From Pseudomonadota bacterium (GTDB taxonomy: Bacteria > Pseudomonadota > Gammaproteobacteria > Burkholderiales > Usitatibacteraceae), in assembly GCA_029781595.1 (NCBI GenBank), contig JAKOWJ010000271.1, forward strand, positions 1 through 52,424: DNA of 52,424 bases, in the 5' to 3' direction. The notes beneath the pieces were generated by a model. That model ran no database searches. It saw only the letters and a list, made by a program, of their open reading frames with translations, and was not told where the DNA came from. Shown here piece after piece: positions 1 through 52,424 of the stretch. Position 1 is the first letter of the stretch. Every line of letters starts with the position of its first letter. The position numbers and the translations under genes are program-made.

Positions 1-422
1 TAGTACTCCGGCACCGCGGGCGCGCCCGGCGGCAGCACCACCCACGACTGCTTCGAGGCCGTGAAGATGTGGATGTCCGGCGGCAGCCGGTCCGGGTCGT
101 CCAGCGTGCCCACGCGCACGAAGCGCACGCGCCGGCCCGCGCCCGCGTAGTGGCTCCACACCGCGAGGCGGCAGTGCGGGCAGCGCGCGACGAGCTGGCC
201 CTGGCCGCTCTCCGAGGGCGTGTCCACCAGCTCGGGCTCCACCCCGAGGATCGTCACCAGCTCGGACTCGATCATGGCGTTGAGCGCGAAGGAGGCGCCC
301 GACTCGCGCTGGCACCAGCGGCAGTGGCAGCAGTGCACGAAAAGCGGCCTCGCCTCCAGGCGGTAGCGCACGCGGCGGCAGTCGCAGCCGCCCTCGAGCG
401 CGAACGCGTTCGTCCCGTTCAT
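1..422 (-). CDS. GFA/CENP-V zinc domain protein, C terminus cut by window edge
   Basis: Reading from an ATG at 422 gives 140 in-frame codons that run off the left edge. The product shows the glutathione-dependent formaldehyde-activating (GFA) fold signature: CDC at residues 13-15, CHCRWC at 32-37 and CPHC at 81-84, which are the usual zinc ligands of this family. GFA-like proteins are small cytosolic zinc proteins; most have no proven substrate, so enzymatic activity on S-hydroxymethylglutathione is not implied. Two more GFA genes lie at 29.7 and 32.7 kb. Only the extreme C terminus should be missing. Confidence 0.85.
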   Translation of the reverse strand, partial: MNGTNAFALEGGCDCRRVRYRLEARPLFVHCCHCRWCQRESGASFALNAMIESELVTILGVEPELVDTPSESGQGQLVARCPHCRLAVWSHYAGAGRRVRFVRVGTLDDPDRLPPDIHIFTASKQSWVVLPPGAPAVPEY

Positions 423-517
423 CGCGGTTCTCCCTTCGTGTGGGTCCCGCGCCATTGGAGCATGGCGGGCGCGCCCGGGCCACGCGCCGTAACAAGCCGG
501 AACAGTCCTGCCTGCGC

Positions 518-949
518 TCAGGCCGAGGTCGTGGGGGCGTCGGGGTTGAAGGCCAGGCGCGGCTGCACGAGCCAGCCCACCTGCACGATCCCTGCGACGA
601 ATGCCGGCCAAACCGCCCAGGCGAGTCCCGAGGTCCACGCGCCGGGCACCAGCAGCAGCAGCGCGCACAGGCCCGCGAAGAGCGCGCCCGCCGTGACGGC
701 GCGCCAGGCGGGCCCGGCGCCGCGCGGCAGGAACACCCAGGTCCACGAGCCCGCGAGGCCCAGCAGCCCCGCGAAGCCCCACAGCGCCATCATCGCGGGC
801 GAGCCCGGGTGCGCCTTCGCCGGCGTGGCCAGCGCCTGCAGGCCGCCGGCGAGCGAGAGGGCGAAGTAGATGCCCAGCCCGGTGGTGGCCGGCAGGGAGG
901 CCAGCAGCGCGAACAGGCCCTTCACCAGCCGGCGCCGCCCGCGGCTCAC
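518..949 (-). CDS. Small integral membrane protein
   Basis: The 143-residue product has a short basic N terminus followed by about four hydrophobic segments and ends in a polar tail. I do not recognise a family. The start chosen is a GTG at 949 whose last bases overlap the TGA of the upstream VOC gene (GTGA), a coupling seen repeatedly in this window; an in-frame GTG at 925 is the alternative. It is the last gene of a run with the VOC gene and two other membrane genes (946-2283), so it is probably co-transcribed with them. Confidence 0.6.
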   Translation of the reverse strand: MSRGRRRLVKGLFALLASLPATTGLGIYFALSLAGGLQALATPAKAHPGSPAMMALWGFAGLLGLAGSWTWVFLPRGAGPAWRAVTAGALFAGLCALLLLVPGAWTSGLAWAVWPAFVAGIVQVGWLVQPRLAFNPDAPTTSA

Positions 950-1350
950 GGCGCGCGCTCCCGGTTGGCCCAGGACGCGTTCTGCAGCACCACGCGGTAG
1001 CCGTCGGCATCGGCGAAGGTGCGCCCCTGCGCCGCCCAGTACGGGTTGAAGGGCGCCACCTCGCAAAAGCCCGCGGCCAGCGCGCGCTCGCAGGCCGCGC
1101 GCCAGGGGGCCGCGTCCGGCAGGTAGAAGACGAGCAGGTCCTCCGGCGTGGGCGCGGGCGCCACGGGGTGCGCGCGGCACGCGGTGAGCTCCAGGTGCCA
1201 GCCCAGGCCCTCGTGGCCCAGCATCACGCCGTCGAAGCCCTCGTGGTCGCGGAAGGCCCCCACCACGGCGAACCCGAGCCCCTCGCGGTACATCGCCGTC
1301 GCGCGCGCCACGTCCGCCACGGGCCTCGCCACGCGCAGGTGCGCGCGCAT
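946..1350 (-). CDS. VOC (glyoxalase/bleomycin-resistance fold) protein
   Basis: The 134-residue protein has the layout of a single VOC domain: an N-terminal beta strand, a YREGLGF segment typical of the first betaalphabetabetabeta module, and a DADGYRVVLQ segment near the end where this fold places a metal-ligand strand. VOC proteins of this size are small metalloenzymes or binding proteins, for example for glyoxal or fosfomycin; the substrate cannot be read here. The ATG at 1350 overlaps by one base the stop of the preceding membrane gene. Confidence 0.85.
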   Translation of the reverse strand: MRAHLRVARPVADVARATAMYREGLGFAVVGAFRDHEGFDGVMLGHEGLGWHLELTACRAHPVAPAPTPEDLLVFYLPDAAPWRAACERALAAGFCEVAPFNPYWAAQGRTFADADGYRVVLQNASWANRERAP

Positions 1351-1694
1351 CAGCGCGCCCCCCGCCCGGTCCACAGCAGCGCCACCACGCCCGCCACCAC
1401 GGCCACGTCCGTGGCGCGCGCGGCGCCCGCCAGCAGCTTCACGCGGGCGTCCCCCATCGCGAAGGGCTGCGCGCCCCACAGGAACTTCCAGAACTGCACC
1501 TGCGCCTCGCGGTCGCGCGGCAGGAGCGAGGCGAGCTGGCGGTTGGTGGGCCGGCCCAGCGCGTTGTACACGGGGTAGTGGCGCGTCCTGAGCTCGCGCA
1601 GCAGCAGGGAGCGCAGCACGAGGCTCAGCGCGATGGCCACGAGCATGCCGATGAAGGCGACGCCCGCGATCGTGCGCAGCTGGTCAGGGCCCAT
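1350..1694 (-). CDS. Two-TM conserved membrane protein
   Basis: The 114-residue product has a hydrophobic segment at about residues 8-27, a basic cytosolic loop (LRTRHYPVYNALGRP), and a second hydrophobic segment near residues 92-108. No family recognised. Its 5' end overlaps the 3' end of the next upstream membrane gene by about ten bases and its stop overlaps the VOC start, so the genes are probably translated as one unit. Confidence 0.65.
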   Translation of the reverse strand: MGPDQLRTIAGVAFIGMLVAIALSLVLRSLLLRELRTRHYPVYNALGRPTNRQLASLLPRDREAQVQFWKFLWGAQPFAMGDARVKLLAGAARATDVAVVAGVVALLWTGRGAR

Positions 1695-2283
1695 CGCGCT
1701 CCGCGGGCGGAAGCGGCGGGTCGGCCGGCGCCTGCGCCGCCGCGAGCGCCTCGCGCGCCTCGCGCTCGCGCTTGCGCCGCATCACGCCCAGGCGCCAGCG
1801 CGCGAGTCCCGCGGCGTAGCCCATGAAGTAGCCCGCCAGCAGGCCGAAGGCCACCAGGGTGAGGGGGCTGCGCACGAAGCCCTGCGCGCCGCTCGCCGCC
1901 TCCTCCACCGAGCGCTGGATCTCCACGACGCGCCAGGCGACGCGCGCGAGGAAGAGGACGGAGAGCGCGAGGCCCAGGTGCCGGTTGGGCGTGTAGAAGA
2001 GGCCCTGCTTCGTGGGCTCGAAGGTCGTGGTGCGCAGCCCGTACACCGACAGGGCGGCGCCCGCCGCGAGCCCGCCCGCGAGGAACCAGAGGCGCTCGGG
2101 GTGCGTGCGCGTGGCCAGCGCGACGAGCAGCACGATGAGCGGGAAGATCGCGAGCGTCACCCAGGGCCGGATGCGCGACAGGCGCTGGCGGCCGACCATT
2201 CGCTTGTAGCGCGCCCAGCCGCGCCAGAGGAGGAGCGCGAAGAACGCGAAGAGCGCGAGGTTGGGGACGAGCGGGGCGGCCAT
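1684..2283 (-). CDS. Multi-TM membrane protein resembling DUF1453/CcdC
   Basis: This 199-residue protein has several membrane segments, beginning at residues 6-20. The order of segments and the sequence around RQRLSRIRPWVT and TTTFEPTKQGLFYTPN resemble the DUF1453/CcdC family of integral membrane proteins, whose role is not established. The C terminus is long, basic and alanine-rich, probably cytosolic. It is the first gene of a four-gene overlapping run ending at 518. Family assignment is from recalled motifs only. Confidence 0.65.
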   Translation of the reverse strand: MAAPLVPNLALFAFFALLLWRGWARYKRMVGRQRLSRIRPWVTLAIFPLIVLLVALATRTHPERLWFLAGGLAAGAALSVYGLRTTTFEPTKQGLFYTPNRHLGLALSVLFLARVAWRVVEIQRSVEEAASGAQGFVRSPLTLVAFGLLAGYFMGYAAGLARWRLGVMRRKREREAREALAAAQAPADPPLPPAERDGP

Positions 2284-2326
2284 GGCCCGCCATTCTGCCG
2301 GAAAATCCGGCGCGGCCCCTGCGGGC

Positions 2327-2890
2327 TCAGCCGCGCCGCCGCGCTTGCCAGTCGGCGCGCAGCAGGCCGTACAACGCCGAGTCGGACTTCTCGCCCGCGA
2401 CGATCCAGCGCTCCCGGAGCAGGCCCTCTCGCGCGAAGCCCAGCCGCCCGAGCAGGCGCGCGGAGGCTTCGTTGCGCGGGTCGATGTCCGCCTCCACGCG
2501 GTTGAGCCCGAGCGCGCCGAAGCCGTGCGCGAGCAGCGCTTCCAGCGCCTCGGTCATGAGACCCGCGCCCCACGCGTCGAAGGCGAGGTTGTAGCCCATC
2601 TCCGCGCGGCGGCTCGATGCGGCGAATGCGAAGAGCGTGCAGGTGCCGACGATCGCGCCGCCATCGGCCGGCTCCAGCCCCAGGCGCAGCGCCTCGCCCG
2701 CGGCCATCGCCGCCGCGTCATTCGCCACGAGCGCGCGCGCCTGCTCCAGCCCCTGCCACGGCGGCGTGCTCCAGTAGCGCATCACGCGCGCGTCGCCGAA
2801 GATCGCCAGCAGCGCCGCCTCGTCGCCCTCTCGCAGGGGCCGCAATCGCAGCCTCGGCGTGTGCAGCACCGGCGAGTCGAAGGCGCCCAT
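2327..2890 (-). CDS. GNAT N-acetyltransferase, RimJ/RimL type
   Basis: The 187-residue protein starts with the RimJ/L-type strand TPRLRLRPLREGDEAAL. It has an acetyl-CoA-loop-like stretch (AFDAWGAGLMTEAL) and the conserved NEASARLLGRLGFAREG helix near the C terminus. Enzymes of this clan acetylate N-terminal or small-molecule amines; the target cannot be inferred. The ATG at 2890 follows a GAGG ribosome binding site; a GTG at 2905 would overlap the upstream YcxB-like gene. One of eight GNAT genes in the window. Confidence 0.88.
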   Translation of the reverse strand: MGAFDSPVLHTPRLRLRPLREGDEAALLAIFGDARVMRYWSTPPWQGLEQARALVANDAAAMAAGEALRLGLEPADGGAIVGTCTLFAFAASSRRAEMGYNLAFDAWGAGLMTEALEALLAHGFGALGLNRVEADIDPRNEASARLLGRLGFAREGLLRERWIVAGEKSDSALYGLLRADWQARRRG

Positions 2891-2897
2891 TGCCGCC

Positions 2898-3407
2898 TCA
2901 GCCACCCGCGCCGCCCGCCAGGCGCTCGCGCACGAGCCGCTCGGCCTCGCCCGTCACGAGCGGGGCGGGCACGGGGATGCGCGCGCCGGTGCGCAGGCAG
3001 AAGCGCCAGACCGAGGGCAGGCGCTTCACTTCGGCGAGCTCGGGCCACGCGACCTCCAGCCGCTCGTTGGCGGTCCGGAAGGCGAGGCGCGCCTCGTCCA
3101 GGTCCAGGGCGACCGCGCGGTCGGCCAGGCGCGCCAGGCGCCGCGGCGCCTGCCGCGGCAGCCACCACAGCGCGACCCCCCACGCGATAGCCAGGACCAC
3201 GAGCAGTCCCGGCGGCACGAGCGCCAGCCAGCCCAGCCAGTGCGCCTGGCCTCGCAGGCCGAAGTACGCCACCGCCAGGCTCGCGGCCACCACGGCGAGG
3301 AAGCGCCGGTCGAAGAGGCGCCGGCCGTGGGAGAGCCACTCCTCGCGCACGGCGCGCGCGAAGAGCGCGTCGGTCATCTCGAAGCGCAGCTCGATGCCCG
3401 CGCCCAT
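2898..3407 (-). CDS. YcxB-like membrane protein
   Basis: The 169-residue product has a short N-terminal strand region (IELRFEMTDALF), two adjacent TM segments at roughly residues 36-50 and 58-82, and a C-terminal soluble domain (LFDRRF, WPELAEVKRLPSVW, LRTGARIPVPAPLV). This is the typical layout of the YcxB-like family, whose function is unknown. It sits between a thioredoxin-like gene and a GNAT gene in the same orientation. Confidence 0.7.
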   Translation of the reverse strand: MGAGIELRFEMTDALFARAVREEWLSHGRRLFDRRFLAVVAASLAVAYFGLRGQAHWLGWLALVPPGLLVVLAIAWGVALWWLPRQAPRRLARLADRAVALDLDEARLAFRTANERLEVAWPELAEVKRLPSVWRFCLRTGARIPVPAPLVTGEAERLVRERLAGGAGG

Positions 3408-3433
3408 CGGCTCGACCGGGCGGGCGCCGGTGC

Positions 3434-3919
3434 TCAGGGGCGCCGGGCCGCCAGGGCCTCGAAGAACGCGAGGATGCCGGCCTCGCCCATGTGGCGGGCG
3501 TCCGCGAGCTCGCCCGCGCGCGTCGATTCCAGCACCTTGCCGCGCGGCGAGAGCAGCGCCACGGCCGGGATGCCCTTCTTCAGCGGCACGCCGTAGAAGG
3601 CGGCCACGTCGAGGTTGCGGTCGAACTTGCCCACGTCCACCTTCACCACGGCGAAGTGCGAGTGGACCAGCTCGCCGGTGGCGCCCGTCTTCATCGACTG
3701 GTCGAGCAGGCGGCAGTCGGGGCACCAATTGGCGCCGAAGACGAGCAGCACGCTCTTCTTCGCCTCGCGTGCGCCGGCGAGCGCGGCGCGGATCTGCGCC
3801 TTGGCGTCGGCGCCCTCGTCGTAGGGGTGCTTGTCCGGGGAGGGCCCGGCCGCCGCCAGGGCCAGCGCGGGAAGCAGCGCGGCCAGGGCCGCCGCGCGTC
3901 GCAGCAGGGAAGGGATCAT
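3434..3919 (-). CDS. Secreted thioredoxin-family protein (CPDC)
   Basis: The 161-residue protein has an N-terminal signal peptide (residues 1-24, hydrophobic, ending in alanines) and a thioredoxin fold with W65-C66-P67-D68-C69, the redox-active CxxC. The cis-proline loop is recognisable as GIPAVALLSP around residues 116-125. It is expected to work in the periplasm as a disulfide reductase or exchange protein. The motif and length fit the thioredoxin_7/DsbD-C-like group better than classical TrxA. No partner membrane reductase is encoded nearby. Confidence 0.85.
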   Translation of the reverse strand: MIPSLLRRAAALAALLPALALAAAGPSPDKHPYDEGADAKAQIRAALAGAREAKKSVLLVFGANWCPDCRLLDQSMKTGATGELVHSHFAVVKVDVGKFDRNLDVAAFYGVPLKKGIPAVALLSPRGKVLESTRAGELADARHMGEAGILAFFEALAARRP

Positions 3920-3944
3920 GCTTCGCTCCGTCTCGTCCGCGGCG

Positions 3945-4313
3945 CTAGCCGTCGGGGAATTCGTCGGCGAGCTCGCGAAGGAAGCGGCGCGCGATGCGCA
4001 CTTCCTCCTCCTCCGCCTCGCTGAGCGCGCGCATCGGCTCCCAGCGCGTGGCGAGCCCGGCGCGCGCCGCGGCCTCGCGCGCCTCGTCCTCGGTGGCGAA
4101 GCGCTCCGCGGAGAGCGCCGCCCAGTCGTCCGTGCAGCACAGCAGGAACACGCCGTCGCTCGCGAGGTTCTCGGCGATGGCCAGGCGCGCGACCTGCCCG
4201 GCCTCCAGCGACACGCCGCCGGAGACGAACCCCGCGGGCGCGCCGCCCGGGTCCGCCACCGCCGCGTGCGCGACGACGCGCGTGCCGTCGAGGAGGAAGG
4301 GGGGCTCGCTCAC
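3945..4313 (-). CDS. Conserved protein of unknown function
   Basis: The 122-residue soluble protein begins at a GTG (4311-4313) that overlaps the TGA of the upstream SnoaL-like gene, so translational coupling is likely. It is acidic towards the C terminus (ALSEAEEEEVRIARRF) and contains a cysteine pair (LLCCTDDW) that may be structural. I recognise no family. An in-frame ATG at 4331 would add six residues. Confidence 0.6.
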   Translation of the reverse strand: MSEPPFLLDGTRVVAHAAVADPGGAPAGFVSGGVSLEAGQVARLAIAENLASDGVFLLCCTDDWAALSAERFATEDEAREAAARAGLATRWEPMRALSEAEEEEVRIARRFLRELADEFPDG

Positions 4314-4648
4314 TGCGGCGAGAGCGACCACATGCGCACGACGAGCCCTTCCACGACCTCGTAGGCCACGATGACCTCGAAGGCCCGCTCGCCCACGCCG
4401 TGGATGCGCTCGTGGTCCACGACCTTGTTGCCCAGCACCATGCGCGCGAGAAGCTCCGCGCGCAGCCCCGCGTGCACGAAGCGCTCGCGCGCGTAGAACG
4501 CGCCGAAGTCGGCCTTGCCCGAGAGCGCGGGCTCCGTGGCCGGCAGGCGGTACAGGCGCACGTCCTCGCTGAAGGCGGCCAGGAAGCGCTCGAGGTCGCG
4601 GGCGTTGTAGGCGTCGAGCTGGCGCTGGACGACGGCTTGCGGCTCCAC
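4310..4648 (-). CDS. SnoaL-like / NTF2-fold protein
   Basis: The 112-residue protein opens with VVQRQLDAYNARDLERFLAA followed by FSEDVRLYRLP, the standard start of NTF2-like SnoaL-type domains, and ends in antiparallel strands (FEVIVAYEVVEGLVVRMW). These cone-shaped folds serve as small isomerases, cyclases or binding proteins; no catalytic residues can be assigned. It is seven bases downstream of the monooxygenase-like gene. Confidence 0.8.
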   Translation of the reverse strand: MEPQAVVQRQLDAYNARDLERFLAAFSEDVRLYRLPATEPALSGKADFGAFYARERFVHAGLRAELLARMVLGNKVVDHERIHGVGERAFEVIVAYEVVEGLVVRMWSLSPQ

Positions 4649-4654
4649 GGCCGG

Positions 4655-4957
4655 CTACCCGCCCGTGCCCGCGACGGCCTCGTAGTGCAGCACCGTCGGG
4701 AACGGGTCGTAGAAGTGGTGCAGCAGGCGGCGCCAGTCCTGGTACTGCGGCGAGCGCCGGAAGCCCTCCTCGTGGGCCTCCACGCTCTCCCAGCGCACCA
4801 GGAGCATGTAGTGGTCCTCGTGCTCCAGGCAGCGCTGCAGCTCGTGGCCGAGGTAGCCGGGCATGGAGGCGATGATGGCCTGCGCCTCCCGGAAGGCGGT
4901 TTCGAAGGCCGGCGCCTGGCCGGGCTTCACGTGCAGCGAGGCGATTTCGAGGATCAT
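4655..4957 (-). CDS. Antibiotic-biosynthesis-monooxygenase (ABM) domain protein
   Basis: The 100-residue protein is a single ferredoxin-like ABM domain. It has strand 1 (ILEIASLHVKPGQAPAFE), the MPGYLGHELQRC strand and HYMLLVRWESVEAHEEGF, which match the usual order in this family. Members include cofactor-free monooxygenases and heme-degrading enzymes, but most small ones are uncharacterised. It is the first gene of a run with the SnoaL-like gene. Confidence 0.8.
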   Translation of the reverse strand: MILEIASLHVKPGQAPAFETAFREAQAIIASMPGYLGHELQRCLEHEDHYMLLVRWESVEAHEEGFRRSPQYQDWRRLLHHFYDPFPTVLHYEAVAGTGG

Positions 4958-5046
4958 GCGACGGGCCTTGCGGAGGGCGAACCGCAGCTTAACGCCATTC
5001 GCCTCCCGTCCGCAGCCCCGCGCCGCGGGCAGGCTAGAATTCCGCC

Positions 5047-5343
5047 ATGGACGAGACCCTGCTGCCCGACGACTTCCGCGACCTCGGCGGCCCCCTGCGC
5101 CTGGACCTGCTCGCCGACGGCGCGCCCGTCACCCTCGAGCTCGCCGTGGAGGCCGTGAACCCGCTGCCGCCGCACCGCCTGCGCGCAGCCCCCTTCTCGC
5201 TGCTGCTGCTGGGGCCGCCGAAGCCGCTGCTGCCGCAGGCCACCTACCGCCTCGCCCATCCGCGGCGCGGGCACGTGGAGATCTTCCTCGTGCCGGTGGG
5301 GCAGGACGCGGCCGCCACGCGCTACGAGGCCACCTTCAACTAG
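5047..5343 (+). CDS. DUF6916-like protein
   Basis: This 98-residue plus-strand protein has the pattern of an all-beta domain (LRLDLLADGAPVTLELAVEA, FSLLLLGPPKPLLPQATYRL, VEIFLVPVGQD). It looks like the DUF6916 family, small proteins of unknown role that I recall near tail-collar (MdpB-like) genes; that link is recalled, not tested. Its TAG stop overlaps the TAG stop of the convergent GNAT gene within a single CTAG. Confidence 0.6.
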   Translation: MDETLLPDDFRDLGGPLRLDLLADGAPVTLELAVEAVNPLPPHRLRAAPFSLLLLGPPKPLLPQATYRLAHPRRGHVEIFLVPVGQDAAATRYEATFN

Positions 5344-5885
5344 CTTCGCGGCGCGGGCCGCACCATGAACTCGTAGATCCCGCGCATCTCGCGTGCCGCG
5401 AACCCGGCGCGCAGGTACATCCGCCGGGCCGGGTTGAAGGGCTCGACGTGCAGCGAGGCCTCGATCCCCAGCGCATCGGCGTAATCGAGCAGCGCCTCCA
5501 GCAGGCGCGTGCCCAGGCCCTGGTTGCGGTGCGCGGGCAGCAGCGTCACCTCCATGAGCCGCACCTCCGCGCCGGTCGTGTCCACGTACATGCGCCCGAT
5601 GTCGTCGCCCGCGTGCGAGACGACGAGGCGCTCGGCCGCGGGATAGTGCAGCCCGTAGTGGCGCTCCTGCTGGGCGGACTGCCAGTCGGTGAAGGCCTTC
5701 TTCTCGGCCTCGCTCCACGGCACGGGCCGCAGCTCCTCCTCGCGCGTGGTGGCGTAGACGGCCGCGATGAACGCGGTGTCCTGCGCGCCGGCCGGGCGCA
5801 GCGCGAGGCCGTGCGCGGCGAGGCGCTCGCGCGAGAAGGCGAGGAATCCCGGCCCGGCGGGGACGTCGGTCGACAGGGGGCTCAG
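5340..5885 (-). CDS. GNAT N-acetyltransferase beside the tail-collar cluster
   Basis: The C-terminal 160 residues form a clear GNAT domain: MEVTLLPAHRNQGLGTRLLE carries the Q/RxxGxG/A acetyl-CoA loop and PARRMYLRAGF the C-terminal helix. No ATG, GTG or TTG lies in frame before the domain. The best candidate start is a CTG at 5885 that overlaps the TGA of the upstream Tat-exported protein (CTGA), so coupled initiation at a rare codon, or a start I cannot see, is implied. Its position between the Tat gene and the DUF6916-like gene suggests membership of that cluster. Confidence 0.75.
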   Translation of the reverse strand: MSPLSTDVPAGPGFLAFSRERLAAHGLALRPAGAQDTAFIAAVYATTREEELRPVPWSEAEKKAFTDWQSAQQERHYGLHYPAAERLVVSHAGDDIGRMYVDTTGAEVRLMEVTLLPAHRNQGLGTRLLEALLDYADALGIEASLHVEPFNPARRMYLRAGFAAREMRGIYEFMVRPAPRS

Positions 5886-6631
5886 GCCGCCGCGGGTCGC
5901 AGCGTCACGGCGACGTAGTCGAAGTCCACCGGCGCGCCGTCCAGGCGCCGCACAGGCGCATGCACGTCGCCGCTGAACGCGTGCCGCGAGAAATCGGGGA
6001 CGTTCCCCGATTTCCGCGACGGGCCCGCGAGGAGGTAGAGGCCCTCGCCCGCTCCCTCCCGGCCGCCCAGGGGCAGCAGGAGGCGACCGGCGCGCGCGAG
6101 GCCGGCGCGATCGGCGTGGGCCGCGTCGATCTCGTAGTCGACCTGCAGCACCACGCGCTGGGGCGCGCAGGCGTCGAAGGAGATGGGCGGCGAGGCGCGG
6201 CCGGCCTCGTGTCGCCACGCGGGAAAGGCTGCGACCTCGTCCGAGCCCTCGACCGCGAAGTGGGCGACGACCTCCAGGCGGGAAAGGAGCGGCGCACGCC
6301 CTTCCGGCGCGCGCAGCAGCCCCAGCGAGACGGCCAGGCGGTCGGCGGGGAAGGCGGTGCAGGCTTGCCCGGATCGCCACGCGCGCCACGGCAGCGCGCC
6401 GGCGAGCGCCTTCGCGTCACCGCCTCCGCCGGCGCGTGCGAGCAGGCCCGCGCCGCCCTCCAGGAAGGCGAGCGCGATGCCGGCCGGGCGCGGGTCGGGC
6501 GTCGTGCCGGCACCGGCGGCACGCGAGAGGCGTTCGCCCCGCGCCTGCGCGGCGCTCGATTCCAGAGGAGCCAGCGTGCCGGCGGCGGCGCCCAGCGAGC
6601 CTGCGGCGGCGAGGAAGTTTCGGCGGTCCAT
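5882..6631 (-). CDS. Tat-exported protein of unknown function
   Basis: The 249-residue product begins MDRRNFLAAAGSLG, a twin-arginine motif (RRNFL) followed by a weakly hydrophobic stretch and an alanine-rich cleavage region, so Tat export of a folded protein is likely. The mature part has no family I recognise; it is rich in beta-like segments (VVLQVDYEIDAAHAD, FDYVAVTLRPAAA). It lies directly downstream of the three collar genes. A perfect 25-bp palindrome at 5990-6014 is translated as part of it (KSGNVPDF), which may be an inserted repeat. Confidence 0.7.
   Translation of the reverse strand: MDRRNFLAAAGSLGAAAGTLAPLESSAAQARGERLSRAAGAGTTPDPRPAGIALAFLEGGAGLLARAGGGGDAKALAGALPWRAWRSGQACTAFPADRLAVSLGLLRAPEGRAPLLSRLEVVAHFAVEGSDEVAAFPAWRHEAGRASPPISFDACAPQRVVLQVDYEIDAAHADRAGLARAGRLLLPLGGREGAGEGLYLLAGPSRKSGNVPDFSRHAFSGDVHAPVRRLDGAPVDFDYVAVTLRPAAA
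5990..6014. repeat. Perfect 25-bp inverted repeat (REP-like) inside a coding sequence
   Basis: GAAATCGGGGA and TCCCCGATTTC form exact 11-base arms around CGT. Allowing one bulged base, the pairing extends outward by four more bases on each side (CGCG). The AAATCGGGGAC core resembles widespread REP-type palindromes often associated with RAYT transposases. It falls in frame within the Tat-exported protein gene. Confidence 0.85.
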
Positions 6632-6644
6632 GGCGGGCCCGTGG

Positions 6645-7166
6645 TCAGGTGCGCGGCGGGAAGACGCCCTGCAGCGCGATGTTGAAGTAGAAGGTGAGGT
6701 AGGGCTGCATGTTGTTGTGCGGCTGGTCGCCGCCGGCGGGCGCCAGGGCGTTGCCACTCAGCATCGTGCCGCCCGCCCCTTGGTAGAGGGTGCCTCCCGA
6801 GGAGATGGCCAGGGAGGCGAATCCGCTGGGCACGTTCGTGTCGGCCAGGTCGATGACGTCCGCCGCAAAGGTGTGCCCGTGGGAGGGCATTTCCGACTCG
6901 AGCAGGGAAACCGTCTCCGAGCCGCCCATTTCGCCCAGGTCGTGCAGCGACAGCCCCGGACCCTGACCGGGATGCATGGGCGCGCGTCCCTGCAGGTCAG
7001 GCAGGGCGAAGTTCGACTTGCCGTTGCCCCCGTAGGTGGTGCCCAGTAGCGAGAAGAGCGCGGTGTTCTGGGAGAGCGGCAGGAGCTGCCCGTCGCACCA
7101 CGCCCAGCCCTTCGGGGCGAAATTGAAGGGGAAGATGCGGATCTCGGCGACGAAGGGATCTGCCAT
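6645..7166 (-). CDS. Phage-tail-collar / MdpB-type protein, copy 1
   Basis: The 173-residue protein has the family pattern EIRIFPFNFAPKGWAWCDGQ, then LLGTTYGGNG and FALPDLQGR (residues 8-61), followed by a variable middle and a closing QPHNNMQPYLTFYFNIALQG. These are hallmarks of the tail-collar/microcystin-dependent-protein B family, related to the receptor-tip domains of phage tail fibres. No other phage gene is nearby, so this is a cellular copy. It is the third of three tandem paralogues; no signal peptide is evident. Confidence 0.9.
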   Translation of the reverse strand: MADPFVAEIRIFPFNFAPKGWAWCDGQLLPLSQNTALFSLLGTTYGGNGKSNFALPDLQGRAPMHPGQGPGLSLHDLGEMGGSETVSLLESEMPSHGHTFAADVIDLADTNVPSGFASLAISSGGTLYQGAGGTMLSGNALAPAGGDQPHNNMQPYLTFYFNIALQGVFPPRT

Positions 7167-7173
7167 GGAAGCC

Positions 7174-7677
7174 TCAGGTCGGCGAAGGATAGATGCCGAA
7201 GAGCGAGATGATGAAATCCACGCACAGGTAGGGCTGCAGGTTGGCGTGGGGCTGGCTGCCGCCCGTGGCGCCGATGGCGCCGCCGACCAGGGCCCCCGTG
7301 GGCACGTCGTTGATGTAGGGCGTCACGTTGTACGAGGCGGCCAGCACGTTGCCCGTCGGCAGGATCCGGTTGCCCGCGAGGTTCGACGCAAGCATCGGAT
7401 GGGAATGCGACGGGACCTGGTTCATCGTGAGCGTGACCTCTTCCGCACCCCCGGTCTCGGCCAGCACGAAGCCGCTGCCCATGTGCACGGGGATCCGCCC
7501 GCGCAGGTCGGGCAGGCCGAAGGTGCTCTGCCCGTCGCCGCCGTAGGTGGTGCCGATGAGGTTGAACAGCGTCTCGTTCTCCGAGATCGGCAGCAGCTGC
7601 CCCTCGCAGAACATCCATCCGGCGGGCGCGAAGTTGCCCGCGAACAGGCGGATTTCGCCGACGTAGGGTTGGGCCAT
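7174..7677 (-). CDS. Phage-tail-collar / MdpB-type protein, copy 2
   Basis: The 167-residue protein repeats the collar layout (EIRLFAGNFAPAGWMFCEGQ, LIGTTYGGDG, FGLPDLRGR, closing QPHANLQPYLCVDFIISLFG). The N-terminal 60 residues and the closing 20 are well conserved among the three copies, while the centre (about residues 75-140) is different in each. That is what one expects if the middle forms the ligand-facing tip. It is separated from copy 1 by seven bases and from copy 3 by eleven. Confidence 0.9.
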   Translation of the reverse strand: MAQPYVGEIRLFAGNFAPAGWMFCEGQLLPISENETLFNLIGTTYGGDGQSTFGLPDLRGRIPVHMGSGFVLAETGGAEEVTLTMNQVPSHSHPMLASNLAGNRILPTGNVLAASYNVTPYINDVPTGALVGGAIGATGGSQPHANLQPYLCVDFIISLFGIYPSPT

Positions 7678-7688
7678 GGCAAGGGATC

Positions 7689-8189
7689 CTAGGTAGGCGA
7701 GGGGAAGATGCCCTGCAGCGCGATGCTGAAATTGAGCGCGAGGAAGGGCTGCATGTTCAGGTGCGCCTGGCTGCCGCCCGCGGTGCCCACGGTCGCCGGG
7801 TGCATCGCCACGAGGCCGTCGGGCGCGCGGTAGGCGTTGTTGGCGCCGCCGAGGTACCGGCCGTTGGGACTGGCGTTGCCGCCTGAGGCCGCCGGGGAGG
7901 CGTTCACGACGTGCGCGTGAGTGGGAATCTCCGTGATGGACAGCGTGTGCGCCTGCTCCCCGCCGCGCTCGCCCAGCGTGTGGCCGCTGCCCACGTGGAT
8001 GGGCGTGCGCCCGCGCAGGTCCGGCAGGCCGAAGTTCACGCGGCCGTCGCCGCCGAAGGTCGTGCCCAGCAGCGAGAAAAGGCCCTGGTTCTGGTTGATG
8101 GGCAGCAGCTGCCCGTCGCACAGCGCCCAGCCCTTCGGCGCGAAGCCGAAGCTCATGAGGCGGATCTCGGAAAGGAACGGCTCTGCCAT
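7689..8189 (-). CDS. Phage-tail-collar / MdpB-type protein, copy 3
   Basis: The 166-residue protein has EIRLMSFGFAPKGWALCDGQ, LLGTTFGGDG and FGLPDLRGR and the closing QAHLNMQPFLALNFSIALQG. It lies 16 bases downstream of the giant Ig-like/beta-helix gene, in the same direction, and heads the collar triplet. The shared direction and short gaps argue for one transcript from the giant gene to the Tat gene. Confidence 0.9.
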   Translation of the reverse strand: MAEPFLSEIRLMSFGFAPKGWALCDGQLLPINQNQGLFSLLGTTFGGDGRVNFGLPDLRGRTPIHVGSGHTLGERGGEQAHTLSITEIPTHAHVVNASPAASGGNASPNGRYLGGANNAYRAPDGLVAMHPATVGTAGGSQAHLNMQPFLALNFSIALQGIFPSPT

Positions 8190-8205
8190 GGTCGACTCTC
8201 CGTGC

Positions 8206-11200
8206 TCAGGGACAGGTGGCGCCACCGCCGGTGAAACCGATGCCGGTATTGCTCGCGATAGCCGTGGGCACGCCGCCGGAAAGGTTGTTGCCCACCACGA
8301 AGGCGGCGACCGCCGCGTTGTCGGTGGTCGCGCCGGCGTAGCCCGGCAGGCGGATCGTCGTGGACTGGCGCTGGCGCAGGCGCACGTCGAAGTCCGACCC
8401 CACGGGCGGCGAGGCATCCGCCCCGCTCGCGAAGAGCGTGTTGCCGGTGATCACCGAGCAGGCCGTGAACGTGTCGCCAGGCACCGTGCCGATGTTCAGG
8501 TGCACGCCGTTCTTCGGAGTGCCCAGCGAGCCTGCGGTGGTGCCCGGCTGCTCGATCGTGTTGCCCGTGATCGTCGTGTTGAACGCACCGGGCTGTGCCG
8601 TGGCGCCGCCACCGGCGAGCAGCTCGATGCCGTAGTTGTTGTACTGGCGGATCTGGTTGTTGGTGATGGCCATGGTCACCGTGCCCTGGCCGACCGTCTG
8701 CAGCTTGAGCCCCGAACCCTCGGCCGAGCCCGAGTTGGCCACGCCCGAGGCGCCGATCACGTTGTTGGCGAACGTGCCCGAGAGCGTGCCGAAGCCCGTC
8801 GTCTTCACGATGAGCACGGCGTGGCCCACCGCGCCCCGGAAGGTGTTGCCGCTGATCGTGAGCGGCAGGTCGTTGTTGAAGCCGCTCGAGATCGTCACGC
8901 CGCCGCCGCCGGTGGCGATCGCCGGGTGGCCGTTGATGAACGAGTTGCCCGTGAGCACCAGGTCCTGGTTCGATGCCGAGCCGTTGTCCACGTACTGCAG
9001 CATGTCGCCGCGCGCCGAGGTGAAGGAGGAGGCGTTCACCGTCATCCGGATCGTCGCCGTGCCCTGCGGCTCCACCAGCACCCCGTCATTGCCGTCCGTG
9101 GTGCTGTTGGCGCCGATCGTCACGCCGTCCAGCACCAGGCGGTCCAGCGCCCCGCTCTGGTTCACCACGCGCAGGTTGTTCTCGAAAGCGCCGCTGATCG
9201 CGGTGTTGGTGATGGCCGCCGCCCCCGTGAGGCCGTTTGCCGGGCCGCCGAATTCGCCGGAGCCCGCGCCGAAGGCGACGCTGCCCTCCGCGTTGGGCTG
9301 GGTGAAAGCGACGTGGGAGTTGCCGTTCGTGCCGTTGATCACGCTGTTGGCCAGCGTGAACCCGTTCACGACGAACCCCCGGATGGCGAAGTTCGCGAAG
9401 TCGTTGAGCTGCATCCACTGGAACGACGGGCTCGCCGTGCTGCGCAGGAAGATGCCGTTGCCGGTGAGCGCGTCGCCGTCGGTGCCGCCCTTGTTGGCGA
9501 TCGTGCCGCCGCTGGCCGGCGCGCCGTTGCCGACCACCGCCAGCGCCCCGGCGCCGCCCGTGTTGTCGAGCACGATGCCCGTGGGATTGCCGCCCTGCGA
9601 GCTGATGCTGCGGAAGGTGAGCCCGGCCGCGCCGATGGTGGTGTTGGTCACGCTGAGCGCCGTGTCGGAGGTCGCCGAGAGCGCGTTCACGATGGTCGTG
9701 TTGTTCTGCGTGGCGGTCACCGTGCCGCCGCCTTGCGCGACGAACGCGGGGTTGCCGTTGGTGGTGATGCCCATCCCGCCCGAGAAGTTCACCGCCGACC
9801 CGGCGTTGTTGGACAGGAAGATGCGCGCGCCCGTGCCGGTGACGGCCCCCGAGAGGTTCACGGTGCCGCCGGTCTTGTTCTGGACGCTCACCACCTGCGC
9901 GCCGGCCACCGCGTTGGCGATGGTGCCCGCGTAGCTCACGTTGGCCGTGCCGCCGTTCACCACGAAGGAGTTGCCGGTCGCGCCGTTGAGCGCGCCCGAG
10001 CCCAGGTCCGCGGTGCCGGCCGGGCCCACGAGGTTCACGCTGAGCGGGCCGCCGTTGGCGCTGAGCGAGGACAGCACCACGTTGACGCTCGGCAGGCCCG
10101 CGCCCGTGAGGCTCACGCCCGCGCCGGCGGTGTTGACCGAGGTGCTGGTGATCGAGAGGGTGCCGACCGACCCGCCCGTGATGGCGATGCCCGGGGCCGT
10201 GCCGGTGATCGCCAGGCCCGCGACGGTGTTGTCCGTCGCCAGGGTCACCGAGTCGCCGCCCAGCACGTTGCCGACGGTCGGCGTGGCTCCGGCCGCCTTC
10301 AGCACAGGGCTGGCCACTCCGTTGAACGTGCCCGGCACCGTGAGCGCGACGCCCTCGCCGATGAAGCGCTGGGAATTCTTGAGGACCGAATTGCCGTCGT
10401 GGTTGGTGCCCGTGCCGTTGCCCGCGGCCACGTAGACCGTGTCGCCGACCCCCGAGGCGGAGATGGCCGACGCGAGCGTGTTGTACGGCGTGGCCGAGCG
10501 GCCGTCGCCGCCCGCCGGCGCGTCGTTCTTCACGTACCACACCTTCTGGGCCACGTTGATCGTGACCGTGCCCGTGGCGGTGCCGATGCCGTCGCTCACG
10601 GTGTAGGTGAAGGAATCCGCCCCGGTGAAGCTCACCGGCGGCTCGTAGGTGAACTCGCCGTTGGCCGCCAGCGTCACCGAGCCGCCGGAGACGGTCGCGA
10701 ACGTGCCGGCCGTGGCGGTGACGCCCGTGCCGTTGGCGCCGCCATTGCCGTCGTTGTCGTTGCTGAGGAGGTTGGAGGTCGTGACGAGCAGCCGCGGGCC
10801 GGTGACCGCGCCCGCCGCCTTCACCTCGAGCGTGGTGTTGCCCACCGCGTCGAAGGTGTCCGCGCCCGCCACCGGCGGCTCGTTCACCGTGCCCGAGTAG
10901 GCGGTCGTGCCGGTGCAGCCGTTGGCCGTGTCCGTCACCGTCACCGTGAAGGAATACGCGCCTGCGCCCGTGACCGTGCCGCTGAGGAGGCCGCCCGGGG
11001 CGAGCGTGAGGCCGCCCGGCGGCGCGCCGCCCGTGACGGCGAAGGTATACGGACCCGTCCCGCCGCTGCCGGCGAGCGTGGTGGAGTACGCGTTGGTGCG
11101 CGTGGGCTGCGGGATCGACGCAGGCGTCGACGAGATCACCGGGCACACGTTCAGCGTGAAGTTCTGCGTGGCCGAGCCGGCGAGGTTGGTCGCCGTCATC

Positions 11201-14200
11201 ACCTGCGCGTAGGGGCTCGCGGCGTCGGTGCCGCCGGCCGGCGTGCCCGAGAGCGTGGCCGTGCCGTCCCCGTTGTCGAGGAAGTTCAGCCCCGAGGGCA
11301 ACGTGCCGGTGCGCGTGAGGCCCGGCGTGGGGTTGCCCGTCGCCGTCACCGTGAAGGTGCCGGCCGAGCCCACCGTGAAGTTGGCCGAGGCCGCGCTCGT
11401 GATGGCCGGGGGCGTCGCCGTCGTGAAGCCGAAGACGTAGTTGGCCACCATCGGCTGGCTCGCGTCCACGTCCGTCACGCCCGCCGCGACCACCGTCACC
11501 GTGCAGGCCGTGGAGACCGGCAGCGGCGCCGAGGGCGTGAGCACGAACGTGTTCGAGGGCGAGGCCGAGAGCGTGAAGGCCACCGGCGTGGCCACCGGGC
11601 ACTGCAGCGTGAAGGAGGCCCCGGTCGCGTTGACCGGCTCGCTGAAGTTCACCGTGACGGTCGTCGAGGGCGCCACCGCCGTCGCGCCGTTGGCGGGCAC
11701 CGTCGTGGTGACCGTCGGCAGCGTGTTGGTGGAGAAGGTCGCCGTGAAGTCGCCCGTCATCGGCTGGCCGCCGCTGTCGGTGACCTGGCTCGCCACCACC
11801 GTGAGCGTGCAGGTGACGCCCGCCGGCAGCGTCGCACCCGGCGTGAGCGTGAAGCTCGCCGCGGGCGAGGCCGGCGCGACGGTGAAGGCGACGGGCGAGC
11901 CCGTCGGGCAGGCGAGCGTGAAGGCGCTGCCCGTGACCGTGACCGGCTCGCTGAAGTTCACGGTGACCGTGGCGTTCGTGCCCACGGACGTCGCGCCGTT
12001 GGCGGGCAGCGTGCTCGTGACCGCCGGCGGGTTGTCCACCGTGATGGCGACCGTGCCGGTGGCGGTGAGCGGCCCGCCCGTGCCGGTGTTGCCCTGGTCG
12101 TCGATGTCCACCTTGAGGGTGGCCGGGCCCGCGTACGCCGCCGTGGGGGTGTAGACGAGGCCCGTGAGCGCGGCGTTCTGCGCCGCGAGCGGGCCGGTGG
12201 AGACGACCGAGCCCGTGCCGTTGCCCGTGACGACGAGGCCGGCGGTGCCCGAGAGCATCGCGGTGCCGTTGGTGGTGGTGATCGTGACCTTGACGGGGGA
12301 GGTGCCCGCGTCGGGATCGCCCACGCTCACCGTCGCCGCGAAGTTGAACGCCGCGTTGACGGGCGTGGTGGCCGTGGCCGGCACCGTCACCGTCGGCGCG
12401 TTGTTCACGGCGCCGATCGTCACCGTCGCGTGCGCGAGCGGCGAATTGTCCGTGATGGCGTCGTTCACGGTGACGGTGATGTCGCGCGTGGTCGTCGTCG
12501 GCGCGGCCGAGGCGTTGGCGTAGGCGAGCGTGCGCAGCAGCGCCTGGTAGTCCGCGAGAGGCGCCGCACGCGTGATCGTGAGCGTGCCCGTGCCGGGGGT
12601 GTACACGACGTCGGCCGCGAGGATCGCGCCGCTGCAACCCGGCGCCACCGCCGGGCAGGTGACGGCGAGGGACTCCGAGGCGCCGTCGAGCAGGTTGGTG
12701 ATGGCCACCGTCGCGCTCGCCAGGTTGGCGCTGTCGGCATCCGTCACCGTGAGCTGCGCGCCGTCCACGATCGCCACCGCGCCCCCGCCCTCGGTGAAGG
12801 CCACCGGGCCGAAGTCGATGCCCGCGGCCGGTCCGTTGAGGTCCACCACCGGCGGCGCGCTCGTCACCGTGATCGTCACCGCCGCGCCGCTGCTGCCGCC
12901 GGCGTTGGTAGCCACGTAGGAGAAGCCATCCGCGCCCGCGAAGAGCGCGTTGGGCGTGTAGCTGAAGCTGCCGTCGGCCGCCACCGTGGCGTTTCCGTTG
13001 GTCGTGGCGATCGCGCACGGGAACACCGTGCAGGCCGGCCCGCTGCCGGTGACGCTGCTCACCGCGGGCGCCGGCGTACCCGAGTCGTTGGCGAGCAGGC
13101 CCGTGCCGGCGGGCACGTTCAGCACCGTGTCGTGCGCGACGGAGTAGGCGTCGGCGACCGCGACCGGACCTTCGTTCACCGTGAGCGTGAAGGCCTGGGG
13201 CGGGGCGCTGCCCGCGCTGTTGGTCGCGTTGACCGTGCAGGCGTAGGCGCCGGCCGAGCCCGAGGGCGGGTTGCCCGCCAGCGTGCCGGTGCCGTTGGCG
13301 TTGTCGATGAAGGTCACGCCCGCGGGCAGCGCGGGCGCGCAGGCGCCGAAGGTGATCGCCGGCGCCGGGAAGCCCGTGGCCGTCACCGTGAAGGTGTTGG
13401 CCGCGCCCACGGTGAAGGTGGCCGCGTTGGCGCTGGTGATGGCCGGCACCTGCGAGACGGTGAAGGTCACCGTGCCGTCCGAGGTGCCGTTGACGTTCGA
13501 GAGCCGGTACTGGACGGTGTAGGACCCCGCCACGGCCGGCGAGAAGCTCACCGAGCCGTCCGCGTTCACCGTGACCGTGCCGCCGGCCAGGGCCACCGTG
13601 GCGCCCGCGGCGTTGTCCGTGACGGCGCCGCCGAGCGAGCCGCCGCCGAAGCTCGTGAGCGTGGCGAGCGGCACGCCCAGCGAATCGTTCGCCAGCACGC
13701 CGGGCGCGGCGACCACGAGCGGCACGCCGGTGGCCGTGGCGTACGCGTCGGCCGTGGCGGCCGGGCCGGAGGCGGTGCGCACGTCGGCGCGGATGTACAG
13801 GCGCCCGTCGCCCTGCTCGAACTTCACGAAGGCCGCGCGGATGTCGCTGCCGGGGTTGGCGTCGCCCAGCGGGTCGTTGGCGATGGGCGAGATGCCGGCC
13901 CAGTCGGTGATCTGCCCGTCCAGCGTCACGGCCGCGAGCGTCGCGCCCGCCATGACCACCACGAAGAGGGCCGAGACGAGCGCCGTGGGAAGCTGCCGGC
14001 GCTTGAGCGCGCGCGCGGCGGCCAGCCACACCAGGAACGCGAGCAGGAAGATCGCCGCGTCGGTGAGCGTCGGGATGGCCGTGGCCGCCCCGAAGGCGAA
14101 GACGATGGGACCGCCGCCGGGCGCGCCCGTCACCGTGAACAGCGCGTCGGGGCCCGTCACCGGGTCCACGTACGCGAAGCCGAAGCGATAGGTGCCCGCC

Positions 14201-14565
14201 GGCGCGGCGGCCGGGAAGAAGGTCTCGATGACGTCGGTGCCGCCGACGCCCACGCCCAGGCCCACGTTCCAGCCGCCGGGGGAGACGGCCACCGGCGCGC
14301 CCAGCCCCGCGGGCGGGGCGACGCAGGCCTGCTGGACGATGGCGCCCACCGCGGGCGGGCTCACCGTCGTGTCGATGTTGGTGGTGAGGACTTCCTCGGC
14401 GCCGACGAAGTTGCCGGCGGGCGTGACGATCGTGCAGCCCGTGGCCGTGTTGTTGTCGGTGTCGATGAAGACCTGGAGCTGGGCGGCCTGCGCCTCCAGG
14501 CCCAGCACCGCGAACGCGAGGAAAAGGACCGACCGGGCCCACCGGGCCGCCGCGTTGCGTTTCAT
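8206..14565 (-). CDS. Giant exported protein: Ig-like modules plus beta-helix, internal IPTL-CTERM-like segment
   Basis: The 2,119-residue product has a signal peptide (residues 1-28). Residues 29-163 form a small beta-rich module. Residues 164-190 are IPTL, a hydrophobic helix and a basic ALKRR end, the form of an IPTL-CTERM sorting signal, which is normally C-terminal. A second hydrophobic segment (about 193-213) leads into a DOMON-like stretch. Then come putative-Ig, cadherin-like and two SbsA-type Ig modules (about 265-1340; the SbsA pair, with repeated NFSEPV, starts near 845). From about 1340 the sequence has the Gly/Asn-rich repeats of a right-handed beta-helix. There is no autotransporter barrel. 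The 160-bp upstream gap is AT-richer than its surroundings and may hold the promoter; AGGACAAG precedes the ATG. Probably a cell-surface or secreted adhesin-like protein. Confidence 0.85.
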   Translation of the reverse strand: MKRNAAARWARSVLFLAFAVLGLEAQAAQLQVFIDTDNNTATGCTIVTPAGNFVGAEEVLTTNIDTTVSPPAVGAIVQQACVAPPAGLGAPVAVSPGGWNVGLGVGVGGTDVIETFFPAAAPAGTYRFGFAYVDPVTGPDALFTVTGAPGGGPIVFAFGAATAIPTLTDAAIFLLAFLVWLAAARALKRRQLPTALVSALFVVVMAGATLAAVTLDGQITDWAGISPIANDPLGDANPGSDIRAAFVKFEQGDGRLYIRADVRTASGPAATADAYATATGVPLVVAAPGVLANDSLGVPLATLTSFGGGSLGGAVTDNAAGATVALAGGTVTVNADGSVSFSPAVAGSYTVQYRLSNVNGTSDGTVTFTVSQVPAITSANAATFTVGAANTFTVTATGFPAPAITFGACAPALPAGVTFIDNANGTGTLAGNPPSGSAGAYACTVNATNSAGSAPPQAFTLTVNEGPVAVADAYSVAHDTVLNVPAGTGLLANDSGTPAPAVSSVTGSGPACTVFPCAIATTNGNATVAADGSFSYTPNALFAGADGFSYVATNAGGSSGAAVTITVTSAPPVVDLNGPAAGIDFGPVAFTEGGGAVAIVDGAQLTVTDADSANLASATVAITNLLDGASESLAVTCPAVAPGCSGAILAADVVYTPGTGTLTITRAAPLADYQALLRTLAYANASAAPTTTTRDITVTVNDAITDNSPLAHATVTIGAVNNAPTVTVPATATTPVNAAFNFAATVSVGDPDAGTSPVKVTITTTNGTAMLSGTAGLVVTGNGTGSVVSTGPLAAQNAALTGLVYTPTAAYAGPATLKVDIDDQGNTGTGGPLTATGTVAITVDNPPAVTSTLPANGATSVGTNATVTVNFSEPVTVTGSAFTLACPTGSPVAFTVAPASPAASFTLTPGATLPAGVTCTLTVVASQVTDSGGQPMTGDFTATFSTNTLPTVTTTVPANGATAVAPSTTVTVNFSEPVNATGASFTLQCPVATPVAFTLSASPSNTFVLTPSAPLPVSTACTVTVVAAGVTDVDASQPMVANYVFGFTTATPPAITSAASANFTVGSAGTFTVTATGNPTPGLTRTGTLPSGLNFLDNGDGTATLSGTPAGGTDAASPYAQVMTATNLAGSATQNFTLNVCPVISSTPASIPQPTRTNAYSTTLAGSGGTGPYTFAVTGGAPPGGLTLAPGGLLSGTVTGAGAYSFTVTVTDTANGCTGTTAYSGTVNEPPVAGADTFDAVGNTTLEVKAAGAVTGPRLLVTTSNLLSNDNDGNGGANGTGVTATAGTFATVSGGSVTLAANGEFTYEPPVSFTGADSFTYTVSDGIGTATGTVTINVAQKVWYVKNDAPAGGDGRSATPYNTLASAISASGVGDTVYVAAGNGTGTNHDGNSVLKNSQRFIGEGVALTVPGTFNGVASPVLKAAGATPTVGNVLGGDSVTLATDNTVAGLAITGTAPGIAITGGSVGTLSITSTSVNTAGAGVSLTGAGLPSVNVVLSSLSANGGPLSVNLVGPAGTADLGSGALNGATGNSFVVNGGTANVSYAGTIANAVAGAQVVSVQNKTGGTVNLSGAVTGTGARIFLSNNAGSAVNFSGGMGITTNGNPAFVAQGGGTVTATQNNTTIVNALSATSDTALSVTNTTIGAAGLTFRSISSQGGNPTGIVLDNTGGAGALAVVGNGAPASGGTIANKGGTDGDALTGNGIFLRSTASPSFQWMQLNDFANFAIRGFVVNGFTLANSVINGTNGNSHVAFTQPNAEGSVAFGAGSGEFGGPANGLTGAAAITNTAISGAFENNLRVVNQSGALDRLVLDGVTIGANSTTDGNDGVLVEPQGTATIRMTVNASSFTSARGDMLQYVDNGSASNQDLVLTGNSFINGHPAIATGGGGVTISSGFNNDLPLTISGNTFRGAVGHAVLIVKTTGFGTLSGTFANNVIGASGVANSGSAEGSGLKLQTVGQGTVTMAITNNQIRQYNNYGIELLAGGGATAQPGAFNTTITGNTIEQPGTTAGSLGTPKNGVHLNIGTVPGDTFTACSVITGNTLFASGADASPPVGSDFDVRLRQRQSTTIRLPGYAGATTDNAAVAAFVVGNNLSGGVPTAIASNTGIGFTGGGATCP

Positions 14566-14727
14566 TCTTGTCCTGCCCCTTGTCGTGATGCGCGGAGTCG
14601 CACGGGTGCGCGCCGTGCGGGAGCCTGCGTGTGGTTTTCGGTTACTTTACACCTTCCGCATTTCACGCAATCGTTTCACCCGTCATCCGCGGGCCTTCGT
14701 GGGACCGAGGTCCAATGCGCTCGGCGC

Positions 14728-15129
14728 TCAGTAGGTGACGCAGGCCACCGATTTCACGCGCAGCACCGATTCCTGCCGGAATCGCGCCTTGTACGCGGCG
14801 ATCACCTCGCGCACCCGCGACTCGGTCCGCTCGTCGTCGCGGTGCACCAGGCTCAGCACGAAGGAGTCCTCGCGCACCAGCCGCCCGTCGCCCGCCTTCC
14901 ACTGCCCGGCCGCCGGCCACGCGGTGAGCCCCTCGGAAAAGCGCGGCGTCACCGTGTCCGCGAGAAACGCCGCCCAGTCCGCGGCGCCCACGCGCCCCTC
15001 GGCCATCTGCGTGCCGAAGTAGAGGAAGTCGCTGACGGCCGGCGTCTCGCCCCGCTCGCACTGCACCGTGCCCGTGGCGGCGCAGCCGGCGAGCGCCGCG
15101 GCGGCGAGGATCGCGGGCAGGACCCTCAT
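14728..15129 (-). CDS. DUF3574-like lipoprotein
   Basis: The 133-residue protein starts with a lipoprotein signal peptide whose lipobox is LAGC (cysteine 16). The mature part matches the DUF3574 pattern as I recall it: FLYFGTQM, then VTPRFSEGLTAW, GQWKAGDGRLVREDSF and a C-terminal ESRVREVIAAYKARF helix. Function is unknown; it should be anchored in the periplasm. Its start overlaps the stop of the GNAT gene upstream by four bases. Confidence 0.8.
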   Translation of the reverse strand: MRVLPAILAAAALAGCAATGTVQCERGETPAVSDFLYFGTQMAEGRVGAADWAAFLADTVTPRFSEGLTAWPAAGQWKAGDGRLVREDSFVLSLVHRDDERTESRVREVIAAYKARFRQESVLRVKSVACVTY

Positions 15130-15584
15130 CGCGGCGGCTCGCCCATCGGCAGGTCGTAGCGGATGAAGCCGTCGTGCCGCGCCACGCGGTCGTAGAGCGC
15201 TCGCGCGACCGCGTTGTCCGCCTTCGTCTGCCAGTAGCAGCGCGCGCAGCCCGCCTCCCGCGCCCGCTCGCCCACGGCCGCGATGAGCGCGCGCGCCACG
15301 CCCTGGCCGCGCGCGTCCGGCACGGTGAAGAGGTCCTGCAGGTAGCACACCCGTTCGGACCAGGCGCTCGCGTGCAGGAGGTAGTGGGCGATGCCGACGA
15401 CGCGCCCGTCCACGCGCGCGGCCAGGCCGTGCACCACGTGGCCCTGCATCAGGCGCCGCCACGCCGCGTCGTACTCCGCGTCCGTCACGGTCGTGCCGTA
15501 GAAGGCCTTGTAGCCGCGCGCGAGCGGCTCCCACCCCTCGCGGTCCTCCGCGCGCAGGGCGTCCACCACGATCGCGGGGCTCAC
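15126..15584 (-). CDS. GNAT N-acetyltransferase
   Basis: The 152-residue protein is a single GNAT domain: CYLQDLFTVPDARGQGVARA contains the ARGQGVA acetyl-CoA loop, and YWQTKADNAVARALYDRV the C-terminal helix. The start is a GTG at 15584 overlapping the TGA of the upstream GNAT gene (GTGA). The pair may have arisen as a functional unit, but the two proteins belong to different GNAT subgroups. Substrate unknown. Confidence 0.88.
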   Translation of the reverse strand: MSPAIVVDALRAEDREGWEPLARGYKAFYGTTVTDAEYDAAWRRLMQGHVVHGLAARVDGRVVGIAHYLLHASAWSERVCYLQDLFTVPDARGQGVARALIAAVGERAREAGCARCYWQTKADNAVARALYDRVARHDGFIRYDLPMGEPPR

Positions 15585-16189
15585 GGCCGCGCGACCTCCG
15601 GCGCGAGGCGGGCGTAGAGGCAGGTGTTGCGCAGCGTGCCGTCCGGCGCGCGGCGCTCGTGCCGCTGGATGCCCTCCAGGACGAAGCCGGCGCGCTCGGC
15701 CACGCGGCGCGAGGCGGCGTTCTCCTCGTCGGTCACGATCGCCAGGCGCACCACGCCCAGGTGCCGGAAGCCGTACTCGGCCAGCGCCGCCACCGCCTCG
15801 CCCATGAGCCCGCGGCCGGCGTGCGTCGTGCGGCACCAGTAGCCCACCTCCGCCTTGGGCGTCGCCCACTCCACGTGGTGCAGGCCGGTGGCGCCCACCA
15901 CCAGGCCGCTCGCCTTCTCGAAGAGCAGGAAGTGCAGGTCGCGCCGCGCGAGGAAGTTGGCCTGCGAGTTGCGGCACCAGGTCTCGGCCGAGGCCGGCGT
16001 CTGCTCCTGCGCCACCCAGGGGAGCGAGGCGAGGTAGCGGCGCAGCTCGGCGAGCGAGTCGACGAGCGCGGCGTGCAGCGCCGGCCCGTCGCCCGCGCGC
16101 GGGGCCCGCAGCAGCAGGCGCCCGGTCTCGATGCGCTCGGGCAGCTCGAGCAGCAGCGGCTCGGTCTCCCGCGTCTGCGCCGCCGTCAT
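15581..16189 (-). CDS. GNAT N-acetyltransferase, RimJ/RimL type
   Basis: The 202-residue protein begins IETGRLLLRAPRAGDGPALH, has the WCRTTHAGRGLMGEAVAALA acetyl-CoA-binding region and the NAASRRVAERAGFVLEGIQR C-terminal segment, all typical for the RimJ/L branch. Such enzymes acetylate protein N termini or small amines. It lies between a secreted protein gene and another GNAT, with four-base overlaps on both sides. Confidence 0.9.
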   Translation of the reverse strand: MTAAQTRETEPLLLELPERIETGRLLLRAPRAGDGPALHAALVDSLAELRRYLASLPWVAQEQTPASAETWCRNSQANFLARRDLHFLLFEKASGLVVGATGLHHVEWATPKAEVGYWCRTTHAGRGLMGEAVAALAEYGFRHLGVVRLAIVTDEENAASRRVAERAGFVLEGIQRHERRAPDGTLRNTCLYARLAPEVARP

Positions 16190-16638
16190 GGCCCGGCCTT
16201 GCAGCGCGGCAGCTTGAACTCGCGCATCTCGCCCTGCGTGCCCTGGTAGAGGAACGGCTGCACGTGCGTCGACAGGACGGTGCGCCGCCTCGCGCCTGCG
16301 AAGACCCGCACCGTGACGTGGTAGGTGCGGCCGGGGTCCGCGCAGCGGAAGCGGCGCGACTCGAAGTGCAGCGGCCCGGCCCCGCGCGGCGGGCCGTAGT
16401 CCGCGACCACCGGCCGGGAGGGCGCGGCCGGGTCCTCGTATTCCACCGTGATCACGGCACCCGTCGGCAGGGGCTTCACCCGATCGAGCGACAGGAGGAA
16501 CTGCACGTGCCCCGTCCCGGTGATCGTCCCCGAGCCCGGCGCCGTCCGGAAGTACTCCGAGACGGCCAGGTCGACCTGTGCGAAGGCCGCCGCCGGCAGC
16601 GCGAGCGCCGCCGCCAGCACCAGTCTCGCCGCCCTCAT
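16186..16638 (-). CDS. Secreted beta-rich protein of unknown function
   Basis: The 150-residue product has a clean signal peptide (residues 1-20, ending AFAQ) and a mature region of alternating strands (HVQFLLSLDRV, AVITVEYEDP, TYHVTVRVFAG). Two cysteines (99 and 146) could form a disulfide in the periplasm. No family recognised. Start and stop overlap its neighbours, consistent with a polycistronic transcript. Confidence 0.65.
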   Translation of the reverse strand: MRAARLVLAAALALPAAAFAQVDLAVSEYFRTAPGSGTITGTGHVQFLLSLDRVKPLPTGAVITVEYEDPAAPSRPVVADYGPPRGAGPLHFESRRFRCADPGRTYHVTVRVFAGARRRTVLSTHVQPFLYQGTQGEMREFKLPRCKAGP

Positions 16639-16835
16639 CCGTGCCTCCCGGGTCCTTGGCAAAGGCGCAAAGATACCTCGGCCGCGCCGATCGCGTCGGT
16701 GCCGCGCGCGCGGTCGCGGAGCGCCGTGGCCTCGCCGATGCCCACGCCCAGGCGCTCGCGCACCGCCTTCACCGCCTGCACCTTGCCCTCGCGGCGGATC
16801 GTCTCCTTCAGCGCCTCGAGAAAGGCCGCGTCCAT
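16635..16835 (-). CDS. Small L7/L12-C-domain-like protein
   Basis: The 66-residue protein is mostly one helix-turn-helix resembling the C-terminal domain of ribosomal L7/L12 (KVQAVKAVRERLGVGIGEA corresponds to the KIxVIKxVRxxTGLGLKEAK pattern). Stand-alone proteins with this fold are common and uncharacterised. It overlaps the downstream secreted-protein gene by four bases. A larger protein with two copies of the same fold lies at 45.0 kb. Confidence 0.6.
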   Translation of the reverse strand: MDAAFLEALKETIRREGKVQAVKAVRERLGVGIGEATALRDRARGTDAIGAAEVSLRLCQGPGRHG

Positions 16836-16847
16836 TTCGCCTCCCCT

Positions 16848-17360
16848 TCACGCCCGCGCGAGCGCGAGCCAGCCTTCCAGCGTGGCGCGGTGCGGCTCCC
16901 ACGCCTCCAGCGCCGACTCGGCCCAGGCGCGCACCGCCCGCGCGTGGTCCTCCGGCGCCGTGCAGGGCAGCACGTCCGCCACCGTGACCGCGCCGAGCGA
17001 GGCAGGCGGCTCCAGCCAGGCGAGCGCCGACTTGTGGCGGCCCAGCGCGAGCATCGCCTCGTTCGCGCGCGCCGGGGACAGCCCTCGCCGCAGCTGCATC
17101 TCCAGCCGCAGCAGGTGCAGGCCCACGGATTGCACGGCCTGCCGCGACGAGGGCCGTCCCGGGTGCTGCACCGCGTAGGCGTCCACGGAGAGGCGGTGCA
17201 CCGCCATCAGCGCGGGCGAGGCGTACTCGCGCGCCAGCACCTCGCCGTAGGCCGCCCAGCAGCCCGGCGAGGACTCCATGTACGGGTGCACCGGGCCGTC
17301 GTGCGCCGCGAAGCGCGCGCCGCAGCCGGGGCACGGGGCGGCCAGGTCGTCCTGTCCCAT
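16848..17360 (-). CDS. DUF5946-like protein
   Basis: The 170-residue protein begins with a CPGCGA zinc-knuckle-like motif (residues 10-15), followed by DGPVHPYMESSPGCWAAYGE and the HRLSVDAYAVQHPGRP motif. I associate this order with DUF5946, whose biochemical role is unknown. The rest is helical. ATG at 17360; the gene lies 16 bases downstream of an NTF2-like lipoprotein gene. Confidence 0.75.
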   Translation of the reverse strand: MGQDDLAAPCPGCGARFAAHDGPVHPYMESSPGCWAAYGEVLAREYASPALMAVHRLSVDAYAVQHPGRPSSRQAVQSVGLHLLRLEMQLRRGLSPARANEAMLALGRHKSALAWLEPPASLGAVTVADVLPCTAPEDHARAVRAWAESALEAWEPHRATLEGWLALARA

Positions 17361-17376
17361 CGGGCGCCGCGCGTCG

Positions 17377-17844
17377 TCAGCTCGTGTGGTCGTGCACCAC
17401 GCGCCAGCCCGCGGCCGTGTGCAGCCACACCAGCGTGAACCAGCCCGACTGCTCGGCGAGCCCGCCGCCGTGCAGCACGAAGCGCCCCGTCATCAGCGCC
17501 GACTCGGGCGAGAGCAGGCGGATGGCCACGCGCTCCATGCGCAGCTGCTGCTTCGGCTTGCCGTCGACGAAGTACGCGCGGCCGAACGAGGCCTCGATGG
17601 GCGCGATGCCGGCGCGCGGGCCGTCCTTCGTCTTGACCGTGACCGACTCGTCGTAGATGGCGAGGTGCCCCTTGAGGTCGCCGCGGTTCCAGCTCTCGGC
17701 CGAGCGCTCGAGCAGCGCCATCATCTCGCCCCGGGGATCGGCCGCCGCGCCGCCCGTCGCCGCGCAGGCCGAGAGCAGCGCCGCCGCCGCGAGGGCCGCG
17801 GCCGCGAGCGACCACCGCGCGAGGACCGCCCGCGCGCTTCTCAC
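17377..17844 (-). CDS. NTF2-like lipoprotein
   Basis: The 155-residue protein starts at a GTG overlapping the upstream stop (GTGA). It has a basic, alanine-rich signal peptide with a lipobox at LLSAC (cysteine 27). The mature domain (MMALLERSAESWNRGDLKGH, then YDESVTVKTKDG and a terminal GWRVVHDHTS) is NTF2/SnoaL-like, of the DUF4440/DUF3225 type. It is expected in the periplasm on a lipid anchor. Function unknown. Confidence 0.75.
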   Translation of the reverse strand: MRSARAVLARWSLAAAALAAAALLSACAATGGAAADPRGEMMALLERSAESWNRGDLKGHLAIYDESVTVKTKDGPRAGIAPIEASFGRAYFVDGKPKQQLRMERVAIRLLSPESALMTGRFVLHGGGLAEQSGWFTLVWLHTAAGWRVVHDHTS

Positions 17845-18488
17845 GCCTGCCGCCGCAGGAAGAGGTGCGTGGCGCGCTCGCCGGCCACCGTCCGCTCGCA
17901 CTCGTAGCCCAGCGCGTGCAGGTCCAAGCCCTGCCACAGCGGCTCGCCCCGGCCCAGCAGCACCGGGCTCACCGCGAGGTGCAGGTCGTCGACGAGGCGC
18001 TCGGCGAGGTACTGGCGCACCGTGGACGCACCCCCGCCCAGGCGCACGTCGAGATCCCCGGCCGCCTCGCGTGCGCGCTCGAGCGCCTCGTGGATGCCGC
18101 CCGTCACGAAGTGGAACGTGGTCCCGCCGGCCATCTCCAGCGGCTCCCGCGCGTGGTGCGTGAGCACGAACACGGGCACGCGGTACGGCGGCTCCTCGCC
18201 CCACCAGCCCTTCCAGCTCCCGTCGGGCCAGGGCCCGCGCACGGGGCCGAACATGTTGCGGCCGAGGATCCACGCGCCGATGCCCGCGAAGCCCTGCGCC
18301 GCCATGTCGTTGTCGGCGCCGGTCTCGCCCTTGTCCAGGCCATGCATGCGCCGCCAGGCGTCGGTGGGGAAGAACCACTGCATCAGCTCCGGCCCGCGCA
18401 CCCCCAGCGGGTTCTCCAGGCTCTGGTCCGGCCCGGCGCCGTACCCGTCGAGGGAAACGGCGAAGCTCAGCACGCGAAGGCGGCTCAT
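17841..18488 (-). CDS. Dihydrofolate-reductase-like (RibD C-terminal domain) protein
   Basis: The 215-residue protein matches the stand-alone RibD-C/DHFR-fold group: VLSFAVSLDGYGAGPDQ at the N terminus, IGAWILGRNMFGP, PVFVLTHHAREP, VRLGGGASTVRQYLAE as the NADPH-binding glycine-rich segment, and DDLHLAVSPVLLGRGEPLW near the end. These proteins are NAD(P)H-dependent reductases of unassigned substrate; they are not the essential folate DHFR. The start ATG overlaps the stop of the upstream membrane gene. Confidence 0.88.
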   Translation of the reverse strand: MSRLRVLSFAVSLDGYGAGPDQSLENPLGVRGPELMQWFFPTDAWRRMHGLDKGETGADNDMAAQGFAGIGAWILGRNMFGPVRGPWPDGSWKGWWGEEPPYRVPVFVLTHHAREPLEMAGGTTFHFVTGGIHEALERAREAAGDLDVRLGGGASTVRQYLAERLVDDLHLAVSPVLLGRGEPLWQGLDLHALGYECERTVAGERATHLFLRRQA

Positions 18489-18799
18489 GGGGATTCCTTT
18501 CGTGAACGGCGCCGCCGGCCCGCGAGGGCGACGAAGGGCGCGCAGGCGACGAACCAGAAGAGCGCGGTGCCCAGCACCCACACCGCGTAGCCGGTCGCGT
18601 CGTTCGGCCGGCCCGCGAAGACGCCGCCGAGCGTGGTCCACCACAGGAACTCGCCGGGCGAGGCGAAGGTTTCGGCGGCCTGCGCGACGGCCGACACGAC
18701 CGGTCCCGAGCCGGGCATCACCGCCAGTGCCACCGCCGCCGCGCTCACGGCGAGCGCCACGCCGGCGGCCACGAGCCAGCGCCCCGCGCGAGCGTGCAT
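18485..18799 (-). CDS. Small membrane protein
   Basis: The 104-residue product has hydrophobic segments at about residues 8-28 and 72-93 and a strongly basic tail (AGRRRRSRKESP). The intervening loop is probably periplasmic. No family recognised. It overlaps the downstream reductase gene by four bases. Confidence 0.6.
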   Translation of the reverse strand: MHARAGRWLVAAGVALAVSAAAVALAVMPGSGPVVSAVAQAAETFASPGEFLWWTTLGGVFAGRPNDATGYAVWVLGTALFWFVACAPFVALAGRRRRSRKESP

Positions 18800-18818
18800 G
18801 ACCGGTCCTCCCGCCCGC

Positions 18819-19205
18819 TCACGCCGCGCGCACTTCCTTGCGGCTGCGGCGCTCGCCCGCGATCGCGGCCAGCACCTCGGCCGGCTCCACCTCGGGCGCG
18901 GGCGCGAGATCCTCGGCGACGCGATAGGTGGCGCCCGCCTTGTCGCGGCGCAGCAGGCGAAGGTCCACCACGAGCCTTCGCATCGTCACGTGGTCGATGC
19001 CGTACGGCGCGCTGAAGGTGGCCAGCCAGTCGGCCAGCGTCTCGTTCACCTCCGCCTCGGCGTACCCGCGGCCCGGCGCGAACTGCGCGGTGGCCAGGCG
19101 CGCGATCAGTGCCTGGTCCGCCGGCCGCTTGGGCAGCGCGGTGAGGGGCCCGTTGGCGAGCAGGCGCCGCAGCGCCCGCAGGGATTCGTTGGCGGTCTCG
19201 TTCAT
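18819..19205 (-). CDS. DUF2087-like protein
   Basis: The 128-residue protein shows the DUF2087 pattern: [23 protein letters not shown], then [17 protein letters not shown] and [17 protein letters not shown], a winged-helix-like fold often found in or fused to transcriptional regulators. Here the domain stands alone, and DNA binding is only a possibility. Its ATG overlaps the stop of the VOC-isochorismatase fusion gene. Confidence 0.75.
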
Positions 19206-20164
19206 GCGCTTCCTCCTCGTGCCGCGAAGTCGAGCGACGCGGCCCTGGCGATGGCATTGCGCCGGCCCGGGTAGGCCAGCCATTTCATGGCGATGTTGAG
19301 CTCGCGAACGATGGCCTCGGCCTCGATCGCGCGCCCGCCCTCGAGCGCGATGCTCGCGGTGGTGTGGGCGTCCTCGACGAGCGTGAGGTCGTAGCCGCGG
19401 TCCAGCGCCCCGTACGCGGTGGCGCGGATGCACCAGTTGCTCGCCGCGCCCGCGAGAACGACATGGGTGGCGCCCAGCCTCGCGAGCTCGCCCGCGAGGT
19501 CCGTGCCCTCGAAGGCCGAGTTGAATCGCTTGCGGATGCGTGTCTCGCCTGCGGCCGGCACCAGCTCGGGCACGAGCTGCCAGGCTTCGCTGTCCTCCGG
19601 CAGGTCGTCGTCGCCGTGCTGCACCCAGACGACGGGCACGCCCTGCGCCCGCGCCCGCTCGACGGCCAGCGCGACATTGCCGATGACGCGCGCGGCTTCC
19701 CACGCATTCGCCATCACGCCCACCTGCACGTCCACCACCAGCAGCACCGTGCGGCCCGCCTCGCGGGCGGCCGCCGGCGCCTGCCCGCCGCGGTCGACGT
19801 GCTGGTCGACGAGGATCTGGTTGCCGTCCGGGTCGGCGAGCACGATGTGCGCCGGCCCGGTGCCCGCCTCGTCCGCCTCGCGCAGCAGCGCCACGCCGCC
19901 GGCCTTCAGGTGCGCCTGGATCTCGCGCACGTCGGTGAAGCCCGGCACGGGTTGCGCGTCGCTGTCCCATCCCGGGTTGAAGGTGAGCAGGTTCTTCTCG
20001 AACATCCCCTGGAAGAGACCCACCAGCGTCGGGCCGTTCTTGAGGATGAGCCAGCCCTGGTCGGCGTCGCCGCCGAACGCGGTGAAGCCGAGCCGCTCGT
20101 AGAAGGCGCGCGAGGCGGCGATGTCCTTCACGGCGAGGCTCACGGAGAACGCGCCGAGCTGCAT
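19202..20164 (-). CDS. VOC-isochorismatase-like fusion protein
   Basis: One uninterrupted 320-codon frame encodes two folds. Residues 1-122 form a VOC domain ([33 protein letters not shown]). Residues 138-305 form an isochorismatase/nicotinamidase-like cysteine hydrolase with the expected triad: D145 in [10 protein letters not shown]212 in IRKRFNSAF and C245 in [10 protein letters not shown] short Ala/Gly-rich linker joins them. Both domains usually occur as separate proteins, so the fusion suggests linked steps on one substrate, or chance loss of a stop codon. The stop overlaps the DUF2087 start. Confidence 0.85.
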
Positions 20165-20202
20165 GGAACCTCCGGGGTCGGGACGATGGCGGGGGGCGGG
20201 CG

Positions 20203-20718
20203 TCAATGCTGCCTCACCAGCCGGTCGCGGGCAAACGTCGTGCGCCGGCCGTCCTTGCCCACCGACTCGAGGTGGCAGTGCCAGGTGCCGTCCTTCGGCT
20301 CCCAGGTGAAGGTGTTGAAGAACGGGCCGTCGGGATACTCGAAGCGGAACTCGACCGAGTTGCCCTGGCGCTTGCCGCGGCCCATCGCGGAGTAGCGGCC
20401 GCCGAAGTTGTCGATCCAGTGCGCCACGTACTCGTCCGCGGCGTGCGAGTAGCCGATGTACACCTCCGCTTCGTAGCGCGGGGGCTCGGCCTTGTCCTTC
20501 ATGTGCACGTGCAGGAACTGGTGCTGCAGCGCCCACCGCGCCTCGACCGCGTTGTGCGCCTCCCGGCCGCCGATGCGCCGGGTCAGGTCCCACCGGCCCT
20601 CCAGGTGGACGAAGAGGTCGTCCTCGAAGCGCCCGCCGCGGCCGTCCCCGCGCGTGTCGGCGGCGGCGGGCAGGCAGGCTGCCGCGATGAGCGCGGCGGC
20701 GGCGATCCAGCGGACCAT
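20203..20718 (-). CDS. Secreted protein of unknown function, DUF1579-like
   Basis: The 171-residue product has a signal peptide ([20 protein letters not shown]) and a mature domain of antiparallel strands ([57 protein letters not shown]). This order resembles the calycin-like DUF1579 family. A GGAAGG ribosome binding site lies before the ATG at 20718; an upstream in-frame start at 20748 is less likely. Confidence 0.7.
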
Positions 20719-20779
20719 GGCGGGCTTCCTTCCGGGGGACAGGGACATTCTGGCGAACGCGCGGCCGGCGGTCGAGCGC

Positions 20780-21358
20780 TCAGAACGCGTCGAATTCCTC
20801 GCGCACCGCGCGGGAATGCAGGTAGGCCACGAGCCCCGCGAGCAGGGCCGCGAAGACCAGGCTCGAGAGCGCGAGCTGGCCCAGGCCCGCGCCCGCGTCG
20901 GGCACCGACACGGCCGCCTCCGGCGGGACGAGCCAGGCCGGCAGCCGCGGCTGGAACGCGAGCCACACGAGGAAGGCGGCCGTGGCCGTGTTGAGGAGCG
21001 CGCCGGCGGAGAGCAACGCCATGAGCACGAGGCGGCCCCAGTCCCGGCGCCGCAGCACGCCGACGGCCGAGACCAGCGTCAGCACGGAAAAGACGAATCC
21101 GAAGAACGCGAAGGCGCGCAGGTTCAGCACCAGGAAGCGCATGGCGGCCGGCACCTCGTCCACCTTCTCCGGCGCGCCCGCGAGCTCGACGAGCAGGTCG
21201 GCCGGCACGAACAGGTTGAACACCGCGACCTGCAGCAGCGCGACGAGCGTCGCGAACCCGCCCAGGGCGATGAAGACCAGCGCGAGGAAGGTGAGCAGTC
21301 CCGACCGGGGCGCCCTGGCGACGGTGGCCGGCGCGCCCGCGGGTCGTGCGGCGCGCAT
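20780..21358 (-). CDS. Multi-TM membrane protein of unknown function
   Basis: Starting at the ATG at 21358, the 192-residue product has about four membrane segments, a short loop with charged residues (LAGAPEKVDEVPAAMRFL) and a polar C terminus (HSRAVREEFDAF). A longer reading from 21427 would add an Arg/Pro-rich leader overlapping the upstream DUF4188 gene. No family recognised. Confidence 0.65.
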   Translation of the reverse strand: MRAARPAGAPATVARAPRSGLLTFLALVFIALGGFATLVALLQVAVFNLFVPADLLVELAGAPEKVDEVPAAMRFLVLNLRAFAFFGFVFSVLTLVSAVGVLRRRDWGRLVLMALLSAGALLNTATAAFLVWLAFQPRLPAWLVPPEAAVSVPDAGAGLGQLALSSLVFAALLAGLVAYLHSRAVREEFDAF

Positions 21359-21407
21359 GCCCGGCCCTCGCGCCCACGCGGCCTTCGCCTCGGCCTCGCG
21401 GCGCGGG

Positions 21408-21890
21408 CTAGGAGGCGGCGGACGCACTGGCCCTCACCCGGCCCTCGGCCGACTGGCGCTCGCCGGAGGCCGCGTGCAGCGTGCCGGCGCGGCCCAGCCC
21501 GAACGGCGGCATGTTCACGTACACGTTCTCGTAGTGCCCCGGCAGCACGCGGTAGGTCTCGTGCCACACGCCCACGTCGCCCGTGGCCGCGATGCGCCGG
21601 TTGAAGTCGCGCCACGCCGGCAGGTGCACGGCGTCCTTGTCCTTCGCGTAGGTGAAGAGCTGCTCCAGGCTCCTCCAGTACTGCACGAGGATCGTGGTGC
21701 GCCCGAACCACATCTCGCCGCCCAGCAGGCCGCGCGCGGGCTCGGCCTGCAGCTCGGCCAGCATGCGCGGCATGGCCCGCGTGAGGGGCAGCCACCGGTG
21801 CACCTTCCAGGGCGAGTTGATGCGCATGCCGATGAGGAAGACGACGAAGTCGCCCTCCACGGTCGCGGTGAGCCTTTCGGTGTGCCGCAT
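21408..21890 (-). CDS. DUF4188 protein (monooxygenase-like fold)
   Basis: The 160-residue protein has the DUF4188 features: DFVVFLIGMRINSPWKVHRW, a central GGEMWFGRTTILVQYWRSLE, and VGVWHETYRVLPGHYENVYV. The family has a dimeric alpha-beta barrel, and some members are annotated as monooxygenases without direct proof. The C-terminal 20 residues are low complexity. It follows an SRPBCC gene. Confidence 0.85.
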   Translation of the reverse strand: MRHTERLTATVEGDFVVFLIGMRINSPWKVHRWLPLTRAMPRMLAELQAEPARGLLGGEMWFGRTTILVQYWRSLEQLFTYAKDKDAVHLPAWRDFNRRIAATGDVGVWHETYRVLPGHYENVYVNMPPFGLGRAGTLHAASGERQSAEGRVRASASAAS

Positions 21891-21931
21891 CGCTTTCCCC
21901 TCCCCGGGAAGCGCGCCTCGCCGGGCGCCGG

Positions 21932-22372
21932 TCAGTCCGGGATCTCCGGCTCCACGAGCTTGGCGAGCATCACGAGCGAGTCCTGCCAGCCGAGGTAGCA
22001 CATCTCGACGGGAATCGCCTCCGGGATGCCCTTCTGCTCCACGCGAAGCCCCGTGCCGCAGGTGACGGCCTCGAGCTCCACCGTGGTCTGCATCTCGCCG
22101 GGCAGGTTCGGGTCGTCGAAGACGTCCGTGTAGCGGATGAGCCGGCCCGGCTCCAGCGCGAGGTAATTGCCGCCGAAGGCGTGGCCCTTGCCGGAGCCGA
22201 AGTTGGTGAAGGACATGCGGAAGGCGCCGCCCACGCGCGCGTCCAGCTCGTGCACCTTGCAGGTGAAGCCGAACGGCGGCAGCCACCGCGCGAGGGCCTC
22301 GGGCTCCAGGAAGGCGCGGTAGACGCGCATGGGCGGGGCGCGAAGGACGCGGTGCAGCAGGACGGTGCTCAT
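21932..22372 (-). CDS. SRPBCC / AHSA1-type ligand-binding protein
   Basis: The 146-residue protein has the classic AHSA1 (activator of Hsp90 ATPase homologue) arrangement: HRVLRAPPMRVYRAFLEPEA, ARWLPPFGFTCKVHELDARV, and a final helix (GWQDSLVMLAKLVEP) that closes the hydrophobic cavity. These small START-like proteins bind lipids or aromatic ligands. The ATG at 22372 is preferred over an upstream GC-rich extension. Confidence 0.85.
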   Translation of the reverse strand: MSTVLLHRVLRAPPMRVYRAFLEPEALARWLPPFGFTCKVHELDARVGGAFRMSFTNFGSGKGHAFGGNYLALEPGRLIRYTDVFDDPNLPGEMQTTVELEAVTCGTGLRVEQKGIPEAIPVEMCYLGWQDSLVMLAKLVEPEIPD

Positions 22373-22457
22373 GGCAGGGCCTCCTGGCGGTCGGGGGACG
22401 CGGCCCGCCATCCTACGACGAAGCCCGCCGCGCGTGTCGGCTGCCGGAGCGCCCCCG

Positions 22458-22982
22458 CTACGGCGCCTTGGCCGCCGGCCGCGGCCCGTCCACGTGGTCG
22501 TAGCTGATCACGCGCGCGAGGAGCCACTGGCCGCCCTGCTGCCGCCAGAGCTGCGCGAAGCGCGCGTACTCCGTGGGTTTCAGGCTGCCGTCCTTCTCCA
22601 CCCTGAAGAACTCGTGCTCGCCCATCTCGAGCGCGCCATAGGACTTCATGGGGAAGACGGCGAGCGTGCCGGGCACCAGCCGGCGCCGGGCGTGGAAGTC
22701 CGTGCCCTGGCGCTGGCGCTCGCAGCCGCCCGCGATGGCCTTCACGAAGTCGGCCTTCGTCTTCGCGATCTGGCCCCACTTGTCGTGGAAGAACTCGAAG
22801 TCGTCGGTCACCATCGCGGCCACGGCTTGCGGGTCGCACCGGTCGAACACGGCCGCGAAGAGCGCGGCGTCGGCCGCCTCGATCTCGCGGCGCAGCGCGC
22901 CGTCGTCCGCCGCCGCGGCGGTCCCGGCCAGCGCGGCCAGGAGTGCCATCGCGAAGCCTGCCTTCGCTGCCGTTCGAGCCAT
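22458..22982 (-). CDS. Secreted NTF2-like (DUF4440) protein
   Basis: The 174-residue product has a signal peptide (residues 1-24, ending TAAAA) and a DUF4440-type NTF2-like domain (LRREIEAADAALFAAVFDRC, VTDDFEFFHDKWGQIAKTK, GQWLLARVISYDH). It should be periplasmic. A GTG six bases upstream is an alternative start. Function unknown; it is one of four NTF2-like genes in the window, two of which are exported. Confidence 0.8.
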   Translation of the reverse strand: MARTAAKAGFAMALLAALAGTAAAADDGALRREIEAADAALFAAVFDRCDPQAVAAMVTDDFEFFHDKWGQIAKTKADFVKAIAGGCERQRQGTDFHARRRLVPGTLAVFPMKSYGALEMGEHEFFRVEKDGSLKPTEYARFAQLWRQQGGQWLLARVISYDHVDGPRPAAKAP

Positions 22983-23056
22983 GCCCACGCGGGCCTCCTT
23001 TCCGGGTTGGGAATCGTGCTTGGACGCGGCCGGGCGCCCCGCCGGATTCGCCCCGC

Positions 23057-23479
23057 TCAGGCCCCGCGCTTGTGCATGAGGAACTTCACGATGCCGTCGG
23101 GGTAGCCGTCGATGGACGCGAGCACCGCATAGCCGTGCCGGCGGTAGAAGTCGGGTGCCTGGAAGCTGAGCGTGGTGAGGTAGAACACGGTGCAGCCGCG
23201 CGTGCGCGCCCGGGCCTCGAACGCCTCGAGCAGCCGCGAGCCCACGCCGGCCTTGCGGTGCGCCGGCGCCACCCAGAGCTGCTGCAGCTCGCAGCACGCC
23301 CCCCAGGTGCGGCCGACGGCGCCGCCCACCAGCGCACCCCGCGCATCGCGCGCCAGAGCGGCGAGGGATTTCACGTCGCTGAGCGGCGCGGCCACCTGGT
23401 TGTGGCCCTCGAGCCCCTCGTCGACGGCGGCCAGGTCCGCCTCGGCCGGCGAATCCGTCTCGTGCACCGATACCGGCAT
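23057..23479 (-). CDS. GNAT N-acetyltransferase
   Basis: The 140-residue protein is a compact GNAT: LQQLWVAPAHRKAGVGSRLL includes the HRKAGVG acetyl-CoA loop, and FLTT-like strand TVFYLTTLSFQAPDFYRRHG ends the domain. The ATG at 23479 was chosen; an adjacent GTG at 23482 would add one residue. It lies ten bases downstream of another GNAT gene. Confidence 0.87.
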   Translation of the reverse strand: MPVSVHETDSPAEADLAAVDEGLEGHNQVAAPLSDVKSLAALARDARGALVGGAVGRTWGACCELQQLWVAPAHRKAGVGSRLLEAFEARARTRGCTVFYLTTLSFQAPDFYRRHGYAVLASIDGYPDGIVKFLMHKRGA

Positions 23480-23489
23480 CACGGCTTCC

Positions 23490-24077
23490 TCAGGCGGCCG
23501 GCGGGTCGAGCCGGCGGCGCACGATCACGCGGCCGTCGTCCTCCTCGCGGTGCACGCCGAACCCGGCCGAGAGGTACAGCGACAGCGGCCCGAAGTGGTT
23601 CTCGGCGTCGGTGGCGGCGCTCCGCGACGGGCACGCCTCCACGATCTCCACGCCCTCGCGGCGCAGCATCTCGCAGGCGGCGCCCAGCAGGGCCCGCGCC
23701 ACGCCCGCGCGCCGGTGCGCCTTGGCGACCACGAAGCAGGCGATGTGGCCGAGGCGATCCGCGTCCGGGTCGGGCTCGCTGGCGAAGGCCTCGAGCAGGA
23801 TGCGCGGCGCGCAATTGCACCACCCGACGACCTCGTGGCCGCGGTAGGCGAGCAGGCCCTGCATGCGGCCGGACTCGATGCGCCCGCAGGCCGCGGCGCG
23901 GTTCTCCTCGCCCGTGCGGTCGTGCCACGCGACGCGCGAGTGGTCCACGTGCGGGTACTGGCAGTAGCACGTCGCCCACCGCGGGTTGTCCGCGAAGGCC
24001 TCGCCCTCGAAGAAGCGCAGGAAGTCGTCGTGCAGCTCGGGCGACAGGGGGCGGATCGTGAGCGGCGCGTGGGTCAT
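23490..24077 (-). CDS. GNAT N-acetyltransferase
   Basis: The 195-residue protein has a cysteine-bearing N-terminal half (NPRWATCYCQYPHVDHSRV), typical for a subgroup of GNATs that process small amines, followed by CFVVAKAHRRAGVARALLGA with the acetyl-CoA loop, and a C-terminal LSLYLSAGFGVHREE segment. Substrate unknown. It forms a same-strand pair with the shorter GNAT downstream. Confidence 0.87.
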   Translation of the reverse strand: MTHAPLTIRPLSPELHDDFLRFFEGEAFADNPRWATCYCQYPHVDHSRVAWHDRTGEENRAAACGRIESGRMQGLLAYRGHEVVGWCNCAPRILLEAFASEPDPDADRLGHIACFVVAKAHRRAGVARALLGAACEMLRREGVEIVEACPSRSAATDAENHFGPLSLYLSAGFGVHREEDDGRVIVRRRLDPPAA

Positions 24078-24084
24078 GGCGGCC

Positions 24085-24504
24085 CTAGAGCGCCTGCGTG
24101 ACCAGCACGCGGCCCTTCGCGCCCAGCGCCGTCGCGCCGTCCTCGCCGCGGATGCGCCCGCGCAGCTCCACCACGTCGCCGCCGAGCTTCGCGTTGGGCG
24201 TGACCTTCACCACCAGCCACTCCAGGCGGATCGTCTCGTCCGCGAAGACGGGGCGGCGGAAGCGCACCCAGAACTCCAGGCCCACCATCGACCCGCCCTT
24301 CGAGAAGTGCGAGGCGGTGAGCCCGAGCAGGAGCGCGGTGGTGTGCGTGCCGCTCGCGGTGAGGCGCCCGTAACGCGTGCGCTCCGCGAAGCCCGGGTCG
24401 TGGTGCACCGGGTTGTCATCGCCGGCCGCGCGGGCCCAGTGGCCGACCATCGCCGGATCGAGGGTGATCTCGGAGGAGAACCTTTCCCGCGGCTGGACGC
24501 TCAT
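24085..24504 (-). CDS. MaoC-like hotdog-fold dehydratase
   Basis: The 139-residue protein carries the MaoC/(R)-enoyl-CoA hydratase signature ARAAGDDNPVHHDPGFAERT, with the catalytic Asp and His of the hydratase-2 motif, and a following TRYGRLTASGTHTTALLLGL helix. These enzymes hydrate 2-enoyl-CoA to (R)-3-hydroxyacyl-CoA. Its neighbours give no fatty-acid pathway, so the acyl substrate is open. Confidence 0.88.
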   Translation of the reverse strand: MSVQPRERFSSEITLDPAMVGHWARAAGDDNPVHHDPGFAERTRYGRLTASGTHTTALLLGLTASHFSKGGSMVGLEFWVRFRRPVFADETIRLEWLVVKVTPNAKLGGDVVELRGRIRGEDGATALGAKGRVLVTQAL

Positions 24505-24518
24505 GGTCGCTCCCGGTG

Positions 24519-25504
<986 letters not shown>

Positions 25505-26350
25505 TCAGCCTTTCTTCCGGGAACGGTTCGCCGCCACCGCGGCACGGATGAGCGCCTGCAACGCCTTCGCATCCACCGCGTCGCCCTCGCGGAAATCGAT
25601 GGCGCGGCGCGTGTGGCCTTCCAGGCTCGCGTTGAAGAGCCCGGCCGGGTCCGCGACAGAGGCGCCGCGGGCGAAGGTGAGCTTCACCGCGCTCTTGTAC
25701 GTCTCGCCCGTGCACACGATGCCATCGCAGGACCACACCGGCACGTCCCACTTCCACTCCTCGACGATGCCCGCATCGGCCGCGCGGATCGCCGCGCGCA
25801 GCTTCGCCAGCATCGGGCCGCGCCAGTCGCCGAGCCCGGCGATCCTCGCGTCGATGCGCCCGGAAGCGTCCGCGTCCTCGTTCGCCTTCGCCTTCTTCGC
25901 CGGCATCCTGCCTCCCTTTTCCGGGGGCGACGCGCCGCCGCCGAGTTTCGCCACGATGTCCTCGTACGCCGCGCCCACCAGCGCCTCCAGCGCCTTCGCA
26001 TCCGGCGCCCGGCCGGGCCGCAGCTTCACGTGGCGCATGAACCGGCCCGTGCCCTCCAGCAGCCCCGCGGGGTCCGGGAGAAAGGCGCCCTGGAAGAACC
26101 CCACGTTCACGTGCGCCCGGAAGGCGTTCACGTAGGCGAAGGGCGCGTCGCCCACGCACGCCACCGCGCAGCCGTCGTGCACCAGCTCGCGCACGTCCGC
26201 GCCGCGCCGGCGCATGGCGTTGAACCACCGGCGGGCCATCGCGCCCAGCTCGCCGGGTCGGTCGGCGAACCACTGCGCCACGGCGGGGTCGCGCCGGCGC
26301 GCGCCGTCGAAGCGCAGCAGCGCGGCCGGCGCGGCCGGGCTTCGCCTCAC
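25505..26350 (-). CDS. Double DUF1801-like protein with an internal start site
   Basis: One open frame of 281 codons starts at a GTG overlapping the AhpD-like stop (GTGA). Residues 1-140 form one DUF1801-like domain (CAVACVGDAPFAYVNAFRAH, then GFFQGAFLPDPAGLLEGTGR). Residues 149-281 form a second (KWDVPVWSCDGIVCTGETYK, then VKLTFARGASVADPAGLFN). Each domain normally makes a complete protein. The second begins with an ATG at 25906 preceded by a strong AGGGAGG ribosome binding site, so both a fusion and a separate 133-residue protein may be made. DUF1801 proteins are small and uncharacterised. Confidence 0.8.
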   Translation of the reverse strand: MRRSPAAPAALLRFDGARRRDPAVAQWFADRPGELGAMARRWFNAMRRRGADVRELVHDGCAVACVGDAPFAYVNAFRAHVNVGFFQGAFLPDPAGLLEGTGRFMRHVKLRPGRAPDAKALEALVGAAYEDIVAKLGGGASPPEKGGRMPAKKAKANEDADASGRIDARIAGLGDWRGPMLAKLRAAIRAADAGIVEEWKWDVPVWSCDGIVCTGETYKSAVKLTFARGASVADPAGLFNASLEGHTRRAIDFREGDAVDAKALQALIRAAVAANRSRKKG

Positions 26351-26754
26351 GCCGCGCCGGCGTCGAACGCCGCGTCCACGGGCACCTGCAGCCCCGTGCA
26401 CAGGTGGTTGGTCTTCGCGGCCAGCGCGACGATGGCCAGCAGCTCGGCGTGCTGCGCGTCCGTCATGCCCCTGGCGCGCGCGGCGGCCGTGTGCGAGTGG
26501 ATGCAGTAGGTGCAGGCGTTGGCGATGGAGACCGCCACGTAGATCATCTCCTTGGTGAGCGGGTCCAGGTGCGAAGGCGCGGCCATCAGCGCCTTCACCT
26601 CGCCCCAGGTGCTCTCGAGCAGCGCGGGGTCGAAGGCCAGCGTTCGCCACAGGTTGTTGATGAAGTCCGTCCTGCGCGTGGCGCGGATGTCGTCGAAGAC
26701 GGCCTTCACGCGCGGGTCGGACTCGGGATCGGCGGGGATCTTGCGGGTGGACAT
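26347..26754 (-). CDS. AhpD-like carboxymuconolactone decarboxylase family protein
   Basis: The 135-residue protein has an all-helical fold with the redox CxxC and histidines of AhpD-like proteins: CTYCIHSHTAAARARG, with C81, C84 and H88. Such proteins act as alkylhydroperoxidases or disulfide reductases, usually as trimers or hexamers. Context with a GST and SRPBCC proteins suggests stress or detoxification, but the physiological partner is unknown. Confidence 0.88.
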   Translation of the reverse strand: MSTRKIPADPESDPRVKAVFDDIRATRRTDFINNLWRTLAFDPALLESTWGEVKALMAAPSHLDPLTKEMIYVAVSIANACTYCIHSHTAAARARGMTDAQHAELLAIVALAAKTNHLCTGLQVPVDAAFDAGAA

Positions 26755-26792
26755 CGGGTCCTCCGGGTCGGAAGCGGGCTCGCGGTCGGCGC

Positions 26793-27200
26793 TCAGCGCC
26801 CCGCCGCGACGTGCCGCGCGAAGTTGTCGAGGATGGCCTGCCACCCGGCCCGCTGCTGCTCGACGGAATGGGTGTCCTCGCCGTCGAAGGTGACGCGCAC
26901 GCGCACCCCTTGCGGCCCCTCGGCGAACTCGACCTGCGCCGTGCGATCGCCGAAGGCGTACTCCAGGCGCGTGGGCGCGACGACCTTCGTGTAGGTGCCC
27001 GCGAAGTCGAAGCCGAAGCTGCCGTCCTTCGCCTCCATGCGCGAGGAGAACGCGCCGCCCTCCCGCAGGTCCACCGTGGCCGCGGTGGTGTGCCAGTCGT
27101 CGGAGGCGGCGTTCCAGCGCTTGATGTCCTCGGGCGTGGTGTAGGCGCGCCACACCTCGGCGATCGGCGCCGCGACGGTGGTTTCGACGGTGATCTTCAT
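26793..27200 (-). CDS. SRPBCC / AHSA1-type protein
   Basis: The 135-residue protein has the standard AHSA1 signature: VETTVAAPIAEVWRAYTTPE, IKRWNAASDDWHTTAATVDL, GGAFSSRMEAKDGSFGFDF, and a closing WQAILDNFARHVA helix. It is a ligand-binding or co-chaperone-like cytosolic protein. The ATG at 27200 follows a purine-rich stretch. Upstream lies a short divergent spacer to the methyltransferase on the plus strand. Confidence 0.87.
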   Translation of the reverse strand: MKITVETTVAAPIAEVWRAYTTPEDIKRWNAASDDWHTTAATVDLREGGAFSSRMEAKDGSFGFDFAGTYTKVVAPTRLEYAFGDRTAQVEFAEGPQGVRVRVTFDGEDTHSVEQQRAGWQAILDNFARHVAAGR

Positions 27201-27295
27201 CCGTGGCCTCCTTCCGGGATGGCGAAGCCTAACACCTTGCGCGGCGCTGCCGGCCGGCGAGGCGGTATGCTGGGCAATCGCCCCGCCCGCCTCCC

Positions 27296-28153
27296 ATGTC
27301 CGCCAACGCACGACCCCTTCCCTACTTCGACGCGCTCCTGCGCCGGCTGGATGCCGACCCGGAGGTGTCGCGGGCGTTCGGGCGGCACGTGCACTGGGGC
27401 TACTGGGCCGAGCCGCCGGCCGGGCCCGTCGACGCGACGGCCTTCGACCTCGCGGCCGAGCGCCTGGCGCTCGAGGTGTGCGAGGCCGCGCGCGTGGCGG
27501 ACGGCCAGGCGATCCTCGACGTGGGCTGCGGCCTGGGCGGGACGATCGCGAGCCTGGACATTCGCCTGCGTGACGCGCGCCTCGTCGGCCTGAACGTGGA
27601 CACCCGCCAGCTCGGTGTCGCGAAAGGGCAGGCGGTGACGGGATCGAATCGCGTCGAGTGGATCGGCGGCGATGCCTGCCGGCTGCCTTTCGCGAGCGGC
27701 TCGTTCGACGCGGTGACGGCAGTCGAGTGCATCTTCCATTTCCCCGATCGGGCGGCGTTCCTGCGCGAAGCCTTCCGCGTGCTGCGCCCCGGCGGGCGCC
27801 TCGCGCTCTCCGACTTCCTCGCCCGGCGCCGCCTGCGGCCGCTGCTCTGGCTGCGCGATCGCCTGCCGCCCGCGTGGCGCTTCTACGGCCAGGTCGACAT
27901 CCACTGTTCCTTCGAGGGCTATCGCGCGCTGGCGGCGCAGTGCGGCTTCGATCTCGTCGCCGCGCGGGACATCACCCGCGAGACGCTGCCCACCTATCCG
28001 TTCCTGCGCGCTCTGGCCCGCCGCGTCGATTTCCGCCACGGGTTCGCCGCGCTCGAGACGGCCTTCCTGGAAAGCACGAGCCGGCTGGGGTGGCTGCGCT
28101 ACGGCGTCATCGCGATGCGCAAGCCCGCGCCCGGCGAAGATCCGGACGCATGA
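27296..28153 (+). CDS. SAM-dependent class I methyltransferase
   Basis: The 285-residue protein has methyltransferase motif I at residues 73-82 (ILDVGCGLGG), motif II around LVGLNVDTRQL, and FHFPDRAAFLREAFRVLRPG with post-motif LALSDFL. The N-terminal HVHWGYW element is typical of the gamma-tocopherol/sarcosine-type methyltransferases. It is one of only three plus-strand genes and runs divergently from the SRPBCC gene. The acceptor molecule cannot be inferred. Confidence 0.88.
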   Translation: MSANARPLPYFDALLRRLDADPEVSRAFGRHVHWGYWAEPPAGPVDATAFDLAAERLALEVCEAARVADGQAILDVGCGLGGTIASLDIRLRDARLVGLNVDTRQLGVAKGQAVTGSNRVEWIGGDACRLPFASGSFDAVTAVECIFHFPDRAAFLREAFRVLRPGGRLALSDFLARRRLRPLLWLRDRLPPAWRFYGQVDIHCSFEGYRALAAQCGFDLVAARDITRETLPTYPFLRALARRVDFRHGFAALETAFLESTSRLGWLRYGVIAMRKPAPGEDPDA

Positions 28154-28210
28154 GGACGCCGCTGCCGCTTGCGCCGCACCTTTCTCCAGGATGCGCGCGC
28201 GGCGCGCCCA

Positions 28211-28837
28211 TCACGCGTCCCTCCTGCGGAAGGCGAGCTTCGTCCAGGTGACGCCCGCGGCGCGGTTGGCCGCCTGCACCGACGCCGTCCTCGCGTGCAG
28301 CACCGGCTCCAGGCCCCGCGTCCGCGCCAGCGCGATCGTCTCCTCGCCCGAGACCTCGAACATCCGCCGCCCCGCCGGCACCGGGCCGTGGCGCAGCGAC
28401 ATCACGAGCACGCCCGCCGGCGCCAGCAGGGCCGCAAGCCGGCCCATGCCCGCGCGCCGCTGCGGCTCGTCCAGGTGCATCCACACGGCGGTGAGCAGGA
28501 TCGCGTCGAACGCCTGCCCGCGGGCGTGGACCCGCTCCAGGTCGGGCAGCGCGTCCTCCAGCCACTCGATGGCGGGCGAGGGGTGCAGCCTCGCGGCCGC
28601 CGCGCGAAACGCCGCGACGAGTTCCACGGCCAGCACCTCGTGCCCGCGCGCCGCGAGCCACGCCGCGTCGTGTCCGGTGCCGGCGCCCACGTCCAGGATG
28701 CGCGCCGCAGAATCCGGTAGGAGGTGCAGCTCCTCGCGGTGGACCTCCTCGAAGGCGAGCGCCTCGTAGGGCCCGACGAGCGAGGCCGCCTGGTCGGCGT
28801 AGCCCTCGGTGCCCGGCACCGTGGCGGGAGGGCTCAT
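28211..28837 (-). CDS. SAM-dependent class I methyltransferase
   Basis: The 208-residue protein carries motif I at residues 47-56 (ILDVGAGTGH), the acidic VLAVELV strand II, and FDAILLTAVWMHLDEPQRRA as motif IV. Its ATG overlaps the stop of the alpha/beta hydrolase upstream (ATGA). Unrelated in sequence to the plus-strand methyltransferase at 27.3 kb. Target unknown. Confidence 0.87.
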   Translation of the reverse strand: MSPPATVPGTEGYADQAASLVGPYEALAFEEVHREELHLLPDSAARILDVGAGTGHDAAWLAARGHEVLAVELVAAFRAAAARLHPSPAIEWLEDALPDLERVHARGQAFDAILLTAVWMHLDEPQRRAGMGRLAALLAPAGVLVMSLRHGPVPAGRRMFEVSGEETIALARTRGLEPVLHARTASVQAANRAAGVTWTKLAFRRRDA

Positions 28838-29631
28838 GGACGGGTCGCCGCCGCGGTCGCGCAGGGGCCGGGCGGCTCGTCCGCGAAGGCCCGCCCGAGC
28901 TCGGCGCACAGGGCGGCGTGCGCGGCCGATCGCGGGTCGAGGAAGTCCATGTGCCCAGCCCCCTCGACCGGCACGAGGCGGGCGTCGTCGCCGGCACGAG
29001 TGGCCGCCCCCGCGAACTGCCGCGATTGGGCGATCGGCACCGCGTCGTCTTCCGTGCCGTGCAGGAGGGCGAGCGGCGAGCCATGCGGCAGCAGCAGGAC
29101 GGGCGAAGCGTCGGCGCAGCGATCCGGATGCGACTGCGGCTCGCCGCCCAGCAGGGCCGCCACGGCATCGCCGCCGATGCGTTCGGCCGCGGCAGCGCGA
29201 AGGTCGGTGATCGCCGCGAGGCCGGCCACGATCACCGGCTTCACGACGGACGACAGGCGCCGCCGCCGCGCCGTGCACACGATCGCGAGGTGCCCCCCCG
29301 CGGAGTGGCCCACCACTGCCACCCGCCGCAGGTCGAGCGGCGCCGCGCCTTCGCCGGCGAGGGCCGCGAGCAGGTCCAGCGCCGCCACCACGTCGTCGAG
29401 CGTGCCGGGCCACCCGCCGCCGGGCTCGCCGACGCGCCGGTAGCCGATGTTCCACACCGCGTGCCCGCGCTCGCGAAGGTCGAGGGCGATGTCCTGCATC
29501 TGGTCCCGGCCGTAGGGTGCCTTCCAGAAGCCGCCGTGCAGCAGGCACACCACGGACGCCGGCCCGCCGCCCGGGTGGAGCAGGTCGGCGGCTTGGCTCG
29601 GCGACGGACCGTAGCGGTGCTCGGCGGACAT
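28834..29631 (-). CDS. Alpha/beta hydrolase
   Basis: The 265-residue protein has the oxyanion-hole HGGFW (residues 32-36), the nucleophile elbow GHSAGG with Ser110, and a C-terminal VEGAGHMDF giving the catalytic His. This layout fits carboxylesterase or formamidase-type (BD-FAE-like) hydrolases. The ATG at 29631 is chosen; a GTG nine bases upstream is possible. Probably cytosolic and translated together with the downstream methyltransferase. Confidence 0.88.
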   Translation of the reverse strand: MSAEHRYGPSPSQAADLLHPGGGPASVVCLLHGGFWKAPYGRDQMQDIALDLRERGHAVWNIGYRRVGEPGGGWPGTLDDVVAALDLLAALAGEGAAPLDLRRVAVVGHSAGGHLAIVCTARRRRLSSVVKPVIVAGLAAITDLRAAAAERIGGDAVAALLGGEPQSHPDRCADASPVLLLPHGSPLALLHGTEDDAVPIAQSRQFAGAATRAGDDARLVPVEGAGHMDFLDPRSAAHAALCAELGRAFADEPPGPCATAAATRP

Positions 29632-29653
29632 GGCGCTCACCGGGGCGCGAGAC

Positions 29654-30055
29654 TCAGCGCGGCGGCATCGGCGGGATGCGCTCGTACTGCGGCAGCCCGT
29701 CGCCAATCTCGTAGTAGTCGCCCTTCTCGGCCATGAAGATGTGCAGCTCCGTGTGCGTGCCCGTGGGCCCGTCGAAGGCACCCATGGAGATGCCCAGCCA
29801 GTCCTTGGCCGGCGGGTCGAAGAACATCGAGCACCCGCAGGTGCGGCAGAAGCCGCGGCGCACCTTGGGCGAGGAGTGGTACCAGGCGATGTTCTCCGCG
29901 CCGGTGATCTCGACGGCGCTGCGCGGCACGTCGGTGCCGACGGAGAAGTGCCCCGAGAACTTGCGGCACTGCACGCAGTGGCAGGCGTCGGGGGGCTTTA
30001 GCTCGCAGGAAACCGTGAACTTCACGGCCCCGCAAATGCACGATCCGCTTCTCAT
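29654..30055 (-). CDS. GFA-domain zinc protein
   Basis: The 133-residue protein has the GFA zinc pattern: SCICGAVKF, ACHCVQCRKFSG and GFCRTCGCSMFFDP. It lacks other domains. The GFA fold binds one or two zinc ions; family members are named for a formaldehyde-activating enzyme, but most are uncharacterised. The start ATG at 30055 is preferred to 30088 because the family begins just before the first cysteine pair. Confidence 0.88.
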   Translation of the reverse strand: MRSGSCICGAVKFTVSCELKPPDACHCVQCRKFSGHFSVGTDVPRSAVEITGAENIAWYHSSPKVRRGFCRTCGCSMFFDPPAKDWLGISMGAFDGPTGTHTELHIFMAEKGDYYEIGDGLPQYERIPPMPPR

Positions 30056-30110
30056 GCTCGCCTCCTTTCCGGCGGGCGATGATGCCACGCCTCCGCGCGC
30101 TCCGCGAGGA

Positions 30111-30500
30111 TCACGCCGCGTCGAGCGCGCTCACCGAGACATGGTAGCCATCAGGATCGCGCAGCGAGAACTCCATCGTCCCCGTGGCCGGGTTGCGGTG
30201 CGGCTCCTCGTCCAGCGGCGTGCCGGCGGCGCGCACGCGGCGCAGGGCCTCGCCGAAGTCGTCCACGCGGAAGAAGAGCAGCAGGCCATTGCCGGGCGTG
30301 GCGCGCGCGGGGCTCGCGAGGCTCGGGTGATCGTGCTCGCCCCACGCGTGCAGGCACAGCAGCACCGTGCCGTCGGCATCGAGCACCTGGCCGAAGTACG
30401 CGTGGGCCGGCGCCGCCTCGGGCAGGCCCAGCAGCCGCTGGTACCAGCGAAGGCTCGCGGCCACGTCCGCGACGCCGATGATGGTCCAGGTGCGCTTCAT
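30111..30500 (-). CDS. VOC (glyoxalase-fold) protein
   Basis: The 129-residue protein is a single VOC domain with WYQRLLGLPEAAPAHAYFG, then FFRVDDFGEALRRVRAAG and a terminal FSLRDPDGYHVSVSA segment. The glutamate ligand seen in many metal-dependent VOC enzymes is replaced here by VS in the last strand. It overlaps the downstream GNAT stop by four bases. Confidence 0.85.
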   Translation of the reverse strand: MKRTWTIIGVADVAASLRWYQRLLGLPEAAPAHAYFGQVLDADGTVLLCLHAWGEHDHPSLASPARATPGNGLLLFFRVDDFGEALRRVRAAGTPLDEEPHRNPATGTMEFSLRDPDGYHVSVSALDAA

Positions 30501-31033
30501 GGCTTCCTCGCGGCGGCTTCGGCGGCCGGCCGATACAGCACCGTCTCGTCGGGCTCACCCGCGACCGGCTCGACGCCGGCCGGCGGCCCGGGCGCGAATC
30601 CCAGCTTGCGCAGCAGCGCCATCGACCGGAAGTTGGCCGTCTTGAGCACCGCCACGAAGGTGCCCGCGCCGTACGCATCCCGCAGTTCGGCGAGCATCGC
30701 GGCCACCGACGCGCTGCCGATGCCCTGCCGCCAGTACCGGCTCGCGAACTCGTAGGCGACCTGCGCCCTGCCCCCGGCCATCACCGTCGCCTGCACGTAG
30801 CCCGCCAGTTCGCCGGTCGGCAGGCGCACGACCCAGTTGAGCCACTGCTCCGTGCCGTCCGCCGAGCGCCGCGATTCCAGCCTCGCGAAGCGCCGGCGCA
30901 GCCACGCCTCTGACTCGGGCGGCTCGTTTTCGAACTCGTAGATCGCCGGGTCCGAGAGCACGCGGTACATCTCGGGCGCGTGCCGGCCGAGCTGCGGCTC
31001 GAGCGTGAGCGCCCCGGCGCGCAGCGTGTTCAA
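30497..31033 (-). CDS. GNAT N-acetyltransferase
   Basis: The 178-residue protein has a RimJ/L-like organisation: LTLEPQLGRHAPEMYRVLSD, VAYEFASRYWRQGIGSASVA with the RQGIGSA acetyl-CoA loop, and the terminal NFRSMALLRKLGFAPG. No ATG precedes the domain; a TTG at 31033 is the likely start. Substrate unknown. Confidence 0.83.
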   Translation of the reverse strand: MNTLRAGALTLEPQLGRHAPEMYRVLSDPAIYEFENEPPESEAWLRRRFARLESRRSADGTEQWLNWVVRLPTGELAGYVQATVMAGGRAQVAYEFASRYWRQGIGSASVAAMLAELRDAYGAGTFVAVLKTANFRSMALLRKLGFAPGPPAGVEPVAGEPDETVLYRPAAEAAARKP

Positions 31034-31049
31034 GCGGCCCCGCGCGCGG

Positions 31050-31541
31050 TCACGGCCCGTACCGCAGCCCCGAGCCCGCCGTGTCGCCGCGCCGGTCGTA
31101 CATCGACCACGCGACGCCCCACGCGAATCGCTCCTCGCCGTTGCGGAACGGCCGCGCCAGGCGCTCGCGCAGCACGGCCAGGACGAACGCGACCTCGGCC
31201 TCGATCTCCCCGGGCGAGGGCCAGGACGCCTCGCCGGGGTCGTCGCGCAGGTCGACGCTCCAGGCGAGCTCGCGCGCCTTGCCGTGGTGGAAGCACACCG
31301 ACAGCGCCGCGGGCCGGCCGCCGAACGCGAGGCCCCGGAAGCGCAGCCACTCGTGACCATTGCGGTGGTCCTGCGTGGTGCGCAGGAAGGGCGCCAGCGC
31401 CGCCGCCACGGCCTCGCGCCCTTCGCCGGGCCGGATGGTCGCGGCGGTGCCGACGACGGTGACGAATCCCGTCGCGGGGTCGATGGTGATCTCGTGCTCG
31501 CCGGCCGGAGAGGCGGGCGACGGCGTGCCAGCCACCGTCAC
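31050..31541 (-). CDS. Conserved protein of unknown function
   Basis: The 163-residue soluble protein starts at a GTG overlapping the upstream stop (GTGA). It is predicted to be mixed alpha/beta (HEITIDPATGFVTVVGTAAT, ALSVCFHHGKARELAWSVDL, EIEAEVAFVLAVLRERLARP). No family recognised. Composition is like its neighbours, so recent transfer is not suggested. Confidence 0.65.
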   Translation of the reverse strand: MTVAGTPSPASPAGEHEITIDPATGFVTVVGTAATIRPGEGREAVAAALAPFLRTTQDHRNGHEWLRFRGLAFGGRPAALSVCFHHGKARELAWSVDLRDDPGEASWPSPGEIEAEVAFVLAVLRERLARPFRNGEERFAWGVAWSMYDRRGDTAGSGLRYGP

Positions 31542-31816
31542 TCCCGCTGGCCGTCCAGCAGGTCCGCCGCGATGATCTTCCGGCAGATCTGGCGGTAGAG
31601 CCCGGCGTGCCGAAGGTCCCGGAACACCGCCCACACGACCATCGCCAGCAGGCCAGCGAACGCGACGCTCACGGCCACGTATTCGCGCTGCACGATGCCG
31701 TACAGCGCCATGAGCACCGGGGCGACGAGCACGGACGCGTAGGACCAGAACCGGTCGGCGCCGTCCCGGGTGGCGGCGTGCAGGCGGATGAGGGTTTTCT
31801 CGTCGGCATCGAACAT
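31538..31816 (-). CDS. Small two-TM membrane protein
   Basis: The 92-residue product has a polar N terminus (MFDADEKTLIRLHAATRDGA) and two hydrophobic segments at about residues 25-40 and 47-63. The start at 31816 is preferred over an upstream ATG at 31864. Its stop overlaps the GTG of the next gene. Confidence 0.6.
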   Translation of the reverse strand: MFDADEKTLIRLHAATRDGADRFWSYASVLVAPVLMALYGIVQREYVAVSVAFAGLLAMVVWAVFRDLRHAGLYRQICRKIIAADLLDGQRE

Positions 31817-31897
31817 CGGCGTGACCCCTGTGTGGGCGGGCGCACCCGCGGCAGGAGCCGGCACGATACACCGGCCGCGGCTACGACCGGAACGCGC

Positions 31898-32137
31898 TCA
31901 GGCCGCGCGGCCCTTCGCCCGGCGCGCCTGGCCGGCCCGCCCCTCGTTGCCGCGCTTGTAGTTGCCCGTCACCCGCGCGCAGAGCTGCTGCACGGCCTCG
32001 TCGGAGGCGCCCTGCGCGCGCGCGATGAAATCCGCGGCCGCCCTGGCACGCAGCGTGGTCACGATGCGGCCGCCCCGCGAGACGTGCACCACGCCCTGGG
32101 CGGTGGCGCGGTAGCTGAACCCGAGGTCGTCCGTCAT
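31898..32137 (-). CDS. Small basic conserved protein
   Basis: The 79-residue protein has a short strand-rich N-terminal part (LGFSYRATAQGVVHVSRGGR) and a helical, lysine/arginine-rich end (YKRGNEGRAGQARRAKGR). This looks like a small nucleic-acid-binding or ribosome-associated protein, but no family can be named. Located between VOC and membrane genes. Confidence 0.55.
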   Translation of the reverse strand: MTDDLGFSYRATAQGVVHVSRGGRIVTTLRARAAADFIARAQGASDEAVQQLCARVTGNYKRGNEGRAGQARRAKGRAA

Positions 32138-32165
32138 CGCCTATCCCGCCGCGCGGCCGCCTCAC

Positions 32166-32552
32166 CTACCGCCCCGACGGCGGCTCCCAGAGCTCGACCT
32201 TGTTGCCCTCCGGGTCCATGACCCAGCCGAACTTGCCGAACTCGGAGTCGTCCGTCTTCTCCAGCACCTGGCAGCCTTCCTCGCGCAGCGCCTTCAGCAG
32301 CGCGGCGAGGTCCGCCACGCGGTAGTTCACCATGAACGGCGCGGTGCTCGGGGCGAAGTAGTCGTTGTCGGCGCCGTTGACGGACCACGCGGTCGTTCCG
32401 CCGGCGGGCTTGCCGGCCTCGTCCGTCCAGGAGAACGCGGCCCCGCCCCACTCCTGCACGTCGATGCCCAGGTGACGCTTGTACCAGGCGCGAAGCGATG
32501 CCGCGTCCTTCGCCTTGAAGAAGATGCCGCCGATGCCCGTCACTCGCTTCAT
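32166..32552 (-). CDS. VOC (glyoxalase-fold) protein
   Basis: The 128-residue protein is a VOC domain with IGGIFFKAKDAASLRAWYKR, a central NYRVADLAALLKALREEGCQ and the terminal FGKFGWVMDPEGNKVELWEP, whose E in VELWEP is the usual C-terminal metal-ligand position. It could be a dioxygenase- or isomerase-like enzyme. It is oriented divergently from the GFA gene at 32.7 kb. Confidence 0.88.
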   Translation of the reverse strand: MKRVTGIGGIFFKAKDAASLRAWYKRHLGIDVQEWGGAAFSWTDEAGKPAGGTTAWSVNGADNDYFAPSTAPFMVNYRVADLAALLKALREEGCQVLEKTDDSEFGKFGWVMDPEGNKVELWEPPSGR

Positions 32553-32658
32553 CGATGCGCCTCCTGCCGGTGTGGGGGAGCGCCCGCGGTGCGCGATTGC
32601 CACGGGGCGGCCATTCGTTGTAAACCAATCGCCCGCGGGAATCCAGAGGAGAATCGGC

Positions 32659-33051
32659 ATGGACAGGCTCACGGGTGGGTGCCTTTGCGGCAAGGTGCGG
32701 GTCGTGGCGACGGGCAGGCCGTACCGTGTCGGCCTCTGCCACTGCCTCGACTGCCGCAAGCACCACGGGGCGCTCTTCCACGCCTCCGCCATCTTTCCCG
32801 CCGACGCGGTCACGGTCGAGGGCGAGACGGGCGACTACGCGGGGCGGCACTTCTGCCCGCGCTGCGGCTCGTCCGTCTTCGGGCGCAGCGGCGACGAGGT
32901 CGAGGTGAACCTGGGCTCGCTGGATGCGCCCGACCAGTTGCAGCCGACCTACGAGCTGTGGACCGTGCGCCGCGAATCGTGGCTGCCGCCCTTCCCGCTC
33001 GCGCGGCACTACGCGCGCGATCGCGAGGGGACGGGCCGCGCCGAGGAGTAG
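32659..33051 (+). CDS. GFA-domain zinc protein
   Basis: The 130-residue plus-strand protein has the full GFA zinc set: GGCLCGKVRV, LCHCLDCRKHHGA and FCPRCGSSVFG. The ATG at 32659 follows an AGAGGAGA ribosome binding site. It is more similar in size and spacing to the other GFA proteins of the window than to longer fused forms. Its role is unknown; enzymatic activity is unproven for such small members. Confidence 0.9.
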   Translation: MDRLTGGCLCGKVRVVATGRPYRVGLCHCLDCRKHHGALFHASAIFPADAVTVEGETGDYAGRHFCPRCGSSVFGRSGDEVEVNLGSLDAPDQLQPTYELWTVRRESWLPPFPLARHYARDREGTGRAEE

Positions 33052-33063
33052 GCCGCCGCCCCG

Positions 33064-33366
33064 CTAGTCGACCGGGCAGGTCGCGCGGGAAAAGACGAGC
33101 GGCGCCTGCGGGCCGGCCCAGCCCGGGGGGTGCTCGATGCGCTGGCGCTCGAAGCGCGCCTCGCAATCCTCGCCGAAGTGGATGACGAACCGGCGCAGGT
33201 CGATGGACCTCAGGGTGGCGGCCACGCGCGCGTGCTGGCGGACGAAGGCGACCATCGCCTCCAGGTCGCGAAGGTTCTGGTGCTGGGGCGGCAGGGCGGC
33301 CCGGAGCGGGATCGGGGCGAGGGCCAGCGCGGCGGCGAGCAGCGGCGCCGCACGCTCGTGGCTCAT
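33064..33366 (-). CDS. Small secreted protein
   Basis: The 100-residue product has a signal peptide (residues 1-23, ending LRAAL) and a short mature part with two cysteines (68 and 97) that could form a disulfide. It contains QHQNLRDLEAMVAFVRQHAR, a likely helix. No family recognised. It converges on the GFA gene with 12 bases between the stops. Confidence 0.6.
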   Translation of the reverse strand: MSHERAAPLLAAALALAPIPLRAALPPQHQNLRDLEAMVAFVRQHARVAATLRSIDLRRFVIHFGEDCEARFERQRIEHPPGWAGPQAPLVFSRATCPVD

Positions 33367-33454
33367 CGTGCGCTCCTTTCGTGGCGGGCCCGGGCGAACG
33401 CCGGGCGAGGCGGCAGGATACGCCGGTTGCGCCGCGCGGCCGTCGCGCCCGCCT

Positions 33455-34120
33455 TCAAGGGATGCGCGCCGCCGGGTCGAACCGTTCGGTCGTGTCCATC
33501 CTCACGTCGCGCAGCGCCGCCGTCGCCAGGTGCGAGGCGTGGAGCCGTTCCGAGAGAAAGGCGAGCAGGATGGAGCGCCGGCGCGCGCCCGTGGGGTTGC
33601 GGCTCGCGGCGTGCAGCAGGTCCGCGTCGAACACCAGGATGTCGCCGGCCGAGCCGGAGACGTGCACCGAGCACGACTCGTCGTCGGGGTCGAACGGCGG
33701 CTCGCCCGGCGCCGGGCGATGGCTGCCGGGAACGATGCGCGTCGCGCCGTTCGCGGGGCCGTAGTCGTCGAAGAACGCGAGGGCCATCGCCGTGTCGCCC
33801 GGCCGCTCGGCCGACAGGTCCCGGTGCAGCCTCTGGTGGCCGCCGTCCAGCAGGGGCTCGCGGCCCTCCACCTGCGACAGGAAGAAGCGCTCCCCGATGA
33901 TTTCGCCCGCCACGGCCAGCAGTGCCGGCAGCCGGCAAACGGCCTGCACGCGGGGATCGAGGTCCAGCAGCGAGTGGCGCCAGCCGGGTCCGCGCGGCGC
34001 GCGCCACTGGTCCGAGGGCCGCACGCCCGACTCGAACGCCGCGCGAAGTTCCTCCAGCCAGGCGGCCGGGATCGCGCCGCGAAGCAGGGCGTAGCCGTCC
34101 CGATGCAGTCCCTCGCGCAT
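33455..34120 (-). CDS. Phytanoyl-CoA dioxygenase (PhyH)-like protein
   Basis: The 221-residue protein has a double-stranded beta-helix dioxygenase layout: HRDLSAERPGD contains the HxD iron-binding pair, RIVPGSHRPAP follows, and the distal HAASRNPTGARRRSILLAF carries the second His and the Arg that binds 2-oxoglutarate. Members hydroxylate lipids or small metabolites. The ATG at 34120 is preferred; 34159 is possible. A second, more divergent PhyH-like gene lies in the integron array at 45.6 kb. Confidence 0.85.
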   Translation of the reverse strand: MREGLHRDGYALLRGAIPAAWLEELRAAFESGVRPSDQWRAPRGPGWRHSLLDLDPRVQAVCRLPALLAVAGEIIGERFFLSQVEGREPLLDGGHQRLHRDLSAERPGDTAMALAFFDDYGPANGATRIVPGSHRPAPGEPPFDPDDESCSVHVSGSAGDILVFDADLLHAASRNPTGARRRSILLAFLSERLHASHLATAALRDVRMDTTERFDPAARIP

Positions 34121-34130
34121 GCGTGCCGGT

Positions 34131-34319
34131 TCAGCGCGCGGCGAGCCAGAGGAAGGCACCGAGCGTCGCGTGGATGGCGAGGATCATCTCCAGGTACTCC
34201 GACCGCGGGCCCGTGTGCCACGCCCAGCCCGAGGGCCACGCGACCGTGAGCGGATGGAACCCGAACACCGCGAACAGGGCGATGATCCGCAGTGCCAGGG
34301 GCAGGCGGTGCCGCGACAG
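34131..34319 (-). pseudogene. Small membrane protein lacking a normal start (possible pseudogene)
   Basis: A frame open from 34382 encodes a hydrophobic, homologue-like sequence (LPLALRIIALFAVFGFHPLT, then WAWHTGPRSEYLEMILAIH and an FLWLAARR end). No ATG, GTG or TTG lies upstream of the hydrophobic core; the best initiator is a CTG at 34319. A GTG in a neighbouring frame (about 34340) suggests a small frameshift has separated the start from the rest. The gene is probably broken or uses a rare start. Confidence 0.45.
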
Positions 34320-34379
34320 GTGAGGAGGGGCTCGGTCACGGCAGGCTCCCGGCCCGGTGCGCCACGCGATGCTGGGGAA

Positions 34380-34787
34380 TCACGCTTCCTCCCCATCCTC
34401 GATGCCGGCCCACCGGCAGGCTTCCGCCCGTTCCGCGAACGAGTGGTACTCGACGATCCGGCCGTCGCGGAAGGCGAAGCCGTCGGCGAACCGGCCGCCC
34501 ATCCACTCGGTGGCGCCCTTCATGCGCACCCACGCGTGCAGGTAGACCACGACCCGGTCCCCGTTCACCAGGTACTTCTCCGGCTCGCAGGTGCCCTCGG
34601 CCCAGGATCCGCGGCCCTTCGTCACGTTCGCCTGCACTTCCGCGATGCCCCGGTAGGTGCCGCCCGTCGGGAAGCTCGCGGGCTCGTTGCGCACGATCGC
34701 GGGGTCGAAGTCCCGGGCGATGACAGCCAGGTCGTTTCGGTTGATCGCGTCGTAGAAGTGCTTCAGGGCCTCGACTTCGGTGCTCAT
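34380..34787 (-). CDS. SnoaL-like / NTF2-fold protein
   Basis: The 135-residue protein is a complete SnoaL-type domain (FYDAINRNDLAVIARDFDPA, VQANVTKGRGSWAEGTCEPE, VVYLHAWVRMKGATEWMGGR, FADGFAFRDGRIVEYHSFA). It is longer and better conserved than the SnoaL-like gene at 4.3 kb. Its start overlaps the stop of the DUF1810 gene by four bases. Function unknown. Confidence 0.87.
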   Translation of the reverse strand: MSTEVEALKHFYDAINRNDLAVIARDFDPAIVRNEPASFPTGGTYRGIAEVQANVTKGRGSWAEGTCEPEKYLVNGDRVVVYLHAWVRMKGATEWMGGRFADGFAFRDGRIVEYHSFAERAEACRWAGIEDGEEA

Positions 34788-35293
34788 GGGTTCTCTCTCC
34801 GGTGCGATGTCGAGTGCGCGGCCTGGCCGCCGGCCTCCGGTGCGCCCGTGTTCGCCTGGCCAAGGAGGCGAAGGGTCTCGCCGTCGGGCTGGCCCCGGTA
34901 GAACGTCGCCAGGGCCCTGCGGAAGCACGGCTCCCGCGGCGCCGCTTCCGCGAACAGCGTGAGGCAGGACCGGAACTTCATGGCGTCGACCTCCCCGAGG
35001 ATCTCCGCGGCGCCGCGGCCGGCGTGGGCGAGGATCGCGTTCACGCACTCCACGAGCCTCGGCCCGAGCACCGGGTGGTCCAGGTAGGCCGCGGCCTCCT
35101 CCCGATCCGCGATGCCGAATTCGAGGGCCATGCGGCTCTGTCCAAGCCCGCGCAGTTGCGGCAGCACGAACCAGATCCAGTGCGTTCTCTTTTGCCCGGC
35201 GACGATCTCCGCCAGCGCTTCGGCGTACACGCCTTCCTGGGCGTCGACGAAGCGCCGGAGCGCGGCGGCCGGCGAGTGACCTGGGGTTCGCAT
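34784..35293 (-). CDS. DUF1810 protein
   Basis: The 169-residue protein shows the DUF1810 hallmarks: RFVDAQEGVYAEALAEIVAG, KRTHWIWFVLPQLRGLGQSR, ALEFGIADREEAAAYLDHPV and MKFRSCLTLFAEA. The family (also called calpastatin-like) has a small helical fold of unknown function. The C terminus beyond residue 145 is low-complexity. The ATG at 35293 is preferred over 35410, whose extension is unlike the family. Confidence 0.9.
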   Translation of the reverse strand: MRTPGHSPAAALRRFVDAQEGVYAEALAEIVAGQKRTHWIWFVLPQLRGLGQSRMALEFGIADREEAAAYLDHPVLGPRLVECVNAILAHAGRGAAEILGEVDAMKFRSCLTLFAEAAPREPCFRRALATFYRGQPDGETLRLLGQANTGAPEAGGQAAHSTSHRRENP

Positions 35294-35321
35294 CCGGTGC
35301 CGTCCTTCGACGCGCCGCGCC

Positions 35322-35801
35322 TCAGTAGGGCGAGCCGTCCTTGTGCGTGAAGACCCAGCGTCCGTCGACTTGCCGCGCCTGGATGTCGTCGTCCGGATAG
35401 GTGCCTTCATCGCCGGGCGTCCGGTCGCCGATCTCGAGGTACACGACCTCCTCGGCGGTGTCGTTGACGAGGCGATGCCCGTTGCCCGTGCCGGCCGGGA
35501 AGCCGGCGCACATGCCCGGCCGAAGCGGCGTGTGCCCCTCGTCCGTGTGCAGCGTCGGGCGCCCCTCGAGCACGTAGATGAACTCGTCCTGCTTCGTGTG
35601 CGCGTGGCGCAGCGCGGAGACGGCGCCGGGGCGAAGGCGCGTGAGGTTCACGCCGAAGTTGCGCAGCCCGAAGAGATCGCCGAGCGGCTGCTTCTGCCGG
35701 CCCTCCATGCGGGAGGCGAACGGCTCCGGGTAGTTCGAGCGCTTCGTCCTCGCCGGAGCGTCGGTCGCGAGGATGGCGATGGGCGGGGTGGGTGAGGTCA
35801 C
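35322..35801 (-). CDS. Cupin-domain protein
   Basis: The 159-residue protein is a conserved-barrel cupin: ALRHAHTKQDEFIYVLEG (motif 1 with two His and Glu) and GMCAGFPAGTGNGHRLVNDT (motif 2 with His). It ends in YLEIGDRTPGDEGTYPDDDI and FTHKDGSPY. Such proteins may bind metal and sugar- or amino-acid-derived ligands. A shortened relative of its C terminus is encoded at 40.3 kb. Confidence 0.87.
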   Translation of the reverse strand: MTSPTPPIAILATDAPARTKRSNYPEPFASRMEGRQKQPLGDLFGLRNFGVNLTRLRPGAVSALRHAHTKQDEFIYVLEGRPTLHTDEGHTPLRPGMCAGFPAGTGNGHRLVNDTAEEVVYLEIGDRTPGDEGTYPDDDIQARQVDGRWVFTHKDGSPY

Positions 35802-35855
35802 GCGCGCTCTCCTTGGGGATTGATGACCACGTTGCGCGGCGGTCCGCGCGTTTGC

Positions 35856-36323
35856 CTAGCGGACCTCGAAAATGCCCTCGACTTCCGTCGCCACATCGTA
35901 CGGCAGGGCCGCCACGCCGACGGCGATGCGCGTGTGCCGCCCCGCCTCCCCGAAGACCTGCACGAAGAGGTCCGACGCGCCGTTCATCACCTGGGACTGC
36001 GCCGTGAATTCCGGGGTCGAGTTCACGTACCCCGTCAGGCGGATGCAGCGGCAGACCCTGCCCAGGTCTCCCTCGAGCGCCGCCCGGAGGTGCGCGAGGA
36101 CGTTGAGGGCGCTGAGGCGCGCCGCCTCCTGGCCCTGCTCGACGGTGAACTCGCGGCCCAGCTTGCCGATGAAGCGGCGCTCGCCGTTCCACTGCGAGAG
36201 CTGGCCGGTGAGGTAGAGCACGTTGCCGGTGCGAACGTGCGGCACGTAGTTGGCGCCCGGCGTGCTGGGGACGGGAAGCTCTATCCCGAGGGCCCGGAGG
36301 CGATCGTCGAAGGCAGTGTTCAT
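35856..36323 (-). CDS. RidA/YjgF-family protein
   Basis: The 155-residue protein is a YjgF/RidA-type trimer subunit: LYLTGQLSQWNGERRFIGKL, EAARLSALNVLAHLRAALEG, RCIRLTGYVNSTPEFTAQSQ and a terminal ALPYDVATEVEGIFEV. The arginine that binds enamine/imine substrates in RidA is not obvious at its usual late position, so this may belong to a non-deaminase subgroup. Cytosolic. Confidence 0.87.
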   Translation of the reverse strand: MNTAFDDRLRALGIELPVPSTPGANYVPHVRTGNVLYLTGQLSQWNGERRFIGKLGREFTVEQGQEAARLSALNVLAHLRAALEGDLGRVCRCIRLTGYVNSTPEFTAQSQVMNGASDLFVQVFGEAGRHTRIAVGVAALPYDVATEVEGIFEVR

Positions 36324-36343
36324 CGGCGGCGGCGGGCTTTCGG

Positions 36344-36991
36344 TCAGGGTCGCGTGGCGTAGGCCCGGGGGTCGAGACCCTCGGCTGAAAAGGCCCGCTC
36401 CACGGCCGGCCGGACCGCGACGGCGTCCAGGGCGCGACGCAGTGCCGGGAGGGCGGCCGGGGGATTGGCGAGCCGCCGGGCCCAGGTGCAGAGCATGAAC
36501 AGGTAGGCGTCGCACGCCGAGTACCGTCCGCCGACGAGGTACGGGTCGTTCCCGAGCGCTCCCTCGAGGACGGCGAAGCCGGTCGCCAGCCGCCGCTCCG
36601 CCTGCTGCCTCACCGCCGCGAGCCCGTCCGGGTCGGCCGTGTATTTCTCCGGATAGCGAAAGGCCATGTAGTCGGGCTGGATCGTGTTGGTGAGGTAGAT
36701 GAGCCACTTGTGGAAGTGGGCGCGATCCGCGGACCCGTGCGCCGGCGCCAGCCCCGCCTCGGGATGGCGGTCCGCGACGTGCAGGCAGATGGCGGCCGCC
36801 TCGAAGAGGACGAGATCGCCGTCGACCAGCGTCGGGATCCGGCCGTTCGGGTTCAGCCGCAGGTAATCGGGATCCTTCTGCCCTTCCTTCTCCCGGTCCA
36901 CGAGCACGAGCTCGTACGGCGCGCCCGCCTCCTCGAGCAGGATGTGGGGGGCGAGGTTCGCGTTGCCCGGAAAGTAGTAGAGGCGATACAT
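36344..36991 (-). CDS. Glutathione S-transferase
   Basis: The 215-residue protein has the GST N-terminal domain (LYYFPGNANLAPHILLEEAG, RIPTLVDGDLVLFEAAAICL with the E-A motif for glutathione) and a helical C-terminal domain with an N-capping-like YSACDAYLFMLCTW. It differs from the YfcF-like GST at 24.9 kb. Cytosolic, involved in detoxification or redox chemistry. Confidence 0.88.
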   Translation of the reverse strand: MYRLYYFPGNANLAPHILLEEAGAPYELVLVDREKEGQKDPDYLRLNPNGRIPTLVDGDLVLFEAAAICLHVADRHPEAGLAPAHGSADRAHFHKWLIYLTNTIQPDYMAFRYPEKYTADPDGLAAVRQQAERRLATGFAVLEGALGNDPYLVGGRYSACDAYLFMLCTWARRLANPPAALPALRRALDAVAVRPAVERAFSAEGLDPRAYATRP

Positions 36992-37086
36992 GGGCCAGGG
37001 ATTCCTTCGCGCCATCCGGCGATCGGGTCGTGCGGCCAGGCGGCATGGCCCGGCCGCGGAATGATACGGCTCGCGGGCGCGCCCGG

Positions 37087-38286
37087 TCACGGCCGCGGGA
37101 ATCCGTAGTCCGGCAGCTCGATGTCGTCCCGGAGCTCGCGGCCGATGAGCCGGTCCGCGATGGCCGGCACCCGCATCAGCCGCGTCATCGCATTGCGGAA
37201 CGCGATCCCGAGGGAGGTCCTCGGGGCGAACGACGAGGCGAAGGTCGCCGCCGAGGCCTGCTTCCTTCGCAGGAACGGCATCAACCGCTGCTCGTAGCGC
37301 GCGAAGGCGGCGCGGAAGTCGCCTGCGCACGCCTGCAGCTCGCCGGCGAGGATGTACGCCTCCGCGATCGCGAGCCCCGTCCCCTCGCCCGCCATGAGCG
37401 AGACGCAGGCCGCGGCGTCGCCGACGAGCGCGATCCGCCCTTTCGTCCAGCGCTCCATGCGGACCTGGCTGACCGTGTCGAAGTAGAGGTCGCCCGCGCG
37501 CGCGAGCTCCTCTTCGATCCGCGGCCACTCCCAGCCGGAGCCGGCGAAGGCCTCGCGCAGGACAGCCTTCGGCTCTTCCCCGCGCAGGTACTCGTCGCGG
37601 AAGACGAAGAGGAAGAGGGTCCTGTCGCCGCGCAGCGTGAACCGCGACACCTGCCGGCCCGGCAGCCCGTGGCTCACGTACACCAGCTCGTCGCGCGGGC
37701 GGTAGCCTTCGACCTCGAAGGCCGCGACGTGGTAGCCGAGCGGGACGATGAACTCCGGGTCCGCCCCGAACGCGAGGCGGCGCACGCGCGAATGCAGCCC
37801 GTCGGCGCCGATGACCAGGTCCGCCTCGCGTGCCGGCGCATGATCGAAGGAGACGCGCACGCCCTCGTCATGCTCGTCGAGGGCTGCCACCGAATCGCCG
37901 AAGATCGCCTCGACCTTTCCCTCGATCGCCCGGTACAGCGTCGCCGACACGTCGGAGCGCGGCACGCTCGTGAACCGGTCGCGGGTCACGCGGCCGAAGA
38001 CCGAGACTTCGAATCCTCCCCGCTTGCGGCCGTCGCGACCCACGAAGCGCACCTCGCGCACGGGATAGCCGAGGCGGCGGATCTCGCCGACGACGCCCAT
38101 CCTTTCCGCGATCTCGTAGCCGATGCCCCAGAAGTCGATGATGTAGCCGCCTTCGCGCACGCGGGGCGCCGCCTCGACGAGGAGGACCTCGTGCCCGGCC
38201 TTCGTCAGCCAGTAGGCAAGAGCCGGCCCGGCGACGCCGATTCCGTTGATGACGATCTTCACGGTGTGCGAAACCCGCCGCGGCAT
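37087..38286 (-). CDS. FAD-dependent monooxygenase (PHBH/TetX-like)
   Basis: The 399-residue protein has the Rossmann GxGxxG at residues 15-20 (NGIGVAGPALA), the ribose-binding Glu at the end of strand 2 (VLLVEAAPRV), the DG motif (ADLVIGADGLHSRVRRLAFG) and the FAD GD motif (GRIALVGDAAACVSLMAGEG). This is the class A flavoprotein hydroxylase fold. The substrate may be an aromatic or an antibiotic. A GTG at 38262 (MKIVINGIG...) is an equally good start. Confidence 0.9.
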   Translation of the reverse strand: MPRRVSHTVKIVINGIGVAGPALAYWLTKAGHEVLLVEAAPRVREGGYIIDFWGIGYEIAERMGVVGEIRRLGYPVREVRFVGRDGRKRGGFEVSVFGRVTRDRFTSVPRSDVSATLYRAIEGKVEAIFGDSVAALDEHDEGVRVSFDHAPAREADLVIGADGLHSRVRRLAFGADPEFIVPLGYHVAAFEVEGYRPRDELVYVSHGLPGRQVSRFTLRGDRTLFLFVFRDEYLRGEEPKAVLREAFAGSGWEWPRIEEELARAGDLYFDTVSQVRMERWTKGRIALVGDAAACVSLMAGEGTGLAIAEAYILAGELQACAGDFRAAFARYEQRLMPFLRRKQASAATFASSFAPRTSLGIAFRNAMTRLMRVPAIADRLIGRELRDDIELPDYGFPRP

Positions 38287-38317
38287 GCCCGCCCGAGGCA
38301 GGGGCCGGGCACGCGGC

Positions 38318-38641
38318 TCAATCGACGATGAAGAGCTTCGCTCCGCACTCCGTGTGCGAGCGGTGGGGTTCGGCGTTGTCGGCGACCTGGTAGCTCATGC
38401 CGGGCCGGAGCGTGAACGTGCGCCCGTCCTCGAGCTCGGTGTGCAGCTCGCCGTCCGTGCACAGGAGAATGTGCCCCTTGGTGCACCAGTGGTCGGCGAG
38501 GTAGCCGGGCGTGTACTCGACCATGCGCACGCGGATGGCGCCGAAGTGCTGCGTTCGCCAGTAGGCGCAGCCCTTCTCGCCCTTGTGCTCGGTTCGCGGG
38601 ACCTGCGACCAGTCGGTGGTCCCGAACGGAATGCCTGACAT
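38318..38641 (-). CDS. DHCW-motif cupin-fold protein
   Basis: The 107-residue protein matches the small DHCW cupin family: GIPFGTTDWSQVPRTEHKGE, YWRTQHFGAIRVRMVEYTPG, and ADHWCTKGHILLCTDGELHT, where DHWC carries the metal-site residues. Function unknown. The ATG at 38641 is preferred because the family begins at this point. Confidence 0.87.
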   Translation of the reverse strand: MSGIPFGTTDWSQVPRTEHKGEKGCAYWRTQHFGAIRVRMVEYTPGYLADHWCTKGHILLCTDGELHTELEDGRTFTLRPGMSYQVADNAEPHRSHTECGAKLFIVD

Positions 38642-38722
38642 CTGCACGGATGGCTCCTTCGTCGAAAAGCGCCCGCCCGTCACGCTGGACGGCCAGGCGC
38701 GGGACTGCCAGGTCGCGGTCGA

Positions 38723-40276
38723 TCATCGGGAACCTCCCACCGGCTCGTGGAACTCGATCCAGGCGCCGCCCGCGAGCGCGCCCGGAACGAGAAGGCTTCT
38801 TCCCGCCGGAAAGCATGGGCCCACATCGCCGGTGGAACCGGGAAGATCGCGCAGGCGCCCCGCGACATCGTCCAGGCGCTCGACCTCCACGCTGAAGCCC
38901 AGGATGCCCTGGCCGCGCTCGGCGATGAAGCGCGCCGTGGGCCCGCCCGCGTCGACGGGCCGCAGAAGCCGGATGGCCTGGCGAACCAATGCGAACTCGC
39001 GCACGTCGGCGCCGAGCGCCGGGCAGCGATAGTCGCGGCCGGGAGAGGAAGAAAGCGCCTGCAGGGTCTTCGAGGCGGCCTCGAGGTCGGGCACCGCGAT
39101 CCACAGCGCCGAAACGCCCCGGGCGCCGTTGGGCTGCCGGTAGTACGGCGCCGCTCTCGCCTGCGCGTATCCCTCGTCCCAGTGGTGGAAGATGTCCGCG
39201 TAGTCGACACGCAGGTACTGGATGAAGAAGAGCGGCAGGCCGGCCGCCTCCCGCATCTCGACCGTCAGCCATTTCGGCGGCGGCGGCTTCGCGTCGGTGG
39301 CTCTCTGGACGGTGCCGGGCGACGGCGCCGTCGGGGCGAGGCCGAGCGCTTCGAGGCGCGCGGCCGTGGCGGAGGCCGATGACGTGCTCAGCGCCGCGGC
39401 GAACGCGCCAGGGCCCTTTTCCAGGAACGCGAGGAGGCCCGGATCGTTCGCGGCCACCTTCTCGCGATCGTCGACGGCCAGCAGCTCGAGGTACGACTGG
39501 TTGGCGAAGTAGGACGAGGCGTTCGCCGTGCCCGAAGCGTGCCGGCCCGCGACGCCGGCGGCGGGAAGCTTGAAGCCGAGCCGGTCGCGGAACAGGGCCC
39601 TGGCGGCCTCGAGGTCGCGCACCGCGATAACGACATGGTCGATGCCGAATCCCATCCCCAGCAGGGGATCGGGGCGCGGGCCCGGCACCGCCACCGGCAG
39701 CAGCACGGCCTCCAGCGCGTCGGCCAGGTCGCTCTCCAGCGAATCGACGCCCTTGACGACGAATGCGCCGCCATTGCGCCACCGCGTGCTGGCGTCGGCC
39801 AGGACCGACGAAGTGGACGGATCGAGCACGCGCACGTCGACGACCACCTCGGTGCCGCCCTCCACCAGGACCGGCAGCCCGATCACGAGGCGCGGGCCGA
39901 GCTCGCGAACGGTGACGAGCACGACCCGGTCCGCATGCGCGCCGCCCGCCGCCGCGAGGCGAAGGAGTGCCGCATTCGACGGCACGCCGCCGTCGCCGGG
40001 AAGCCGCCTCGGCGCCGTGGCGTCCAGGCAGCCGTGGCGCGCGATGAACTGCTCGATGCCCTGCTTCGCCAGTGCTTCGCGCAGCGCCGGCTCCTTCTGG
40101 TCCGCCCGCCACCGGGGCATCCAGAAGAGCGCGACCTTCACCCGGGGCCCGTCGGCGGTGCACAGGGGCTGGCGCAGTGGCGTGCCCGATGGGCTCGTCG
40201 TGGTAGTCGCGCAACCGGCGAGCAGCGCCAGAAAGGCGAGCGCGGCCGCGACAAGGCTAGGGGTAGGCAGTGCCAT
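38723..40276 (-). CDS. Lipoprotein with C-terminal glyoxalase-like domain (fusion)
   Basis: The 517-residue product starts with a lipoprotein signal peptide (lipobox LLAGC, cysteine 22). Residues about 35-195 form a conserved-looking periplasmic domain of unknown family (VKVALFWMPRWRADQKEPAL, VVVDVRVLDPSTSSVLADAS). Residues about 207-505 are a glyoxalase-like region of the PF13468 type (FGIDHVVIAVRDLEAARALF, VSALWIAVPDLEAASKTLQA, QGILGFSVEVERLDDVAGRL). Glyoxalase-like proteins of this kind are normally cytosolic and separate, so the order is unusual. An ATG near residue 207 could be an independent internal start. Confidence 0.75.
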   Translation of the reverse strand: MALPTPSLVAAALAFLALLAGCATTTTSPSGTPLRQPLCTADGPRVKVALFWMPRWRADQKEPALREALAKQGIEQFIARHGCLDATAPRRLPGDGGVPSNAALLRLAAAGGAHADRVVLVTVRELGPRLVIGLPVLVEGGTEVVVDVRVLDPSTSSVLADASTRWRNGGAFVVKGVDSLESDLADALEAVLLPVAVPGPRPDPLLGMGFGIDHVVIAVRDLEAARALFRDRLGFKLPAAGVAGRHASGTANASSYFANQSYLELLAVDDREKVAANDPGLLAFLEKGPGAFAAALSTSSASATAARLEALGLAPTAPSPGTVQRATDAKPPPPKWLTVEMREAAGLPLFFIQYLRVDYADIFHHWDEGYAQARAAPYYRQPNGARGVSALWIAVPDLEAASKTLQALSSSPGRDYRCPALGADVREFALVRQAIRLLRPVDAGGPTARFIAERGQGILGFSVEVERLDDVAGRLRDLPGSTGDVGPCFPAGRSLLVPGALAGGAWIEFHEPVGGSR

Positions 40277-40433
40277 CCTTGTGGACGAAGCGCCCGTCGC
40301 GGTTCGTGCTCATCAGGTCGCCGTCCGGGCACGTGGTGAGGTCGTCCGGATGCCTCGATCCGATTTCCAGGTACACCGCCGGATAGGCGGCACCCACCCG
40401 CACCGGCACGGCCTCAAGCTCGATCCTGGGCAT
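40257..40433 (-). pseudogene. 58-residue cupin C-terminal remnant
   Basis: A short frame from an ATG at 40433 to a TAG at 40257 encodes AVYLEIGSRHPDDLTTCPDG and RFVHKDGTAYP. These align with VYLEIGDRTPGDEGTYPDDD and FTHKDGSPY at the end of the full cupin (35322-35801). Nothing corresponding to the first two thirds of the cupin is visible upstream. It is best read as a truncated paralogue or a deletion remnant. It overlaps the start of the lipoprotein gene by 20 bases. Confidence 0.6.
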
Positions 40434-40487
40434 GCGGGCATCTCCTTCCGGATCAGTCGGGCGCGGCGCGCAATTCGCCGCGGCGCG

Positions 40488-40841
40488 TCATTCGTCGTCG
40501 CCGTCGTCGCTGCGCCACCAGGCCTCGGCGCCGTCGATGTGGATGAGGATCTCGCCGTCCTCGTACGACCCGTCGGGCGAGCGCAGCCGCAGCCCCGGCT
40601 CGTGCAGCTCCGCGTGGACGGCTTCCCAGTCGTCCCACTGCGCCGCGTCGTCGGAGGTGTTGGCGCGCAGCAGCGCGAGCTCGTGCTCGAAGAGTTCACG
40701 AACCGGGTCGAACGCCTTCGTCGGGTGGAAGACACCGCTGAACCAGGGGAAGTCCGCCTGCCCCGCGCTCACGTCGATCGTGCCCAGGACGGCATCGCCG
40801 CGCACGAGCTCCAGGTTTTCCGGCCACTGCGGTTTGGACAC
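40488..40841 (-). CDS. Conserved acidic protein of unknown function
   Basis: The 117-residue protein is strongly acidic and has the look of a conserved single-domain family (FPWFSGVFHPTKAFDPVREL, HEPGLRLRSPDGSYEDGEIL, HIDGAEAWWR). It could be a small immunity-like protein, but no toxin gene is adjacent and I cannot name the family. Confidence 0.6.
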   Translation of the reverse strand: MSKPQWPENLELVRGDAVLGTIDVSAGQADFPWFSGVFHPTKAFDPVRELFEHELALLRANTSDDAAQWDDWEAVHAELHEPGLRLRSPDGSYEDGEILIHIDGAEAWWRSDDGDDE

Positions 40842-40921
40842 TGCCGCTTCCTTTCGATTTCGATCGTCGTTCGCCTAGGATAGCGCCCTGCCGCTCCGCG
40901 AAGCGATCGGCCCCGCCGCGC

Positions 40922-41305
40922 TCAGCGCCGCGGCAGGTCGACGCGGAGCGATCGCCCCCCGTAGCCGTGCTTGCGGTCCCTGGCCTGCACGATCACCGCC
41001 GTGACGGACGGCGGGATGCGGACCCCGTAGAGGTCCCGCGTGAACGGCTGCTCCGCCTGGTGATCGTGCAGGAGCTTTCGCTCGCCGAGCACCTGCCCGG
41101 ACGCCGTGGTCACGCGGAACGCGTCCGCATGGCGCTCCGGCGTGTCGTAAGGGGAAGAGACGGTGACGTCGAAGTCGTAGACGCCCGCGGCCCGCGGCGT
41201 GACCTTCACGTCGACGACGTCGGGAAAGCGCTGCTCGCCCGCCGCCAGGGCGATCGAAGGCAGGAGAGCGAACGCCGCGGCCAGGGCCAGCAGGATGCGC
41301 GCCAT
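40922..41305 (-). CDS. Secreted beta-sandwich-like protein
   Basis: The 127-residue product has a signal peptide (residues 1-22, ending ALAAG) and a mature domain with Ig-like strands (VVDVKVTPRAAGVYDFDVTV, VTAVIVQARDRKHGYGG). No family recognised. The stop of a 24-codon remnant overlaps its ATG region. Confidence 0.65.
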   Translation of the reverse strand: MARILLALAAAFALLPSIALAAGEQRFPDVVDVKVTPRAAGVYDFDVTVSSPYDTPERHADAFRVTTASGQVLGERKLLHDHQAEQPFTRDLYGVRIPPSVTAVIVQARDRKHGYGGRSLRVDLPRR

Positions 41306-41380
41306 TTACTCGGGGCTGCTCGCGAAGGCCATGAACCCGGCCGTGCCGGATTCCTGGGTGGGTTCCAGGTACGCCTTCAT
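41306..41380 (-). pseudogene. 24-residue DUF1330-type N-terminal remnant
   Basis: An ATG at 41380 follows a strong AGGAGGAG ribosome binding site and starts MKAYLEPTQESGTAGFM. This resembles the N terminus of a DUF1330 subgroup as I recall it, but the frame ends after 24 codons (TAA at 41306-41308). The stop lies one base from the ATG of the secreted protein. It may be a truncated gene or a short leader that couples translation. Confidence 0.45.
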
Positions 41381-41429
41381 CGGAAATCTCCTCCTGGATG
41401 GCGGGAAGCTTCGCTTCCGTCGCCGGACG

Positions 41430-41840
41430 TCACGCCGGCTGCTCCCACGGCACGAGCGCCACCGCGATGGGCGCACGCACCGTATTGTGCACTTCGGCCA
41501 CGGCGTCCGTTTCCCGCAGCAGCTGCTCGATGCGCGCCTTCGGCTCGGCGGACTTCACGCTCGCGCGATAGCGGACGTTGGCCGCGGCCAGCCCGATGCC
41601 GTTGAACTCCGCGGATGCCTCGACCTCGACCGCCTCGACCGCGATGCCCAGTCGCGCCGCCTCGCGGTACAGGTCGTTGCAGTAGCAGGTGGCGAGGGCG
41701 AGCATCAGGAACTCGCCCCCGTTCACCGCCGAACCGCCGGCGGCCTTGGGCGGCACGTCCAGGGCCTGGGTGCTGCCGTTGGTGGTCACCGAGACGGCGT
41801 GCGAGCCGGCGGCGTTCTTCACGGATGCGGCGATGAGCAT
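41430..41840 (-). CDS. OsmC-family peroxiredoxin-like protein
   Basis: The 136-residue protein has the OsmC fold: GGSAVNGGEFLMLALATCYC, in which the second cysteine of ATCYC is the reactive one, and ANVRYRASVKSAEPKARIEQ. The typical second cysteine of OsmC/Ohr dimers is not obvious, so a one-cysteine variant is possible. It reduces organic hydroperoxides in other species. Cytosolic. Confidence 0.85.
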   Translation of the reverse strand: MLIAASVKNAAGSHAVSVTTNGSTQALDVPPKAAGGSAVNGGEFLMLALATCYCNDLYREAARLGIAVEAVEVEASAEFNGIGLAAANVRYRASVKSAEPKARIEQLLRETDAVAEVHNTVRAPIAVALVPWEQPA

Positions 41841-41928
41841 TCGACTCTCCGGTGGAATGGGGCGGCCGTCCTCGACCCGGCAGGGGCGATCGGTCCTGCG
41901 CAAGCTCGAAGCGGTACGGCGACTCCGC

Positions 41929-42888
41929 TCACCGGCCCGGCGCGGCCTTGTTCGCGGGCTCCGGCGGAACGACTGCCGGCGCATCGGGGAGGTTTCCCAA
42001 TCCGATCTCGCGAAGGAAAGCCTCGAACGCGGGCTTCCAGGAACCGGGATCGCCGGTGAAGATCCCGTGGCCATTGTCCTTGTAGGGCGGCAGGCGGACG
42101 AATCGCCCCTTGCCTCCCGCCTCGACGAACGCGGAGAACCAGTCCCTGGGCAGGTCGGGGCCCCAGAAGCGGTCGTTCGCGCTGTAGAGCCACAGGGTGG
42201 GCACCTTCGACCGGGCGCCGTAGTCCGCGAACAGCGCCTTCATGCGGTGGGCGCTGCACGGATCCTCCGGCCGCCGGGTGGGATTGCCCCCACCGCCGCC
42301 CGCGAAGTTGACGGCGCCGAGCAGGCCCGGCAACGGCCTTGCCGAGAGCGCGATGGCCGTCGCTCCCCCGAACGACTGCCCCACCACGATGCCGCGGGAC
42401 AGGTCGACGAACGGCAGCGCCCGGGCGGCCTCGAGCACGGACACCGTCTGGTCCGCGGCCGCGGCATACACCGGCGGATAGTCCCGCTCGTCGCAGCGGC
42501 CGGAATATTCCACGTCGATGCCGCCCGAGTCGCCGTACCCGGCCCGCGTGGGAACGAACACCACGAAGCCCAGCGAGACGAAATACCGGGAGTTCGCCGA
42601 ATACCGTGGCCGCTTCATCCGGGCGAAATCCGCGGCGGTGGCGGGCCTGCCGTGATTCAGCACCAGGTACGGCGCGCGCCCGCGGGCATCGTCGCGGAAC
42701 ACGGTGACCTTGATCGGCTGGTTCACCCGCTGCCCGGCCATCGTCGTGACGCTGACCGGAACCTCGATGACCTCCTCCACGACCGCCGCCGGCGACAGCC
42801 CCGGCAGGCCAAGCGCCACCAGGAGCCACAGGCGGCGCCAGGGCATGCCGGTATCGGCGCGGGCCAAACGATCGCGACGGATCCTCAT
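41929..42888 (-). CDS. Exported alpha/beta hydrolase
   Basis: The 319-residue product has a hydrophobic leader (WRRLWLLVALGLPGLSPAA) after a basic N terminus. Its hydrolase fold has NHGRPA for the oxyanion hole, GQSFGG with Ser172 as nucleophile, the acid in LYSANDRFWGP (D239) and GHGIF with the catalytic His274. It resembles dienelactone hydrolase or peptidase S9-like proteins. An ATG at 42846 gives a shorter leader. Its start overlaps the downstream end of the GNAT gene. Confidence 0.85.
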   Translation of the reverse strand: MRIRRDRLARADTGMPWRRLWLLVALGLPGLSPAAVVEEVIEVPVSVTTMAGQRVNQPIKVTVFRDDARGRAPYLVLNHGRPATAADFARMKRPRYSANSRYFVSLGFVVFVPTRAGYGDSGGIDVEYSGRCDERDYPPVYAAAADQTVSVLEAARALPFVDLSRGIVVGQSFGGATAIALSARPLPGLLGAVNFAGGGGGNPTRRPEDPCSAHRMKALFADYGARSKVPTLWLYSANDRFWGPDLPRDWFSAFVEAGGKGRFVRLPPYKDNGHGIFTGDPGSWKPAFEAFLREIGLGNLPDAPAVVPPEPANKAAPGR

Positions 42889-43451
42889 GGCTCGCGCGCG
42901 GTGTCGCGTGAAACGGATCGCCGGTCGAGCGCGTGCGTGGCCACGACGGTGCCGTACCAGCTCTCGAGGCCCCGGTAGTGCATGCCCAGCCGCACCATGA
43001 CCCGCGCCGACGCCTCGTTGTCCGGGTGGCGAACGGCGAGAAGCTCGTCCACGTCGAAGGTCTCGAACGCGAAGTCGCGCATCCGCAGGGCCGCCTCCGT
43101 CGCCAGCCCCTGGCGCCAGAAGTCGGGATGCAGGCGCCAGCCGATCTCCAGCGGGTTGACCTGCAGGGTTTCCAGCGCGGAAGGCAGGTCCGCCTGCTTT
43201 CGGAGGTACTGGACGCAGCCCGCTCCGGCGATCCGGCCGCTCGCGCGCTCGACCAGGGCCCACCAGCCCGTTCCCCAGGCCGCCCAGCAACGCTGCGCCC
43301 GCGCGATCGCGGCCGCGGTCTGCTCCCGGGTCTCGGGCTGTCCGCTGATGTAGCGCATCACCTCCGGCAGCCGGTTCATCTCGTGCAGGCCGTCGAGATG
43401 GCGTTCGGCAAGGGGTTCCAGCCGAAGCCGGGACGTGTGCAGGATCGTCAT
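42885..43451 (-). CDS. GNAT N-acetyltransferase, RimJ/RimL type
   Basis: The 188-residue protein has LHTSRLRLEPLAERHLDGLH at the N terminus, WRLHPDFWRQGLATEAALRM with the acetyl-CoA loop, and NEASARVMVRLGMHYRGLE at the end, the full RimJ/L layout. The ATG at 43451 overlaps the TGA of a small upstream gene. Target unknown. Confidence 0.9.
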   Translation of the reverse strand: MTILHTSRLRLEPLAERHLDGLHEMNRLPEVMRYISGQPETREQTAAAIARAQRCWAAWGTGWWALVERASGRIAGAGCVQYLRKQADLPSALETLQVNPLEIGWRLHPDFWRQGLATEAALRMRDFAFETFDVDELLAVRHPDNEASARVMVRLGMHYRGLESWYGTVVATHALDRRSVSRDTAREP

Positions 43452-43654
43452 GCGGGAGCGCCGCCTGGCGTCCGGACCCGGTGCCGCTTTTCGTCGGCCC
43501 GGGCCAGCCCATCGGCATGCCGCAAGTGCGGAAGCGCCTGGCCTTGAGCCCATGCCTCGGGCGCCGCCCAGCCTGCCGCCACGATGGCGCGGAAGGCGAG
43601 ACGGCCGCTCGCCGCGAGAAGCGCCGAAGCCCTTGGCAATGCCTGAAGTTGCAT
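43448..43654 (-). CDS. Small 68-residue protein
   Basis: A frame from an ATG at 43654, preceded by AAAGGAAA, ends at a TGA overlapping the GNAT start (ATGA). The product has a weakly hydrophobic middle (ALLAASGRLAFRAIVAAGWA) and a basic tail. The good ribosome binding site and coupled stop make it plausible, but no homologue is recognised. Confidence 0.45.
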   Translation of the reverse strand: MQLQALPRASALLAASGRLAFRAIVAAGWAAPEAWAQGQALPHLRHADGLARADEKRHRVRTPGGAPA

Positions 43655-43730
43655 GGATTTCCTTTCCCGATTCACCGGCCCCGCGGCCGCCTTGACCGTT
43701 TCTGCCCGTTGGCCCGTTTGACGAATGCTC

Positions 43731-44549
43731 CTACTCCCCGGTCGCGGCCGCCTTGCGCTTCGCGTAGTGCCGCGCCTTCGACAGGTCCCCCTTGCCGCGG
43801 TACAGCGCCTCCAGCTCCTCGAAGACGTGCCGGTCCGGCTTGCCGGCGGCGTCCGCCTCCTTCTCGAGCGCGAGCTGGATCTGCAGCGCCTCGTCGGTCC
43901 GGGCAAGGCTGCGCAGCGTCCACGCCACCATCCATTTCGCGACGCGCGTGGCCTCGGCGTTCGTTCCGCGCTGCCGGATCGCCAGCGACTGCCGGAACTG
44001 CGCCAGCGCCTCGTCGTGGCGGCCCAGCTGGTGAAGGGCGTAGCCGGTGTTTTGGCGGATCGAAGCCTCCCATCGCCGGGCGTCGGGCTGCGGCGATGAC
44101 ACGGCGATGGCCAGCGCCGCCTCCGCCCACTTGAGCTGGTCGGCCGGCGCGGTGTCGACGAAGGCGAACATGTGGATCGCGTCGATCGCCAGGCCGTCGA
44201 GCCGGGCGGCCCGCGCGAGCTCGAGGGCCTGGTCGTAGGCCTGCCTCGCCTGCGCCGCCCTTTCCGGCGTGAGCGAGCCGGGCGGGTGGGCCGCGGACGC
44301 GAGCGTCCGGCCCCACTCGAGGTGGAAGCGCACCCGGGGCTCGGCGCCCGCGCCGGCGAGGGCAGGCTCCATCTCGCGCAGCACCTCGCGGGCCTTGTCG
44401 AACTGCTTTCGCAGGCCGTACGTGCGGGCGATCTGCGTGCGAAGGACGAGCGCGTCGTCGCCGCTCGCGCTCGCCAGTGCCGCCCTGAACCGCTGCTCGC
44501 TCACCTCGGGGCGCGAGAAGTCCCAGAGGGGCGTGAGGTCGATTGCCAT
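43731..44549 (-). CDS. Tetratricopeptide-repeat protein
   Basis: The 272-residue protein consists of TPR-like helical pairs, with clear units at TQIARTYGLRKQFDKAREVL, RQAYDQALELARAARLDGLA, NTGYALHQLGRHDEALAQFR and VAWTLRSLARTDEALQIQLA. TPR proteins mediate protein contacts. The ATG at 44549 follows AGGAGCTTCG; an upstream ATG at 44651 would overlap the previous gene and add a signal-like leader. Confidence 0.8.
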   Translation of the reverse strand: MAIDLTPLWDFSRPEVSEQRFRAALASASGDDALVLRTQIARTYGLRKQFDKAREVLREMEPALAGAGAEPRVRFHLEWGRTLASAAHPPGSLTPERAAQARQAYDQALELARAARLDGLAIDAIHMFAFVDTAPADQLKWAEAALAIAVSSPQPDARRWEASIRQNTGYALHQLGRHDEALAQFRQSLAIRQRGTNAEATRVAKWMVAWTLRSLARTDEALQIQLALEKEADAAGKPDRHVFEELEALYRGKGDLSKARHYAKRKAAATGE

Positions 44550-44619
44550 CGAAGCTCCTGGTGCGAAAGCAAGGCAGAGGCAGGCGAATGCGCGCGCGAG
44601 CCTTCGGAATGCCGAACGT

Positions 44620-44961
44620 TCACCCGCCGCCAGCGGACTCTTCCTCTCCATCGGGCTCACAATGCCACACTCCCCCGACGGATTCCCGGCTGGCGGACCA
44701 GCCGCGCGGAAGGGTGCCGAGCACGGCGATGGTGCTGTCCCGCTCGAACAGGCAGCCCAGGCAGACCACCAGGCATTCGTCATCATCGGCGATGTCGCCG
44801 TGGAAGAATTGCCAATCCCCGTCGGCGCCGTGAAAGGCCCGCAGGATGGGCAGCTTCTGCGACCAGAGACGCGCGGTCGTGAAACCGGCGCAATGGGGCG
44901 GGTCCGCGAAGGGCCAGGCCTGCGGCGGGAACGAGTGCGGGTGCTCGTCAACGGTTCGCAT
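44620..44961 (-). CDS. Conserved protein of unknown function
   Basis: The 113-residue protein has several conserved-looking motifs (HPHSFPPQAWPFADPPH, LPILRAFHGADGDWQFFHGD, DECLVVCLGCLFERDSTI, WSASRESVGGVWHCEPD) and four cysteines. It is soluble and probably cytosolic. The ATG at 44961 is preferred over 45033. I recall DWQF-type proteins of this sort as uncharacterised; no function can be given. Confidence 0.65.
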   Translation of the reverse strand: MRTVDEHPHSFPPQAWPFADPPHCAGFTTARLWSQKLPILRAFHGADGDWQFFHGDIADDDECLVVCLGCLFERDSTIAVLGTLPRGWSASRESVGGVWHCEPDGEEESAGGG

Positions 44962-45004
44962 GCACGACCTCCGGCACCTCGGGGGTTGGGCGGCGGCAAT
45001 CCGG

Positions 45005-45430
45005 CTAGCGCTGCCGCAGCACCAGCCAGGCAATCGCGGCTGCCGCGATCACCAGCAAGGCGATCCATTTTGCGGAAGAGGCGCGCGGAACCTCGCCCGG
45101 CGCCAAGCCCGGAGGACGGGCGAGGCTCACGCCTTCGTGCCGATCCACCAGCTCCTTGGCTTCCTTGAGCCCGAAGCCGGTTGCCTCGCGAACGAGCCGG
45201 ATCGCGCCGATCTTGTCGCCCGCCGCGAGCGCCGCCTTCGCTTTCGGAGGCAGCGCCGATGCAACGCTCACTTCGGGTGATGTGGCGGCACTCTCGACGA
45301 AGCCCTGCTCCACCGCCGCCTTGGCCTCGGCCAGGCCGAGAGCCGTGCGCGCCCTGAGCAGGCGGATCGCCTCCAGCTTGTCCTTTCGCGCGAGGGCAGC
45401 CTGGACGTCCGGCGGCAGGGGTTGGCGCAT
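45005..45430 (-). CDS. Double L7/L12-C-like protein with a C-terminal membrane anchor
   Basis: The 141-residue protein contains two copies of an L7/L12 C-terminal-like unit, LPPDVQAALARKDKLEAIRL (about residues 5-42) and ALPPKAKAALAAGDKIGAIR (about 59-96), each followed by the G(F)LGLxEAK helix. A proline-rich linker leads to a C-terminal TM helix (WIALLVIAAAAIAWLVL). It is not a ribosomal protein. It is the last gene before the integron cassette array and flanks attC-12. Confidence 0.75.
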   Translation of the reverse strand: MRQPLPPDVQAALARKDKLEAIRLLRARTALGLAEAKAAVEQGFVESAATSPEVSVASALPPKAKAALAAGDKIGAIRLVREATGFGLKEAKELVDRHEGVSLARPPGLAPGEVPRASSAKWIALLVIAAAAIAWLVLRQR

Positions 45431-45464
45431 GGCGGTAAAGGATGGCGAGGGAACGTAGGGGGCT

Positions 45465-45560
45465 GACTAGCGATTGCGTTCGACGGCAGGGTGCGAAGCC
45501 TTGGTCGCGGCCCGACGCGGCGGATAGGTGCCAATCGGCCGCTCGAACGAGCCATTAGAC
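45465..45560 (-). repeat. attC-12 (degenerate), distal end of array
   Basis: 96 bp; plus-strand ends are GACTAGC and ATTAGAC, so both core triplets (AAC and GTT) are mutated. The GGCCGCTCGAAC arm and the GACGCGG centre are still recognisable. The stop codon of the PhyH-like gene lies in it. This is the leftmost site of the array. Confidence 0.75.
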
Positions 45561-46235
45561 AGCATGCTTCCATTCCAAGCCATGTGGCAGCGCTGGCGGC
45601 CCGAACACCATGTGCAGCACCCGACGGCGCGACGGGACCTTCGCCTTGGATGACGCGTGCAGTAGCAAGGGGCGCATGAGGACTGCGTCACCGCTTCGCG
45701 CCAGGCAGGGCTCCGCGCCACGACCGGCGCGAAGCCTGAGCGCCTCCAATTCACTCAAGCGACCGCGCGTGTGAGACCCAGGCACAACTTCAAGCGGGCC
45801 GTTCCCGGCCCCGCAACTGTCGACATGCAACCGTACCGCGAGAAGGCGCTCCAGCAAAGCGTCCGGCGGTTGAACGAAGTCCATGCCTTCCTTGATGTAC
45901 CAGGCGCCGAGAGACGGATGTTCCAGCCTTCGACGAACGGGGATGGAGAGGTCCTGATGCAGGGCGACGAGCCAGTTGCGCTCCGCGGTCTTGTCGAAAA
46001 GGGTGCACTGAACCGCGATGGACGAATCCGGCAGCAGACCGGCGCGGATGAGGCGATCCTTCACGCGCTGAACGAGCGCACGGCACCACGGCTGGACGAG
46101 CAGCTTTCGAGTGCCTGCCCTCCGAAGGGCGAGGCGATCGATCGCCTTGGCGACAATGCAGACCTCTCGCGGCCCCGCCAATCCCGCCGCTATCGCGAAA
46201 CCGCGCTCCTCAAGATCCGTGGCGACCGTTCGCAT
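45555..46235 (-). CDS. PhyH-like dioxygenase (cassette gene)
   Basis: The 226-residue protein has a PhyH-like pattern: LHQDLSIPVRRR with the HxD pair, LEVVPGSHTRGRLSELEA, and LLHASSKAKVPSRRRVLHMV with the distal His and Arg for 2-oxoglutarate. The ATG at 46235 is only four bases from the attC-11 core. The TAA stop lies within attC-12. It is the last cassette of the array and shares the fold, but little sequence, with the PhyH gene at 33.5 kb. No ribosome binding site is visible, which is common for cassette genes. Confidence 0.8.
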   Translation of the reverse strand: MRTVATDLEERGFAIAAGLAGPREVCIVAKAIDRLALRRAGTRKLLVQPWCRALVQRVKDRLIRAGLLPDSSIAVQCTLFDKTAERNWLVALHQDLSIPVRRRLEHPSLGAWYIKEGMDFVQPPDALLERLLAVRLHVDSCGAGNGPLEVVPGSHTRGRLSELEALRLRAGRGAEPCLARSGDAVLMRPLLLHASSKAKVPSRRRVLHMVFGPPALPHGLEWKHAV

Positions 46236-46238
46236 GCG

Positions 46239-46334
46239 GTCTATGGATCGAGGTGAGTGGTCCGGCAATTTGTCATGGCCGCGGGAAGACGCGGGCCACC
46301 GACGAAAGACGGCCGCTCGAGCGATTTGTCAGGC
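46239..46334 (-). repeat. attC-11 (degenerate)
   Basis: 96 bp. Ends GTCTATG and GTCAGGC in place of GTCTAAC and GTTAGGC. The body (GATCGAGGTGAGTGGTCCGG, GACGCGG, GGCCGCTCGAGC) aligns along its whole length with intact sites. Confidence 0.8.
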
Positions 46335-46715
46335 GGCATTTTTCCTCCCGCTCACTGCGAACAGGATGAAGGCGCCGAGCAACAGGGCGACGGCAGCCCA
46401 TGCGCGAACCACCCAGGCGCCGCCGCTGGACCACCAGCCAAGGACCACCTGGGCGAACTGAAGGCCAACAACGGGAGTGAGCGCGCCTCCCACGACAATG
46501 AGCACGCCCAGGCCGCGGAGTAGTCGCGGGAAGCGGGAGACGGGGGCCGCCAACACGAGCACCACACCGAATGCGACTCGAACGACCGCGGCGAAGTAGA
46601 TCACCGGCGGCTCCTGAAACATGCGAACCGCAGCCACGAACGTGTCAGGGGACGCGAGGCCGGCGAGCCCTTGGACCAGTATGAGGAGCCCGATCACCAA
46701 TGCCGCGATTGTCAC
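46329..46715 (-). CDS. Four-TM membrane protein (cassette gene)
   Basis: The 128-residue product has four hydrophobic segments (about residues 2-20, 37-57, 70-92 and 100-122), with a basic tail (SGRKNAA). It starts at a GTG at 46715 with a GGAGG ribosome binding site seven bases before. The TGA stop lies in attC-11. It resembles small DoxX-like membrane proteins in layout only; no family is assigned. Confidence 0.7.
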   Translation of the reverse strand: MTIAALVIGLLILVQGLAGLASPDTFVAAVRMFQEPPVIYFAAVVRVAFGVVLVLAAPVSRFPRLLRGLGVLIVVGGALTPVVGLQFAQVVLGWWSSGGAWVVRAWAAVALLLGAFILFAVSGRKNAA

Positions 46716-46732
46716 GTTGCGTCCTCCATTTC

Positions 46733-46813
46733 GCCTAGCGAGAAAGGCTGCCTGCGACTGCGGCGGGGGCAAAGGGCCGCCGGCGGGCGTCCGTGCCGAC
46801 CTCCGGGTCAAGC
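46733..46813 (-). repeat. attC-10 (degenerate, 81 bp)
   Basis: Ends GCCTAGC and GTCAAGC, one or two changes from GCCTAAC and GTTAAGC. The centre is GC-rich and unlike the 96-bp sites. The exporter stop codon lies in the right end, as for other cassettes, which supports the call. Confidence 0.5.
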
Positions 46814-47161
46814 CGCATTCTCGCCGCCGAGGAGCTTGAGGCCGACGATGCCGCAAACGATGAGCGCGATGCAACCGATGCGCGCGACAGTGAGGGACTC
46901 GCCGAAGAGCACGATACCGAGCACGGCGGCCCCGACTGCGCCAACCCCGGTCCAGACGGCGTAGGCCGTCCCGACCGGCAGTTGCCGCAACGCCAGCCCG
47001 AGCAGCCAGAAGCTGAGGCCGGCCGCGATCAGCGTGATTGCGGTGAAGCCGTTCCTGGTGAACCCCTGCGAGGCCTTCATGCTTACGGCCCAGACGATTT
47101 CCAGCAGGCCGGCGACAAGAAGAAGCACCCACGCGAGGTTTGGTGAGAGTGTGATGGGCAT
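46808..47161 (-). CDS. Gdx/SugE-type small multidrug resistance exporter (cassette gene)
   Basis: The 117-residue protein has the SMR four-TM pattern with Glu21 (LLEIVWAVSMK) as the essential membrane acid, GFTRNGFTAIT, VGTAYAVWTGVGAVGAAVLG and the closing LIVCGIVGLKLLGG. The AVSMKASQGFT and TAYAVWTGVGAVGAA segments resemble Gdx (SugE), a guanidinium exporter, more than EmrE/QacE. Members exchange protons for guanidinium, or export quaternary ammonium ions. SMR genes are frequent integron cassettes. I see no guanidine riboswitch, but only about 56 bases precede the gene. Confidence 0.9.
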   Translation of the reverse strand: MPITLSPNLAWVLLLVAGLLEIVWAVSMKASQGFTRNGFTAITLIAAGLSFWLLGLALRQLPVGTAYAVWTGVGAVGAAVLGIVLFGESLTVARIGCIALIVCGIVGLKLLGGENAA

Positions 47162-47217
47162 GGTCAGTCCCGGTTGGTTGTCCTGCTAATGAACGGCGTG
47201 GAATGTTCCGGCGTGCG

Positions 47218-47286
47218 GCCTAACGTTCGACATGAGAGGCGGCGCCTGGCTTGCCGGGCGACGTCCCTGCGCTGGAGGAGTCAGGC
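47218..47286 (-). repeat. attC-9 (divergent, 69 bp)
   Basis: Plus-strand ends are GCCTAAC and GTCAGGC; the body (CGACATGAGAGGCGGCGCC, then GGCTTGCCGGGC) has a different sequence from the 96-bp sites. The HAD gene stop lies at its right end. Probably acquired with its cassette from a different integron type. Confidence 0.6.
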
Positions 47287-47913
47287 ATCGCCGGCCTCGA
47301 CGCCGTGTGCCTCGAGTGCCGCGAACAACCCGTCGAAATCCTGCCGCTCGTCATCGAAATGGATCGTCGTGATGCCGATCGAACCCGGGGCAACGAGATT
47401 TTCGCGATCGTTGTCGATGAAGATGCACTCGTGCGGATCGATGCCCAGGCGATGCAAGGCGGCCAGGAATATCTTCGGATCCTCCTTGCCAACGCCAACC
47501 TCTGCCGAGACCACTATCGGGTCGAACAGCGAGGGCAGGTCGTGAAGCTGCTTGAGGCAGTCGATCCGGTCCTTCTTGTTGTCGGTCACGATCCCGACCG
47601 CGCGCCCTGCATGAAGCCTCCTGGCCAGCCCCAGCATGCGTGCGTTCAGTGGAGTGCTTTCGAACGCCTCCCGGAGCGCGCCGATGCTCACCTCCTGCCC
47701 CAGGGCACGGCAGAGCTCCGCCCATGTCCGTTCGTGGGTCGTCCTTCCGAGCGTGAGGTCGTCATTGAATCGGCGGAAGACGGATTGCACTCGCGAGAGT
47801 TCGATGCCGGTGTGGGCGCTCAAGTAGCGGGTGGTCGTGAGCGATCCGGTCTTGTCCGTGGTGAGCACACCGTCGAAGTCGAACAGGACGGCCTTGATCG
47901 GCGGTGGCTGCAA
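47281..47913 (-). CDS. HAD-superfamily phosphatase (cassette gene)
   Basis: The 210-residue protein has HAD motif I (VLFDFDGVLT, D12 and D14), motif II T110 in VTDNKKDR, the motif III lysine (K143 in VGVGKEDPK) and motif IV D167/D169 in FIDNDRENL. The cap is helical, the pattern of beta-phosphoglucomutase or phosphoglycolate-phosphatase relatives. It starts at a TTG 12 bases from the attC-8 core; no ATG is nearby. Substrate unknown. Confidence 0.85.
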   Translation of the reverse strand: MQPPPIKAVLFDFDGVLTTDKTGSLTTTRYLSAHTGIELSRVQSVFRRFNDDLTLGRTTHERTWAELCRALGQEVSIGALREAFESTPLNARMLGLARRLHAGRAVGIVTDNKKDRIDCLKQLHDLPSLFDPIVVSAEVGVGKEDPKIFLAALHRLGIDPHECIFIDNDRENLVAPGSIGITTIHFDDERQDFDGLFAALEAHGVEAGDA

Positions 47914-47924
47914 TTGCGATGCCT

Positions 47925-48004
47925 ACCTAACGACTAAGTTGAACGGCGGCGCCCGGAGCGGGACGCGACGGGTGCGCTTCGTCCGTTCGAACGCGTTGTT
48001 GGAG
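47925..48004 (-). repeat. attC-8 (80 bp, right core GTTGGAG)
   Basis: Ends ACCTAAC and GTTGGAG. Shares GTTCGAACGCGTTGTT with the 96-bp family but has a shorter centre (GGCGGCGCCCGGAGCGGGAC). The last 23 codons of the BrnA antitoxin are read through it. Confidence 0.75.
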
Positions 48005-48236
48005 GTTGCGCGTATGCATCCACGTAGGCATCGAGCAGCTGCCTGATCATCCGCTGATACTGGGTTTGATTCTTCGCCGCGTGGGCCTTGAAAAACTCGA
48101 CGCTTCGTTTGCTGAGGGCGATTGTTACCTTTACTCCTTCATCACGAAAAGCGAGTTGATGAGGCGGGGGAAGGAAATCCGGCACAACCCGATAGTCTCC
48201 GATCGGCTCATTCGTGTATTTGGTTTTCGCGGTCAT
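47934..48236 (-). CDS. brnA: BrnA-like ribbon-helix-helix antitoxin (cassette gene)
   Basis: The 100-residue protein begins MTAKTKYTNEPIGDYRVVPD and has a ribbon-helix-helix core (VKVTIALSKRSVEFFKAHAA, then YQRMIRQLLDAYVD, about residues 35-72). This is the BrnA/CopG-type DNA-binding fold that neutralises BrnT and represses the operon. From about residue 78 it is encoded by attC-8, giving the tail TTRSNGRSAPVASRSGRRRS, so its C terminus is integron-derived. The ATG at 48236 overlaps the brnT end by 29 bases. Confidence 0.85.
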   Translation of the reverse strand: MTAKTKYTNEPIGDYRVVPDFLPPPHQLAFRDEGVKVTIALSKRSVEFFKAHAAKNQTQYQRMIRQLLDAYVDAYAQPPTTRSNGRSAPVASRSGRRRST

Positions 48237-48498
48237 AGATGGCTTTCCCCTTGCGCCAGAAGCCGGCGCCAAAGATCCTGATGACGCCGCCTCGATACGT
48301 GAAGCGGACTGTCAAGACTCCTCGATCAACGCGCCCGAAGCAGAAAAAGCGCTTCTCCTTGGTGCTGTGATCCAGGTCCTCGGCCATGACGCGCATAGAG
48401 TCAGCGAAAGCGTATTGAGCTTCCGCGAACGAAACGCGGTGTTTCCGTTGATTCTCGAGGTCCTTTGCAGGATCCCACTCGAAGGGCGTCAAGGCCAT
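48208..48498 (-). CDS. brnT: BrnT-like toxin (cassette gene)
   Basis: The 96-residue protein has the BrnT pattern: FEWDPAKDLENQRKHRVSFA, then DLDHSTKEKRFFCFGRVDRG and IRIFGAGFWRKGKAIYD. BrnT is a RelE-fold RNase toxin, paired with BrnA. The gene lies upstream of brnA with a translational overlap, the usual order. A palindrome 18 bases upstream of the ATG may be the BrnA operator. The C-terminal REE-type ending is partly diverged, so activity should be tested. Confidence 0.85.
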   Translation of the reverse strand: MALTPFEWDPAKDLENQRKHRVSFAEAQYAFADSMRVMAEDLDHSTKEKRFFCFGRVDRGVLTVRFTYRGGVIRIFGAGFWRKGKAIYDRENQIHE

Positions 48499-48883
48499 GC
48501 AAGCAGCTTATCACTGATATGGCTTTTGCGCCATATCGGCTTATGGCTAGGCACCCTGCTTCTGGCGCGACCTCTAACGAGCTATCAGGCTCGTTGAGAT
48601 CGAGAGCGCACCACGCAAACGGGCAATTGGAGGGCTGCCGATGGCGGCATGAAACAGGTCAGACCGGCGTTCGGAAAACCTGATCAACTCCCGGGTCTCC
48701 TTCAAGACCGACTAACGATCGAGGACCGAACGCGCGGCTTGCATTCGGGCCAGGAGGCCGCGGGCCTCCGTTTACATAAGGCCGTTTATAGACACGCAGT
48801 CCGACCTCGTTTCATTTCGCGCCGTTTCGAAGCAGCCCCGAAAGGAAGATCGGATCGACAAAAATCTTGACTGAACGGGAAGT
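48499..48883. other. Non-coding stretch upstream of brnTA with decayed attC-like boxes
   Basis: 385 bp with no convincing coding frame. It holds the palindrome at 48516-48537, an ACGAGC/GCTCGT hairpin (48577-48594), and two possible decayed attC pairs, 48572-48664 (CTCTAAC ... GTCAGAC) and 48710-48793 (GACTAAC ... TATAGAC). It may be the brnTA promoter region plus one or more dead, gene-less cassettes. Confidence 0.5.
48516..48537. promoter_or_regulatory. Palindrome upstream of brnT, candidate BrnA operator
   Basis: GATATGGC and GCCATATC are exact 8-base arms around TTTTGC, centred about 30 bases upstream of the brnT ATG. BrnT-BrnA complexes are known to bind and repress their own promoter, so this is a natural operator candidate. 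Confidence 0.45.
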
Positions 48884-48979
48884 CCTTATAGACCTAGTTG
48901 AGCGGCCGGGCACCATGCCTCGGCCGCGGGAAGACGCGGCCCGCAACTGCCAACCGGCCGCTCGAACGCGTTGTTAGAC
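48884..48979 (-). repeat. attC-7 (left core destroyed)
   Basis: 96 bp. Right end GTTAGAC is intact; the left core, normally CTAAC, reads CCTTATA, so AAC is lost. The body is almost identical to attC-5 (CTAGTTGAGCGGCCGGGCAC). This marks the transition to the decayed left half of the array. Confidence 0.85.
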
Positions 48980-48986
48980 AGCATTT

Positions 48987-49268
48987 TCATAAGCACACTC
49001 CTCGCGTGCATGAGATGGTCAGTGCGACCGCAAGGTTTGACACAATGATCGCTCCGAGAACAACTACGGACGCTGTGGCTGGCCACCACTTTGCACGGGG
49101 CGTCTTTTTCACCCAGCGATAGGCACCAAGGCCCCAAAGGGCGAAGCTCAAGCCCCAGGGCACGAGGTCGAGCCAATCATTGTGATGAAGAAACTCGTCC
49201 TGTGGCCAAACAGTGACGAGCAGGGCGAATGCAACGATTGCTCCAAAGAATGCGGCGACGGTTCTCAA
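48987..49268 (-). CDS. Small membrane protein (cassette gene)
   Basis: The 93-residue product has three hydrophobic segments (about residues 3-20, 33-51 and 64-85) and ends with two cysteines (SCTRGVCL). It starts at a TTG at 49268, just inside the attC-6 boundary. No family recognised. No ribosome binding site is evident. Confidence 0.6.
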   Translation of the reverse strand: MRTVAAFFGAIVAFALLVTVWPQDEFLHHNDWLDLVPWGLSFALWGLGAYRWVKKTPRAKWWPATASVVVLGAIIVSNLAVALTISCTRGVCL

Positions 49269-49272
49269 TGCT

Positions 49273-49368
49273 GTCTAACGACCCAGTTGAGCGGCCGCAC
49301 ACCGACCGCCTTGCCGCGCGAGACGCGGCCCACGATGTTTCACGGCCCGCTCGAACGCGTTGTTAGGT
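49273..49368 (-). repeat. attC-6 (intact cores)
   Basis: 96 bp, ends GTCTAAC and GTTAGGT, with GTTGAGCGGCC and GCCCGCTCGAAC arms. Confidence 0.9.
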
Positions 49369-49369
49369 G

Positions 49370-49654
49370 TCACGACGTTTCCTCTGGGATTGCGGGCGGT
49401 TGCCACGGCTCAAGCGCGAACCCCCGATTCGTCAGATTGCGGCGCGCCTCTCCAACAATGAACGCAAGCCCGTCTGGTTCCCTCAACCGCCGCACCAATG
49501 CTTCTTCGACACGGAGGAGCGGCTCGTCAGTGGGCGAGAACACTCGAAAGCGCACCTTCTGTTCGTGATCGAATTCTTCGACGGCGCACCGTAGCGGTTT
49601 GAACGCGCCCTCAATAGAACGAAGAATTATCGCGAGTTCCAGGCCCTTGTTCAT
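49370..49654 (-). CDS. Small soluble protein (cassette gene)
   Basis: The 94-residue protein starts at an ATG at 49654 (NKGLELAIILRSIEGAFKPL) with a GAGG ribosome binding site. It has a mixed alpha/beta pattern (KVRFRVFSPTDEPLLRVEEA). No family recognised. The TGA stop is two bases from the attC-6 core. Confidence 0.6.
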   Translation of the reverse strand: MNKGLELAIILRSIEGAFKPLRCAVEEFDHEQKVRFRVFSPTDEPLLRVEEALVRRLREPDGLAFIVGEARRNLTNRGFALEPWQPPAIPEETS

Positions 49655-49672
49655 GGCGATGCCCCTCGTGAC

Positions 49673-49768
49673 ACCTAACGACCTAGTTGAGCGGCCGGGC
49701 ACAACGCCTCGGCCGCGGCCAGACGCGGCCCGCAGGTGCCAACCGGCCGCTCGAACGCGTTGTTAGAC
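49673..49768 (-). repeat. attC-5 (intact cores)
   Basis: 96 bp, ends ACCTAAC and GTTAGAC; nearly identical in body to attC-7. Confidence 0.92.
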
Positions 49769-50101
49769 ATCAATCTTTGCGCTCCACTTAACTTGCCCAG
49801 TGGAGGAGTCGATAAGCACCCCAAAGTGACCCCCTGGCCTTGCTGGAACCAAATGCACCATGACCCACCAGTCGCAATCCTTTCGCGAGAGCACAATTTC
49901 GAATTGACCTCGAGCGAGCTTAGTACCCTGTCGCTCAACCTCTGCGACCGCAATCTGTTCGAGCTGTGCACGTGACGACACAGCGGGGTTTGCTGGGCAT
50001 GAAAGCTGGGGCGGCGGAGGTGGCGGCGCGATGGTGGTCGCAAACGCCTGCCCGAAAAGCGACACCGTGGACATCGCTATGACCCCATACCGTGTGCGCA
50101 T
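49763..50101 (-). CDS. Secreted protein (cassette gene)
   Basis: The 112-residue product has a signal peptide (residues 1-22, about MSTVSLFGQAFA) followed by a proline run (PPPPPPQ) and a short mature domain with two cysteines (LSCPANP and RKDCDWW) and FGVLIDSSTGQVKWSAK. The domain looks like a small PepSY-like sandwich, but this is uncertain. The TAA stop is within the attC-5 core. A later ATG at 50074 is possible. Confidence 0.65.
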   Translation of the reverse strand: MRTRYGVIAMSTVSLFGQAFATTIAPPPPPPQLSCPANPAVSSRAQLEQIAVAEVERQGTKLARGQFEIVLSRKDCDWWVMVHLVPARPGGHFGVLIDSSTGQVKWSAKIDV

Positions 50102-50122
50102 CGAGGTGTCTGCCCGATTGAT

Positions 50123-50218
50123 GTCTAACGATCGAGTTGAGCGGCCGGCCACGATGCGTCGGCCGCGGACAGACGCGGCCCACTTACGACCCGCGGCCGC
50201 TCGAACGCGTTGTTAGGC
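50123..50218 (-). repeat. attC-4 (intact cores)
   Basis: 96 bp, ends GTCTAAC and GTTAGGC. The centre differs from attC-5 (GCCACGATGCGTCGG, TTACGACCCGC), while the arms match. Confidence 0.92.
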
Positions 50219-50228
50219 GTCAATTGTT

Positions 50229-50750
50229 CTACGAGATCCATGTACCCATTCCGATTAGTCTGCGGGTGCCCATAACATACCAAGCGTCGAGCACCCATTC
50301 GCCTCCACCCCAAAGGCCGGCGATCTGATACTCGTGGTAGGTGAGAAGAATTGCCGGCGCGATTGGAATCGTGACGAAGAATTGAATATACGGATGGGAG
50401 TCCCAAACGCGCCCGTCTCCCTTGGCCTTGAGCTTCTTGTATTGAGCGATCTCTGCCGCGGCGAGGTCGGTATGTACGCGCGGAGCGCCGAGTGCCCACG
50501 TGATTCCATAAGCCGCAACAATCACCAGAACGGCCCGATGAGACAAGCTGGGCAAATGTAGCCGGCGCCGCGTAAACCACCACGCCACCAAGGTTGCGGA
50601 CAAGACAACGGCCGTGACCAGCGCCGCATAGCTAGTACCTTTGCTGAAGCCAAGCAACACGAACGCGAGTTGCCCAACGACGACCAGCGCCAATGCAAAC
50701 GTGATGATGGCGCACAGAATGGCGACTACTTCGCGCACCGGCTGATTCAT
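50229..50750 (-). CDS. Multi-TM membrane protein (cassette gene)
   Basis: The 173-residue product has hydrophobic segments at about residues 8-34, 41-59, 73-88 and 123-138, and a polar tail (YVMGTRRLIGMGTWIS). It starts at an ATG 5 bases from attC-3. No family recognised. As in other cassettes, no ribosome binding site is visible and translation probably relies on leaderless or coupled initiation. Confidence 0.65.
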   Translation of the reverse strand: MNQPVREVVAILCAIITFALALVVVGQLAFVLLGFSKGTSYAALVTAVVLSATLVAWWFTRRRLHLPSLSHRAVLVIVAAYGITWALGAPRVHTDLAAAEIAQYKKLKAKGDGRVWDSHPYIQFFVTIPIAPAILLTYHEYQIAGLWGGGEWVLDAWYVMGTRRLIGMGTWIS

Positions 50751-50754
50751 TGAC

Positions 50755-50850
50755 GCCTAACGATTGAGTTGAGCGGCCCGGCTCGCCGGCCGTTCGCGCC
50801 TGAGAGGCGCGCCACATTGCCACTTGGGCCGCTCGAACGCGTTGTTAGCC
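50755..50850 (-). repeat. attC-3 (intact cores)
   Basis: 96 bp, ends GCCTAAC and GTTAGCC. The body has a different centre (CGGCTCGCCGGCCGTTCGC). Confidence 0.92.
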
Positions 50851-50851
50851 T

Positions 50852-51619
50852 TCATACTCTCCCGCCGATTCGTGCGTCGAGATAATGAAGCAGCGATCGC
50901 GCAACATTGACGACCAGCATCGCTTCAGCTGGCGAAAGCAGCGCGTGGTTTGGGTGCGCCATGCTGCCTCGATTACGCAGGGGATTGAGGGCATCAAGAA
51001 TTGTCGCGCATGACATAAGAACGCGATCTACGTCGCCCGCCCTCGCGCCCAAGTCCTGAAGCGCCGGGTGCTTTATTCGAAGTAACTTAAACAGAGCCGT
51101 TGTGGAGGCATCGTCAGGATACGAAATGCCTGCAACATCACAAACTGCCAACAGATAGCCATGCAGTGAGGTGTGGACTCGGTCAACGCCACTTAGCGCG
51201 CCCGACGTTGCAATAAGCGCTTCGGCGTCTTTAATGGCCTGTGACACAACTGCCGACGTAATTTGGGGACTAGGACTTGCGACAGCGCCGCCGGCTTCAA
51301 GCCTCTGGGCAATCTCCAGAAGGCGCAGCTTCAAGTCGGCCGTTCGCGTTTCGGGGCTGCCAGGTGCCCCAATGGGACATCGCTCGACAATCCCCCGAAT
51401 TATCTTTGCTTGTTCGTCGGGGGGCGCTGATGAAAGGATAGTGATAAACCGGTCCCGAGTTGTTCCAGAGTACTGCGGAGCGTCCGGATCAATCTCCAAA
51501 TTGCAGAACTCTGGGTAGAACTCCCTATGGGTACGGTAACTAAAGTCGCCCAAGTACCCGCCGGTGCCTCCGATCCACCGATTTACTACGAGCATCAGTT
51601 CAGATTTCGCAAGTGGCAC
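50852..51619 (-). CDS. Abortive-infection (AbiJ/Abi_C HEPN-like) protein (cassette gene)
   Basis: The 255-residue protein starts at a GTG at 51619 (PLAKSELMLVVNRWIGG). The N-terminal domain (about residues 5-85: GGYLGDFSYRTHREFYPEF, TTRDRFITILSSAPPDEQAK) resembles AbiJ-type N-terminal domains. The C-terminal domain (about 148-245) matches Abi_C: VHTSLHGYLLAVCDVAGISY, LFKLLRIKHPALQDLG, LDALNPLRNRGSMAHPNHAL, with the HEPN RNase-like Rx4-6H motif in RNRGSMAH. Such proteins abort phage infection by cutting RNA. The cassette position suggests a mobile antiphage gene. No toxin partner is needed for AbiJ-like proteins. Confidence 0.82.
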   Translation of the reverse strand: MPLAKSELMLVVNRWIGGTGGYLGDFSYRTHREFYPEFCNLEIDPDAPQYSGTTRDRFITILSSAPPDEQAKIIRGIVERCPIGAPGSPETRTADLKLRLLEIAQRLEAGGAVASPSPQITSAVVSQAIKDAEALIATSGALSGVDRVHTSLHGYLLAVCDVAGISYPDDASTTALFKLLRIKHPALQDLGARAGDVDRVLMSCATILDALNPLRNRGSMAHPNHALLSPAEAMLVVNVARSLLHYLDARIGGRV

Positions 51620-51633
51620 GGCGGCGGGATGAA

Positions 51634-51729
51634 GGCTAACGACTGAGTTGAGCGGCCCGGCACAGCACGTCGGCCGCGGCGAGACGCGGCCCACCTTGCT
51701 TACCGGGCCGATCGAACGTGTTGTTAGGT
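51634..51729 (-). repeat. attC-2 (intact cores)
   Basis: 96 bp, ends GGCTAAC and GTTAGGT. The right arm is slightly changed (GGGCCGATCGAACGTG). Confidence 0.92.
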
Positions 51730-52209
51730 CTCACGGATATTCCCCACCTTCTCATTTAGCCAATCGAAATTTCGCCAGTATTTTGGGTGCCCCCCTGCCT
51801 TTGATCGATGTTCTTGCAAGAACGGCTCGAGGACCTGGTGACAATGGGCGATGCTTGGACCCCAATTGGCAGCAATGAGATCGATGGGCGCAAGGCCCGC
51901 CCTAAGGAGTGCAGCCGCTACGTCGTAATTTGATGCAACGAGGGCGGCCCGCTGTCTTTCGGAGCCGGACCATTCGGTGAGAGGTCTATTGGCCAGGTCT
52001 TCTCGGACACACCGGCGAGCTTCCCTAACCTCCGGTGCCTGCAAGAACTCCACAAGAGCAAGTGAACTTTGGGCCACAGAAGTCTGCTGCATTGTGTGAA
52101 GCTGATTTGCCATCACCGAAAGCTGCCGGTAATAGACGCCGAGCGTGGCAAAAATGGCAACGGCGACGGCCCCTTGAAGCACCAGCGACCATGTTTCGTA
52201 GGTCGTCAT
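51724..52209 (-). CDS. DUF4760-like membrane-anchored protein (cassette gene)
   Basis: The 161-residue product begins MTTYETWSLVLQGAVAVAIF, with an N-terminal TM segment (about residues 8-26), then a helical cytosolic domain (QLHTMQQTSVAQSSLALVEF, PEVREARRCVREDLANRPL, NYDVAAALLRAGLAPIDLIA). This layout fits DUF4760, a family often found in accessory regions. Function unknown. The ATG at 52209 follows GGGGAAACA. Confidence 0.72.
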   Translation of the reverse strand: MTTYETWSLVLQGAVAVAIFATLGVYYRQLSVMANQLHTMQQTSVAQSSLALVEFLQAPEVREARRCVREDLANRPLTEWSGSERQRAALVASNYDVAAALLRAGLAPIDLIAANWGPSIAHCHQVLEPFLQEHRSKAGGHPKYWRNFDWLNEKVGNIRET

Positions 52210-52223
52210 TGTTTCCCCGTGAG

Positions 52224-52319
52224 ACCTAACGATCGAGTTGAGCGGCCGGGCACGGTGACCCTGCCGCGGCCAGACGCGGCCCACCTACGCCACACGGCCG
52301 CTCGAACGGTTTGTTAGGA
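52224..52319 (-). repeat. attC-1 (intact cores)
   Basis: 96 bp, ends ACCTAAC and GTTAGGA. Rightmost site; the next gene's stop lies in its right core. Confidence 0.92.
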
Positions 52320-52424
52320 GTCATCTGCTTCCAACTGCGACTGAAGCGCTTGGACATCCAGTCCGGACCCAAGCTCAACGATAAACGTCGGCTCCGGCGA
52401 CACTGCCACGACCGACACTAGTGC
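52314..52424 (-). CDS. C-terminal end of a cassette protein cut by the window edge
   Basis: Thirty-six codons are open from the right edge to a TAA at 52314-52316 inside attC-1. The tail reads TFIVELGSGLDVQALQSQLE. The protein is unknown; its start and most of its sequence lie to the right. Confidence 0.6.
   Translation of the reverse strand, partial: ALVSVVAVSPEPTFIVELGSGLDVQALQSQLEADDS

Follow-up and report, generated by a model that had tools for sequence, protein, structure and literature searches.

We propose, with a probability of about 0.6, that a giant protein encoded in the window (the whole 52,424-nucleotide stretch of DNA analysed here) carries a genuine sorting signal of the IPTL-CTERM type in the interior of its precursor, where it forms part of a membrane hairpin that is probably cut; the topology, the cleavage and the anchoring are what we infer. 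The mid-protein tag most probably reflects a cutting point built into the protein rather than an error of sequencing, because it stands at the same place in all relatives checked and because XrtH, the exosortase presumed to act on IPTL-CTERM, is encoded in every genome with the full layout. Exosortase signals have been described as C-terminal tags, whereas here an internal one is conserved and tracks XrtH. An internal signal placed before interchangeable giant passengers offers a clear test of exosortase cutting within precursors, and it also bears on the way in which the envelope retains or releases such passengers.

Architecture of the precursor

The protein and its parts are as follows (window coordinates).

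8206–14565, minus strand: whole precursor of 2,119 amino acids, an open reading frame that is unbroken in relatives
14485–14565, minus strand: N-terminal signal peptide, residues 1–27, with an AQA|A site (by eye from the sequence; helix at residues 4–20 in the model)
14086–14484, minus strand: N-terminal all-beta domain, residues 28–160, from LDTDxNxxTGC to GVExVL (sequence and model)
13996–14076, minus strand: IPTL-CTERM-like segment, residues 164–190, comprising IPTL, helix 1 and KRR (profiles, relatives and model)
13930–13995, minus strand: second, signal-peptide-like helix, residues 191–212, ending in TLA|AV, a candidate signal peptidase I site
13774–13929, minus strand: DG..DW..DPxGDA..LYxRxD segment, residues 213–264, which may complete the N-terminal beta domain as its other half
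8209–13773, minus strand: passenger, residues 265–2119, with Ig-like, cadherin-like and CopC-like repeats followed by a glycine/asparagine-rich C-terminal part, which is probably a beta-helix as judged by eye

The IPTL motif occupies residues 164–167 (window 14065–14076) and KRRQ residues 188–191 (window 13993–14004). Two separate hydrophobic stretches were observed, at residues ~163–188 and 191–215, and the AlphaFold model of residues 1–272 shows helices at 169–188 and 192–215 with a short basic turn between them. The initial annotation had reported that the segment is followed by another signal-like helix and then by some 1,900 further residues; the helix is seen in the sequence and the model, and the further residues in the sequence. 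The order that characterizes IPTL-CTERM, in which a motif is followed by a transmembrane helix and a basic cluster, is present in the window protein, but about 1,930 residues lie C-terminal to the segment, which is therefore not in the C-terminal location of IPTL-CTERM. Among the genomes searched, the N-terminal LDTD domain was found only in this protein family.

Likeness of the internal segment to IPTL-CTERM

When the whole protein was compared with PF18203, the Pfam IPTL-CTERM family, residues 162–187 gave 13.6 bits (E 0.06) against a cut-off of 20.8. In the genome scan, the window segment gave 20.2 bits, or 20.9 when its frame neighbours were included, and its score taken alone is borderline. 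The aligned segment in three relatives exceeded the same cut-off (G083, 32.1 bits; G665, 26.1; G670, 26.4). We also built a tail HMM from 34 true IPTL tails of the window genome and the carrier genomes. The window segment scored 17.6 bits with this model and none of 3,600 shuffled segments exceeded 11.9; 9 of 18 segments scored above 12 bits, and those of the VPLSP subgroup were mostly no better than shuffles. Because three relatives pass the Pfam cut-off and all shuffles score lower, the likeness to IPTL-CTERM goes beyond chance, and the IPTL identity read from residues 164–190 in the initial annotation is upheld. An ordinary hydrophobic segment that resembles IPTL-CTERM by accident would agree with the window's own borderline Pfam score, but the scores of the aligned relatives, the shuffles and the co-occurrence of XrtH make such an accident very unlikely.

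The motif normally ends its protein, as had been assumed from the start: in 34 of the 36 IPTL-CTERM matches in the window genome and the carrier genomes, the protein stops 1–16 residues past the motif, and the two non-terminal matches are the window protein and a relative (L073/L031). The window reads IPTLTDAA and has no W at position 7 of IPTLxxWG, a position that is also variable among the true tails of the carrier genomes. In the aligned relatives, P165, L167, D216, G217, D221 and W222 are invariant, and R188 is nearly so.

Relatives share the unbroken layout and encode XrtH

At least 18 relatives with the same uninterrupted layout were found in beta- and some gammaproteobacteria. The layout runs from a signal peptide through the LDTDxNxxTGC beta domain, a P-x-L (IPTL-like) helix, arginines, a second helix, an Ala and the DG..DW segment to a variable passenger. 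The frame is open through the region in genomes G083 (two proteins), G038, G228, G497, G663 and G652 and in loci L024, L026–L028, L030, L031 and L033–L038 (L025 and L032 are further names for G083, and L029 for G228); two of the unbroken assemblies are single-contig or few-contig genomes. By record title, the relatives are mostly Betaproteobacteria, the exceptions being Pseudomarimonas arenosa CAU 1598 (L038) and one labelled Pseudomonadales. The L026 record, titled Bordetella parapertussis, is the metagenome bin HRSG-H13-bin-83, and its species label looks doubtful. A first contig search with the window sequence alone as the query returned no relatives, and none were found in viral contigs and plasmids or in phages, the last searched with the L041 domain only.

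The XrtH of the window genome scores 188 bits with TIGR04177 (cut-off 86). XrtH above this cut-off is encoded in each of the 17 full-layout genomes (the window genome, G083, G038, G228, G497, G663, G652 and G665–G674). In the background, XrtH was detected in 16 of 300 genomes of the order and 14 of 369 of the class (approximately 4–5 percent), with four carriers in each sample. One-sided Fisher tests within these samples gave 5.5e-6 for the order and 1.3e-6 for the class, values that ignore kinship and hence overstate independence. XrtH also occurs in genomes of the same family without a window-type protein (e.g., G022, G152 and G250). In G366, G530 and G675, which have no XrtH, the DG part alone was seen, and the contigs of G675 start inside the protein.

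Each of the 16 aligned rows has an Ala ahead of the DG segment. A site that obeys the -3/-1 rule lies 3–6 residues before DG in the same 16 of 16 rows, a rule that is lax in Ala-rich helices; the helix 2 end sites include VFA|A in G663, GLA|G in G497 and IQA|E in G652. The end of helix 2 is therefore compatible with cutting by signal peptidase I, and we regard it as a candidate site.

Proposed course of maturation

We suggest a putative course for the maturation of the precursor. The N-terminal signal peptide would take the chain through Sec and then be removed, and the LDTD domain would fold in the periplasm. The IPTL-like helix would insert into the inner membrane, its arginines facing the inside, and helix 2 would take the chain back out, leaving the DG..DW segment and the passenger outside. 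XrtH would cut at the IPTL motif and transfer the N-terminal domain onto its anchor. A further cut, past the conserved Ala that ends helix 2, may be made by signal peptidase I. Each precursor would thus yield two outside products, with the hairpin excised. The anatomy, the conservation and the co-occurrence with XrtH are read from sequence, and the topology, the two cuts and their order are our interpretation of them.

Alternatively, the helices may form an uncut membrane hairpin that merely keeps the two outside parts attached to the inner membrane, the likeness to IPTL being inherited and unused. The membrane anchor offered as an alternative in the initial annotation, with both flanks outside, is of this kind. 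The two predicted helices with their basic turn fit such a hairpin, the window lacks the canonical W, and the segments of the VPLSP subgroup have diverged from the consensus of true tails. However, a mere anchor leaves unexplained why XrtH is kept in 17 of 17 full-layout genomes against the low background, and why P-x-L and the Ala ahead of DG are conserved while the remaining helix positions vary. We consider an uncut hairpin the less likely reading.

Origin of the mid-protein signal

It had been suggested that an IPTL-CTERM protein of about 190 residues became fused to a downstream secreted protein by loss of the stop. The window genome is a draft of 374 contigs and 88 percent completeness, in which one could imagine the recent loss of a stop codon, or a mistake in sequencing or assembly. 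Nevertheless, many independent assemblies read the same frame unbroken. Since they pass through the same place without a stop, we reject this explanation as extremely improbable. The search for a split version, proposed earlier as a check, found none among the relatives examined. The long protein is thus shared by the relatives, and a separate short gene was not seen in them, a finding named beforehand as one that would count against the fusion if the helix were also not a sorting signal; the helix does resemble one.

An ancient fusion, in which a short IPTL-CTERM gene was joined to a downstream gene encoding a secreted protein, the signal peptide of which turned into helix 2, is a different matter. 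Helix 2 resembles a signal peptide, and in the DG-type proteins L042 and L051 a plain signal peptide stands immediately ahead of the DG segment. Against this, a search of 300 genomes of the order turned up no separate short gene for the N-terminal domain with an IPTL end (one match with E 0.005 contains a stop), and none of 38 chosen genomes, 22 of which have XrtH but no window-type protein, yielded the domain on its own. Moreover, the short DG segment ends at the point where a stand-alone protein of Gemmatimonadota (L041) continues into an LDxDxNxxTG half that resembles the N-terminal domain. We therefore regard an ancient fusion as doubtful.

The L041 protein also raises the possibility, which we consider rather improbable, that the flanks of the hairpin make up one beta domain whose two halves have changed places and would be held together non-covalently after both cuts. 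If so, a giant passenger would be held by its N-terminus, with the C-terminus free, through an enzyme that can anchor only C-termini. In L041, the DG segment is followed directly by LDVDGNARTG..GVEG, like the start of the N-terminal domain. A permuted profile matched L041 in one continuous stretch (56.2 bits), compared with 42.8 plus 4.2 bits in the native order, and when the second half of L041 was shuffled 2,000 times, the permuted score was never reached. When the N-domain profile alone was run on this second half, 5 of 1,928 shuffles beat it. The pattern was not seen in L042, and a search for native-order relatives found only L041. Foldseek of the model against the PDB gave nothing usable (best E 0.2), and VIA-align gave no match at Z 5 or more. 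Several galectins, with Z of 3.2–3.7, cover model residues 24–253, too weakly to name the fold; since these matches span that range, the model appears to pack the DG strand onto the N-terminal domain. Folded alone, the DG segment reached a pLDDT of 82–87, compared with 83–91 in context, which is non-discriminating, and the permuted sequence had no convincing match in Pfam and the PDB. These hints are weak evidence that would favour an insertion or permutation origin over fusion.

Comparison with known systems

The idea of a mid-protein cut is already known, as the name of NF033207 (NCBIfam 'midcut-by-XrtH protein') shows. Compared by name and profile, that family and the window protein share a mid-protein IPTL-like signal, a second helix and an XrtH genome. 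The window protein scored 26.5 bits (E 5.6e-6), below the curated cut-off of 45. The profile matches 10 of 16 module rows (best E 6.8e-9), none of which reaches 45 bits; the best relative is L031 with 35.5 bits, matches were also found in G497, G652, G663 and G038, and L055, L053, L054 and L008 gave 18–22 bits. Within the family, the match begins ahead of the IPTL segment, covers both helices and, in some relatives, reaches into the DG segment. The window protein is therefore a divergent relative of an already named kind and, like its relatives below the cut-off, not a member of NF033207 by the curated rule. Our literature search found no paper with the term 'midcut-by-XrtH'. The present analysis adds the co-occurrence with XrtH, the Ala site, the exchange of passengers (Ig/beta-helix or RHS) and a weak indication of swapped halves.

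With IPTL-CTERM (TIGR04174, PF18203) and XrtH, the window has in common the motif, the helix, the basic cluster and the presence of the cognate enzyme. It differs in the position of the segment (residue 164 of 2,119), the second helix and passenger that follow it, and the missing W. The three-part signal and the kind of enzyme are also those of PEP-CTERM and the EpsH exosortase. However, PEP-CTERM is found near the C-terminus 'virtually without exception', and the rare signals distant from the end are suspected to be non-functional (Haft 2006, PMC1569441). The window family is thus a conserved exception in a system that is sister to PEP-CTERM. A single precursor with an internal, signal-peptide-like helix has a parallel of another kind. 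The cytochrome b/c1 proteins of Bradyrhizobium are made as one precursor, FbcH, which is cut by signal peptidase at such a helix; these proteins are unrelated to the window family, and no exosortase is known to be involved.

Passengers and neighbouring genes

Past residue 264, the relatives split into two groups. In the first (the window, L024–L028 and L038), the passenger consists of Ig/cadherin-like repeats and a long C-terminal part, and in the second (L029, L030, L035, L036 and L037), it contains PKD, FG-GAP and PASTA domains, followed in L030 and L035 by RHS repeats. Because the passengers differ by group past this point, the N-terminal 264 residues represent a module that precedes interchangeable passengers.

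Three tandem genes lie directly downstream of the large protein.

6645–7166, 7174–7677 and 7689–8189, minus strand: phage tail collar-like genes (PF07484 match in the frame at 7174–8121)

The large protein and the collar triplet form a conserved gene group. The triplet also follows the large protein in L024, L025, L026, L027, L028 and L008. Beyond it, the gene at window 5882–6757 on the minus strand has similarly placed relatives in L024 and L026. An antisense open frame of 2,412 amino acids spans window 7921–15159 on the plus strand, and it is probably a by-product of high GC content and codon bias.
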